Source of the DNA: Parcubacteria bacterium DG_74_3
Lineage (GTDB): Bacteria; Patescibacteriota; Minisyncoccia; Minisyncoccales; DG-74-3
Reading direction: 5' to 3'
NCBI GenBank assembly: GCA_001302985.1
Contig: LJNG01000003.1
Location: 1-41,616, forward strand
DNA length: 41,616 bases
Under the pieces are notes generated by a model, which saw nothing but the letters and a program-made list of their open reading frames with translations, did no database searches and was not told the DNA's origin. Shown here piece by piece: positions 1 to 41,616 of the stretch; the stretch's first letter is position 1; each line of letters starts with the position of its first letter. Made by a program: the position numbers and the translations under genes.

Positions 1-137
1 GGCTCGTCGGTTTGGAGCTCAATGGGAATAGTTTTTTCTTTCTGGGGTAAAATTTTAATCTCTATTTGAAAAGTAGTTTTTTCAAAAAATTCTTTAGTGG
101 CTTTTTTTATTTTTTCGAAATCTTGTTGGGAAATCAT
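1..137 (-). CDS. Partial Jag/KhpB-like RNA-binding protein (N-terminal part)
   Basis: The first 45 codons of a minus-strand gene run off the left edge. It starts MISQQDFEKIKKATKEFF, is rich in Lys and Glu, and its ATG overlaps the yidC stop as ATGA. The order rpmH-rnpA-yidD-yidC followed by a gene starting this way is the usual place of jag (khpB), a cytoplasmic KH/R3H RNA-binding protein linked to cell-wall synthesis control. The KH and R3H domains themselves lie outside the window, so the family call rests on gene order and the general look of the N-terminus. Confidence 0.6.
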   Translation of the reverse strand, partial: MISQQDFEKIKKATKEFFEKTTFQIEIKILPQKEKTIPIELQTDE

Positions 138-856
138 GTTTTACTATAAGAAGGATATATAAAATACTGCTGAATCATTGTGAAAAGAATTGTCACCAAC
201 CAATAGAGTCCGACCGCAGCTGGTAACTTTAAGAGAATAAAAAAGGTAAAGGCAGGGAAAAAATAAAGCGTTTGTTGAGTAAGTTGTTTTGAAAATTGAT
301 CAAGCGGTTCTTTACTTTTACTTTTCTCTTTTTTTGGTACCATCATTTTTGCCTGGAAATACTGGCTAATCCCGGCCAAGACAGCTAAAACCAGATTGGG
401 CTGGGAAAGATCCAAAACTCCTAAAAAATAAGGGTTTATTGCTTCTGGTCTGAGAACGAAATTATAAAGAAGATTAAGTGCCTCGGGCTGTAATCCTTTC
501 CAAAATACCCGATATAGAGCAATTAAAACCGGGAGTTGAATCAAAACTGGGAGACAGCCGCCCAGGGGATTGATTTTCTCTCGTTGATAAAGCTCCATGA
601 GTTCTTGGGCTTGTTTTTCTTTGTTATTCTTGTGTTTAAGTTGAATTTCTTGGCTTTTTGTCTGAATATTAGATAGATTCTTTTGGGATTTAATAGACTG
701 CACCATAAGGGGAGAAAGGGCTATTCTGATTAAGATTGTTAAAACTATTATTGCAATGCCAAAATCATGCCCCGGTAAAAAACCATATAATAAAACCAGG
801 GCATTTAATAGAGGTTGATATAAAATCTCATTAAAAATTTGTTCTAAAAAATTCAT
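134..856 (-). CDS. yidC: YidC/Oxa1-family membrane protein insertase
   Basis: A 240-aa insertase that moves newly made proteins into the cytoplasmic membrane, alone or with Sec. It has the short Gram-positive/Oxa1 layout. A first hydrophobic segment (about residues 28-52) is followed by a charged cytoplasmic hairpin (about 55-95, KSQKNL and KHKNNKEKQAQE). Then come the family signature around INPLGGCLPVLIQLPV and further membrane helices to the C-terminus, but not the large periplasmic domain of proteobacterial YidC. The start ATG is at 854-856, one base after the yidD stop. The gene belongs to the rpmH-rnpA-yidD-yidC-jag cluster, which couples ribosome, RNase P and membrane insertion functions. 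Confidence 0.95.
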   Translation of the reverse strand: MNFLEQIFNEILYQPLLNALVLLYGFLPGHDFGIAIIVLTILIRIALSPLMVQSIKSQKNLSNIQTKSQEIQLKHKNNKEKQAQELMELYQREKINPLGGCLPVLIQLPVLIALYRVFWKGLQPEALNLLYNFVLRPEAINPYFLGVLDLSQPNLVLAVLAGISQYFQAKMMVPKKEKSKSKEPLDQFSKQLTQQTLYFFPAFTFFILLKLPAAVGLYWLVTILFTMIQQYFIYPSYSKT

Positions 857-857
857 T

Positions 858-1067
858 TTAAGGTAGGTCTATTCCCTCGGTTCCCCAGGGATGACATCTT
901 AAAATTCTTTTTCCTCCTCGCCAAAAACCTTTAGCCAAACCATATTTTTCAATTGCTCTATATAAATATTCAGAACAGGTGGGTGTAAATCTACAATTCT
1001 GACCAAGAAGTAAAGAGATGTTTTCCTGGTAAAAATGTATTGTTTTTAAGATAAGTTTTTTTATCAT
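858..1067 (-). CDS. yidD: Membrane protein insertion efficiency factor YidD
   Basis: A 69-aa small protein that assists YidC-dependent membrane insertion from the cytoplasmic face. The family pattern is clear: CRFTPTCSEY near residues 25-34, then a basic stretch (GGKRILRCHPWG) and a short tail ending GIDLP. The Cys residues typical of the family (CRFTPTCS and RCHP) are all present, and the length is normal for a compact YidD. Its ATG (1065-1067) directly abuts the rnpA stop (1068-1070), and its stop is one base from the yidC start, which indicates translational coupling within one operon. Confidence 0.93.
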   Translation of the reverse strand: MIKKLILKTIHFYQENISLLLGQNCRFTPTCSEYLYRAIEKYGLAKGFWRGGKRILRCHPWGTEGIDLP

Positions 1068-1433
1068 CTAATTTCGTTTACTGTTTGTTTGATTATTTAT
1101 TATCCCGGCTTTTTGAAACAACTTATTTATAGTTTCCTCGACTCCCCAGAAATCTTTATTTTCTAACCCCGGAACAGCTATTAAGGCGATATCTATTCCC
1201 TTTTTGATTTTTTTCAGTCTTAATCCAACCAACTCTCTTAACCTTCTTTTTATTTTATTTCTTAAAGTCGCGTTTTTGGAAAACTTCTGAGAAACTATAA
1301 AAACGAATCGTACTTGTTCTAATTGATTAGGAATTTTTTTTAATATTAAAAAGCCCTCTTTAAGTCTTTTGCCTTTCTTAAGAACATGATTTATATCTTT
1401 ATTTTTTTTCAATCGGTTAAGTTGGGGCAACAC
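1068..1433 (-). CDS. rnpA: Ribonuclease P protein component
   Basis: The protein subunit of RNase P, which binds the catalytic RNA and helps cleave the 5' leader from pre-tRNAs. About 121 aa. Near the C-terminal third it carries the basic RNR-type motif (RNKIKRRLREL) that contacts RNA, preceded by the substrate-binding strands (FVFIVSQKF). A longer reading frame runs upstream to 1511, but that part overlaps rpmH out of frame. I therefore place the start at GTG 1431-1433, giving MLPQLNRLKK, the usual family N-terminus; TTG 1428-1430 is the alternative. It lies 16 bp after rpmH and abuts yidD. Confidence 0.9.
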   Translation of the reverse strand: MLPQLNRLKKNKDINHVLKKGKRLKEGFLILKKIPNQLEQVRFVFIVSQKFSKNATLRNKIKRRLRELVGLRLKKIKKGIDIALIAVPGLENKDFWGVEETINKLFQKAGIINNQTNSKRN

Positions 1434-1449
1434 GCTTTTGTTTAATATT

Positions 1450-1584
1450 TTAAACTGTAAGCTTTTTTCTTTTTTTCTGCCTTCTTTTTTGCAAAACCTT
1501 TCTCCCTCCACTTTTCTTTCTTCTTTTTCTAAAGCCGTGGGTCCGTTTTCTTTTTTTTCTTTTTGGTTTGTATATAATACTCAT
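1450..1584 (-). CDS. rpmH: 50S ribosomal protein L34
   Basis: A 44-aa, highly basic ribosomal protein of the large subunit. Reading the minus strand from ATG 1582-1584 gives MSIIYKPKRKKRKRTHGF, then a run of Arg/Lys with GGRKVLQKRR and the end KKLTV, which matches the L34 family along its length. The usual TKSGR segment is shortened to KKSGGR. It is the first gene of the minus-strand rpmH-rnpA-yidD-yidC-jag operon and faces away from dnaA. This is the typical arrangement at bacterial replication origins. Confidence 0.95.
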   Translation of the reverse strand: MSIIYKPKRKKRKRTHGFRKRRKKSGGRKVLQKRRQKKRKKLTV

Positions 1585-1676
1585 GTTAAAGTTGATTTTG
1601 GGTACAGTAAAATTTGATTGATTAGTTATTTTAGCAAAACTATTTCTAAAAACAAATAGGTAACTAGTTTCACACC

Positions 1677-1685
1677 TTATCCCCA
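1677..1685 (+). promoter_or_regulatory. DnaA-box-like site
   Basis: TTATCCCCA, differing at one position from the DnaA box TTATCCACA. An identical 9-mer lies at 3198-3206 on the other side of dnaA, in the same orientation. Confidence 0.55.
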
Positions 1686-1738
1686 GATTAATAACAACCT
1701 CCCTACTTTTAATCGTGTTTCCTTTTAAAATTGACAGG

Positions 1739-1747
1739 TGTTATAAT
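1739..1747 (+). promoter_or_regulatory. Extended -10 promoter for dnaA
   Basis: TGTTATAAT is an extended -10 element (TG-n-TATAAT) 18 bp before the dnaA ATG, so the mRNA leader would be only about 12 nt or near leaderless. No good -35 is seen at the right distance. The TTGACA at 1731-1736 is only 5 bp upstream and cannot serve as its -35. Confidence 0.45.
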
Positions 1748-1765
1748 TATTTTAGTTAAAAGCTT

Positions 1766-3115
1766 ATGAACAACGAAGAGCTCTGGCAGGCAACTTTAGC
1801 CCAAATTCAACTATCGATTTCTCCTGCAAATTTTGCCACCTGGTTCAGGCAAACCAGGGTTCTTTCTCTAGAAGGTGGAAGGGTTGTAGTTTCAGTGTCT
1901 AACTCTTTTGCAAAAGAATGGCTTGAAAACAAATATGGTAAAACTATTTTAAAAATCTTGCGAAGCCTAGATGAAAAAATTAAAGAGGTGAATTATGAAA
2001 TTGGGCAATCAGAACTAAGAACAACAAAAGAGGGTACCCTATCTCTTCCGGAAATTAGCCAACTCGATTTACAAGATTTTAAGATTCAAAAGGAGACAAA
2101 CCTAAACCATAAATATACTTTTGAAAATTTTGTAGTTGGTCCTTTTAATGAGTTAGCTCAAGCTGCAGCCTGGGCCGTTTCTGAAAACCCAGGTTCGGTT
2201 TATAATCCACTCTTTATTTATGGAGGGGTGGGACTGGGTAAAACCCACCTTTTACAAGCGATTGGAAACGAAGTAATTAAAAACTCCTCGAGAAAAAAGG
2301 TTAAGTATACCCCCTCGGAAAAATTCACCGCCGGTGTGGTCTCTTCTATTAGAAATCATAGTATTGAAAACTTTAAATTGAAATATCGGGCAATAGATGT
2401 TCTAATTCTAGATGATGTTCAATTTTTGGCTGGTAAAGAAAAAACTCAGGAGGAATTTTTCCATCTTTTCAATAATCTATACGAAAAGAATAAACAGATA
2501 GTCCTCTCTTCGGATCGTCCTCCAAAAGCAATTCCTGCTCTTACTGAAAGATTAAGATCGCGGTTTGAGGGAGGTATGATAGCAGACATAGGCTTTCCCG
2601 ACTATGAAACCCGGATGGCTATTTTAAAAACAAAATGTCAAGAAAGAAAAATTATTTTCCCCAATGAGGTTCTTGATTATGTTGCTGCTAATATTCAAAA
2701 AAATATCAGAGAACTAGAGGGAGCTCTTACTAGATTAACCGCCTTTCGGAAACTTAACAACCAAGAACCCAATCTGGAGGTTACAAAATCCCTACTTAAA
2801 AACCTGATTTTCTCGCCAAAGAAAATAGTCACACCTAAAAGAGTAATTAAGATGGTTGCTGAGTTTTATGACTTAAAACCAAAAGAGCTTCTATCTTCTT
2901 CGCGGAAAAGAGAAATAGTTGGCCCGCGACAGGTAGCTATGTACCTTTTAAGAGAGGAACTAAAAAGCTCTTTCCCCTTTATAGGTAGACAATTTGGTAA
3001 TAGAGACCATACCACCGCTATCCATGCCTGTGAAAAAATTTCTAAAAACAAGGAGAAAGATAATAAATTGGATGAGGAAATCAACTTAATAAAACAACGC
3101 ATTTTTAGTCAATAA
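1766..3115 (+). CDS. dnaA: Chromosomal replication initiator protein DnaA
   Basis: A 449-aa AAA+ ATPase that binds DnaA boxes at oriC, melts the origin and recruits the replicative helicase. Domain I (about 1-75, LWQATLAQIQ) is followed by a short linker. The AAA+ domain has Walker A GGVGLGKTHLL (about 152-162), Walker B VLILDDVQFL (about 212-221) and sensor motifs. The C-terminal DNA-binding domain IV carries the signature RDHTTAIHACEKI near residue 415. Full length for a short-linker DnaA. The ATG lies 18 bp after an extended -10. Flanked by putative origin sequences on both sides and followed by dnaN. Confidence 0.98.
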   Translation: MNNEELWQATLAQIQLSISPANFATWFRQTRVLSLEGGRVVVSVSNSFAKEWLENKYGKTILKILRSLDEKIKEVNYEIGQSELRTTKEGTLSLPEISQLDLQDFKIQKETNLNHKYTFENFVVGPFNELAQAAAWAVSENPGSVYNPLFIYGGVGLGKTHLLQAIGNEVIKNSSRKKVKYTPSEKFTAGVVSSIRNHSIENFKLKYRAIDVLILDDVQFLAGKEKTQEEFFHLFNNLYEKNKQIVLSSDRPPKAIPALTERLRSRFEGGMIADIGFPDYETRMAILKTKCQERKIIFPNEVLDYVAANIQKNIRELEGALTRLTAFRKLNNQEPNLEVTKSLLKNLIFSPKKIVTPKRVIKMVAEFYDLKPKELLSSSRKREIVGPRQVAMYLLREELKSSFPFIGRQFGNRDHTTAIHACEKISKNKEKDNKLDEEINLIKQRIFSQ

Positions 3116-3264
3116 AAAGAGGAAAACCCTCGAAAAAAAACAAACAACCCCTTTTTTCCCAAACACGCCCCTTTTAATAAACAACCTTTCCTTCTATTTA
3201 TCCCCAATTCTTATTAATTAAAAACGTTTTTATTCTTTCTTTTTAATAACAATAAAATAAAAAT
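3116..3264. other. dnaA-dnaN intergenic region with second DnaA-box-like site
   Basis: A 149-bp AT-rich spacer with pyrimidine-rich runs on the plus strand. It holds TTATCCCCA at 3198-3206, identical to the site upstream of dnaA. This supports an origin extending over the dnaA flanks or an autoregulatory DnaA site. No small ORF or clear terminator is seen. Confidence 0.45.
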
Positions 3265-4395
3265 ATGAAATTAATAGTATTACAAGAATTATTAAAAGAG
3301 GGTTTAAAAATAACAAGTCGAATTTCTATAAAGTCGCTTTCTTTTCCAATTTTAAACAATCTTTTTTTATGCGCAGAAAAAAATTTTATTAGTTTAAAAG
3401 GTACTGATTTAGAAACAGGAATAACCTGGTGGTCTTTAGCAAAGGTAGAAAGAGGGGGAAAAATAGTGATTCCCGCTCAACTTTTTTCTAACTTGGTTAG
3501 TTTTCTTCCAAATAAAAAAGTTACCCTAGAAACAAAAGATTTCCTTTTAGATATTTCCTGTGAAAACTACAAAACCCAAGTTAAGGGTTTTAACCCCGAC
3601 GACTTTCCAATTATTCCTCAGGTTCCCAGAGAAGAAAAAATCTTAGTGGGAAGTCAGGATTTTTGCCAAAGCTTATCCCAGGTTGTTGGGGTTGCTAGTC
3701 CCTCAACTACTCGACCTGAAATTTCCGGAGTTTATTTTTCTTTTGGAAAAAACTCTATTAAAATGGTCGCTACCGATAGTTTTAGACTGGGAGAAAAAAC
3801 CCTTTCTTTGAAAAAACCCAGTGAGCTTCGCCAAGAATACTCACTTATTTTACCTCAAAAAGCAGCCAGAGAGGTTATTAATATCTTTGAAGAAGATAGG
3901 GGAGAGCTTCAGGTTTTTTTAGCTCCAAACCAAATTTTATTTGAAAGTATTATGTCCGAGACCCAACACCCTAAAATCCAGTTAGTCTCTCGATTAATTG
4001 AAGGTGAATATCCTAATTATCAGGAGATTATTCCTAAAAAACACGAAACCAAAATAATTTTCCAAAGAAATGAGTTTCTTAACCAGATTAAAACAGCCAG
4101 TCTTTTTAGCGGGAAAATTAACGAAATTAAATTAAAGGTTAATCCAAAAACAGGAAAGGTGGAAATATTAAGCCAAAGTCCTGATTTGGGAGAATACCAA
4201 AGCTTTTTTACCGCCCAAATTAAAGGCCAGCCAGTTGAAATCTCTTTTAACCACCGCTTTTTAGCCGATGGTCTTTCAAATATAAAAAGCTCAGAGGTAA
4301 TCTTTGAGCTTAATGGCGAAGGAGGCCCAGGGGTTTTAAAGCCCTCTGAAGACCCAACTTACCTTTATATTGTTATGCCTATTAAAGCGAGTTAG
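3265..4395 (+). CDS. dnaN: DNA polymerase III subunit beta (sliding clamp)
   Basis: A 376-aa processivity clamp that encircles DNA and tethers the replicative polymerase and repair proteins. The three repeated clamp folds are evident: an N-terminal domain with FPILNNLFL and TDLETGI, a middle domain with RPEISGVYFS and MVATDSFRLG, and a C-terminal domain ending in YIVMPI, the usual MPMR-like tail. It follows dnaA after a 149-bp spacer. The usual recF/gyrB neighbours are missing. Instead the last 14 bp overlap the convergent PBP gene end. Confidence 0.97.
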   Translation: MKLIVLQELLKEGLKITSRISIKSLSFPILNNLFLCAEKNFISLKGTDLETGITWWSLAKVERGGKIVIPAQLFSNLVSFLPNKKVTLETKDFLLDISCENYKTQVKGFNPDDFPIIPQVPREEKILVGSQDFCQSLSQVVGVASPSTTRPEISGVYFSFGKNSIKMVATDSFRLGEKTLSLKKPSELRQEYSLILPQKAAREVINIFEEDRGELQVFLAPNQILFESIMSETQHPKIQLVSRLIEGEYPNYQEIIPKKHETKIIFQRNEFLNQIKTASLFSGKINEIKLKVNPKTGKVEILSQSPDLGEYQSFFTAQIKGQPVEISFNHRFLADGLSNIKSSEVIFELNGEGGPGVLKPSEDPTYLYIVMPIKAS

Positions 4396-6346
4396 TTCCG
4401 GGCCCTTCGGTAGAATAGGGGGTAAAAATTTCTTTTGGGTATTTTTCTAAAACCTTATCCATAAAAGCGTGAAAAATTGGACCAGCGAGAACAACTCCTG
4501 GTTTTTTAAATGACGGGCTGTTGTCGTTATTGCCAGCCCAGACCCCAACTACCAACGAAGGAGTATAACCTATTGTCCAGGCATCTTGGTAGTTCTGGGT
4601 GGTTCCGGTTTTAGCAGCAACCTGAAACCCTGGAAAATACAAGGAAGAACCAAGTCCAAACATAGGAGCTCTTGCCTCGTTATCTGATAAAATATCATTG
4701 ATCATTCTGGTTACCTGTACGGGCAAAACTCTTTTTTGGGTTTTTTTATTTTCTTCAATAATATTTCCGTTCATGTCCTCAATTTTTAAAATAGCAACCG
4801 GTGGCACCTTTAAGCCTTCGGTGGCAAATGTACCATAAGCCGAAACCATGTCCAATAGTTTAACTTCCCAACCTCCAAGCACAATTGAAGGTCCAAAGGG
4901 TGTTTTCAGGGTTGTAATACCAAGATCGCGGGCAGTGGTAACCGAGTTTTCAATTTCTGGCCCTGCAAAATCTAAAAGGACTTTTACCGAAGCAACGTTT
5001 ATTGACTGGGCTAGTGCTTCTTTTAGAGTAATTTCTCCTCGAAATTTTCCATCGTAATTTTTAGGAATATACTCTTCGTCTCCCCAAATTCCAAAATTAG
5101 TCTCCTCATCAATAACCCGGGTTTCGGGAGTAAACCCCCTTTTAAACGCAGTGGCATAAACAAAAGGTTTAAAAGCTGAACCTGGCTGTCTTAGTCCTAA
5201 GGTTGCTACGTTAAATTGAGGGTCAAATTTACAATTTACTCCTGGGGTACATCCTTCAGGATAAGGGTCCTCAAAATAATCTGTCCCACCCACCATAGCT
5301 AATATTTCTCCTGTTTTCGGGTCAAGGGCTACCAAGGCAGCGTTATAGGCATTATAATTTTTATTTACTTGAACCCGATCTTTTACCACTGTTTCGGCTA
5401 ATTGTTGAATCTCCCAATCTAAAGAAGTAAATACCCTTAACCCCTTTTCTCTTAAAAACTCTTGGCTATATTTACTATCCAGATATCCTTTCACGTATTG
5501 GAGAGTAAAGTAAGGAGCCCTGATCGTTGTTGGTTTGGCAAAATTTAACTCTTCTATTCCGGCTTCCTCGGCTTCAGCTTGAGTTATATATCCCAACTTC
5601 ACCATTCTCTCTAAGACATAATCTTTTCGAGACATAAGCTCTTTTTGATTTTGATAGGGAGAGAGATAGCTTGGTGCCCGAATTAAAGCTACCAGGGTAG
5701 CAGCCTGAGCTAAAGAGATTTCAGAAACTGACTTTTGAAAATAGGTTTGGCTAGCTGCCTCTACCCCATAAGCGTTTGAACCAAAAGGAACCTGGTTTAA
5801 ATACCATTCTAATATCTGGTCTTTGGAATAACGTCTATCTAACTCTAAAGCCAAAATGATTTCTCTAATTTTTCTTTCAGCTGTTTTTTCGGTAGATAAA
5901 AAGGTTGACCTGATTAATTGCTGAGGAATGGTTGAGCCCCCATAAACAGGTTTCATTATTTTAAAGTCTGCCAAAATTGCTCTCACAATTCCTTTAAAAT
6001 CAATCCCAAAATGATAATAAAAATTAGCATCCTCGGTAACAATAACAGCCTGTTTTAAATATTCTGGGATTTGTTCCAAAGGAATAACCGTCCTTTTCTC
6101 TTCACCATGAATATCATATAAAAGAACCTGACCCGTTCTATCATAAATCTTGGTTGATTGGATGAATTGACGTTCGGTAAACTTTTCGGGTCGAGGAAGA
6201 TCTTTACCGTAATAAATAAACAAAAGCAAACCCAGGACAATTACCAACAAAAGGCTGGAGAGAAAAAACTTTAAGAAAGAACCAAACACACTCTTGGTTT
6301 TCTTCTTTTCTCGATAGACTTTTCGATAATATCTTCTTTTAGCCAT
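4382..6346 (-). CDS. Class A penicillin-binding protein (PBP1A-type)
   Basis: A 654-aa bifunctional peptidoglycan synthase anchored by one N-terminal helix (about residues 21-46) after a basic cytoplasmic tail. The glycosyltransferase (GT51) domain has EDANFYYHFG (about 103) and STIPQQLIR (about 137). The transpeptidase domain has the catalytic SxxK as SAFKPF (about 390), SxN as SIN (about 445) and KTGT (about 577). It polymerises glycan strands outside the membrane and cross-links stem peptides. It converges on dnaN with a 14-bp overlap, and its start faces tyrS across a 93-bp spacer. With the MurE-like ligase it implies a peptidoglycan wall. Confidence 0.96.
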   Translation of the reverse strand: MAKRRYYRKVYREKKKTKSVFGSFLKFFLSSLLLVIVLGLLLFIYYGKDLPRPEKFTERQFIQSTKIYDRTGQVLLYDIHGEEKRTVIPLEQIPEYLKQAVIVTEDANFYYHFGIDFKGIVRAILADFKIMKPVYGGSTIPQQLIRSTFLSTEKTAERKIREIILALELDRRYSKDQILEWYLNQVPFGSNAYGVEAASQTYFQKSVSEISLAQAATLVALIRAPSYLSPYQNQKELMSRKDYVLERMVKLGYITQAEAEEAGIEELNFAKPTTIRAPYFTLQYVKGYLDSKYSQEFLREKGLRVFTSLDWEIQQLAETVVKDRVQVNKNYNAYNAALVALDPKTGEILAMVGGTDYFEDPYPEGCTPGVNCKFDPQFNVATLGLRQPGSAFKPFVYATAFKRGFTPETRVIDEETNFGIWGDEEYIPKNYDGKFRGEITLKEALAQSINVASVKVLLDFAGPEIENSVTTARDLGITTLKTPFGPSIVLGGWEVKLLDMVSAYGTFATEGLKVPPVAILKIEDMNGNIIEENKKTQKRVLPVQVTRMINDILSDNEARAPMFGLGSSLYFPGFQVAAKTGTTQNYQDAWTIGYTPSLVVGVWAGNNDNSPSFKKPGVVLAGPIFHAFMDKVLEKYPKEIFTPYSTEGPGTNSL

Positions 6347-6439
6347 AACTCTATTTATTTTTACTAAATTTTATGTGCATTAGCAAAGAGCTTATTGGCA
6401 AATAGAGGAAATTATTATAAAGTTAACGAATAGAAAGAC

Positions 6440-7636
6440 ATGAAAAGAAAAACCGATTCCCAAAAAATTAAAGAAGCATTGACAAGAAGAGTAGAAAAGA
6501 TTTTGCCAGACAGGGAAGGTTTAAAAAAATTAATCCAGAAAACAAGAATCAGGCTTTACTTAGGTATTGATCCAACCGGAAGCAAGCTTCACCTTGGTCA
6601 TACTATAGCCCTTCGAAAACTTCAAGAATTTAGTGATTTAGGACACGAAGCTATTCTTGTGGTTGGCACTGGAACCGTTCTGGCCGGCGATCCTTCAGCC
6701 CGAAATGAAACTAGACCCCGAATTACCGAGAAAGAAATCAGAGAAAATATGGCTACTTGGAAAAAGCAAGCTAAAAAGATTTTAGATTTCTCAAAAGTGA
6801 AAATTCAATACAATGGAGACTGGCTTCTCAAATTGAGCTTAAAAGAGGTTATCGAGATTGCCTCTCATATAAGTGCCATTAAGCTTTTCAAAAGAGACAT
6901 GTTTCAAAGACGCCTTAAAAGAGGAGATACGGTCTGGACCCATGAAACCCTATATCCCTTACTTCAAGGATATGATTCAGTAGTCTTGGATGTTGATTTA
7001 GAAATTGGTGGTACCGACCAAACCTTTAATATGCTGATTGGACGAGAACTGCAACAAAAAATGCGAGGACGAGAAAAATTTATTTTAACCGTTCCGATGG
7101 TTTTGGGAATTGATGGAAAACAAATGAGCAAAACCTCGGGTAATTGTATCTGGTTAACAGACAATCCCAACCAGATGTTTGGTAAAATTATGTCTCTTCC
7201 AGACAATTTAATTATTACTTATTTTGACCTTCTTACAAGAGTGCCCATGGATTTATTGTCTCAATATAGAAAGGAGCTGGGAACGAAAAAAGTTAACCCA
7301 ATGGAATTAAAAGAAAAGTTAGCACTTGAAATAGTGAAAATGTATCATTCAGAGAAAGCAGCCCAAGGGGCAGTCAGAGAATTCATTCGCATTTTTAAAG
7401 AGAAAAAATTACCAGCCAAGATACCGATTATTAAAGTAAAAGACAGAAAGCTGAACATTCTTGATCTTTTAATAAAAACAAAGGTAGCCGCTTCTAGGTC
7501 AGAAGCTAAAAGATTAATTTTGCAAAAAGGAGTGAAAATTAACGGAATTATACAAAAAGACTGGAAAAAAGATGTTGAAACCCAGAAAGGACAAATCATT
7601 CAAGTAGGGAAAAGAAAATTCGTGAGACTGGGATAG
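6440..7636 (+). CDS. tyrS: Tyrosyl-tRNA synthetase
   Basis: A 398-aa class I aminoacyl-tRNA synthetase charging tRNA-Tyr. The nucleotide-binding HIGH motif appears as HLGH (about residue 50) after YLGIDPTGS. The KMSKS loop appears as KQMSKTS (about 226-231). A C-terminal S4 RNA-binding domain (about 335-395, ASRSEAKRLI) binds the tRNA. Full length for the family. It is followed two bases later by a strong GC-rich hairpin that probably ends the transcript. No T-box-like leader fits in the 93-bp upstream gap. Confidence 0.97.
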   Translation: MKRKTDSQKIKEALTRRVEKILPDREGLKKLIQKTRIRLYLGIDPTGSKLHLGHTIALRKLQEFSDLGHEAILVVGTGTVLAGDPSARNETRPRITEKEIRENMATWKKQAKKILDFSKVKIQYNGDWLLKLSLKEVIEIASHISAIKLFKRDMFQRRLKRGDTVWTHETLYPLLQGYDSVVLDVDLEIGGTDQTFNMLIGRELQQKMRGREKFILTVPMVLGIDGKQMSKTSGNCIWLTDNPNQMFGKIMSLPDNLIITYFDLLTRVPMDLLSQYRKELGTKKVNPMELKEKLALEIVKMYHSEKAAQGAVREFIRIFKEKKLPAKIPIIKVKDRKLNILDLLIKTKVAASRSEAKRLILQKGVKINGIIQKDWKKDVETQKGQIIQVGKRKFVRLG

Positions 7637-7637
7637 T

Positions 7638-7663
7638 AAAACCCCCGCCTTAGGCGGGGGTTT
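7638..7663. terminator. Bidirectional intrinsic terminator
   Basis: AAACCCCCGCC - TTA - GGCGGGGGTTT forms a perfect 11-bp stem with A/T tails on both sides. It can end tyrS on the plus strand and the small acidic-peptide unit on the minus strand. Confidence 0.85.
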
Positions 7664-7669
7664 CGATAA

Positions 7670-7783
7670 TTACCACTCTTCTTTTTCACCCTCTTCTTCT
7701 TCACCCTCTTCTTCGGTTTCCTCTTCTTCTTCACCCTCTTCTTCTTGATTTAAGAGATTGGTTAAAATTTCCTCTTTAATCAT
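7670..7783 (-). CDS. Small acidic Glu-rich peptide (37 aa), unknown function
   Basis: Reading from ATG 7781-7783 on the minus strand gives MIKEEILTNLLNQ followed by about 23 residues that are nearly all Glu with Gly, Thr and Lys, ending EKEEW. The Glu-rich part is encoded by an imperfect tandem GAAGAAGAGGGT-type repeat. I do not recognise the family. It is supported as a real unit by a near-consensus minus-strand promoter (7906-7933), a folded leader and a strong terminator just past its stop. The reading frame could be incidental to a non-coding RNA, since no clear ribosome-binding site precedes the ATG. Confidence 0.5.
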   Translation of the reverse strand: MIKEEILTNLLNQEEEGEEEEETEEEGEEEEGEKEEW

Positions 7784-7905
7784 GGTTTTAAAATGGGCTT
7801 AAAACACAAAATTGTTACCCAGTTAAAATTTTTTCGAGAAAGATTTTTAATTTTCTCCGACCTTTTATTTTTTCCTGAGAATAGAATTTCAGGATTCTAA
7901 AAGGT
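7784..7905 (-). ncRNA. Structured 5' leader or small RNA upstream of the acidic peptide
   Basis: Read on the minus strand from the predicted start, the leader begins with a stem ACCTTTTA/TAAAAGGT enclosing an inner stem TCCTGA/TCAGGA. Next comes a second hairpin closed by CGGAGAAA/TTTCTCG. The fold sits directly at the predicted 5' end of a transcript made from a strong promoter. It could stabilise the mRNA, regulate it, or be part of an independent RNA. No known riboswitch class is recognised. Confidence 0.4.
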
Positions 7906-7933
7906 ATTATAGTTTTCCAAAAGTACTTGTCAA
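7906..7933 (-). promoter_or_regulatory. Strong sigma70-type promoter for the acidic-peptide unit
   Basis: On the minus strand TTGACA (7928-7933) and TATAAT (7906-7911) are separated by 16 bp. Both hexamers are perfect consensus. It lies just downstream of the ruvC stop and points away from ruvC towards the small acidic ORF. Confidence 0.75.
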
Positions 7934-7953
7934 GACCCGATAAACGTTTAGTA

Positions 7954-8424
7954 TTAGATTTTGTGCTTGATGAGATAAGTTAGGGCAGCAGCTAAAGCAT
8001 CAATTGCATCATCGGATTTAGAAATTTCTTCAAGATTTAGCAACTTCTCGATCTTTTTTTTAACCCTTTCCTTTTTTGCCCAGCCATAACCAGTTATTGT
8101 CATTTTTATCTCCATGGGCGTAAATTGATAAACCGGAATCTTCTTTTTAGCTGCAGTTAAAAGAATAACACCCTCTGCCTGACTGACCAGTAGAGCCGTT
8201 TTTAGGTTTTTCGCAAAAAAGACTTTTTCCATCGCCAGAATTTCAGGTTGCTGAAATTTAATTATTTTTGACAATGTATTATTAATAATTTTCAAACGCT
8301 CAGCCGCTGTTTGAGAAGGGCTGGTTCGAATGACGCCGCAATCCAGGCACTTCAAAGCCCTTGCTTTTTTTATTACACCATAGCCGGTTGCGGCTGTACC
8401 TGGGTCGATACCTAAAATGATCAT
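7954..8424 (-). CDS. ruvC: Crossover junction endodeoxyribonuclease RuvC
   Basis: A 156-aa Holliday-junction resolvase that, with RuvAB, cuts four-way junctions during recombinational repair. The RNase H-like active site is complete. The first Asp is in ILGIDPGTAATGYG (residue 6), the Glu is in LAMEKVFF (about 66), and the C-terminal acidic pair is in KSDDAIDALAAAL (about 138-142). Length is normal. It follows yebC after a 4-bp gap (yebC-ruvC is a common pairing), but ruvA and ruvB are not in the window. Confidence 0.96.
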   Translation of the reverse strand: MIILGIDPGTAATGYGVIKKARALKCLDCGVIRTSPSQTAAERLKIINNTLSKIIKFQQPEILAMEKVFFAKNLKTALLVSQAEGVILLTAAKKKIPVYQFTPMEIKMTITGYGWAKKERVKKKIEKLLNLEEISKSDDAIDALAAALTYLIKHKI

Positions 8425-8428
8425 AAGA

Positions 8429-9163
8429 CTAGTCTTTTAAGTTAGAATAAATTTCTTGGACCGCTTCGTTTTCATCTAAGGCTTCAAATAATTCTTCGGC
8501 AGCCTCCCTTTCTTTTTCACTCACTAAAACCTGTTCTTTAGCTACCCAATCCAGAGAGACCGATTCAATTTGGATTCCCTGCCGTTCAAGGTTTTCCCTT
8601 ACTCGTTCTAAACCCTGAATCTTAGTATAGACATCTAATAGGTCTTCATGCCAATAAAGATCTTCGGCCCCAGCTTCAATTACTTTTAAAGCTAACTCCT
8701 CCCTATTTTTCAGATTTGGGGGTTGAGCTTCGGGAATAATGCTTATTACTCCCTTTCTTTCAAAAAGCCATCTCACAGAACCTTCTCTAACTAATTTTCC
8801 ATTGTGTTCGCTTAAGGTTTTCTTTATTTCTCCTAAGGTTCGATTCTTATTATCAGTTAACCCTTCGATAATAATGGCTATTTTACCTGGGCCGTAAGCT
8901 TCGAATAGAAATCCCTGGAACTGGCCAGCCTCTAATTCTCCGATACCCCGCTTAATAGCTCTCTCGATATTTTCCCTTGGTAAATTTACTATTTTAGCTT
9001 TCTCAATTGCTAATTTAAGTTCTGGGTTGGCATCTGGATCTTCTCCTCCTTCTCGAACAGCAACCGAAATTAACTGAGCCATTTTCGAAAAGACCTTGCT
9101 TTTTTTAGCATCGGCTAGACCTTTTTTATGTTTTATTCTGTGCCAATGAGAGTGTCCTGACAT
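8429..9163 (-). CDS. YebC/PmpR family protein
   Basis: A 244-aa member of the YebC/TACO1 family. Members have been described both as transcriptional regulators (PmpR) and as translation factors that relieve ribosome stalling. The diagnostic N-terminus MSGHSHWHRIKHKK is present. It is followed by the ENIERAIKRG helix and the mid-region phrase FEAYGPGKIAIIIEGLTDN, and the acidic C-terminal domain is intact. It lies 4 bp before ruvC and 12 bp after the lamin-tail gene, so all three are likely co-transcribed on the minus strand. Confidence 0.95.
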   Translation of the reverse strand: MSGHSHWHRIKHKKGLADAKKSKVFSKMAQLISVAVREGGEDPDANPELKLAIEKAKIVNLPRENIERAIKRGIGELEAGQFQGFLFEAYGPGKIAIIIEGLTDNKNRTLGEIKKTLSEHNGKLVREGSVRWLFERKGVISIIPEAQPPNLKNREELALKVIEAGAEDLYWHEDLLDVYTKIQGLERVRENLERQGIQIESVSLDWVAKEQVLVSEKEREAAEELFEALDENEAVQEIYSNLKD

Positions 9164-9175
9164 ATCATCTTAATT

Positions 9176-10438
9176 TTATTCTATATTCTTTTTGATATCA
9201 ATTTTTTCCACTTTCTTTTTTAAAATAACGATACCGACAGAAGAAAGAATAGCTAGAGAAAAAGCAATAAGAAAAATAGAAAAGAAATTTTTAGGTTTGG
9301 GCACCTGCTCACTAATTGTTGCTAAGTTTTTTTGAACACCTGTTTCATGGCTGCCATTGTCCGGAAAAAACTCTCTTTCCTCAAGTTCTATTTCAGCTCC
9401 CGAAGCCGGTAAATCAGTAGTGTTGGCTGAGCCCGGGGTAAGGACAGAGCTCCAAATCCATTCAGCGTCTATTAAATTATAAGATTGCTCCGGGAAAGCC
9501 CTTTCATAATTAACCTCATCTAAAAGCTCTTTATTTGGGTTAAAAAGTCTTAAGCCGTCGCCACTATTATTTAAAGTAATTTTAGTGGTGGGTCGAGAGA
9601 GGACCAAAAAACTTTGGGGCGCGATTAAAGTTTCTTCAGAAAAAATATAGGTGTTAGTTCTTCCAACCACATCAACAATTTGCCAAGAATAGAGATTAAC
9701 CTCAAAATTATTTTGATTAAAAATTTCAATCCATTCTTCCTCTGCATCAGAACCAAGGGGAGAGGGTAAAAGCTCGTTGAACAGGACGCCTTCTGGATAG
9801 GTTTTGAGTTTTGTTGTCTGTTCAGGTTTCTGAGTTGGTTTTGATTCCGGGCTTTTTTCAACCAAGATTTCGTTTTGGAACCCAGGGGTTCCACCAATAT
9901 TTTTACTAGTTTGCCAATTTAAAGAAGAAGCTGTCAAGAAAGAGTTTTTTCTTTCCATTGTTCTCTTGTCAATATTGTCGCCAGCGAACCAGCCCTCGCT
10001 GCAGTCTATCCGGTCAACCAGATTATTCGTATCATCAAAAAGCCTTAAGTCTTCTCCATCATTGTTCAAAGAGCCTTTATAAACCTGGTCAGCTACTATG
10101 TTGGGCAAAGTGATATCGTCTGTTCTTTCCAAAAGAAAGAAACCATGAGCATAAATAGTCCCAGAAAAACTGATTTCTGGGGTTCCGTCTTGAGCCATCA
10201 ATCTCCAGCCAGAAAGATTAATGTCTGAAGGAGTGTTATTAAAAATTTCCATCCACTCATCGTTGTAAGAGATTCCCGTTCCCATCCAACTAATTTCATT
10301 AATAACAACATCAAGGAAATTAGCAGCTTGACCCAAAATAGGGAAAAAGAGGCCCAAAATAATTACGACCACTTCACACACCCTTACTTTTCTAATAGAA
10401 AAAGGGATAGAGGTTATGACCCTTGACAAATTTTCCAT
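9176..10438 (-). CDS. Secreted lamin-tail-domain (LTD) surface protein
   Basis: A 420-aa exported, membrane-anchored protein. An N-terminal signal segment (about residues 22-39, VVVIILGLFFPILGQA) precedes two lamin-tail-type Ig-like domains. The first begins VVINEISWMG and contains NDEWMEIFN; the second begins VLFNELLPSP and contains EEWIEIFNQ. The pattern INEI...EWIEI.N...NLSGW is typical of LTD repeats. A Pro/Lys/Thr-rich linker separates the two domains. Near the C-terminus a single hydrophobic helix (IFLIAFSLAILSSVGIVIL) followed by Lys-rich residues anchors it. LTD proteins of this kind are common on CPR cell surfaces; the ligand is unknown. It is probably first in a unit with yebC and ruvC. 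Confidence 0.85.
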   Translation of the reverse strand: MENLSRVITSIPFSIRKVRVCEVVVIILGLFFPILGQAANFLDVVINEISWMGTGISYNDEWMEIFNNTPSDINLSGWRLMAQDGTPEISFSGTIYAHGFFLLERTDDITLPNIVADQVYKGSLNNDGEDLRLFDDTNNLVDRIDCSEGWFAGDNIDKRTMERKNSFLTASSLNWQTSKNIGGTPGFQNEILVEKSPESKPTQKPEQTTKLKTYPEGVLFNELLPSPLGSDAEEEWIEIFNQNNFEVNLYSWQIVDVVGRTNTYIFSEETLIAPQSFLVLSRPTTKITLNNSGDGLRLFNPNKELLDEVNYERAFPEQSYNLIDAEWIWSSVLTPGSANTTDLPASGAEIELEEREFFPDNGSHETGVQKNLATISEQVPKPKNFFSIFLIAFSLAILSSVGIVILKKKVEKIDIKKNIE

Positions 10439-10451
10439 AATATATTACAAT
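10423..10451 (+). promoter_or_regulatory. Sigma70-type promoter for the small RNA at 10459
   Basis: TTGACA (10423-10428) and TACAAT (10446-10451) with exactly 17 bp between them, on the plus strand. It points into the structured RNA and away from the lamin-tail gene, whose start codon it overlaps. Confidence 0.75.
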
Positions 10452-10458
10452 AATAATA

Positions 10459-10587
10459 CTGCCCCAGGGCTGGGGAAGAGGAATTTCTCTAAGATGGATA
10501 GTTTGGCTTTAGCTAGGCTAATCCTCGGGGAAATTCTGAACTTTGCGTTCCCAATACCTAAGTTAACCCAGCCCTGGGGCTTTTTTT
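10459..10587 (+). ncRNA. Unidentified structured small RNA with built-in terminator
   Basis: A plus-strand unit of about 125 nt between two minus-strand genes. Its ends pair perfectly over 14 bp: GCCCCAGGGCTGGG at 10461-10474 with CCCAGCCCTGGGGC at 10567-10580. Seven T's follow immediately (10581-10587). Inside, GAATTTC (10481-10487) pairs with GAAATTC (10530-10536), enclosing a hairpin closed by GGAT/ATCC (10496-10499 and 10521-10524). The result is a rod-like RNA. A TTGACA-17-TACAAT promoter ends 8 bp upstream. No open reading frame of note is present. The SRP RNA tetraloop motif, tmRNA and RNase P signatures are absent. A 6S-like role is conceivable from the rod shape but unproven. Confidence 0.75.
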
Positions 10588-11932
10588 ATTGACCGATTAC
10601 TCTTTCTAATTCTTCAATTGTAGTAATGCCTTCTAAGACCTTAATTAATCCGTCTTGATACATTGGCACCATTTTCTTTTTAATTGCCTTTTCTCTTAAG
10701 GTAGCTATTGAGGGTGAAGTCGATATAAATTTTTCCATTTCATCATCGATTAAAAAAGTTTCAAAAATTCCAGTTCTGCCATTATAACCTGTTAAATTGC
10801 AGCCTCTACAACCCTTGGCCTTGGGAATTTTAAGATCTGGTTCTAACTTGGGAATTTGAATTTCGCTTGGAATATTTTTAAGATTTTCTCTTATCTTTTT
10901 CAGCTCAGTACTGCTTACTTTTTCCAATCTGGAGCACTTTAGGCAAACCTTTCTAACCAATCTTTGGGCGATAACTAAGTTTATGGCCGGAGCAATATTA
11001 ATTGGTTTTTCTCCCAGAGCCTGCAATCTCGCAACAGTGCCCGCAGCATCATTTGTATGCAAAGTGGTAAAGACCAGATGTCCGGTTAAGGATGCCTGGA
11101 GGGCAGTCCGGGCAGTCTCTAAATCTCTGACCTCTCCCACCAAAACCACATCAGGGTCTTGGCGCATAATGGATTTTAAACCATTAGCAAAATCATAACC
11201 CTTTTTGGGATTAACCTGGGTTTGAGAAATCCCTCCCAGATGATATTCAATCGGGTCTTCAATAGTAATAATTTTTATTTCTGGTCTTTGAATTTTCGTT
11301 AAAAAGGCATAAAGGGTAGTGGTTTTACCAGAGCCCGTGGGACCCGTCACAATAATCATGCCGTTGGGTCTTTTTATCTCTTTACTAAAAAGTTGGAGGA
11401 GATCTTGCCTAAGCCCCAAAGCCTCCATGTCAATTAAATTTTTTGGGTCTAAAATTCTGAGCACAATTGACTCTCCAAACTCTGCGGGCAAGGTTGAGAC
11501 CCTAATTTCAATTGGATTTTCTCCAAACAAAAATGAAAAACGGCCATCTTGTGGCCGGTCGGTAATATTCAATTTAATGCCAGAAAGGAGTTTTATTCGA
11601 TTAAGAAATCTCTGGTATGCTTCTAAATTGAAACTTAAAACGTCCTGCAAAAGGCCATCAATTCGTATTCTCAATCTGACCAGATCTTCTTTTGGCTCAA
11701 TGTGGATATCAGAAGCACCAAGGACCACTGCTCCGCCCAGGGCAGTTTCTAGAATTTCAGTAATGCTTTTTACCAAAGAGGCTGTTATTTTGGTTTTGAA
11801 ATCAGAAATATTTTTAACTTCTTTCTTAATAATCTGAAGCTGGGCTGTGGGAAGTTTAATTTCACCGGTAATTCTTTGACCACGCTCAGGATCGTGAGCT
11901 TCCTGAATTATTTTTTTTGAAACTTCTTCCAT
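10586..11932 (-). CDS. PilB/GspE-type secretion or pilus ATPase
   Basis: A 448-aa hexameric AAA-like ATPase of the type II/IV secretion family, probably powering type IV pilus assembly at the membrane base. It has Walker A GPTGSGKTTTLY (about 195-206), Asp-box and Walker B regions (PDVVLVGEVRD about 257-267), a His box around FTTLHTNDA, and the tetracysteine zinc motif (CLKC near 333, CRGC near 375) found in PilB/GspE but not PilT. It is shorter than typical PilB (about 560 aa) because the N-terminal MshEN/N1 region is missing or reduced. No other pilus gene adjoins it. The stop lies at the edge of the small RNA terminator. Confidence 0.9.
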   Translation of the reverse strand: MEEVSKKIIQEAHDPERGQRITGEIKLPTAQLQIIKKEVKNISDFKTKITASLVKSITEILETALGGAVVLGASDIHIEPKEDLVRLRIRIDGLLQDVLSFNLEAYQRFLNRIKLLSGIKLNITDRPQDGRFSFLFGENPIEIRVSTLPAEFGESIVLRILDPKNLIDMEALGLRQDLLQLFSKEIKRPNGMIIVTGPTGSGKTTTLYAFLTKIQRPEIKIITIEDPIEYHLGGISQTQVNPKKGYDFANGLKSIMRQDPDVVLVGEVRDLETARTALQASLTGHLVFTTLHTNDAAGTVARLQALGEKPINIAPAINLVIAQRLVRKVCLKCSRLEKVSSTELKKIRENLKNIPSEIQIPKLEPDLKIPKAKGCRGCNLTGYNGRTGIFETFLIDDEMEKFISTSPSIATLREKAIKKKMVPMYQDGLIKVLEGITTIEELERVIGQ

Positions 11933-12072
11933 TAAGGTTTACAATTTAATAGGGTTCCTCAATTTCTAAAAGCTTAGATGAATTTTTAAAGAAAGTCAAT
12001 TCTTTTGTAAGCCCAGGATTGGGCATTCGACTGAGCCTAGTCGAAGTTTTATTGAGGACGCCAAAACATCAA
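11933..12072. repeat. Divergent intergenic region with two adjacent hairpins
   Basis: The 140-bp spacer between pilB-like and tsaE holds two neighbouring inverted repeats. The first is GCCCA-GGAT-TGGGC at 12011-12024. The second is TTCGACT-GAGCCT-AGTCGAA at 12026-12045. They lie in the tsaE leader or promoter area. No T-run follows, so they do not look like terminators. They may be a mobile palindromic repeat or a regulatory fold. Confidence 0.5.
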
Positions 12073-12534
12073 ATGAAGTTAAAATATTTTACCAATACTC
12101 CCGCCCAAACAAAAAAGCTGGGAAGGATTTTAGCCGAAGAAATTTTAAAAACACCCCCCATCAAAAAAGCCTTTGTTCTTGCTCTTGAGGGAGATTTAGG
12201 AGGGGGCAAAACCACCTTTTTACAAGGCTTTGCCAAGGGTCTTAAAATTAAAGAAAAAATCTTGAGCCCCACTTTTGTTTTGATGAAGAAATTCCGAATT
12301 CCGAAATCCAATTTCCAGAATTTTTATCATATTGATTGTTATAGGATAGCAAAAGTAAAGGAAATTTTGAATTTAGGATTTCAAACCATTATTTCCAATC
12401 CAAAAAACATTATTGCAATTGAGTGGGCAGACCGAATTAAAAAACTATTACCTAAAAATATCAGCAATTTAAGATTTATCTTCTTGAATAAAAAAGAAAG
12501 GGAAATTGTGTTACAATTTAAAAATGGAAAGTAA
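12073..12534 (+). CDS. tsaE: tRNA threonylcarbamoyladenosine biosynthesis protein TsaE
   Basis: A 153-aa P-loop ATPase of the TsaBDE complex that makes t6A37 on ANN-decoding tRNAs. Walker A is GDLGGGKTTF (about 38-47), followed by the family phrase SPTFVLMK and then HIDCYRI. Later IAIEWADRI matches the usual EWxxR region. The open frame extends upstream to a TTG at 12019, but that part would encode the hairpin repeat, so ATG 12073 is chosen. A short repeat-like stretch (12290-12309, AATTCCGAATTCCGAAATCC) encodes a small extra loop FRIPKSNF between the SPTF and HIDCYR motifs. The 3' end overlaps the exonuclease gene by 11 bp. Confidence 0.9.
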   Translation: MKLKYFTNTPAQTKKLGRILAEEILKTPPIKKAFVLALEGDLGGGKTTFLQGFAKGLKIKEKILSPTFVLMKKFRIPKSNFQNFYHIDCYRIAKVKEILNLGFQTIISNPKNIIAIEWADRIKKLLPKNISNLRFIFLNKKEREIVLQFKNGK

Positions 12535-13480
12535 AGAAAAGCGTTTTATTATTATAGACAGCAACTCCATAATTCATCGTGCTTTCCACGCTCTCCCTCC
12601 CCTAACTACTAAAAAAGGAGAATTGGTAAATGCAACATACGGTTTTTTATTGGTTTTTTTTAAAATAATTAGAGAGCTGCAACCCGAATTCGTTGCAGCT
12701 GTTTTTGATTATCCTGGTTCCACCTTCCGTCATAAAAAATTTAAAGAATATAAAGCAACAAGACCTCCCGTTCCCAAAGAATTATATCAACAAATACCCC
12801 AGATAAAAGAGATTTTAAAACTTTTCAGGGTCCCAATTTTTGAAAAAGAGGGGTTTGAAGCCGACGATATTATTGGGACAATTGCCAGTTTAGCACCCAA
12901 AAAACAAATAATACCCAAAATCGAAAACGTGATTTTATCGGGGGACCTCGACACCTTGCAACTAATTAACCCTCAAACCAAAGTTTATGCTTTAAGAAAG
13001 GGGGTAAAAGATACTGTTTTATATGATGAAAAACGAGTTAGTGAAAAATATCAGGGATTAAAACCGGGCCAACTCGATGATTTTAGAGCTCTCCGGGGCG
13101 ACCCTTCTGATAACATTCCAGGGGTTAAAGGTATCGGAGAGAAAACTGCCATTAATTTATTAAAAGAATTTGGCTCACTTGAGCAACTTTTTAAGGAACT
13201 AGAAATAGAAAGCCAAAAAGCAACAAAAATTAAGCTCAAAACAAGAGAATTATTAATTCAACAAAAAGAACAAGCGTTTTTGAGCAAAGCCTTAGCTGAG
13301 ATAGAGAGGAACGTTCCTTTTGATTTTAAGCTAAAAGATTGTCATTGGGGAGAATTTAATAAAGAAAAAATAATAGATATTTTGGAAAAATTTGAATTCC
13401 AAACCCTAATTAAAAGATTGCCGGAAATGAAAAAACCAGAACCAAAGAACCTCATGGGTGAGAATCTAAGATTATGGTAG
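12524..13480 (+). CDS. Stand-alone 5'-3' exonuclease (PolA N-terminal domain-like)
   Basis: A 318-aa FEN-family nuclease corresponding to the 5'-3' exonuclease domain of DNA polymerase I, used to remove RNA primers and flaps. Metal-binding acidic motifs are present: IIIDSNSIIHRAFHA at the N-terminus, GFEADDIIG (about 113) and SGDLDTLQL (about 140). The helix-three-turn-helix with GDPSDNIPGVKGIGEKTA (about 190-207) follows. The gene stops shortly after the exonuclease region, so no 3'-5' exonuclease or polymerase domain is attached. Start ATG 12524 is preferred over an upstream TTG. It overlaps tsaE. Confidence 0.9.
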   Translation: MESKEKRFIIIDSNSIIHRAFHALPPLTTKKGELVNATYGFLLVFFKIIRELQPEFVAAVFDYPGSTFRHKKFKEYKATRPPVPKELYQQIPQIKEILKLFRVPIFEKEGFEADDIIGTIASLAPKKQIIPKIENVILSGDLDTLQLINPQTKVYALRKGVKDTVLYDEKRVSEKYQGLKPGQLDDFRALRGDPSDNIPGVKGIGEKTAINLLKEFGSLEQLFKELEIESQKATKIKLKTRELLIQQKEQAFLSKALAEIERNVPFDFKLKDCHWGEFNKEKIIDILEKFEFQTLIKRLPEMKKPEPKNLMGENLRLW

Positions 13481-13490
13481 CAGAAAAAAA

Positions 13491-14366
13491 ATGATAAAAT
13501 TAAATAAAGCTTCAAAAACCATGGAAAAGGAAACAAAAATATCGCTCGAAGAATTCGAGATTTTCAAGAGCGAAAAAGAAAAACCCCTATTGATATGGGC
13601 GTTTATTGGTGATTCTTTTTTTTTGATTGCTACTTTCATAGTTCAATTTGTCTATCAGGAAATTTTCCAAACAGGGATTCTTAGCTGGAAGAACTATTTT
13701 ATTTTAGTCGCTGGCAATCTGCTTTTATTTTTCGGTGTGTTTTTTCTCTGGAGAAAAGGCCACAAGACTTGGCTTTGGAAATATGTATTTGTGATTTTTG
13801 GCATTATTCTTTTGACAACCTGGATTTATCTGACTGACCCTAAATACACCAGAACTATGTTTACCCCCATCTTACTTGTAATAGCTTTATCTGGAGGTCT
13901 TTTTTATGAAATTAACCTAGCTATTCTGGCTACCCTGATTGGGGGAATTGCTTATAGTTTTATACTCTTGCATTATTCTCATCTTGGTTCTCTACCCCCT
14001 CCTTATGAGATTTATTTAACTTTTTTATTCTTTATTTTAACTCTTTTGTTTACCTTTGTGACGGTTAAGCGTACTAAAATATATTTGATTGAACTCCTCG
14101 AAAAACGCCGAGAACTTGAAGAAGCCAAATCAGTCCTCGAAGTCAAGGTTGAAGCCCGAACCAAAGAACTCAGAGAATTAACCCAGGGCTTAGAAGGAAA
14201 GATCAAAGCCAGAACCAAAGAACTTCAAGAAAGAGTCAATCAATTAGAAAGGTTCCAAAAACTCACTATAGGTAGAGAATTAAAGATGGTAGAATTGAAA
14301 AAAGAGATTGAAAAATTAAAGGAAGAACTGGAAAAATACTTGAGAGCCCCGGGTGGCTCTCTCTAA
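13491..14366 (+). CDS. Polytopic membrane sensor with coiled coil, no kinase domain
   Basis: A 291-aa protein with about six membrane helices between residues 35 and 195. A long cytoplasmic coiled coil (about 200-285) follows, made of Glu/Lys/Leu heptads with the phrase ARTKEL repeated and the stretch QKLTIGRELKM. These linkers are typical of histidine kinases just before their PAS or HisKA domains, yet the protein ends there. The next gene, 5 bp on, encodes PAS, HisKA and ATPase domains. I infer that the two together form a split sensor kinase. ATG 13491 or the internal ATG 13521 could be the start. The ligand or signal is unknown. Confidence 0.7.
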   Translation: MIKLNKASKTMEKETKISLEEFEIFKSEKEKPLLIWAFIGDSFFLIATFIVQFVYQEIFQTGILSWKNYFILVAGNLLLFFGVFFLWRKGHKTWLWKYVFVIFGIILLTTWIYLTDPKYTRTMFTPILLVIALSGGLFYEINLAILATLIGGIAYSFILLHYSHLGSLPPPYEIYLTFLFFILTLLFTFVTVKRTKIYLIELLEKRRELEEAKSVLEVKVEARTKELRELTQGLEGKIKARTKELQERVNQLERFQKLTIGRELKMVELKKEIEKLKEELEKYLRAPGGSL

Positions 14367-14371
14367 AAATA

Positions 14372-15583
14372 ATGAATAAAGAACCAGGAAAAAAAGAAGA
14401 TAGGTTTTTAGAATCTCTTCCACCAAAAACAGGTAGAGAAGAGGAGTTCGGTAAGAGTGCCGAAGCCCTACTTAATATGCTTGAAGATGTCGAGGTATCC
14501 CGAGAAAGAGCTGAAGAAGAAAGAGATAAAACCTTAGCAATTCTTAATAACCTTACCGAAGGCGTCTTGGTTTTTGATGAAGAAAACAAACTGGCAATGA
14601 TTAATCCCCAAGCAAGAGATTTTTTAGAAATAGAAAAAGAAGAACTCTTCGGAAAATCAACCCTAGAACTTTTTCAAATCTCCAGACTAGAGCCCCTAAT
14701 GAAATTTTTAGGAACCGAAATAAGGGGTCTTTTTAGAAAAGAAATAAAACTCAGAGAAAATTTAATCTTAGAAGTGTCCACTATTCCTTTGGTAAAAGAA
14801 GAAAGAACCCTGGGAAAGATAGTTACTTTACATGATATAACTAGGGAAAAAGCAATTGAGAAAATGAAAACAGAATTTGTCTCTATAGCCGCTCATCAAT
14901 TAAGGACTCCTTTGTCAGCAATTAAATGGACCTTGAGAATGATTTTGGATGGAGATTTAGGAAAAATAACCGAATTTCAAAAAGAATTTATTGAAAAGAC
15001 ATATGCCTCAAACGAAAGAATGATTAACCTAATTAATGACCTTTTGAACGTCACCAGAATTGAAGAGGGGAGATATCTTTATAAACCAACCCCAACTGAT
15101 ATTGAACCAATTATAGAATTTGTAGTGGGTTCTTACAGAGAAGAAGCCGAAAGAAAAGAACTTAAGCTTGGAATTAAAAAACCCACTAGAAAAACCCCCA
15201 AAATAATGGCTGACGTTGAAAAAATCAGATTAGCTATTCAAAACATTTTAGACAACGCTATTAGATATACTAAACCCAAGGGTCAGGTAACGCTATCGTT
15301 AGATTACGATAAAAAATCACATCAAATAAAGATTTCAATTAAAGACACGGGTGTGGGTATTCCTAAAGACCAGAAAACAAGGGTCTTTACTAAGTTTTTT
15401 CGGGGTGCCAATGTAATGAGAATGGAAACGGAGGGATCCGGCCTGGGTCTTTTCATTACTAAAAATATTATTGAAGCCCATGGAGGAGAAATCTGGTTTG
15501 AGTCAGAAGAAGGAAAGGGCACAACTTTTTATTTTACCCTCCCCGCCAAAAAAGAATTCGAAAGATTTATTGAGGGCTTCTGA
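14372..15583 (+). CDS. Cytoplasmic PAS-domain histidine kinase
   Basis: A 403-aa kinase. Layout: N-terminal coiled coil (about 15-50), PAS domain (about 50-155, ILNNLTEGVLVFDEE), HisKA with the phospho-accepting His in AAHQLRTPLS (about 172-181), and an HATPase_c domain with N-box QNILDNAIRY (about 290), G1 DTGVGIP (about 324) and G2 GSGLGLF (about 356). There is no membrane segment, so membrane sensing must come from a partner, most likely the protein encoded 5 bp upstream. The two receiver-only proteins at 17359 and 17779 are the obvious phosphotransfer targets. It heads the unusual membrane/V4R island. Confidence 0.92.
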   Translation: MNKEPGKKEDRFLESLPPKTGREEEFGKSAEALLNMLEDVEVSRERAEEERDKTLAILNNLTEGVLVFDEENKLAMINPQARDFLEIEKEELFGKSTLELFQISRLEPLMKFLGTEIRGLFRKEIKLRENLILEVSTIPLVKEERTLGKIVTLHDITREKAIEKMKTEFVSIAAHQLRTPLSAIKWTLRMILDGDLGKITEFQKEFIEKTYASNERMINLINDLLNVTRIEEGRYLYKPTPTDIEPIIEFVVGSYREEAERKELKLGIKKPTRKTPKIMADVEKIRLAIQNILDNAIRYTKPKGQVTLSLDYDKKSHQIKISIKDTGVGIPKDQKTRVFTKFFRGANVMRMETEGSGLGLFITKNIIEAHGGEIWFESEEGKGTTFYFTLPAKKEFERFIEGF

Positions 15584-15719
15584 ATTCCATTTAAAAATAA
15601 TTTATTTTGTTTTCTATAAATCAAGAATATTACGAAAATTACAGCTTTACCTTTACTTTTTTTATACCGACGGTTACAAAGATAAATCCCGGAACTTCTT
15701 GAGTTATTGAGCAAAAACC
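15584..15719. other. Intergenic region upstream of the small membrane proteins
   Basis: A 136-bp AT-rich spacer after the kinase gene. No clear hairpin terminator, promoter pair or small ORF is evident to me. Confidence 0.3.
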
Positions 15720-15962
15720 GTGAAAGACCATTTATTTCTTTTAAGTATCTTTTTTGTTATAATAAATATAATCCAAACTCGACTGATAGCATCGTATAAT
15801 CTTTTGGTTAGAGGAGGAATAATGGTTGCGCTAATGGAAATTATTGAGGCACCCCTGATAATCTATCTGCTTTTAAGGGGAGGGGTTGATATTTTCTTTC
15901 TGGTAGTGGTTACTGAAATAACCCAATGGTTGATTATTGCACACTTGGCAACAAAAAGTTAA
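15720..15962 (+). CDS. Small membrane protein, ExxE paralogue A
   Basis: An 80-aa protein with about three hydrophobic segments if started at GTG 15720. ATG 15822, preceded by a strong GAGGAGG Shine-Dalgarno, would give only 46 aa. The longer form is favoured for content because LVRGGIMVALMEIIEAPL lines up with ILRGVFITAIAEIGEML in the 16014 protein, including the Arg-Gly and the ExxE pair in the helix. The Shine-Dalgarno favours the short form, so the start is unresolved. Family not recognised. It sits between the histidine kinase and two larger relatives. Confidence 0.55.
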   Translation: MKDHLFLLSIFFVIINIIQTRLIASYNLLVRGGIMVALMEIIEAPLIIYLLLRGGVDIFFLVVVTEITQWLIIAHLATKS

Positions 15963-16013
15963 AATTAATTAATCCATCAAAGGTCGAAAATACTTAAAAA
16001 TATTATTTAGAAA

Positions 16014-16400
16014 ATGATTGTACCACTTAGTCCTAAAATCCTATTATTTGGACTTGAATACTTCGACATAAACACCTTAATGGGTCAACCATTGGGGTGG
16101 TTGAAATGGCCAACTCTTTTGGGACTCATTTTTGCGGCTGTCTCCTTCGTAATCGCCGCTTTCTACATTGTCAAATATACCCAGGGATTTTATAGGGGGA
16201 GAAGGATTCCTCGGTCTTGGAAATTTATTTTGCGGGGTGTTTTTATTACTGCTATTGCTGAGATCGGAGAAATGCTGGGTTTTTACGAATGGCCCAACCC
16301 AGGACTTATTGAGATGAATTTACTTTTAATATTTCCTCATGCTATAGGTGGAGTTCTGATTGGTCTGGGAGCTTATTATTTATACAAAGAAGTAACCTAA
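16014..16400 (+). CDS. Small four-helix membrane protein, ExxE paralogue B
   Basis: A 128-aa protein with about three to four membrane helices. It shares a clear pattern with the next gene: VKYTQGFYRGRRIPRSWK here against IGYTKKFYGGRPIPEEWR there, then a helix with AEIGEMLGFYEW against HELIETILLYQW. Two Glu residues four apart within a predicted membrane helix are notable and could bind a metal or carry protons, which is inference. I do not recognise a named family. It is co-directional and closely spaced with the kinase, V4R and receiver genes. Confidence 0.7.
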   Translation: MIVPLSPKILLFGLEYFDINTLMGQPLGWLKWPTLLGLIFAAVSFVIAAFYIVKYTQGFYRGRRIPRSWKFILRGVFITAIAEIGEMLGFYEWPNPGLIEMNLLLIFPHAIGGVLIGLGAYYLYKEVT

Positions 16401-16407
16401 AGATACT

Positions 16408-16779
16408 ATGCAGATGCCAATTTTAGAATTTAATGCAGTTAACCCTCTAACCTATCCCTTCGGCCCCATACTTCCGATGAATCTTTTTTGTTTGTTGGTT
16501 CACATTCCCATAGTTTTTGGCTTTGGAGCCGCAGCCTATTGGATTATCGGTTATACCAAGAAATTTTATGGAGGAAGACCGATTCCAGAAGAGTGGAGAA
16601 GTTTTTGGATGGCAATGGTCTGGGGAACAGTTCATGAGCTAATAGAAACCATTCTTCTTTATCAGTGGATTGTTGGGCAGGTTTTATTAATTGTTTTCTT
16701 TGTGGTTCAGGTTATAGCCGGAATTTATCTTGTCTGGGGAAGTTATCTGTTGGCTAAAAAATATATCATAAGAGGATAG
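16408..16779 (+). CDS. Small four-helix membrane protein, ExxE paralogue C
   Basis: A 123-aa membrane protein, 7 bp after its paralogue. Helices lie at about 24-46, 65-85 and 88-118. The cytoplasmic-looking loop YTKKFYGGRPIPEEW and the ExxE-containing helix (HELIETILLYQW) repeat the layout of the preceding gene, which indicates tandem duplication and divergence. Here a His replaces the residue just before the first Glu. ATG 16408 is used; a second ATG two codons later is possible. Function unknown. The V4R gene follows 7 bp downstream with a GAGG ribosome-binding site. Confidence 0.7.
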   Translation: MQMPILEFNAVNPLTYPFGPILPMNLFCLLVHIPIVFGFGAAAYWIIGYTKKFYGGRPIPEEWRSFWMAMVWGTVHELIETILLYQWIVGQVLLIVFFVVQVIAGIYLVWGSYLLAKKYIIRG

Positions 16780-16786
16780 GTGTGAT

Positions 16787-17329
16787 ATGGAAAAAATAAT
16801 CGAGGGGATTGAAAAAGAGCTCAGGGATGTAGCTGAGGGTAAGCCATTAAAGCCTCTTAAAAAACAATTAGGAGAAGAAATTACTGTCTGCTATTTAAGG
16901 GTCGCGCTTTTTGCCCTCCAATGGACCTCGGTTGGCTATCATTCTGCCTTAAGATTAGCCGGAATGAAACTGGGCAAAAGAGTAGGAACAGGAAGCGAGA
17001 AAACAGAGCTTTCTCTGGTTTTAGAAGAAATTGCCAGAATATTACGAGCTTTAAGAGGGGGAGAGGTTGAGACTGAAATTATGCCAGAGTCAAGAGGAGC
17101 CCAAATTAAAATTTACGATTCCCCCCTTTTGAACGACATTCCCAATATCTTACAAAACATTTGCTTTTTTGAAGAAGGGTTTATTGAGGGTTATCTTGAC
17201 GGGGTTATAGCCAAACAAGGGGCCCTAGCCCTAGCCGAAGCTAAATTTTCAATTAGTGAAGTTTCGGTAGAAGAAAAAAGGTGTGTTGGTTTAGGTGATG
17301 ATCACTGTGGTTTCCTGATTAAATTTTAA
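16787..17329 (+). CDS. V4R-domain protein
   Basis: A 180-aa soluble protein whose C-terminal half matches the V4R (4-vinyl reductase) small-molecule-binding fold, a relative of TRAPP/Bet3 and of the sensory part of XylR/DmpR-type regulators. The diagnostic ending is present: EEKRCVGLGDDHCGFLIKF, with the paired Cys separated by GLGDDH. An N-terminal helical part (about 1-70) precedes it. V4R domains are thought to bind hydrocarbons or other small ligands. Placed between membrane proteins and response regulators, it may be the ligand-sensing part of this pathway, which is inference. Confidence 0.75.
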   Translation: MEKIIEGIEKELRDVAEGKPLKPLKKQLGEEITVCYLRVALFALQWTSVGYHSALRLAGMKLGKRVGTGSEKTELSLVLEEIARILRALRGGEVETEIMPESRGAQIKIYDSPLLNDIPNILQNICFFEEGFIEGYLDGVIAKQGALALAEAKFSISEVSVEEKRCVGLGDDHCGFLIKF

Positions 17330-17358
17330 AAACCTTAAAGATAATTAATTAAAAATCA

Positions 17359-17730
17359 ATGGCAAAAAAAATTTTACTACTTGAAGACGAAGAAATAATG
17401 CTTGACCTTCTTCAGAGAAAATTAGCCAAAGAAGGTTACGATGTGTCAGTAGCTAGAGACGGAGAAGAGGGTTTAGAGAAGATGAGAGAAGCAAAACCCG
17501 ACATTGTTTTATTGGATGTCATTATGCCAAAAAAAGGAGGATTTGAGGTAATGGAAGAAATGCTAAAAGATAAAGATTTAATGAATATCCCAGTTATTAT
17601 TATCTCAAATTCCGGGCAACCAGTAGAACTTGATCGAGCTAAAAAATTGGGAGCAAAAGACTGGTTAATTAAAACCGAATTCGATCCTCAGGAAGTAATT
17701 GATAAGGTAATTAAGCAAATCGGAAAATAA
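17359..17730 (+). CDS. Receiver-only response regulator 1 (CheY-like)
   Basis: A 123-aa single receiver domain with no output domain. The acidic pocket is in LLEDEEIM (about 6-13), the phospho-acceptor Asp in IVLLDVIMP (about residue 54), the switch Ser in IIISNSGQ (about 83), and the conserved Lys in DWLIKTEF (about 106). The gene starts 29 bp after the V4R gene and is likely in the same operon. A domain with no effector must act by protein contact or as a phosphate relay or sink. Its kinase is presumably the one at 14372. Confidence 0.93.
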   Translation: MAKKILLLEDEEIMLDLLQRKLAKEGYDVSVARDGEEGLEKMREAKPDIVLLDVIMPKKGGFEVMEEMLKDKDLMNIPVIIISNSGQPVELDRAKKLGAKDWLIKTEFDPQEVIDKVIKQIGK

Positions 17731-17778
17731 TCCACTGAACCGTTTCTCTATTTTACCCTAAAATAATTGCGAGATTTT

Positions 17779-18147
17779 ATGCCTAAGAAAATTTTAATTA
17801 TTGAAGATGATAAATTTCTTAGAGAGCTTATTGCTCAAAAACTCCACAGAGAAGGCTTTGAGGTAGCTGAGGCTATTGATGGTGAAGAGGGAATAAAGAA
17901 AATAGTCGAGGAAAAACCAGATTTGATTTTGTTAGACCTTATTTTGCCTGGAATAGACGGTTTTGAGGTGCTTTTGCGAATGAAAGAAGATGCATCCTTA
18001 ACCCTAATTCCCGTGATTATCCTTTCTAACCTTGGACAAAAAGAAGACGTAGAAAGAGGTTTAAAGTTGGGAGCCGTCGACTACCTCATTAAAGCCCATT
18101 TCACGCCCGGAGAAATTATTGATAAGATTAAGACTAATCTGAAATAA
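17779..18147 (+). CDS. Receiver-only response regulator 2 (CheY-like)
   Basis: A 122-aa receiver domain similar to its neighbour: acidic pair in IIEDDKFL, phospho-acceptor Asp in LILLDLILPG (about residue 53), switch Ser in VIILSNLGQ, Lys in DYLIKAHF. An upstream TTG at 17767 would add four residues; ATG 17779 giving MPKKILIIED is the normal family start. Two tandem receiver-only proteins and no DNA-binding regulator suggest a phosphorelay or competing outputs. A hairpin repeat (18151-18196) follows and closes the signalling island. Confidence 0.92.
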   Translation: MPKKILIIEDDKFLRELIAQKLHREGFEVAEAIDGEEGIKKIVEEKPDLILLDLILPGIDGFEVLLRMKEDASLTLIPVIILSNLGQKEDVERGLKLGAVDYLIKAHFTPGEIIDKIKTNLK

Positions 18148-18150
18148 CCC

Positions 18151-18196
18151 TAAATCTTAGACCCTAAACTCTAGACCGTTAACTGTTTAGAGTTTA
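18151..18196. repeat. Tandem 14-mer plus inverted repeat
   Basis: Two imperfect copies of a CCCTAAAyyyTAGA-type 14-mer run head to tail, immediately followed by the partner arm of a perfect 9-bp inverted repeat (TAAACTCTA at 18165-18173, TAGAGTTTA at 18188-18196). The short-period pattern resembles other AT-rich heptad repeats in this window. It may also stop transcription weakly, but there is no T-run. Confidence 0.6.
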
Positions 18197-18214
18197 AAGT
18201 TTATAGTTATTAAT

Positions 18215-19099
18215 ATGCCAGAACTACCCGAAGTTGAGACAACGGTTCGTTATTTAGCAAAAAATGTCCTAGGAAGGACCTTTTTTGATGTTTGGACAGA
18301 CTGGTCTAAAACGATTAAAATTCCCAAAAACTTCCAGCAGTTTAAAAAAGAAATTAAGGGAAGGAAAATAAAAAAAATTTGGAGACGGGGAAAAAATATC
18401 CTCTTTGAACTTTCAGGTGAAAAGATCTTATTAATTCATCAAAAACTTACAGGTCACCTGCTTTTTGGAAAATGGACAAGAGAAAACAACACTTGGCAAG
18501 CCCCACTGGGCCCTTTATCAGAAAGAATTAATAGTTATCTCCACCTTATTTTTACTTTAGATAATGGCCAAATGTTGGCTCTTTCTGATGTAAGAAAATT
18601 TGCTAAAGTAGAATTATGGGACAGCAAAAAACTGTTTGACTCCCAGGGATTTATAAAACTAGGACCCGAACCCCTGGGAAAAAGTTTTACTTTCGAAAAA
18701 TTTAGAGAAGTTTTGACAGAGAAGAAAGGGAAAATAAAGCAAATCTTAATGAATCAAGAAGTAATTGCAGGTATTGGTAATATTTATTCAGATGAAATAT
18801 TATTTAGGGCTAAGATTCACCCCCTGAAAAACATTTCCGAATTAAGCGAAAAAGAACTAAAAAGAGTTTATCAGGTAATGAGAAAGGTTTTGTCTCTAGC
18901 GGTTCATCTCCAGGGAGAGTCAATTTCTGATTACCGGGTCCCTACCGGAAAAGAAGGGGGTTTTGATAAGGCCAGAAAGGTCTATCGAAGAACAGGAGAA
19001 AGATGTTCTCGTTGCGGAACAATAATTAAAAAGATTAAAGTGGGAGGTAGGGCAGCTCATTTTTGCCCCAGATGTCAAAAATATAAACCAATCAGTTAA
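18215..19099 (+). CDS. mutM: Formamidopyrimidine-DNA glycosylase (Fpg/MutM)
   Basis: A 294-aa bifunctional DNA glycosylase/AP lyase that removes 8-oxoguanine and other oxidised purines. The N-terminal catalytic Pro and Glu are in MPELPEVET, the catalytic Lys region is HQKLTGHL (about 73-80), and the helix-two-turn-helix QEVIAGIGNIYSDE (about 186-199) is complete. The C-terminal zinc finger has CSRCG and CPRCQ. Length is slightly above the usual 270 aa. It stands between the signalling island and a small independent transcription unit, with no clear operon partners. Confidence 0.97.
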   Translation: MPELPEVETTVRYLAKNVLGRTFFDVWTDWSKTIKIPKNFQQFKKEIKGRKIKKIWRRGKNILFELSGEKILLIHQKLTGHLLFGKWTRENNTWQAPLGPLSERINSYLHLIFTLDNGQMLALSDVRKFAKVELWDSKKLFDSQGFIKLGPEPLGKSFTFEKFREVLTEKKGKIKQILMNQEVIAGIGNIYSDEILFRAKIHPLKNISELSEKELKRVYQVMRKVLSLAVHLQGESISDYRVPTGKEGGFDKARKVYRRTGERCSRCGTIIKKIKVGGRAAHFCPRCQKYKPIS

Positions 19100-19117
19100 A
19101 TTATTGTATTTATATTC

Positions 19118-19146
19118 TTGACAAGCTTTTATATAGATCTTATAAA
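19118..19146 (+). promoter_or_regulatory. Consensus promoter for the 57-aa gene
   Basis: TTGACA (19118-19123) and TATAAA (19141-19146) with a 17-bp spacer. A GAGGAGGAGG ribosome-binding site follows at 19149-19158. Confidence 0.8.
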
Positions 19147-19166
19147 AGAGGAGGAGGGGCGAACAA

Positions 19167-19340
19167 TTGGACAAAGTAATTATAGTCGCTGAACTAAGAG
19201 ACCCCATAATCGGCGAAGAAACAAACAAGGTGGAAGCTTACTTACAAAGATATCTAGTTCAAAGAATTATTCCTTGGGCTATTGTCTGCGAGAGAGGAGT
19301 GGAAGTCAGAATAGAGAGAGGCACGAATAAACTATCCTAA
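19167..19340 (+). CDS. 57-aa protein of unknown function, TTG start
   Basis: A short gene starting at TTG (19167-19169), 8 bp after the extended Shine-Dalgarno GAGGAGGAGG. The product starts MDKVIIVAELRDPIIGEE, continues with NKVEAYLQRYLVQRI and ends TNKLS. It looks like a small folded alpha/beta protein with one Cys; I do not recognise the family. A consensus promoter lies just upstream, and a strong hairpin terminator begins 1 bp after the stop, so this is a complete single-gene unit. The signals suggest high expression. No alternative ATG start fits the ribosome-binding site. Confidence 0.75.
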   Translation: MDKVIIVAELRDPIIGEETNKVEAYLQRYLVQRIIPWAIVCERGVEVRIERGTNKLS

Positions 19341-19341
19341 A

Positions 19342-19383
19342 AGGCTCTAAATTTTCATGAAAAATTCAGAGCCTATTTTTTTT
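19342..19383 (+). terminator. Intrinsic terminator of the 57-aa gene
   Basis: AGGCTCT (19342-19348) pairs with AGAGCCT (19368-19374). An inner AATTTT/AAAATT pairing extends the stem, and eight T's follow at 19376-19383. Confidence 0.85.
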
Positions 19384-19427
19384 GAGTAATTTATAATAAG
19401 ATGTAGAGTAGTGGTTTAATAAAAAAT

Positions 19428-20375
19428 ATGATTATTTTTCTTTACGGAGAAGACACCTATAGACTCAATCAAAAATTACAAGAAATACTTGAAAAGTACA
19501 AACAAACCCACAAAAGAGGATTAAATATAAAAATATTTGATTTCGGGGCGGCAACTGGTGAATTAAGTTTTCAAGATTTCAAAGAGGAACTTCAACAGAC
19601 CTCCATGTTTAAAGAGAAAAAATTAATAATACTTAAAAAAATTTTTTCAAACCAACACTTTAAAACAAATTTTTTAAAAGACATTAAAGACTTAATTGTC
19701 TTGGAAGACATCATTGTAATTTTTGAAGATGAAAAAGTCTCCTCGAGCGATTCTTTATTTAAGGCTCTCAAAAAGAAAACCCAGTATCAAGAATTCAAAA
19801 AATTAGAGGGAGAACTGGTGAAAAACTGGGCCAGAAAGGAATTTAAAAAATACCAAGCCAAAATTCAACCCCAAGCCCTTTCAAAATTAATTGATTTTGT
19901 GGGTAATGATTTATGGCAACTTTCTAATGAAATAAAAAAGTTGATTAGTTATAAAAAGGGGAAAGAAATTCTAACAAGAGATGTCGAGCTTTTAGTGAGA
20001 CCAAAAATTAATTCTGACATCTTTGAAACCATCGACCACATTGCCTCGAAAAAGAAAAAGAAGGCTCTTGAATTGCTTCATAAGCATTTAGAGAAAGGAG
20101 ACTCCCCCTTATACTTGCTTTCAATGATTAGTTATCAGTTTAGAAATCTTTTGGCAATTAAAGACCTGGTAGAAAGAAATCAATCCCCCTATTTTTTCGG
20201 GAAAAAAGCAGGTCTTCATCCCTATGTAATTAAAAAAAGCTACCCCCTGGCTCAAAAATTCACCTCCGAAGAACTAAAAAAAATCTACCAGAAAATACTT
20301 GAAGTAGATTTTAATATCAAAACCGGCAGAATTACACCGGAAACAGCTCTTGATTTATTAATTGCAGAGATTTGA
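19428..20375 (+). CDS. holA: DNA polymerase III subunit delta
   Basis: A 315-aa clamp-loader subunit that opens the beta clamp. The N-terminus MIIFLYGEDTYRLNQKL is typical of HolA, where the P-loop-like region is degenerate. The middle DLWQLSNEIKKLISY and the C-terminal region with SMISYQFRNLLAIKDL and the ending TPETALDLLIAEI are the best-conserved parts of the family. It is expressed independently of the preceding small unit and converges on rpsT with a gap of three bases. Gene neighbours holA and rpsT are often adjacent in bacteria. Confidence 0.9.
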   Translation: MIIFLYGEDTYRLNQKLQEILEKYKQTHKRGLNIKIFDFGAATGELSFQDFKEELQQTSMFKEKKLIILKKIFSNQHFKTNFLKDIKDLIVLEDIIVIFEDEKVSSSDSLFKALKKKTQYQEFKKLEGELVKNWARKEFKKYQAKIQPQALSKLIDFVGNDLWQLSNEIKKLISYKKGKEILTRDVELLVRPKINSDIFETIDHIASKKKKKALELLHKHLEKGDSPLYLLSMISYQFRNLLAIKDLVERNQSPYFFGKKAGLHPYVIKKSYPLAQKFTSEELKKIYQKILEVDFNIKTGRITPETALDLLIAEI

Positions 20376-20378
20376 GAT

Positions 20379-20642
20379 CTATTTTGTCCGGTTTATCAAT
20401 TTGGTAATTCTTGATTTTTTTCTGGCAGCGGTATTTGCTTTTATTAGTCTGGACTTCGCTGCCTTATCTAATAACTTATAAGCTCGGGGTAAAAGAGAGC
20501 GAGCTTCTTTGGTCTTTTTTTCGGCTAACGACACCTCGATTTTTTTCAGGATATCCTTAAGCTCTTTCTTTTTTTGGATGTTTTTAATTCTTTTTTTTTT
20601 TCTTTGTCTCAAAGCTTTTTTTGCTGATTTTGTTATTGGCAT
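20379..20642 (-). CDS. rpsT: 30S ribosomal protein S20
   Basis: An 87-aa, strongly basic small-subunit protein that binds 16S rRNA near the 5' domain. It starts MPITKSAKKALRQ, the family N-terminus, and ends with a Lys/Arg-rich helix (KANTAARKKSRI). A longer frame upstream to 20681 would read through the GC-rich leader and is rejected. It has its own promoter (20721-20749) and a leader of about 70 nt with strong alternative pairings, which could allow S20 autoregulation as known for Escherichia coli rpsT. Confidence 0.95.
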   Translation of the reverse strand: MPITKSAKKALRQRKKKRIKNIQKKKELKDILKKIEVSLAEKKTKEARSLLPRAYKLLDKAAKSRLIKANTAARKKSRITKLINRTK

Positions 20643-20692
20643 GGTGGGGGCTCGGAATGGGCCTGGGTCCCCCCGACCCACCTCCGAATCAT
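20643..20692 (-). promoter_or_regulatory. GC-rich structured leader of rpsT
   Basis: This leader is much more GC-rich than its surroundings. Alternative pairings compete: a hairpin TGGGTC-CCCCC-GACCCA (20664-20680 on the plus strand), GGTGGG (20643-20648) against CCCACC (20677-20682), which would hide the base just before the start codon, and TCGGA (20652-20656) against TCCGA (20683-20687). The last two together would make a pseudoknot. The arrangement is suggestive of translational control, but no family match is known to me. Confidence 0.45.
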
Positions 20693-20720
20693 TAAAGACA
20701 ATGATGTTATGTGATTATTT

Positions 20721-20749
20721 AATATAGATTATTTTACCTTTTTTATCAA
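20721..20749 (-). promoter_or_regulatory. rpsT promoter
   Basis: On the minus strand TTGATA (20744-20749) and TATATT (20721-20726) are separated by 17 bp. The -35 overlaps the last codons of uvrB. Confidence 0.55.
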
Positions 20750-22707
20750 CCACTCGGTCTCCTCATTGTTGATTTTGAATTAAGTTTTAGGATTAAATCT
20801 CGTATTTTGGCTGCCCTCTCAAAGTCTAAGTTTTTTGCGGCTTCTTGCATTTCCCTTTCTAAAAGTTTTTTGTCTTGAATTTTTCCAAATTCGATTGAGA
20901 TTTCTTTTTCTCTAACCATAAAGGGCCACTCTCTTATATCCTTAGTAATTTGTTTTGGGACTATCCCCCTTTTTCGATTATAATCTTCTTGAATTTTTCT
21001 TCTTCTGTCCACCTCTTTAATAGCCTTAGTCATTGATCTGGTAGTTTCATCGGCATATAAAATTACCCGACCCTCGATGTGCCTGGCTGCTCTTCCCATT
21101 GTCTGAATAAGGGTTGTTTCTGATCTTAAAAACCCCTCTTTATCTGCATCAAGAATAGCTACCAAGGCTACCTCTGGTAAATCCAATCCTTCTCTTAAGA
21201 GATTGATTCCGACCAAAACATCGTATTCTCCCAGCCTTAAATCCCTTAAAATTTTTGGTCGCTCCAGAGTTTTTACTTCAGCGTGAAGCCACCTGGCCTT
21301 AATGTCTTCTTCTGATAGAAAGTCAGAAAGAGCCTCGGCCAATCTTTTGGTGAGAGTTAAAACCAAAGTTCTCTGTTTTTGCCTTATTCTTTTTTGTATT
21401 TCTTTTATTAAATCTCCGACCTGATTTTCCGTTGGTTTAATTGTAACTAGGGGTTCTAATAAACCGGTCGGTCTAATGAGTTGCTCAACAATATATTTTT
21501 TCCCAGTTTTTTCTCTCTCAAAAGAGGCGGGGGTAGCTGAAACATAAAGAACTTGATTAATTTTATTTTCAAACTCTTTATAAGTTAAAGGTCTGTTATC
21601 CAGGGCTGAGGGGAGTCGGAAACCATATTCGATCAGGGCTTCTTTTCTGGCCCTATCTTGTTTTGGCATGGCATGAAGTTGAGGAATGGTCATGTGAGAT
21701 TCATCGACAATCACCAGAAAATCATTCGGAAAATAGTTTAAGAGAACAAAAGGGGGTTCTCCTGGTTTTCGGAACTCGAGATGGCGAGAATAGTTTTCAA
21801 TACCATGGCAGTATCCGGTTTCTTTAAGCATCTCCAAATCATAATTTGTTCTTTGTTGCAGCCTTTGAGCCTCAAGTAATTTTTTTTGTTTTTTTAATTC
21901 CCTTACCCCTCTTTCTAGTTCTAGCTTGATATTTTCAATTGCAATGTTTAATTTGTCTTCGGGAGTAACCCAAAAATGAGCAGGATAAATCTTAAATTGC
22001 TGATTGGAAATTTTAAATTGAGGATTAAAGGAGGCTTTAGCTATCGAGATTTTCTCAATCTTGTTTTCAGAAAATTCAATTCTCAAAATTTCCCTACCGG
22101 TAACTAAATAAATATCTATAATATTCCCCCTTACCCGAAAGGTTCCTGGCTTAAAATCGATGTCGTTTCTTTGATACTGAAGAGAGGTTAAGTGAGAAAT
22201 TAGGTCCTGCCTCGTTATTGCTTGGTGCGGTTTAATTTCCAGAGCAACTTGTTGATAAGCAGCGGGAGACCCAATATTGTAAATACAAGAAACAGAAGCC
22301 ACTAAGACCACATCCCTTCTGGTTAAAATATCTTGGGTAGCCGCGTGTCTTAATCTATCAATCTCCTCGTTAATTTTGGCATCTTTTTCAATATAAGTAT
22401 CTGTTTGGGGGATATAGGCTTCTGGTTGATAATAATCGTAATAAGAGACAAAATAATGAATAGCATTGTTAGGAAAAAACTCTTTAAATTCTTGGTATAG
22501 CTGAGCAGCTAGAGTTTTATTGTGAGAAATTATTAAAACAGGCCTCTGGACTCTTTCAATTACCGAAGCCATAGTAAAGGTTTTACCAGAGCCGGTTACC
22601 CCTAAGAGAACTTGATGTCTAACCCCTTTTTTAAGATTTTTAGTTAACCTATCAATGGCTTGGGGCTGATCACCAGTTGGTTTAAAGGGAGACTTTAAGT
22701 TGAACAT
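20746..22707 (-). CDS. uvrB: Excinuclease ABC subunit UvrB
   Basis: A 653-aa helicase-like damage-verification subunit of nucleotide excision repair. It begins MFNLKSPFKPTGDQPQAI. It has Walker A LGVTGSGKTF, the beta-hairpin YYDYYQPEAYIP that inserts between DNA strands, DEXH-type motif VDESH, and helicase motifs through QTMGRAARH (motif VI). A C-terminal UVR domain (EMQEAAKNLDFERAAKIRD) binds UvrC. A TTG at 22743 would add 12 residues but lies inside an inverted repeat, so ATG 22707 is preferred. Near residue 236 the usual sequence is replaced by FNPQFKISNQQFKI, encoded by a short AT-rich repeat-like stretch. Confidence 0.97.
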   Translation of the reverse strand: MFNLKSPFKPTGDQPQAIDRLTKNLKKGVRHQVLLGVTGSGKTFTMASVIERVQRPVLIISHNKTLAAQLYQEFKEFFPNNAIHYFVSYYDYYQPEAYIPQTDTYIEKDAKINEEIDRLRHAATQDILTRRDVVLVASVSCIYNIGSPAAYQQVALEIKPHQAITRQDLISHLTSLQYQRNDIDFKPGTFRVRGNIIDIYLVTGREILRIEFSENKIEKISIAKASFNPQFKISNQQFKIYPAHFWVTPEDKLNIAIENIKLELERGVRELKKQKKLLEAQRLQQRTNYDLEMLKETGYCHGIENYSRHLEFRKPGEPPFVLLNYFPNDFLVIVDESHMTIPQLHAMPKQDRARKEALIEYGFRLPSALDNRPLTYKEFENKINQVLYVSATPASFEREKTGKKYIVEQLIRPTGLLEPLVTIKPTENQVGDLIKEIQKRIRQKQRTLVLTLTKRLAEALSDFLSEEDIKARWLHAEVKTLERPKILRDLRLGEYDVLVGINLLREGLDLPEVALVAILDADKEGFLRSETTLIQTMGRAARHIEGRVILYADETTRSMTKAIKEVDRRRKIQEDYNRKRGIVPKQITKDIREWPFMVREKEISIEFGKIQDKKLLEREMQEAAKNLDFERAAKIRDLILKLNSKSTMRRPSG

Positions 22708-22715
22708 ACTTTTCT

Positions 22716-22756
22716 TTTTAGCCCAAACTTCCTCTTTTTTCAAGTTTGGGCTAAAA
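22716..22756. repeat. Perfect 15-bp inverted repeat between uvrB and the murE-like gene
   Basis: TTTTAGCCCAAACTT (22716-22730) and its exact reverse complement (22742-22756) are separated by 11 bp. The repeat fills most of the 57-bp gap between the two divergent starts and could be an operator or an mRNA hairpin for either gene. Confidence 0.7.
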
Positions 22757-22764
22757 TTAAAAAG

Positions 22765-24042
22765 ATGAAGGAGCTCTTCAAAAAAATTACACCTTCTTTC
22801 CTAATTGACAAATATCACTATCTTCCTGCTCTTTTAGGGGCTTTTTTGTATGGATTTCCTTCAAAAAAACTAAAGATAGTTGGGATAACGGGCACCAATG
22901 GTAAGTCCACGGTGGTTAATTTGGTAAGCAAAATTTTAGAAGAAGCTGGTTTCCGGGTAGCTTCTACCTCTTCTATTGAATTTAAAATAGGAGAAAAAAA
23001 ATGGCCCAATACCTTAAGGATGACAATGATGGGAGGGTTTCAATTGCAAAGATTTTTGCGGCAAGCCCTTGGGGCTGGTTGTCAATACGCTGTCTTGGAA
23101 GTAACCTCAGAAGGAATTAAGCAATACCGGCATAAATTTATTGATTTTAGCATCGCTGTTTTGACCAATTTAACACCAGAACACATCGAGGCCCACGGTG
23201 GTTTTGAAAATTATAAAAAGGCAAAAGCAAAACTTTTTCAAATGACCAAAAAAATTCATGTGATAAATTTAGACGATGAGAATGTAGGGTATTTTTTGCA
23301 ATTCCCATCTGAGAAAAAAATTAGTTTCACCACCCTAGGAACAGATAGGGGTTTACCCTCTATCTCTGTAATTGGGGCGGAAAATACTCGAATTTTACCT
23401 TCGGGAGTAAAATTTTTTGTGAATAATGTTGAATTTAACTTAAAACTTCTTGGTAAGTTTAATATCTATAACGCCCTGGCCGCCGTTTGTGTTGGGTTAT
23501 CACAGGGTATTAGTTTAGAAACCTGTAAGTTGGCCCTAGAAAAAACCAGAGGAATACCGGGAAGAATGGAAGAGGTAATTTCTAGACCCTTTAAGGTAAT
23601 TGTAGATTATGCTTTTACACCCAATGCTTTAGAGCAGGTTTATTTAACACTCAAAAATAATTTTAACCCCTTAAAAATAATATGTGTTTTGGGTTCCTGT
23701 GGCGGGGGTCGCGATAAGTGGAAGAGACCGGTTTTAGGGAAATTGGCAGCCAGGTTTTGTGATGAAATCATCGTAACTAACGAAGACCCCTATGACGAAG
23801 ACCCAGGAGAAATAATAGAACAGATTGCAGATGGAACTAAAGGTAAAGCTAAAAAAATCTTAAATAGAAGAGAGGCAATCAGAGGGGCCTTAAAATTAGC
23901 GAATTCAGGCGATTTAATAATCATTACTGGCAAGGGTTGCGAACCCTCTATTTGTTTAGCTAAGGGAAAGAGGATACCCTGGGATGACAGGATGGTGGTT
24001 AGAGAAGAATTAAAGAGATTAAAAATTTCCCTTGTCAGGTAG
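22765..24042 (+). CDS. Mur ligase family protein, MurE-like
   Basis: A 425-aa ATP-dependent ligase of the Mur family. It probably adds the third residue to UDP-MurNAc-dipeptide in peptidoglycan precursor synthesis. P-loop GITGTNGKSTVVNL (about 38-51), central-domain LEVTSEGIKQYR and TNLTPEHIEAHG, and C-terminal domain VLGSCGGGRDKWKRP with TNEDPYDEDP are MurE-like. The usual DNPR selectivity motif is replaced by DPYDEDP, so the amino acid added cannot be predicted. It lacks the full N-terminal UDP-binding domain (425 against about 490 aa). Divergent from uvrB across an inverted repeat. Confidence 0.85.
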   Translation: MKELFKKITPSFLIDKYHYLPALLGAFLYGFPSKKLKIVGITGTNGKSTVVNLVSKILEEAGFRVASTSSIEFKIGEKKWPNTLRMTMMGGFQLQRFLRQALGAGCQYAVLEVTSEGIKQYRHKFIDFSIAVLTNLTPEHIEAHGGFENYKKAKAKLFQMTKKIHVINLDDENVGYFLQFPSEKKISFTTLGTDRGLPSISVIGAENTRILPSGVKFFVNNVEFNLKLLGKFNIYNALAAVCVGLSQGISLETCKLALEKTRGIPGRMEEVISRPFKVIVDYAFTPNALEQVYLTLKNNFNPLKIICVLGSCGGGRDKWKRPVLGKLAARFCDEIIVTNEDPYDEDPGEIIEQIADGTKGKAKKILNRREAIRGALKLANSGDLIIITGKGCEPSICLAKGKRIPWDDRMVVREELKRLKISLVR

Positions 24043-24174
24043 GAAACTGAACACTTTCCTTCGGCATCGGAAAACAGAGAAATTAGCAAAAGAGGAATAG
24101 AAAAATTAATAATAATGATAATTTTTCAAAAGATAAATTTTATTTTGTAAATATTAATATTAAGACCTCCTAAC
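24043..24174. other. Intergenic region
   Basis: A 132-bp AT-rich spacer after the Mur ligase gene. No convincing terminator, promoter pair or ORF is seen. Confidence 0.3.
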
Positions 24175-24900
24175 ATGAGAATTATTTTTCATTTTTTTTC
24201 TTTTGCTACAGCCATTGTTAATTTAATATTTTCAGTTCGGTTTTATTTTAGATATCAACAATCTAAAATGAAAACAATGCTAAGCTGTTCCCTATCTTCC
24301 ATTTTTGCATTTTTAGCTTTTATTATACTTGCCTTACCCCAATTAGTTTTATTCGATCCCACTTGGATTCAGATAGCTTTTATTTCAGTAGATATTTTAC
24401 TTTTAGGTTTTGTTCTGGGTTGGAGTTTGGTCTTATTAGAGTTGATGGAATGGCCTTCTTATGAAACGATAATTTTTAAGGTTTTTTCTTACTGGGTGCT
24501 GATATATATTTTTCTCAATGTGGTATTTTTTTCTCCATCAATTCAATTGGTATCAGACGGGGAAATCTATTATTGGATAAGTGGAACTCTCTGGTTGCAG
24601 AGTATAAATAGGGCATTACTAATAATTGCGGCTTTAGTAATATCAACTGTGTTTTTTTATTGGTCGAAAACTTTTCAAGAAGAAAAACAAAAAAAACTTT
24701 TTTGGCGAGTTTTCATAATAGGAATAGGACCGATAATAACAGCAACGGCTGGTTTTATATTTTGGGTTTTCCCTCTCTTTTATTTTTCACCCTTTCTATT
24801 GATTTTCTCCAGCCTTCTTGGTTTTTTAGGATTTTTTACGAGTTTTATTGTGAGCGTTGTTGTAATTCGATTTCCACAAGAAAAATCCTTAAAGAAATAA
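24175..24900 (+). CDS. Seven-helix membrane protein of unknown function
   Basis: A 241-aa protein that is almost wholly hydrophobic, with about seven membrane helices and short loops. It ends with a brief basic tail (FPQEKSLKK). The layout resembles the membrane sensor modules found at the N-terminus of some CPR histidine kinases, but no kinase domain or coiled coil is attached and no kinase is adjacent. The archease gene starts 6 bp downstream, so the two are probably co-transcribed, perhaps without functional connection. I recognise no named family. Confidence 0.65.
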   Translation: MRIIFHFFSFATAIVNLIFSVRFYFRYQQSKMKTMLSCSLSSIFAFLAFIILALPQLVLFDPTWIQIAFISVDILLLGFVLGWSLVLLELMEWPSYETIIFKVFSYWVLIYIFLNVVFFSPSIQLVSDGEIYYWISGTLWLQSINRALLIIAALVISTVFFYWSKTFQEEKQKKLFWRVFIIGIGPIITATAGFIFWVFPLFYFSPFLLIFSSLLGFLGFFTSFIVSVVVIRFPQEKSLKK

Positions 24901-24906
24901 TAGAAA

Positions 24907-25314
24907 ATGAAAAAATACGAAATTTTAGAGCATACAGCAGATTTAAAAATGAGAGCTTTTGGGAGAACCAAAGAAGAACTTTTTTTGAATATGCTTTTGG
25001 GTATGACAAACAGTTTGCGGGCTGAAATAAAAAAACAAAAATCAAAAATCAAAAAGATTAAAATAAAATCCTTAAATTTAAGCAATCTTTTAGTGGATTT
25101 TTTAAGTGAAGCTCTATATCTCACCCAGATAAATCGAGAAATTTACAACAAGATAAAATTTAAAAAATTTACTGATATAAAGCTAGAGGTAGAATTAATT
25201 GGTCAAAAAGTGGAAAGATTTAGTGAAGATATTAAGGCAGTAACTTATCATGATTTAGATGTTCGTCAGAGAAAAGACGGAACCTGGGAGGCAACAGTAT
25301 TATTTGACATCTAA
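24907..25314 (+). CDS. Archease
   Basis: A 135-aa protein of the archease (MTH1598/TM1083) family, the cofactor that speeds multiple turnover of the RNA ligase RtcB by promoting its guanylylation. The N-terminal EHTADLKMRAFGRTKEELF, the middle LLVDFLSEALYLT and the C-terminal AVTYHDLDVRQ with WEATVLFDI are characteristic, including the metal-binding Asp residues. A Lys-rich segment (KKQKSKIKKIKIK), encoded by a tandem CAAAAAT-type repeat, sits in the middle. It is followed 80 bp later by rtcB, as in many archaea and bacteria. Confidence 0.93.
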   Translation: MKKYEILEHTADLKMRAFGRTKEELFLNMLLGMTNSLRAEIKKQKSKIKKIKIKSLNLSNLLVDFLSEALYLTQINREIYNKIKFKKFTDIKLEVELIGQKVERFSEDIKAVTYHDLDVRQRKDGTWEATVLFDI

Positions 25315-25338
25315 ATTTTGTTTAGCAAATTTTAATCC

Positions 25339-25368
25339 AAGGGCGTCCCAGGACACCCTTTATTTTTT
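25339..25368 (+). terminator. Possible terminator between archease and rtcB
   Basis: AAGGG..TCC - CA - GGA..CCCTT forms an interrupted hairpin at 25339-25360, followed by a T-rich run. It may reduce read-through from archease to rtcB. Confidence 0.5.
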
Positions 25369-25394
25369 CTGGAGTTTAAGATAGGATAATCTAT

Positions 25395-26840
25395 ATGATT
25401 GCAAAAAAAGATTTCAAGAAGCTTTCAGAGTGGCTTTGGGAGATTCCTCAATCTTTTAGGCAAGATATGCGAGTTCCCGCTCGAATTTATGTTTCAGAAA
25501 AAATGCTGGAAGATACCTTTGGAGACAAATCCATTGACCAACTGGTTAATGTAGCCACCCTACCTGGAATAACAAAATATAGTTTAGCCATGCCCGACAT
25601 TCACGAGGGCTATGGTTTTCCTATCGGTGGGGTAGCAGCAATGGATATTTCAACAGGAGTCATTTCACCAGGAGGAGTTGGTTATGATATCAATTGTGGA
25701 GTCAGGGCTTTAAAATCAAATCTAGAACAAAAAGAAGCTCAGCCTTTCTTAGATAAATTAGCAATCAAGATTCAACGAGAAGTACCTTCAGGTTTAGGAC
25801 GAGGACGACAAATAAAATTAGATACTACTTCGGTTAATAAAATTCTTGAAGGCGGAGTAAAAAGATTGGTTGAAAAAGGTTTCGGGGAAAAAGAAGATAT
25901 TGAAAGCTGTGAGTCTGAAGGCCAACTTCCCCAGGCCGATGCTTCTACTGTTTCTGAGAAAGCTAAAAATCGTGGTCGAGATCAGGTGGGCACCTTAGGT
26001 TCCGGCAACCACTTTTTAGAGATTCAAAAGGTAGAAAAAATTTTTGAAGAAGAAGTGGCTAAAATTTTCGGTCTATTTCCAGACCAAATATTGATTATGA
26101 TTCATACCGGTAGCCGAGGACTAGGTCACCAAATAGCTACTGATTATATAAGAGAAATGATGAGAGCTATGCTAAAATATGGTATAATACTGCCCGACCG
26201 AGAATTAGCCGCTTCTCCTATAAATTCTCCAGAAGGAAAAGGCTATTTTTCAGCCATGGCTTGTGGGGCAAATTATGCCTGGGCCAATCGTCAAATGATT
26301 ACCCATTATGTCAGAAAAGCCTGGACAGATGTTCTGGGCAGTCAAGCTTCTTCTTTGGAATTACTTTATGACGTAGCCCATAACATTGCCAAAATAGAAG
26401 AGCACGAAGTAAACGGCAAGCCAAAAAAACTGGTTGTTCACCGAAAAGGAGCTACTCGAGCCTTTCCTCCTCAGCATCCAGAAATACCAAAAAAATACCA
26501 GAAAGTTGGACAGCCAGTTATTATCCCGGGCACCATGGGAACCGCTTCTTATATTCTGGTTGGAACTGAAAAATCTAAGGAGGCCTGGTATACTGTTTGT
26601 CACGGAGCAGGCAGGGTAATGTCTCGACACGCCGCCATTAGAAGTTTTCCCGGCAACCAGGTTGTCCAAAACCTGGAAACAAAAGGTATTATTGTTAAAT
26701 ACTGGGGATTGAGAGGAATTGCCGAAGAAGCCCCGGGGGCTTATAAAGACGTAGATGATGTTGTAGAGGTAATACACAGTTCTGGCTTATCAAAAAAAGT
26801 TGCTAGATTAGTTCCTTTAGCTGTAATTAAAGGAGAATAA
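25395..26840 (+). CDS. rtcB: RNA-splicing ligase RtcB
   Basis: A 481-aa GTP- and Mn-dependent ligase joining 2',3'-cyclic phosphate (or 3'-phosphate) RNA ends to 5'-OH ends, acting in tRNA splicing or RNA repair. Conserved active-site segments are present: MPDIHEGYGFPIGG, GGVGYDINCGVR with the metal-binding Asp and Cys, GTLGSGNHFLE, HTGSRGLGHQ, HNIAKIEEHE, and CHGAGRVMSRHAA, which carries the guanylylated His. Length is standard. Archease lies upstream, and a cyclase (rtcA) lies near the right edge, so RNA end-processing and ligation are both represented. Confidence 0.97.
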   Translation: MIAKKDFKKLSEWLWEIPQSFRQDMRVPARIYVSEKMLEDTFGDKSIDQLVNVATLPGITKYSLAMPDIHEGYGFPIGGVAAMDISTGVISPGGVGYDINCGVRALKSNLEQKEAQPFLDKLAIKIQREVPSGLGRGRQIKLDTTSVNKILEGGVKRLVEKGFGEKEDIESCESEGQLPQADASTVSEKAKNRGRDQVGTLGSGNHFLEIQKVEKIFEEEVAKIFGLFPDQILIMIHTGSRGLGHQIATDYIREMMRAMLKYGIILPDRELAASPINSPEGKGYFSAMACGANYAWANRQMITHYVRKAWTDVLGSQASSLELLYDVAHNIAKIEEHEVNGKPKKLVVHRKGATRAFPPQHPEIPKKYQKVGQPVIIPGTMGTASYILVGTEKSKEAWYTVCHGAGRVMSRHAAIRSFPGNQVVQNLETKGIIVKYWGLRGIAEEAPGAYKDVDDVVEVIHSSGLSKKVARLVPLAVIKGE

Positions 26841-26845
26841 ACCCG

Positions 26846-26914
26846 GTAGTTAAATTTTGAATCGCTTCGCGATATTAGTTTTTCTTAATGAAAAACTAGT
26901 CAAAATTCTACTAC
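26846..26914. repeat. Cloverleaf-like inverted-repeat element
   Basis: A 69-bp element closed by GTAGT/ACTAC (26846-26850 with 26910-26914) and AATTTTGA/TCAAAATT (26853-26860 with 26900-26907). Inside are two hairpins: ATCGC-TTC-GCGAT (26861-26873) and TAGTTTTTC-TTAAT-GAAAAACTA (26876-26898). It would fold as a three-way junction on either strand. It sits between rtcB and lemA and lacks a terminal T-run. No second copy was seen in the window. It may be a MITE/REP-like remnant or a processed RNA. Confidence 0.6.
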
Positions 26915-26951
26915 AGGAGAAAGGTCGTAAGATAATTTAAAAGTTTATTTT

Positions 26952-27506
26952 ATGGAAATAATTACCATTATTTTAATTGTTGTTGGTCTTTTGGTTCTCT
27001 GGGTAATCGTTACTTTTAATGGTTTGGTAAGATTGCGCAATAGAGCCAAAGAGGCCTGGGCAGACATAGATGTTCAATTGAAAAGACGCTATGATTTAAT
27101 ACCAAATCTGATTGAAACGGTGAAAGGTTACGCTGCTCATGAAAAAGAGGTTTTTGAGAAAGTAACAGAAGCTCGAAGTCGAGCAATAGGAGCTCAGAGT
27201 CCGAAAGAAAAGGGAGAAGCTGAAAATGCGCTCTCCAACACCCTTAAAACTCTTTTTGCCGTTGCTGAAAACTATCCTGAATTAAAAGCTTCAGAAAATT
27301 TTCTTGAACTACAGAGAGAGCTCCGTGATACCGAAGATAAAGTTCAGGCAGCCCGAAGATTTTATAATGCAAACGTTAGAGACCTGAGTATTAAAATTGA
27401 AATCTTTCCTGCCAATATCGTAGCCACGCTTTTTAAATTCAAAAAGATGGAACTTTTTGAGCTAACAGAAGCCATAGAAAGAGAAGCTCCAAAAGTAAGG
27501 TTCTAA
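26952..27506 (+). CDS. LemA family protein
   Basis: A 184-aa protein with one N-terminal membrane helix (about 3-22, ITIILIVVGLLVLWVIVTF) followed by a long helical bundle. The family phrases RAKEAWADIDVQLKRRYDLIPNL and VKGYA, then AENYPELKASENFLELQRELRDTE and ARRFYNANV, are fully preserved. The function of LemA proteins is unresolved; they often sit beside HtpX-type metalloproteases, as here (19 bp apart). The pair is likely to act in membrane protein quality control, by analogy. Confidence 0.94.
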   Translation: MEIITIILIVVGLLVLWVIVTFNGLVRLRNRAKEAWADIDVQLKRRYDLIPNLIETVKGYAAHEKEVFEKVTEARSRAIGAQSPKEKGEAENALSNTLKTLFAVAENYPELKASENFLELQRELRDTEDKVQAARRFYNANVRDLSIKIEIFPANIVATLFKFKKMELFELTEAIEREAPKVRF

Positions 27507-27525
27507 ATAAAATTGTCTGAAGCGT

Positions 27526-28425
27526 ATGGCCACCCTTTACACCCAAGCAGACTCCAATGTCCGTAAAACCTGGATTTTATTAATTCTTTTTTTGGTTTTT
27601 ATCATTAGCCTGGGATGGTTTTTTAGTTATCTATTAGAAACTCCAGTTATTTTATGGGTATCTGTATTCTTTAGTAGTTTAACCGCCTTTTTAAGTTTCT
27701 GGTATTCAGATAAAATTGTCCTTTTGATTTCTCGGGCTAAATTAATTGAGAAAAGAGAAAACCCAGAACTTTATCGGCTTGTCGAAAACCTTAGTATTAC
27801 TGCTGGTCTATCCCTGCCAAAGATTTATATTATTAATGAACTCCAACCCAATGCTTTTGCCACTGGCCGCGATCCAAAACACGCAGTTATAGCCATTACC
27901 AGAGGTCTTTTGGAAAAATTAGAAAGAGTAGAATTAGAAGGGGTTCTTGCTCACGAGTTAGCTCATATTGGAAACAAGGACATGCTTTTGGGTAGTGTTT
28001 TGGTGGTTTTGGTTGGAATTGTCTCAATGATTTCTGACTACTTTCTCAGACTGAGCCGGTTTGGATCTAGAAAAAGAGATTCCAGAGACTCTGGCAGACC
28101 CCTCCTTTCAATAATCGGAATTATAGCTGCAATTTTAGCTCCCATTGCCGCCACCCTCATTCAGTTGGCTATTTCGAGAAAAAGAGAGTTTTTAGCCGAC
28201 GCTACCGGAGCTCTTTTAACCCGCTATCCCGAAGGATTAGCAAGGGCCCTAGAGAAGATTTCAACTGATCCCAGTCCCCTGGGGGTAGCGAACAATGCCA
28301 CCCATCATTTATATATTGTGAGTCCCCTAAAAGGAATGGAGTCTAAAAATTGGATAGCTAAACTGTTTATGACCCATCCTCCAATTGAAGAGAGAATCAA
28401 AGCTTTGCGGGGGATGGAAGTATAG
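27526..28425 (+). CDS. htpX: HtpX-like M48 family membrane metalloprotease
   Basis: A 299-aa membrane zinc protease expected to degrade misfolded membrane proteins. There are two N-terminal helices (about 18-55), then the zinc-binding HExxH motif in LAHELAHIGN (about 142-146), a second helix pair with the third-ligand Glu in KREFLADATGALLT, and a C-terminal MTHPPIEERIKAL signature. All features of HtpX are present and length is normal. It is translated from the same unit as lemA. A repeat-rich intergenic stretch follows. Confidence 0.94.
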   Translation: MATLYTQADSNVRKTWILLILFLVFIISLGWFFSYLLETPVILWVSVFFSSLTAFLSFWYSDKIVLLISRAKLIEKRENPELYRLVENLSITAGLSLPKIYIINELQPNAFATGRDPKHAVIAITRGLLEKLERVELEGVLAHELAHIGNKDMLLGSVLVVLVGIVSMISDYFLRLSRFGSRKRDSRDSGRPLLSIIGIIAAILAPIAATLIQLAISRKREFLADATGALLTRYPEGLARALEKISTDPSPLGVANNATHHLYIVSPLKGMESKNWIAKLFMTHPPIEERIKALRGMEV

Positions 28426-28432
28426 TTTAAAT

Positions 28433-28503
28433 GCAAAATTCCCCGAAGGAAAGCCTTCGGCTTCTAACGGGGCAAGCAAATTGCAAAATGCAAAATGCAA
28501 AAT
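28433..28503. repeat. Hairpin plus tandem GCAAAAT heptamers
   Basis: CCGAAGG-AAAG-CCTTCGG (28443-28460) nests near CCCCG/CGGGG (28441-28445 with 28468-28472). One GCAAAAT heptamer precedes the fold (28433) and three tandem copies follow it (28483-28503). Similar short-period AT-rich repeats occur elsewhere in the window, some inside genes. A shadow ORF passes through the region. Confidence 0.6.
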
Positions 28504-28521
28504 TAAAAATTTTAGCTTTAA

Positions 28522-28677
28522 ATGAAACGAAAGAAATTGCCAAAAAGTTTGCGCAAATATATTCGTCAAGAAAAAGCCCGAATTCGGCAGGAAGTTTTAG
28601 ATTTAGAAGAACAAAATAAATTAATTGAAGAACTTTATAAAAAAGTTTTTGAAAAAATAAATAAAACAAAAAAATGA
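28522..28677 (+). CDS. Small basic helical protein (51 aa)
   Basis: A short gene starting ATG 28522. The product begins MKRKKLPKSLRKYIRQEKARI, continues with a Leu/Glu-rich helix (EEQNKLIEELYKK) and ends with Lys. It is basic at the start and amphipathic at the end. The stop overlaps the ATG of the NIF3-like gene by ATGA, the coupling seen for genuine neighbours in this genome, which supports it as a real gene. The family is not named to my knowledge. It may bind nucleic acid, judging only from its charge. Confidence 0.6.
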   Translation: MKRKKLPKSLRKYIRQEKARIRQEVLDLEEQNKLIEELYKKVFEKINKTKK

Positions 28678-29627
28678 AGATAAACGAAATTCACAACCTA
28701 GCCATTCAGAAAAGTATTGAAGCTGATTTTCGGGGGAGGCAAGGGATAGAGAGGTTTTTGAAAAGAAAAAAAGAAGAATACGAGAAGCTTCCAGAGGAAA
28801 AGAAAGAAGATTTTGACAAAGAAGCCCTCATCAACCCTTATTTAGACTCCAGGGTTTTAAATGTGGCTGAAGATAAAGAAATTAAAAAGATTTTAATTGG
28901 CATTGATATGGAGCCTGCGGAAATTCTCTTAGCTAAAGAAATCGGCGGAATTGATTTAATAATTTCTCACCATCCCTTAGGTAGGGGTTTAGCTCATCTC
29001 TCAGAGGTAATGGAGCTTCAAGTTGATGTTTTAAATCAATATGGAGTACCTGTTAATATTGCCGAAGGATTAATGACAGAAAGGATTTCCGAAGTTGCTC
29101 GGGGAGTGAATGCTGCCAATCACCAACGGACAGTAGATACGGCAAAGTTACTCGGATTTAATTTAATGTGTTTACATACCGTTTGTGACAATTTAGCTGC
29201 AAAATTTATTAAAGATAGGGTCGAAAAAGAAGATAGTTTAATGCGCCTTGAAGACCTTTTAAGTTTTTTGAAAGAAATCCCGGAATATAAAACAGCCACA
29301 AAAATCGGAGCTGGCCCTAAAATTTTCGTAGGAAAAGAAAAAAACCGTTGCGGCAAAATTGCCATAACCGAACTGACCGGAGGTACCGAAGGCTCACCCA
29401 AACTCTACGAAAAAATGGCGATCGCTGGTATTGGAACTGTAGTTGGAATGCATATTTCCGAGGAGCATAAAAAAGAAGCCGAAGCTTCCCACGTCAATGT
29501 GGTAATTGCAGGTCATATGTCTTCTGATTCTTTGGGTATCAATCTCTTTTTAGATGAATTAGAAAAGAGGGGTATTGAAATTATTCCCTGTTCAGGATTA
29601 ATTAGGGTTTCCAGAGTTAAAAAATAA
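28674..29627 (+). CDS. NIF3/DUF34 family protein (GTP cyclohydrolase I type 2-like)
   Basis: A 317-aa protein with the dinuclear-metal site of the NIF3 family: LIISHHPLGRG (about 98-108) supplies the His pair, and a C-terminal segment VVIAGHMSSDSLGINLFLDELEKRG supplies the other ligands. Family members form hexameric rings; their reaction is unsettled, and the annotation as GTP cyclohydrolase is not well supported. A charged N-terminal extension (about 15-50) is longer than in standard members. It overlaps the small basic gene and ends just before a terminator. Confidence 0.87.
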   Translation: MKINEIHNLAIQKSIEADFRGRQGIERFLKRKKEEYEKLPEEKKEDFDKEALINPYLDSRVLNVAEDKEIKKILIGIDMEPAEILLAKEIGGIDLIISHHPLGRGLAHLSEVMELQVDVLNQYGVPVNIAEGLMTERISEVARGVNAANHQRTVDTAKLLGFNLMCLHTVCDNLAAKFIKDRVEKEDSLMRLEDLLSFLKEIPEYKTATKIGAGPKIFVGKEKNRCGKIAITELTGGTEGSPKLYEKMAIAGIGTVVGMHISEEHKKEAEASHVNVVIAGHMSSDSLGINLFLDELEKRGIEIIPCSGLIRVSRVKK

Positions 29628-29651
29628 TTTAAATCAAAAGAAAATTTAAAA

Positions 29652-29675
29652 ACTGGCTGAAAAAGCCAGTTTTTT
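29652..29675 (+). terminator. Intrinsic terminator after the NIF3-like gene
   Basis: ACTGGCT (29652-29658) pairs with AGCCAGT (29664-29670) around a five-base loop, followed by six T's counting the last stem base. Confidence 0.85.
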
Positions 29676-29699
29676 ATGTTAAAATAAAAATAGAAAACC

Positions 29700-30839
29700 A
29701 TGAGAATAGGAATTGCCACGGTTCCATTAGATTACGGAAAGTGTCCTCCTTGGCTTTTCGATAGAATGAAAAAATTAGCCCGAGGAATTGTCTTAGCAAT
29801 TTGCGAAGAGTTTGGACCAGAAGAGTTTTTAAAAAGATTGTCCAATCCTGTCTGGTTTCAAAGTTTGGGCTGCGTGATGGGTTTTGATTGGAATTCTTCG
29901 GGTTTAACTACAACTACCCTAGGAGCTTTAAAAGAGGGTTTAAGAAGTTTAGAAAATAATTTAGGTATTTTTGTCTGTGGGGGCAAGGGGAAAACCTCAA
30001 AAAAGACCCCAGAGCAGATTAAACAATGGGGACAATTTTTGGGTTGGTCAGAAAAAGAAACCCAACGGTTAGTTTATGCCTCCAAAATTTCAGCCAAGGT
30101 TGATTCGAGCTTAATTCAGGACAATTTTTCAATCTATCACCATAACTTAATTTTCACAAAGTCTGGTAAATGGACAGTGGTGCAGCAAGGTATGAACACT
30201 TTTTTGCAAAAAGCGCGGCGATATCACTGGGCCTCTCAAGGAGTGAAAGATTTCGTTGAAGAGCCCCATTCTGGCATTATTTCTGATGTGCACACCAAAC
30301 CTCTTAATTTAACTGCCAAAGAAAGCAAAACCAATAAAGAGATTTCTACCGAATTAGTAAGGGAAGAACCTCAAACATTTCTGAGAGACATTAAAATCAT
30401 ATCTGAAAAATCTAACAGCTTAATGAAACAGAAAAAACTACCAGGATTTACCGAAATGGAGCTAAGCAACATTGAGTTTTATTGGCATCCGGTTTTAAAT
30501 GAAAAATTTAACCTTAAAAGATTAAAAAAAACAGCAGAGAAACTCCATTTTTTAAAACCCAAAAATTTTGAAGAACTGTTAAGTACAGAAGGAATAGGGC
30601 CTCGCACTATCAGAGCGCTATCTTTAGTGGCTGAAATTATTTATGGAGCTAAACCCTCCTATGAAGATCCGACAAGGTATTCTTTTGCCCACGGAGGGAA
30701 AGACGCCACTCCCTATCCCGTGGACAGAGAGGTATATGACCAAACCTTAAAGATTTTTGAAAGAGGAATTAAAAAAAGCCAAATAACTCTCCGAGAAAAA
30801 AACGAAGCTCAACAAAGATTACATTCTTTTAACAGATGA
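29700..30839 (+). CDS. DUF763 family protein
   Basis: A 379-aa protein of the DUF763 family, found in archaea and some bacteria and of unknown function. Characteristic phrases include GIATVPLDYGKCPPWLF at the N-terminus, SLGCVMGFDWNSSG (about 58-71), GIFVCGGKGKTS (about 95-106), YHHNLIF and QQGMN. The C-terminal part has a helix-hairpin-helix-like EGIGPRTIRAL (about 299-309) and FAHGGKDATPYPV, which suggest nucleic-acid contact (inference). It sits between a terminator and the presenilin-like protease gene. Confidence 0.87.
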   Translation: MRIGIATVPLDYGKCPPWLFDRMKKLARGIVLAICEEFGPEEFLKRLSNPVWFQSLGCVMGFDWNSSGLTTTTLGALKEGLRSLENNLGIFVCGGKGKTSKKTPEQIKQWGQFLGWSEKETQRLVYASKISAKVDSSLIQDNFSIYHHNLIFTKSGKWTVVQQGMNTFLQKARRYHWASQGVKDFVEEPHSGIISDVHTKPLNLTAKESKTNKEISTELVREEPQTFLRDIKIISEKSNSLMKQKKLPGFTEMELSNIEFYWHPVLNEKFNLKRLKKTAEKLHFLKPKNFEELLSTEGIGPRTIRALSLVAEIIYGAKPSYEDPTRYSFAHGGKDATPYPVDREVYDQTLKIFERGIKKSQITLREKNEAQQRLHSFNR

Positions 30840-30840
30840 T

Positions 30841-30948
30841 ATGAAAAAATGTTCCCCAAAAAGAAGGGTTTCCTACCGAACTCCAGACCGCTTTATTAAC
30901 CAAAAATATCAAAACATTACCAGATGCAAAGCGAAGAGAAAAAAATAG
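30841..30948 (+). CDS. Possible 35-aa basic peptide
   Basis: A short frame from ATG 30841, one base after the DUF763 stop codon, encodes MKKCSPKRRVSYRTPDRFIN and ends with a Lys-rich tail (KAKRKK). It has two Cys and overlaps the start of the protease gene in another frame by 25 bp. The tight coupling argues for it; the small size and lack of a ribosome-binding site argue against. Kept as a weak candidate. Confidence 0.25.
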   Translation: MKKCSPKRRVSYRTPDRFINQKYQNITRCKAKRKK

Positions 30949-31787
30949 TTACTCCATTTGAACCTTGGAAAATTTTTGCTTTCGAAGCTTTTTTATTTTC
31001 CCTTACTTTAGGGTTAGGTATTGCCACTGCCTCTAAAACAAGTAAATTTTTAGAACAAGAAAAAATTACCCCACCCCAAATTTCTCTTTTTGGGTTTATT
31101 TTTTATTTCCTTTTAGCCACCCTAGTAATCTTTTTTCTCTCTCAGCTCTTTAGGTTTCGAAAAAACAAGGCTTTAGTTTTTAAGACGCTTTTTACTTTAG
31201 CTATTTTTTCAGGAGGAATTACGGTTTTCTCTACTTGGTTGCCAGATACCATTTCCCTAATTTTAATAACCCTTTTGCTTCTCTGGTGGTTTAAAAAACC
31301 CGCCATTTTTATTCAAGACCTTCTCATTATTTTGGGAGTAGCTGGGGCAGGAAGTTTAATTGGGTTGGCTCTTAGTCCCTCAATTGTGGTATTGCTTTTA
31401 ATGCTTTTTTCAATTTACGATTTCATTGCTGTTTATAAAACCAAGCATATGATAAAAATGGTTAAAGAAATGATGGAAAGCCAGGCCATTCTGGCTTTAG
31501 TTGTTCCGCCAAACATTTCGGGTTTTAAAGAGAGTATAAAAGAAGTTAAACCAGGTGGTAAGTTTTTGATTCTGGGAGGAGGGGATATGGTTTTTCCTTT
31601 GCTATTTTCGGTTTCTTTAGTTCCTTTTGGCTTAATAAGAGCTCTGGTGGTTGCCTTCTTTTCTTTAATTGGTCTTTTCTTTGGTTTTTTCTTTTTTATT
31701 TCTCAAAAAAGACGCCAACCAATTCCTGCTCTACCTCCAATTGCCCTCTTTTCCATAATTGGTTATTTAATTACTCTTTTTATCTGA
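30924..31787 (+). CDS. Presenilin/signal-peptide-peptidase-like intramembrane aspartyl protease
   Basis: A 287-aa polytopic membrane protein with about nine helices. The three hallmarks of the family appear in order: the catalytic YD motif in FSIYDFIAVYKTKHM (about residue 163), the GxGD-type motif in LILGGGDMVFP (about 218), and the PAL motif in PIPALPPIAL (about 268). In archaeal PSH and eukaryotic SPP/presenilin these form the catalytic Asp pair within the membrane. Substrates here are unknown; remnant signal peptides are a plausible target. Start ATG 30924 gives a short cytoplasmic tail. A hairpin terminator follows. Confidence 0.85.
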   Translation: MQSEEKKIVTPFEPWKIFAFEAFLFSLTLGLGIATASKTSKFLEQEKITPPQISLFGFIFYFLLATLVIFFLSQLFRFRKNKALVFKTLFTLAIFSGGITVFSTWLPDTISLILITLLLLWWFKKPAIFIQDLLIILGVAGAGSLIGLALSPSIVVLLLMLFSIYDFIAVYKTKHMIKMVKEMMESQAILALVVPPNISGFKESIKEVKPGGKFLILGGGDMVFPLLFSVSLVPFGLIRALVVAFFSLIGLFFGFFFFISQKRRQPIPALPPIALFSIIGYLITLFI

Positions 31788-31811
31788 ACATCTAAAAATA
31801 GATAAAAAAAC

Positions 31812-31838
31812 AGGCAGAAAGATTTTTTCTGCCTTTTG
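31812..31838 (+). terminator. Hairpin terminator after the presenilin-like gene
   Basis: AGGCAGAAA (31812-31820) pairs with TTTCTGCCT (31826-31834). Only a short T-run follows, so termination may be partial. The wHTH gene converges on it from the other side. Confidence 0.6.
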
Positions 31839-31839
31839 A

Positions 31840-32151
31840 TTACCCGAGAGTCTCTTTTGGAGACAGGAGTAGTTGGTTTAAGTCAAAGAAGTACTCGACA
31901 ACGCCTCTACCTTTCTTGGTGGTTATGAAGAAGCTCGAGTTATCATACTGTTCAATGAGACCTAGTTCTCCCAATGTTTTTAAGTGTTTCCCTGCTATTT
32001 TAAAGTTCAGGTTTCCCCAGTAGACTATCTTTGTTTTACTAGCGCCCCCTATGGCTATCCTTAGAATATCAACGCAGATAGTTAAAGCAGTTCTTTTCTC
32101 GCCCTCAAGCTTTCGAACACCCCTTAACTCTTTCAGGACACACTGAGACAA
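31840..32151 (-). CDS. Winged helix-turn-helix protein (archaeal-type), TTG start
   Basis: A 103-aa likely DNA-binding regulator. The segment ICVDILRIAIGGASKTKIVYWGNLNFKIA-(KHLKTLGELGLI) with the following FFITTKKGRGVVEYF wing is the HTH_45-like winged-helix pattern common in archaea. The start is TTG 32149-32151, chosen because an AAAGGAGGG Shine-Dalgarno sits at the right distance upstream and a good promoter (32176-32203) precedes it. No in-frame ATG lies nearby. It is downstream of, and probably independent from, elp3. Targets unknown. Confidence 0.75.
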   Translation of the reverse strand: MSQCVLKELRGVRKLEGEKRTALTICVDILRIAIGGASKTKIVYWGNLNFKIAGKHLKTLGELGLIEQYDNSSFFITTKKGRGVVEYFFDLNQLLLSPKETLG

Positions 32152-32175
32152 TTTTTACCCTCCTTTCTGAAGTAG

Positions 32176-32203
32176 ATTATACATAGTCTTATTTATTTAT
32201 CAA
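32176..32203 (-). promoter_or_regulatory. Promoter of the winged-helix gene
   Basis: On the minus strand TTGATA (32198-32203) and TATAAT (32176-32181), 16 bp apart. The -35 overlaps the elp3 stop. A strong Shine-Dalgarno follows about 15 bp downstream. Confidence 0.6.
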
Positions 32204-33786
32204 GAAAGACTTTTTATCATGTATTCATCCTTTAGCCTATAACCTAATTTTCGAAAATAATCTCTGGTTCCAACAGCAGCAATAACAGTTATTTTATTTA
32301 ACCCCCATTCTTTTTTAATTATTTTTTCTGCCTCTCGTATTAATTTTTTACCAAGACCCTGATGCTGAGGGGCCAACTTTTTCCTTTCAGCCACCGGTAC
32401 CAGCTGACCATAGGTGTGAACTTCTCTAATTATAGCCGCCCCTTCCAATACCGGAATAATGTAACGAGGTCTTTCCTCGTTACATTGACTGGAGACACGG
32501 AGGCGAAGTAAGCTGTAAAGCTTGCTTCGATTTTTATTTTCAAAGCTCAAAAATATCTCCCTACCCCCAGAGGCCCTATAATCTTGTCTAAAAAGCTTTA
32601 ATTTTTCTTTAGGGTTATAATCTTCTCTAATTTCTCGACACCTAATACAACGACAGCGCCAACCCTCACTTTTTATCTTTCTGGCTATGACCTGTCTTAC
32701 GTTTAAGAGCTTTGATCCTCCAGCTATAATTCTTGGGGAGGGGATATCCCTCGCTATTCTTTGAATCCTGACATAATAAGGAATTTTCTTTTTAACCTCT
32801 TTTATTAGATTTATTAATCGTTTTTTGGTATAAGGTCTGTATTTTCCCCTTTTCCAAAAACGATAAAGAGGAGCTTCTTTCAAAAGAGCACAGGGGTAAA
32901 TTTTTAAAAGGTCTGGTCTAAAGTCAGGTTTTCGAAAAAGCTCTTCAAACATTTTTTTATCTTTTTTAAGATTAGACCCCAACAAATTAAGCATCATTTG
33001 ATAACAAATTTTAAACCCAGTATCTTTTAAAAGTTTGGTTGCCAAAATGGTTTCTTGGACTCCATGTCCCCGGATATTTAACTTTAAAACATCATCGTAA
33101 GTACTTTGAACTCCAAGCTCTACCCGAGTAATACCCAGTTTTCTCATTCTTTTTATTTCGGTCTTGGTAATGAAATCAGGCCTGGTTTCCACCGAGAGAC
33201 CTACAATTTTATGTTTGGCCCTTTCGTTGCGTTTCTGGACTTCTTTAAGAGTTTTACCCTCCTCACGGTTACAAGCATCAAAACATCTTTTGATAAAATA
33301 AGTTTGATAATTTTTTGGATAAAAACTCCAGGTTCCACCAATTATTCTTAATTCAATTTTGTCTGTGGGATGGCCTTGATTATCTAGAGACTCGATCCTT
33401 GTTTTAACTTGAGAAAAAGGGTTATAATTCATTTTTTTTGCTCTTTCAACAGCAGGTTCTCCAGATAGATAGCTTTTGGGAATTCCTGCTTCTAATGGAC
33501 AATAAAGACATCTTCCTGGACAGGGATAGGGTTTAGTTAGTACCGAAACATTAACAATACCCGAAAGAGAACGAACAGGTCTGGTTTTTAGTAAATTTTC
33601 AATTTTTTTAGATTTTTTAACCCTTTTTTCTTTCAATAATTCGTGATAAAGTTTCAATAGTCGGATATTACTCGGCATTGGAATTTTGTATTTTTTTGCC
33701 ACCTTTCGCTTAAGAAAATCTAAATCAGCTCGATTATTCGCTCGGCTTTTAATTAATTCATTAATTATTAATTCATCGATTTTCAT
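32200..33786 (-). CDS. Elp3-like tRNA wobble-uridine carboxymethylating enzyme (radical SAM + GNAT)
   Basis: A 528-aa homologue of Elp3, the catalytic subunit of Elongator, which uses acetyl-CoA and radical SAM chemistry to make cm5U34 in tRNAs; in archaea and some bacteria it acts alone. The radical SAM cluster motif is in PYPCPGRCLYCPLEAG (about 87-102), preceded by KTRPVRSLSGI. A Cys pair CRCIRC (about 380) matches the zinc site. The C-terminal GNAT domain has HQGLGKKLIREAE and the ending YFRKLGYRLKDEYM. Its start codon touches that of a Trm9-like methyltransferase on the other strand. Confidence 0.93.
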   Translation of the reverse strand: MKIDELIINELIKSRANNRADLDFLKRKVAKKYKIPMPSNIRLLKLYHELLKEKRVKKSKKIENLLKTRPVRSLSGIVNVSVLTKPYPCPGRCLYCPLEAGIPKSYLSGEPAVERAKKMNYNPFSQVKTRIESLDNQGHPTDKIELRIIGGTWSFYPKNYQTYFIKRCFDACNREEGKTLKEVQKRNERAKHKIVGLSVETRPDFITKTEIKRMRKLGITRVELGVQSTYDDVLKLNIRGHGVQETILATKLLKDTGFKICYQMMLNLLGSNLKKDKKMFEELFRKPDFRPDLLKIYPCALLKEAPLYRFWKRGKYRPYTKKRLINLIKEVKKKIPYYVRIQRIARDIPSPRIIAGGSKLLNVRQVIARKIKSEGWRCRCIRCREIREDYNPKEKLKLFRQDYRASGGREIFLSFENKNRSKLYSLLRLRVSSQCNEERPRYIIPVLEGAAIIREVHTYGQLVPVAERKKLAPQHQGLGKKLIREAEKIIKKEWGLNKITVIAAVGTRDYFRKLGYRLKDEYMIKSLS

Positions 33787-34485
33787 ATGGAGCCATCTTA
33801 TGCTAAATATTTGCTGGGAAAAATCCGTCAGGATTATAGCTTAATTGCCAAAGACTTTTCAAGAACTAGGAAAGAAGCCTGGAAGGAGTTGGAGTTTTTG
33901 TTTGATAAATATTTAATAACCGGAGAAAAGGTTTTAGATTTGGGCTGTGGTAACGGAAGATGGTTTCTTCTGTTTCAAGAAAGAGGAGTAGATTACGTTG
34001 GTGTTGATAATTCTGAAGAACTGATAGGAATAGCTAATATCAAATATCCTCAGGCGAAATTTCAGATAGCCGAAGCCCTTAATTTACCCTTTCCCAACAA
34101 TTTTTTTGATAAAGTTTATAGTATTGCAGTTTTGCATCAAATTCCCTCAGAAGAATTCAGATTACGGTTTTTAAATGAAGCTAAGAGGGTTTTAAAACCT
34201 GGCGGTTTTTTAATTTTAACGGTTTGGAAAGTCCACCAAAAAAGAGAAATTACCCTTCTCTTTAAATATACTATTTTAAAATTAATAGGAAAATCAAAAC
34301 TTGATTTTAAAGATATTTTCGAGCCCTGGGGCAAAGAAACCAAAAGATACTATCATTGTTTTTCTAAAAAAGAATTAGTACATTTAGTAAAAAAAGTAAA
34401 CCTTGAAATCAAGACAGGGGGTCTGGTCAAAAACCAAAAAGGTAATCGCCAGAATATTTATTTAGTTGCTGAAAAGCCAATGTAG
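33787..34485 (+). CDS. Trm9/ALKBH8-like tRNA methyltransferase
   Basis: A 232-aa class I SAM methyltransferase. SAM-binding motif I is VLDLGCGNGRW (about 49-59), motif II ends in VGVDNS, and the post-motif KPGGFLILTVW is typical. The match to yeast Trm9 extends beyond SAM motifs: an N-terminal YSLIAKDFSRTR resembles Trm9 YNEIAPHFSQTR, SIAVLHQI resembles SIAVVHHW, and RYYHCFSKKELVHL resembles RYYHLYREGELIED. Trm9 methylates cm5U34 (made by Elp3) to mcm5U34. The abutting divergent elp3 strongly supports a shared pathway. Alternative: another small-substrate methyltransferase. Confidence 0.8.
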   Translation: MEPSYAKYLLGKIRQDYSLIAKDFSRTRKEAWKELEFLFDKYLITGEKVLDLGCGNGRWFLLFQERGVDYVGVDNSEELIGIANIKYPQAKFQIAEALNLPFPNNFFDKVYSIAVLHQIPSEEFRLRFLNEAKRVLKPGGFLILTVWKVHQKREITLLFKYTILKLIGKSKLDFKDIFEPWGKETKRYYHCFSKKELVHLVKKVNLEIKTGGLVKNQKGNRQNIYLVAEKPM

Positions 34486-34511
34486 TTTAATTACTCGTGC
34501 TTAGATATCTT

Positions 34512-34690
34512 GCCCCCATGGTTCAATGGATAGAACGCGGTCCTCCAGAGACCAAGACGGAATCTCGCCCCGCACCTTTCTGTCCCTATAGCTTAATGGA
34601 TAAAGCACAACCCTCCGAAGGTTGACATCTCCGTTCGACTCGGAGTGGGGACACATTAAAAGGTGCGGGGTGAAACTCTTCCCGGGGGAA
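34512..34690 (+). other. Composite tRNA-like region enclosing tRNA-Arg(CCG)
   Basis: The 5' part (34512-34562) reads like the first two thirds of a tRNA: CCCCC, a D-arm GTTC-AATGGATA-GAAC (34521-34536), and an anticodon-type arm GGTC-CTCCAGA-GACC (34539-34553). Then CGCCCCGCACCTTT (34566-34579) pairs over 14 bp (one G-U) with AAAGGTGCGGGGTG (34659-34672), enclosing the complete tRNA-Arg. Beyond the stem come TTCC (34679-34682), able to pair with GGAA (34559-34562), and GGGGG (34684-34688), able to pair with the first CCCCC. The outer fold has mismatches at acceptor positions 1 and 7, so it may be a degraded or unusual tRNA. Confidence 0.5.
34582..34653 (+). tRNA. tRNA-Arg (anticodon CCG)
   Basis: A complete 72-nt cloverleaf. 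Acceptor stem GTCCCTA/TGGGGAC, TA at positions 8-9, D-arm GCTT/AAGC with loop AATGGATA, anticodon arm CAACC-CTCCGAA-GGTTG with anticodon CCG at 34615-34617, four-base variable loop, and T-arm CTCCG-TTCGACT-CGGAG. The discriminator is A34653. CCA is not encoded, since CAT follows. It would read the Arg codon CGG. It is enclosed by a 14-bp flanking stem (see the composite entry), so processing by RNase P and 3' nucleases starts from an unusual precursor. Confidence 0.93.
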
Positions 34691-34714
34691 CTTACCTTTG
34701 TGGATAAAGAAACC

Positions 34715-34742
34715 TTGACAATAATTTCTGAAAAATTAAGAT
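34715..34742 (+). promoter_or_regulatory. Promoter for the structured RNA at 34750
   Basis: TTGACA (34715-34720) and TAAGAT (34737-34742), 16 bp apart. The -35 is perfect and the -10 is partial. Confidence 0.5.
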
Positions 34743-34749
34743 AAAAAAC

Positions 34750-34876
34750 GAGGGGGACGAGATTTTTGTCTCGTTGGACAGTAGTTCTTAATGAAGGAGG
34801 CTGAAGCAGCTGCCCGGCCATTGTCCAACTGGGTTGAACTTAGGCTAAGTTCATAAAGGGCTATTCCCCCTCACCC
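34750..34876 (+). ncRNA. Unidentified structured RNA downstream of tRNA-Arg
   Basis: About 125 nt closed by GAGGGGG (34750-34756) with CCCCCTC (34866-34872). Inside are a hairpin ACGAGA-TTTTTG-TCTCGT (34757-34774), a long arm closed by TGGACA/TGTCCA (34775-34780 with 34822-34827), and a hairpin TGAACTTA-GGC-TAAGTTCA (34835-34853). A promoter precedes it and a symmetrical terminator follows, so it looks like an independent RNA. The minus strand could also be read as an RNA ending in a T-run after CCCCCTCG, so orientation is not certain. The SRP core motif and tmRNA features were not found. The overlapping minus-strand ORF is not protein-like. Confidence 0.6.
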
Positions 34877-34901
34877 AAAAAGAGCCTTGAAAGCTCTTTT
34901 T
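34877..34901. terminator. Symmetrical intrinsic terminator
   Basis: AAAAAGAGC (34877-34885) and GCTCTTTTT (34893-34901) form a perfect 9-bp stem with a 7-base loop, with A and T tails on opposite sides. It can work in both directions. Confidence 0.8.
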
Positions 34902-34933
34902 AGGTTTTATTTAATTTATGCTACAATAAAATT

Positions 34934-35497
34934 ATGAAATACAAAATTGCAGTTTCTGGAGCAGCTAGAGTGAGCCATTGTTGCAAAAATATCAAAGAGA
35001 TATCTAAGGAGGTGGGGCGGGAAATCAGTCGCCAAAAATGTATTTTAATCACCGGAGCTACTACAGGCGTTCCTTATTTTGCCGCCTTGGGTTGCAAAGA
35101 AGCAAATGGATTTTCAATCGGATTTTCTCCTGCCACCTCAGAAGCTGCTCACGTAAAGACATATAAACTTCCGATAGACGCCTTTGATATAATGATTTAT
35201 ACCGGGTCAGATTATACAGGAAGAAATCTTTTAATGACCAAAGCTGCAGATGGAATAGTTATTGTCTGTGGCCGAATGGGTACCTTACATGAATTTGTTA
35301 CAGCTTTTGAGGTTCAGAAACCAATAGGAGTGTTGGTAGGAACTGGAGGAACAGCTGATAAAATAAAGCAAATAGCAACAGGTCCTTATCGAGGAGTAAG
35401 AAGGATTATTTACGAAAAAGACTCCAAAAAACTGGTTAAAAGACTAATAAAAGCTATTAAAAAAGACAAATCAAAGGTCGAAAAAAAATCACCTTAA
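34934..35497 (+). CDS. LOG/SLOG-family nucleotide-binding protein
   Basis: A 187-aa Rossmann-like protein of the LOG (lysine decarboxylase-like) family. It has an N-terminal AVSGAARVS strand-loop, the middle ILITGATTGVPYFAALG where the family has its glycine-rich turn, and GRMGTLHEF (about 115-123) in place of the GGxGTxxE catalytic motif. True LOG enzymes release cytokinin-type bases or hydrolyse nucleotide phosphoribosides; the changed motif leaves the activity here uncertain. It precedes an EF-Tu-domain-like protein by 11 bp and is probably first of the plus-strand run to 38973. Confidence 0.75.
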   Translation: MKYKIAVSGAARVSHCCKNIKEISKEVGREISRQKCILITGATTGVPYFAALGCKEANGFSIGFSPATSEAAHVKTYKLPIDAFDIMIYTGSDYTGRNLLMTKAADGIVIVCGRMGTLHEFVTAFEVQKPIGVLVGTGGTADKIKQIATGPYRGVRRIIYEKDSKKLVKRLIKAIKKDKSKVEKKSP

Positions 35498-35508
35498 ATT
35501 TTCAAAAT

Positions 35509-35784
35509 ATGCCACAGGAAGCTCCTCTTCCCGAAGAGGGAAAGTTAATCGGTAGAGTCACCCACTTTTTTGGTAAAATCGGGGTAGCAGTTATTGAGCT
35601 ATCTGATAAATTAAAAGTTGGCGACAGTATCAGAATTGCTGGTGGTGAGGGAACTGATTTTTCTCAGCAGGTTGACTCCATGGAAATTGAACACGAAAAA
35701 GTCCAGCAAGCTAAAGTTGGCGACTCGATTGGTATGAAGGTTAAGGAAAAAGTTAGAGAGGGTTATAAGGTTTATAAACTATAA
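35509..35784 (+). CDS. Translation elongation factor-like beta-barrel protein
   Basis: A 91-aa protein that looks like a free-standing EF-Tu domain II-type beta barrel: GKLIGRVTHFFGKIGVAVIEL, then LKVGDSIRI and the end VKEKVREGYKVYKL. The alternation of VG(D/E) turns and beta strands is typical. No GTPase domain is present. Such small barrels are common in CPR and archaeal genomes; their role is unknown, though binding to RNA or a translation partner is plausible. It is 11 bp downstream of the LOG gene and 20 bp upstream of mgtC. Confidence 0.75.
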   Translation: MPQEAPLPEEGKLIGRVTHFFGKIGVAVIELSDKLKVGDSIRIAGGEGTDFSQQVDSMEIEHEKVQQAKVGDSIGMKVKEKVREGYKVYKL

Positions 35785-35804
35785 ATTATTTAAAGTTGCT
35801 TTTT

Positions 35805-36233
35805 ATGGAGCCTCAAACTCTTGGCCAGCTTTTTTTAGCTACCTTTTTGGGCGCTTTAATTGGTTTAGAAAGAGAGATAAAAAAAAGAGAAGCTGGACTT
35901 CAAACTTATAGTCTGGTTTCTCTTGGTTCTTGTCTTTTTACCCTTATCTCTCTTCATTTTTTCCACTCTCTGGATACCTCCGAAATGGATGTGGTTAGAA
36001 TTATTCAGGCCATAGCCATCGGAGTGGGTTTTATAGGCGCGGGCACCATTTTTAAAACTCCCAAAGGAGTTGAGGGGTTAACAACAGCTGCTGGTTTGTG
36101 GGGAGTAGCTGCTATCGGGGTAGCTGTTGGGGCCGGACTCTATTTTTTAGCTATTTTCACTACCCTTTTAGCCGTAATTATTTTAGCCGGCTTTGGTAAG
36201 GTAGAAGATAAATTCTTTCGCGAAAGAAAATGA
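35805..36233 (+). CDS. MgtC/SapB family membrane protein
   Basis: A 142-aa inner-membrane protein with about four helices. The family core GALIGLEREIKKREAGLQTY and SLGSCLFTLIS, then IGVGFIGAGTIFK and GLTTAAGLWGVAAIGVAVGAG, is fully present. MgtC homologues influence magnesium adaptation and inhibit the F-ATPase in some pathogens; the short form here lacks the C-terminal soluble domain. A TTG at 35796 would add three residues; ATG 35805 is the normal start. The stop overlaps the permease start (ATGA). Confidence 0.92.
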   Translation: MEPQTLGQLFLATFLGALIGLEREIKKREAGLQTYSLVSLGSCLFTLISLHFFHSLDTSEMDVVRIIQAIAIGVGFIGAGTIFKTPKGVEGLTTAAGLWGVAAIGVAVGAGLYFLAIFTTLLAVIILAGFGKVEDKFFRERK

Positions 36234-37369
36234 CGGATAGAAATTTCTTTTTGGCTGTGACCTTGCTTTTAGGAACGGTGATAGGAGCGGGAATATTTGG
36301 TATTCCTTACGTTATTTCGAAAAGCGGGATAGTACCCGGCTTTTTTTATCTCTTAATCTTGGGGGGAGTGGTGCTCTTAATCCATTTACTTTTTGGTGAA
36401 ATAATTTTGCGTACCCGTGAAAGACATCGATTACCAGGTTATGCCAAGATGTATTTAGGAAAATGGGGAGAGAGAGTGGCGGCTTTTTCTACGGTTTTTG
36501 GAATGATAGCCGTTCTTTTAGCTTATATTATTTTAGGAGGAGATTTTTTAGAAATTCTTATTTCTCCATTTACCAGACTATCTTCTTTCTATCTGAGTTT
36601 AATATTTTGGTTAATTCTCTCCCCCTTTGTTTTTAGGGGAATAAAACTTATCGCCGTAGCAGAACTTTTCACCAATTTCGCCTTCATTTTAATTATTATC
36701 TCTATTTTCTATCTTTCTATTCCCAGTATTAATTTTAAAAACTTTAACTTATTGGATTTCCCTAATTTATTTTTGCCTTACGGAGTAGTTTTATTTGCGC
36801 TCACTGGTTGGAGCGCCATTCCGGAAATGGCTGACATTTTTAAAACCTCCCAGGAAAGAAAAAGATTTAAAAAGGCGATTTTCGTTTCAATGACAATTGC
36901 TATTTTATTATATTGTCTTTTCAGCTTGGCAGTGATAGGGGTAAGCGGAAGCTCTACTTCTGTTGACACATTCTCTGGTCTTCTTTCTCTTTTGGATAAA
37001 AAAGTTATTTTCTTGGGAGTGTTAGCGGGAGTAATAACTTTAGCAGACTCATTTTTAATGCTCGGCCTTTATCTTAGAAACACTCTTATCTATGATTATA
37101 AGTTTTCTAAAATTTTCGCCTTTTTGGCTTCTTGTATGTTACCCCTCCTTTTATTTTTATCGGGATTCCGGCAATTTATAGAAGTCATCGGCTGGACAGG
37201 CAGCTTTATTGGGGCGATGGAAGGAATAATCATCATTTTGATTTTTCAAAAAGCCAAATTTTTAGGTAATAGAGAGCCAGAATATAACTTGAAACTTCCC
37301 TCACCCTTACTATATACTTTAATGATAGTGCTCTTATTGGGAGCAATTTCTCACCTTTTCCTTTCATAA
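36230..37369 (+). CDS. Amino-acid permease (APC superfamily, aromatic-type)
   Basis: A 379-aa transporter with about ten to eleven membrane helices. The first helix carries the unwound substrate-binding motif GTVIGAGIFGIPYV, typical of the aromatic amino-acid and related APC families. Helix 6 has FALTGWSAIPEMADIF, matching the E-M-rich site of tryptophan/tyrosine permeases. Substrate cannot be fixed. It is translationally coupled to mgtC and followed 4 bp later by endoQ. Amino-acid uptake is expected for an organism with reduced biosynthesis. Confidence 0.85.
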   Translation: MTDRNFFLAVTLLLGTVIGAGIFGIPYVISKSGIVPGFFYLLILGGVVLLIHLLFGEIILRTRERHRLPGYAKMYLGKWGERVAAFSTVFGMIAVLLAYIILGGDFLEILISPFTRLSSFYLSLIFWLILSPFVFRGIKLIAVAELFTNFAFILIIISIFYLSIPSINFKNFNLLDFPNLFLPYGVVLFALTGWSAIPEMADIFKTSQERKRFKKAIFVSMTIAILLYCLFSLAVIGVSGSSTSVDTFSGLLSLLDKKVIFLGVLAGVITLADSFLMLGLYLRNTLIYDYKFSKIFAFLASCMLPLLLFLSGFRQFIEVIGWTGSFIGAMEGIIIILIFQKAKFLGNREPEYNLKLPSPLLYTLMIVLLLGAISHLFLS

Positions 37370-37373
37370 ATTT

Positions 37374-38633
37374 ATGAAATTCGTTGCCGATTTTCATTTG
37401 CATTCCAAATATTCAAGAGCCACTTCTCCCAGAATGGTTTTGGGAGAGTTAGATAGTTGGGCCAAAATTAAAGGTATCAAGGTTTTAGGAACCGGAGACA
37501 TAACTCATCCCGAGTGGTTTAAAAGACTAAAAGAAAAACTGGTGAGCACAGAAAATGGTTTATACAAAATGAAAGAAAGTGAATCTGAAACACGTTTTCT
37601 CTTAACCACCGAAGTTAGTTGTATATACTCCAAGGGAAGAAGGGTTCGGAAAATTCACATTATAATTTTCGTTCCCTCTTTTGAGATAGTCGAAAAAATA
37701 AACGCTCATTTGGGATGGATTGGTAACTTAAGAGCCGATGGAAGACCAATGTTGGGTTTAGACGCCAAGGAATTAGTTAAAATTGTTTTGGGAATCTCTC
37801 CAGATTGTTTAATAGTTCCTGCCCATGTTTGGACTCCCTGGTTTTCACTATTTGGTTCAAAGTCAGGCTTTGATTCCATTGAAGAGTGTTTTGAAGAATA
37901 TTCAAAGCATATTTATGCCATCGAAACTGGTTTAAGCTCTGATCCGCCAATGAACTGGAGACTTTCTGCTCTTGATAAAATGGCTCTAATTTCAAACAGC
38001 GATAGCCACTCTCCTCAAAAAATAGGGCGGGAAGCTAATGTTTTTGATTTAGAAAACCTAAGTTATTCAGCAATTTTTGACGCAATTAAATCGAAAGATT
38101 CCCAGAAGTTTCTATATACAATTGAGTTTTTCCCCCAAGAGGGAAAATATCACTACGATGGGCATAGGGCCTGTGAGATAAGCTTATCACCCCAAGAATC
38201 AAGGAAATACAATAATATCTGCCCAAGATGTGGGAGGTCCCTTACTATCGGTGTTTTAAATAGAGTCGAAGAACTTGCCGATAGACCCGAAGGATTTAAA
38301 CCGGAAAACACCATTCCTTTTAAAAGTTTAATTCCTTTAACAGAAATAATTGCTGATGCTATGAACGTTTTAACCAACGCAAAACAGGTTGAAACTGAGT
38401 ATAAAAATCTAATTAAAAAATTTGGTAATGAATTCAAGATTTTACTCGATGTTACTCGCCGAGATTTAGAAGCAGCCACTTTTTCAGAAATCGCTGAGGG
38501 TATAATAAGGGTTAGAGAAGGAAAGGTATTTATTGAGCCGGGTTACGACGGTGTTTATGGTAAAATAAGAATATTTTCAAAGGGAGAACAAAAGACTTTG
38601 TCAAAACAAAAAACGCTTTTTCAAAATGATTGA
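37374..38633 (+). CDS. Endonuclease Q (EndoQ) family protein, PHP-domain nuclease
   Basis: A 419-aa protein matching EndoQ, an archaeal and occasional bacterial enzyme that cuts the strand 5' to deaminated bases (uracil, hypoxanthine) and abasic sites. The PHP metal centre is recognisable: DFHLHSKYSRATSP (about 5-18), GTGDITHPEW, the Glu in TTEVSCIY, VPAHVW and SNSDSHSPQKIG. The zinc-finger Cys pairs are ICPRCG and the nearby Cys in HRACEIS. C-terminal recognition residues cannot be judged. It is co-directional with neighbours and overlaps the Mth938-like gene by 8 bp. Confidence 0.88.
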   Translation: MKFVADFHLHSKYSRATSPRMVLGELDSWAKIKGIKVLGTGDITHPEWFKRLKEKLVSTENGLYKMKESESETRFLLTTEVSCIYSKGRRVRKIHIIIFVPSFEIVEKINAHLGWIGNLRADGRPMLGLDAKELVKIVLGISPDCLIVPAHVWTPWFSLFGSKSGFDSIEECFEEYSKHIYAIETGLSSDPPMNWRLSALDKMALISNSDSHSPQKIGREANVFDLENLSYSAIFDAIKSKDSQKFLYTIEFFPQEGKYHYDGHRACEISLSPQESRKYNNICPRCGRSLTIGVLNRVEELADRPEGFKPENTIPFKSLIPLTEIIADAMNVLTNAKQVETEYKNLIKKFGNEFKILLDVTRRDLEAATFSEIAEGIIRVREGKVFIEPGYDGVYGKIRIFSKGEQKTLSKQKTLFQND

Positions 38634-38973
38634 GGAATATCGATTCGGTATTATTATTATTAACGGAAAAAGATATAATTATGATGTTGAGGTTTACTGG
38701 ACTGGCGAGGTCTTGAGTTGGTGGAGAAAAGAAAGCCATATTTTCAATGCCGAAGATATTAAAAGAGCACTGGAAAAAAATCCCGATACAATTATTTTGG
38801 GCACAGGTGCTTACGGAGCAGCCAAAGTTACCGAAAAGACCCAAGAAGCTATTCGAGAAAAAGGAGTCGATCTCATAATTGATAAAACAGAAGAGGCAGT
38901 GAAAACTTTTAATATTATTCTGGAAAAGGAAAAAGAAAATAAACTGACAGGTCTTTTCCATCTTACCTGCTAA
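38626..38973 (+). CDS. Mth938-like domain protein (AAMDC/DUF498)
   Basis: A 115-aa protein of the Mth938/AAMDC family, with a compact alpha/beta fold. The diagnostic phrase is DTIILGTGAYGAAKVTEKTQEAI, a glycine-rich turn followed by a helix, plus EAVKTFNIIL near the end. Biochemical role is unknown. Its first codons overlap the end of endoQ, so it is probably translated from the same mRNA. It is the last gene of the 34934-38973 unit and is followed by a terminator. Confidence 0.85.
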   Translation: MIEEYRFGIIIINGKRYNYDVEVYWTGEVLSWWRKESHIFNAEDIKRALEKNPDTIILGTGAYGAAKVTEKTQEAIREKGVDLIIDKTEEAVKTFNIILEKEKENKLTGLFHLTC

Positions 38974-38993
38974 ATCGATAGAGCAAAACTTTT

Positions 38994-39016
38994 AAAACCG
39001 GTTCCTGCCGGTTTTT
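38994..39016 (+). terminator. Intrinsic terminator after the Mth938-like gene
   Basis: AAAACCGG (38994-39001) pairs with CCGGTTTT (39008-39015) around TTCCTG, followed by another T. Confidence 0.85.
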
Positions 39017-39060
39017 ACTTCTTTTCTGGTAAAATAAATAAGAAGCAAACATTTTTATTT

Positions 39061-39969
39061 ATGAAAAAATATCCTTCCTATTTAAATCTTTCAAAAAAAG
39101 AGCTTAAATTTAGGGGTCAAAAGCTTTTTAAAATTTTAGAAAATTGTGAGATTTGTCCCAGAAAATGCCATGTTAACCGACTAAAAGACGAAAGGGGAGT
39201 TTGTCAATTAGGGGCTTTACCCGTTGTTTCTTCTTTTCATCCTCATTTTGGAGAAGAAAGTCCTTTGATTGGAAAAGCAGGCTCGGGAACCATTTTTTTC
39301 ACCTCTTGTAATCTCGCCTGTGTTTACTGTCAAAATTACGAAATCTCTCAATTGAGAATAGGGTCCGAAGTTTCTTTTGAAAAGTTAGCTGAAATGATGA
39401 TTACCCTTCAGAACAAAGGTTGTCACAATATCAATTTGGTTACCCCCACTCCTCAAGTGCCTCAAATTATAAAGTCACTTGCATTGGCTGTTGAAAAAGG
39501 TCTTAAAATCCCCCTGGTTTACAATACAAGCTCTTATGATTCACTTAAAGTTTTAAAGCTTTTAGACGGCATCGTTGATATTTACCTACCAGATGCCAGA
39601 TATTCAGACAATAAAACTGCTCAGAAATATTCTAAAGTCCTTAATTATTTCGAGGTTATGAAAGCTACCCTAAAAGAAATGTACCGCCAGGTTGGCGACC
39701 TGGTAGTTAATGAAAATGGAATAGCTATTCAGGGCTTGATAGTCAGACATCTGGTTTTACCTAATGGTTTAGCAAGCTCTGAAAAAACCTTTGAATTTAT
39801 AGCCAAAGAAATTTCGAAAGAGACCCTTTTGAATATTATGGATCAATATTACCCTTCTTATAGGGCATTTCATTACCCTGAACTTTCTCGGAGAATTACA
39901 AACGAAGAATATCGAGAGGCAATCAAGTTCGCTAAAAAAGCAGGTTTAAAAAGACTTTATAGAGAATGA
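39061..39969 (+). CDS. PflX-like radical SAM protein
   Basis: A 302-aa radical SAM enzyme of the uncharacterised PflA-like (PflX/COG1313) group. The N-terminal Cys cluster CEICPRKCHVNR, followed by a further Cys in GVCQLG, is distinctive. The radical SAM motif CxxxCxxC is TSCNLACVYCQNYEIS (about 83-98), and GCHNINLVTPTP follows. The group is related to pyruvate formate-lyase activases but its substrates are unknown; no pfl gene is nearby. It overlaps capA by ATGA and starts a new unit after a terminator. Confidence 0.85.
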   Translation: MKKYPSYLNLSKKELKFRGQKLFKILENCEICPRKCHVNRLKDERGVCQLGALPVVSSFHPHFGEESPLIGKAGSGTIFFTSCNLACVYCQNYEISQLRIGSEVSFEKLAEMMITLQNKGCHNINLVTPTPQVPQIIKSLALAVEKGLKIPLVYNTSSYDSLKVLKLLDGIVDIYLPDARYSDNKTAQKYSKVLNYFEVMKATLKEMYRQVGDLVVNENGIAIQGLIVRHLVLPNGLASSEKTFEFIAKEISKETLLNIMDQYYPSYRAFHYPELSRRITNEEYREAIKFAKKAGLKRLYRE

Positions 39970-40994
39970 TGTTCTCCCTTAAGGAAAATTTTAAATCCCC
40001 TTTCTTTTGGTTAATTTTACTTTTAATTACCACTTTGTTTGGCGGGCTTTTTGTTTTTGAACGTAAAGAAGGAATTTCTCAAATTTTTCTTGCTAAAATT
40101 TTTCCTCTTTTTTCTCAGAAGCAACCCAAGGAAATAACCCTAAATTTTGTCGGTGATATTATGTTAGATAGGGGAGTGAAATATATGGTTAAAAAATATG
40201 GGGAGGGAGACTATAAATTTCTTTTTTCTAAAATCGCTACCAATCTTAATGAAGCCGACATTTCATTTGGAAATATAGAGGGACCAATTTCTGATAAGGG
40301 CCAGAGAGTTGGTAGTATTTATTCTTTTCGAAATGAACCCAGAACAATCGAAAGTTTAATTTTCGCTGGTTTTGATGTTCTTTCGGTAGCCAATAATCAC
40401 ATTTTTGATTATGGGAGAGAGGCAGTGGAAGATACTTTTTTAAGATTAAAAGAGATCGGAATTGATTATGTTGGTGGTGGATTTTCTGAAAAGGAGGCTC
40501 ATTTACCCTTAGTTAAGCAAATAGACGGGACAAAAATTGCCTTTTTAGCTTATAATCATTTAGGCTCGGAATACTGGGTAGCTCACGAGAATAAATCAGG
40601 TATTGCTTGGTTGGATGAGAAAATTGTGAAAGATATTAAAAAAGCGAAGGAAAACGCCAATATCGTAATAATTTCAATGCATTTTGGAGAAGAGTATCAA
40701 CTCAATCCAACCCCCACCCAGAAATATTTTGGCCGTTTAGCTATAGATTCTGGTGCAGATTTAGTTATTGGCCACCACCCCCATGTAATTCAAGAAATTG
40801 AGAAATATAAGGGAGGTTATATTGTTTATTCTCTTGGGAATTTTGTTTTTGACCAAGGATTTTCAGAGGAAACCACACGAGGACTTCTATTAAGGGTTAC
40901 TATCTCTAATAACAAAATCCAAAAACTATTTCCGATTGAAATTAAAATTAATAAATACTTTCAGCCAGAAATTATAGGAGAACAATATCTTTAG
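39966..40994 (+). CDS. CapA family protein (PGA_cap metallophosphatase-like)
   Basis: A 342-aa protein with an N-terminal membrane helix (about 12-30). A calcineurin-like PGA_cap domain follows: LNFVGDIMLDRG (about 58-69), FGNIEGPIS, SVANNHIFDYG (about 139-149), ISMHFGEEY (about 237-245) and GHHPHVIQEIE (about 267-277). These motifs hold the metal ligands. Homologues include poly-gamma-glutamate capsule protein CapA, but no capB or capC is adjacent, so a phosphodiesterase or cell-wall role is equally possible. It overlaps the radical SAM gene and precedes a small membrane protein. Confidence 0.88.
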   Translation: MMFSLKENFKSPFFWLILLLITTLFGGLFVFERKEGISQIFLAKIFPLFSQKQPKEITLNFVGDIMLDRGVKYMVKKYGEGDYKFLFSKIATNLNEADISFGNIEGPISDKGQRVGSIYSFRNEPRTIESLIFAGFDVLSVANNHIFDYGREAVEDTFLRLKEIGIDYVGGGFSEKEAHLPLVKQIDGTKIAFLAYNHLGSEYWVAHENKSGIAWLDEKIVKDIKKAKENANIVIISMHFGEEYQLNPTPTQKYFGRLAIDSGADLVIGHHPHVIQEIEKYKGGYIVYSLGNFVFDQGFSEETTRGLLLRVTISNNKIQKLFPIEIKINKYFQPEIIGEQYL

Positions 40995-41004
40995 AGATAA
41001 AAAA

Positions 41005-41127
41005 ATGATTTTTTATCTTGGCAAAATCTTAATTGTTGCTGGCTTTTTACTAATTTTAATTTGGATTATTTTTTTTGTTTGGTCCAAAAATTTTTTATTC
41101 GGCTCGAGAAAATCGAGAAAAAAGTGA
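41005..41127 (+). CDS. Small single-pass membrane protein (40 aa)
   Basis: ATG 41005 starts MIFYLGKILIVAGFLLI and continues as one long hydrophobic helix, ending in a basic tail (GSRKSRKK). The beginning resembles DUF2905-type small membrane proteins, but the typical ending of that family is missing. It lies 10 bp after capA and probably belongs to the same transcript. Short length makes the call tentative. Confidence 0.45.
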   Translation: MIFYLGKILIVAGFLLILIWIIFFVWSKNFLFGSRKSRKK

Positions 41128-41139
41128 AAAAAGAAATAA

Positions 41140-41616
41140 TTAAACTTTTGGAGTCCAGGTAATTATATTGTCGTTTATTTCAAATTTTCCTTCTAAAAAT
41201 TTCTCAATTACCCAGATATTGGTCTTGGTATGATTTGTAACTTTTGAAACCCTGACCGAACTTTTTCCTTGACCCAATGCCATATAAGGCAAAAATTTTG
41301 GTCGGCTAAATGTTTATCTAAACAAGTGTCAGATTTTTTGTTCTTCTAAAAGCTCCAAAGCCGCTTCCCTACCAACATCTTCTGCTCTTTTGCCAAGCTT
41401 TCCTAAGTTGTCGGTTCCAATGACCGTATTTTGGAATTCAGCTGTTAAACAGATTTGGCTTCCCGGACACTGAGTTTTGTAATATCCAACTCTTTCTTCA
41501 ATCGACAATTTTAATTGGCTAAAAATCTCTCTTACCCCAGCTAATTGTCTTTCCGCAACTTTTTTATTTTGGAGAACTTCAGCGGCTCCAGAGATAGCTA
41601 AAACTTTTTTTAAGCC
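41140..41616 (-). pseudogene. rtcA: RNA 3'-terminal phosphate cyclase (RtcA), C-terminal part with frameshifts
   Basis: The minus strand encodes the C-terminal half of RtcA, which converts RNA 3'-phosphates to 2',3'-cyclic phosphates using ATP. The visible motifs are GLKKVLAISGAAEVL, GKRAEDVGREAALELLEEQK, DKHLADQ, LPYMALGQG, and NHTKTN with the catalytic His. Between LLEEQK and LPYMAL the frame shifts at a T6 run (41334-41339) and returns at an A5T4 run (41291-41299), so the domain is complete in content but interrupted. Both sites are homopolymers, so sequencing error is as likely as decay. The gene runs off the right edge. Confidence 0.75.

Follow-up and report, generated by a model that had tools for sequence, protein, structure and literature searches.

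Eight co-directional plus-strand genes at 13491–18147 of the window, by which we mean the whole analysed stretch of 41,616 nucleotides from Parcubacteria bacterium DG_74_3, combine a signalling hub with a rare optional cassette. Comparison with related genomes makes it very probable that the hub is built of a fixed histidine kinase and two receivers kept at one chromosomal position, with variable sensors placed upstream, while the cassette (three small membrane proteins, M0, M1 and M2, and a V4R protein) is inserted between the kinase and the first receiver, RR1. According to the best explanation, which we consider rather probable, the cassette and sensors bearing a characteristic C-terminal tail would feed one kinase and tune the motors of type IV pili through RR1 and the second receiver, RR2.

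Results

Gene layout of the locus

The source genome comprises 544 kb in 21 contigs and its named relatives are Nealsonbacteria and Parcubacteria. The genes follow each other in the order sensor, kinase, M0, M1, M2, V4R, RR1, RR2 with gaps of 5, 136, 51, 7, 7, 29 and 48 bp, and both the open reading frames and the Pfam scores agree with the sequence-only reading of this DNA, which had described a close run of eight plus-strand genes with these domains. With its order and sequences conserved in independent genomes, the locus is far above what chance would produce. The first gene (13491–14366, +) encodes a stand-alone sensor with six predicted TM segments followed by a C-terminal coiled coil, which carries the tail GRELKMVELK (14271–14300). 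It has no kinase domain, and the soluble histidine kinase (14372–15583, +) lies beside it with the arrangement coil-PAS-HisKA-HATPase_c, exactly as expected from the earlier claim that kinase and sensor are separate. On the left the hub has its usual flank of tsaE and the polA-type 5'-3' exonuclease (12019–13480, +), preceded by a divergent PilB/GspE-like ATPase (10586–11932, −), and on the right its usual flank of Fpg glycosylase and holA (18215–20375, +). No Pfam or NCBIfam family scored above its cutoff for the sensor, M0, M1 or M2, and predicted promoters and terminators at the locus were close to the shuffled expectation.

The constant kinase and receivers

The kinase matches PAS, HisKA and HATPase_c with 27.9, 59.9 and 108.8 bits, respectively, and its HisKA histidine (H175) and the intact ATP-binding boxes of HATPase_c (N291/N295, D325/G327/G329 and G355/G357) are invariant across 28 homologous kinases. 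Both receivers are single-domain Response_reg proteins. In RR1 (17359–17730, +) residues D10/D53/S83/K105 and in RR2 (17779–18147, +; SNLGQ...KAHFTP) residues D14/D15/D57/S87/K109, counted from position 17767, are invariant in 27 aligned rows each. Since homologues begin with MPKxILIIEDD, RR2 most likely starts at the ATG at 17779 rather than at the TTG at 17767.

Orthologues of RR1 (threshold E≤1e-40) were registered in 104 of 196 genomes of the order, as one copy in all but one of them, and in only 6 of 286 genomes of a phylum-wide sample, four of these six being from the same order. In 20 contexts sampled from RR1-bearing genomes of the order, all of them without the V4R family of the cassette, kinase, RR1 and RR2 were adjacent in every case; holA followed downstream in 19 and the polA-type exonuclease lay upstream in 16, the other four stretches or contigs ending before it. 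The neighbourhood common to these loci has tsaE/polA-exonuclease upstream and Fpg/holA downstream. The wide occurrence of RR1 sets the receivers apart from the cassette, and kinase-RR1-RR2 is a hub of about half of the order's genomes, usually found without this V4R family or M proteins. Fusion of RR1 and RR2 into one REC-REC protein in genomes G608 and G818 suggests that the two receivers may operate as a pair.

Swappable sensors and their tail

The array between the exonuclease and the kinase differs from genome to genome and includes coiled-coil sensors with 5–8 TM segments, Cache-HAMP-coil proteins, SBP3, Bmp and other binding proteins, PAS-coil and FIST proteins, as well as V4R-like proteins of 200 aa, which are common components of the hub. 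The motif GRELKMxELK was found in 24 stand-alone sensors from 19 of 28 loci, 7–25 residues ahead of the C-terminus. It was absent from all 28 hub kinase polypeptides and from 261 kb surrounding 29 non-hub receivers, and a search of plasmids with the tail segment found none. Neither the tail nor the pilus link described below figured in the sequence-only reading. In L012, L076, L077, L083–L086, L089, L090 and L092 the kinase incorporates the PAS-coil module at its N-terminus, whereas other loci encode this module by a separate gene; likewise, the kinase of L074 incorporates a Cache-HAMP module, for which other genomes have separate proteins. Based on these fusions and on the specificity of the tail for separate sensors, one can assume with good probability that the separate sensors act on the hub kinase, and GRELKMxELK is read as a putative docking tail that would be required only if sensor and kinase are separate polypeptides.

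Possible link of the receivers to type IV pili

Three histidine kinases and five receivers, all single-domain, are encoded in the source genome; a fourth HATPase_c match, in a 663-aa frame, is probably GyrB. The reported lack of a DNA-binding output protein is borne out and is normal for this genome. The other three receivers lie within type IV pilus operons arranged as PilB-REC-PilT-PilC, HK-REC-PilB-PilC and PilB-HK-REC-PilC. In eight genomes pilus operons hold 15 of 29 non-hub receivers, for which the binomial chance is ~3e-10, a rough value uncorrected for relatedness and taking a generous 7.4% of the genome as pilus operons; for the other 14 no adjoining pilus genes were seen in the stretches examined, some of which were short or cut. 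In a tree of 57 receivers RR2 groups with the pilus-linked ones with moderate support (86/92), being 45–56% identical to receivers of pilus operons, and RR1 forms a separate clade (97/97) outside this group. A further 14 hub loci have the divergent PilB-like ATPase next to tsaE-exonuclease; it is possibly a partner of the hub or mere synteny of housekeeping genes. The receivers in pilus operons, the grouping of RR2 and the PilB-like ATPase nearby are the reasons why a pilus output is favoured, and sequence comparison gives a pilus output of the hub about an even chance. By analogy, the favoured form of such control would resemble that of PilG/PilH acting on PilB (PMC12632253).

It is also conceivable, though on balance unlikely, that the same hub has a non-pilus output, RR1 and RR2 binding a transcription factor, a cell-division protein or an envelope protein by contact. 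Such an arrangement would be in line with the stand-alone receivers that are common in archaea and lack known partners (PMC5847659), with the place of RR1 in the tree and with the roughly half of non-hub receivers that had no pilus genes seen next to them. It is, however, at variance with the location of all other receivers of this genome inside pilus operons, with the affinity of RR2 for pilus-linked receivers and with the PilB-like ATPase flanking so many other hubs.

Membrane proteins and V4R protein of the cassette

M0 (15720–15962, +), a membrane protein of ~80 aa with a GTG start, carries ExxE (E40/E43) and E66/Q69; M1 (16014–16400, +) is a small membrane protein with ExxE at E83/E86, and its paralogue M2 (16408–16779, +) is a 3-TM protein with E77/E80 in TM2. 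Both M1 and M2 have an invariant E-x-x-E and Y-x-W, and their ExxE glutamates are unchanged in 14/14 M1/M2 sequences, as are those of M0 in 4/4 M0 sequences. M1 and M2 share 28% identity and an hhalign probability of 96.8%, while the value for M0 against M1/M2 was only 1%, which is not significant though M0 has ExxE. Thus, of the three related ExxE proteins proposed earlier, a relationship was confirmed for M1 and M2 only; M0 as a truncated M1/M2 likewise gained no significant hhalign support. The model of M2 (pLDDT 79) consists of three long helices (24–54, 61–85 and 90–121). Applied to the K/R residues of the C-terminus and of the loop joining TM1 and TM2, the positive-inside rule would place ExxE towards the outer half of TM2. 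A profile search with M2 found no relative with a solved structure, a fold search with its model gave no match with E below 1.8, and M2 was not found in viral contigs.

The V4R protein (16787–17329, +), 180 aa long and devoid of HTH, matches PF02830 with 45.1 bits against a cutoff of 31, this being the sole family above cutoff, and its C126, C166, C174 and E163 are invariant in nine V4R sequences. Its model is poor (pLDDT 50) and retrieved MopR, PoxR, MJ1460 and Bet3 at Z 3.2–3.7 among other folds; profiles of this protein and of a V4R-like protein gave chance hits only against PDB. With the MsvR equivalog it scored 43 bits of the required 220 and aligned to profile positions 109–236 only. In MopR a comparable cysteine cluster binds zinc. 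In MaMsvR mutation of three conserved V4R cysteines affects redox-dependent DNA binding (PMC3729527), and V4R is homologous to Bet3, a TRAPP subunit engaged in vesicle tethering (PMC2253512). Based on these relatives (PMC2253512, PMC3729527), our best guess is that the cassette would perceive a hydrophobic or a redox/metal signal.

Distribution of the cassette

This V4R family was found beside the hub kinase in nine genomes (G000, G002, G082, G124, G321, G500, G520, G526 and G608), eight of them among 247 genomes of the order and the ninth, G608, from Torokbacteria; the count leaves out G518 (weak match, 29 bits), and G526 is spread over two contigs, one of which is apparently L018, with identical coordinates. 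M1/M2 are present in 6/247 genomes of the order and in 7/9 V4R genomes, always accompanied by V4R and always placed between the kinase and V4R (hypergeometric P 9e-11, phylogeny ignored). Order-wide and phylum-wide searches revealed no M1/M2 without V4R and kinase, so the co-occurrence on which the sequence-only reading relied withstood the neighbourhood check. M0 is complete in five genomes and carries an internal deletion in G082, and G520 yielded no M0. In 9/9 genomes V4R stands after the hub kinase, either immediately or with M genes in between. Since G002 and G124 keep kinase-V4R-RR1-RR2 without M genes, V4R is part of the kinase-receiver unit whether or not M is there, and M accompanies V4R. 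In G608 the cassette copy has kinase and V4R, but the 3.7 kb that follow contain no receiver; a REC-REC fusion is located elsewhere with a different kinase. In L076, L087 and L143 the slot of the cassette is taken by different multi-TM proteins; hhalign gave no support for considering them relatives of M1/M2. The distribution is patchy: the poorly resolved trees of kinase and holA call for ~5 changes. M0-M1-M2-V4R is a rare optional cassette, and it is likely to serve as an input to the hub.

The patchiness and the homology of V4R to Bet3 (PMC2253512) could also fit a cassette that handles lipids or hydrophobic compounds and is incidental in the hub, leaving the upstream sensors as sole inputs. 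This is quite improbable in view of the unbroken association of V4R with the hub kinase, of the other multi-TM proteins that take the same slot and of the V4R-like proteins common in hubs. Even less credible, and largely refuted, is the model of the sequence-only reading, in which M0–M2, V4R, kinase and receivers made up a single dedicated sensing or transport system. The exclusive occurrence of M1/M2 beside V4R and kinase and the tight spacing of M1-M2 and M2-V4R (7 bp each) speak for it, but kinase-RR1-RR2 mostly does without this V4R or M, and two genomes keep V4R without M; what stands is a sensing unit with receiver output, and what falls is the self-contained nature of the eight genes. 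Neutral synteny, i.e. unrelated signalling genes persisting between polA-exonuclease and holA in slowly rearranging small genomes, would agree with the housekeeping flanks, conserved as well, and can practically be dismissed, as the set of sensors changes next to a kinase and receivers that remain, fusions join sensor to kinase and receiver to receiver, and only separate sensors bear the tail.

Discussion

If a single kinase does take its input from the cassette and the tailed sensors and tunes the pilus motors, the signal would pass as follows. Separate sensors would dock on the kinase by their C-terminal coiled coil with its terminal GRELKMxELK, and a stimulus bound by any of them would alter kinase activity. 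The kinase would phosphorylate RR1 and RR2, and phosphorylated RR2 would bind motor or platform proteins of the pilus, changing extension or retraction, with RR1 perhaps acting beside it as an antagonist or phosphate sink. M1 and M2 (and M0) may form a small intramembrane complex, whose glutamate pairs and YxW would recognise a ligand or hand it on. V4R, as a cytoplasmic hydrophobic-ligand or redox/metal-sensing domain, may relay that state to the kinase or receivers.

A close parallel is the Pil-Chp system of Pseudomonas aeruginosa (PilJ-ChpA-PilG/PilH), in which the membrane sensor is likewise distinct from the kinase, two CheY-like receivers lack an output domain and type IV pilus motors are the proposed target of control (PMC12632253). 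However, the hub kinase is an orthodox HisKA/HATPase protein rather than a CheA-type one equipped with Xpt/Hpt domains, domain scans of hub sensors revealed no MCP-type signalling domain, these sensors are many and swappable, and a pilus output of the hub is suggested by genomic linkage and tree grouping of relatives. With XylR/DmpR/MopR and MsvR the hub shares a V4R domain above the Pfam cutoff and three invariant cysteines, of which the second and third show the C-x7-C spacing of 8 residues known from C232/C240 of MaMsvR (PMC3729527), whereas the spacing from the first to the second is 40 instead of 26. Unlike XylR/DmpR/MopR, hub V4R is free-standing, without AAA+, sigma-54 or HTH part, and it also misses the N-terminal HTH of MsvR. 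With these tested defining features missing, the hub does not count among Pil-Chp, XylR/DmpR or MsvR systems. REC-only regulators with output presumed to go by protein contact dominate in archaeal two-component systems, where the MetOD1 domain resembles V4R (PMC5847659), but the hub differs in its fixed kinase-REC-REC core, one conserved locus, swappable sensors and bacterial lineage. From the receivers of Patescibacteria pilus operons, to which it is similar and with which it groups, RR2 differs in being encoded in the hub, away from complete pilus operons. Kinase, receivers, V4R, FIST and PAS are thus known kinds, and what is new is their arrangement; no published description of the hub, the tail or the M/V4R cassette was found in open-access literature.

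All cultivated Patescibacteria live attached to other microbes, and regulation of pilus extension and retraction in them is described as an open question (PMC12206443). A tentative generalisation is that Patescibacteria of this order possess a plug-in hub of one kinase with a REC pair, in which swapped sensors (periplasmic-binding-protein/HAMP, Cache, PAS, FIST, V4R and small membrane complexes), many of them via the docking tail, all control pili and possibly host attachment, with M0-M1-M2-V4R as a new class of membrane-coupled V4R receptors. If true, M0–M2/V4R would offer V4R domains a new mode of membrane coupling. A portable test also follows, since the tail motif would tell which sensors go with the hub kinase. 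One conserved hub with exchangeable sensors, if it exists as proposed, would explain how genomes of 0.5–0.9 Mb with only a few kinases respond to various niches.

Variation at the hub locus

The slot between the hub kinase and the receiver RR1, occupied in the window by the small membrane proteins M0, M1 and M2 and the V4R protein, holds multi-TM proteins of 225-244 aa at loci L076 (7617-8294, reverse strand), L087 (6822-7553) and L143 (449-1189). These proteins are dissimilar to one another, and no Pfam family above cutoff was registered in the two of the three that were scanned. In Torokbacteria the kinase-M0-M1-M2-V4R cassette (L020:5786-10037) has no receivers downstream; they are found, together with a second hub kinase, on a separate contig (L146). 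A single REC-REC protein, representing fused RR1 and RR2 orthologues, is encoded at L143:1450-2352 and L144:1477-2307 (genomes G608 and G818).

On the reverse strand of L080 the hub kinase apparently exists as two overlapping ORFs (5904-6689 and 6686-7441), one carrying the PAS part and the other the HisKA-HATPase part, either a natural split or a frameshift. Upstream of the exonuclease, L010:363-1979 encodes two multi-TM proteins in tandem, of roughly 240 aa each and 41% identical to one another.

Receivers and the V4R Cys region elsewhere

The 544-kb genome has three separate type IV pilus operons (L152, L153, L154), and every one of them includes a PilB and a single-domain receiver of its own. 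The C-terminal Cys region of the window V4R protein is shared with proteins of the Asgard archaeon Prometheoarchaeum (L022, L023, L024).
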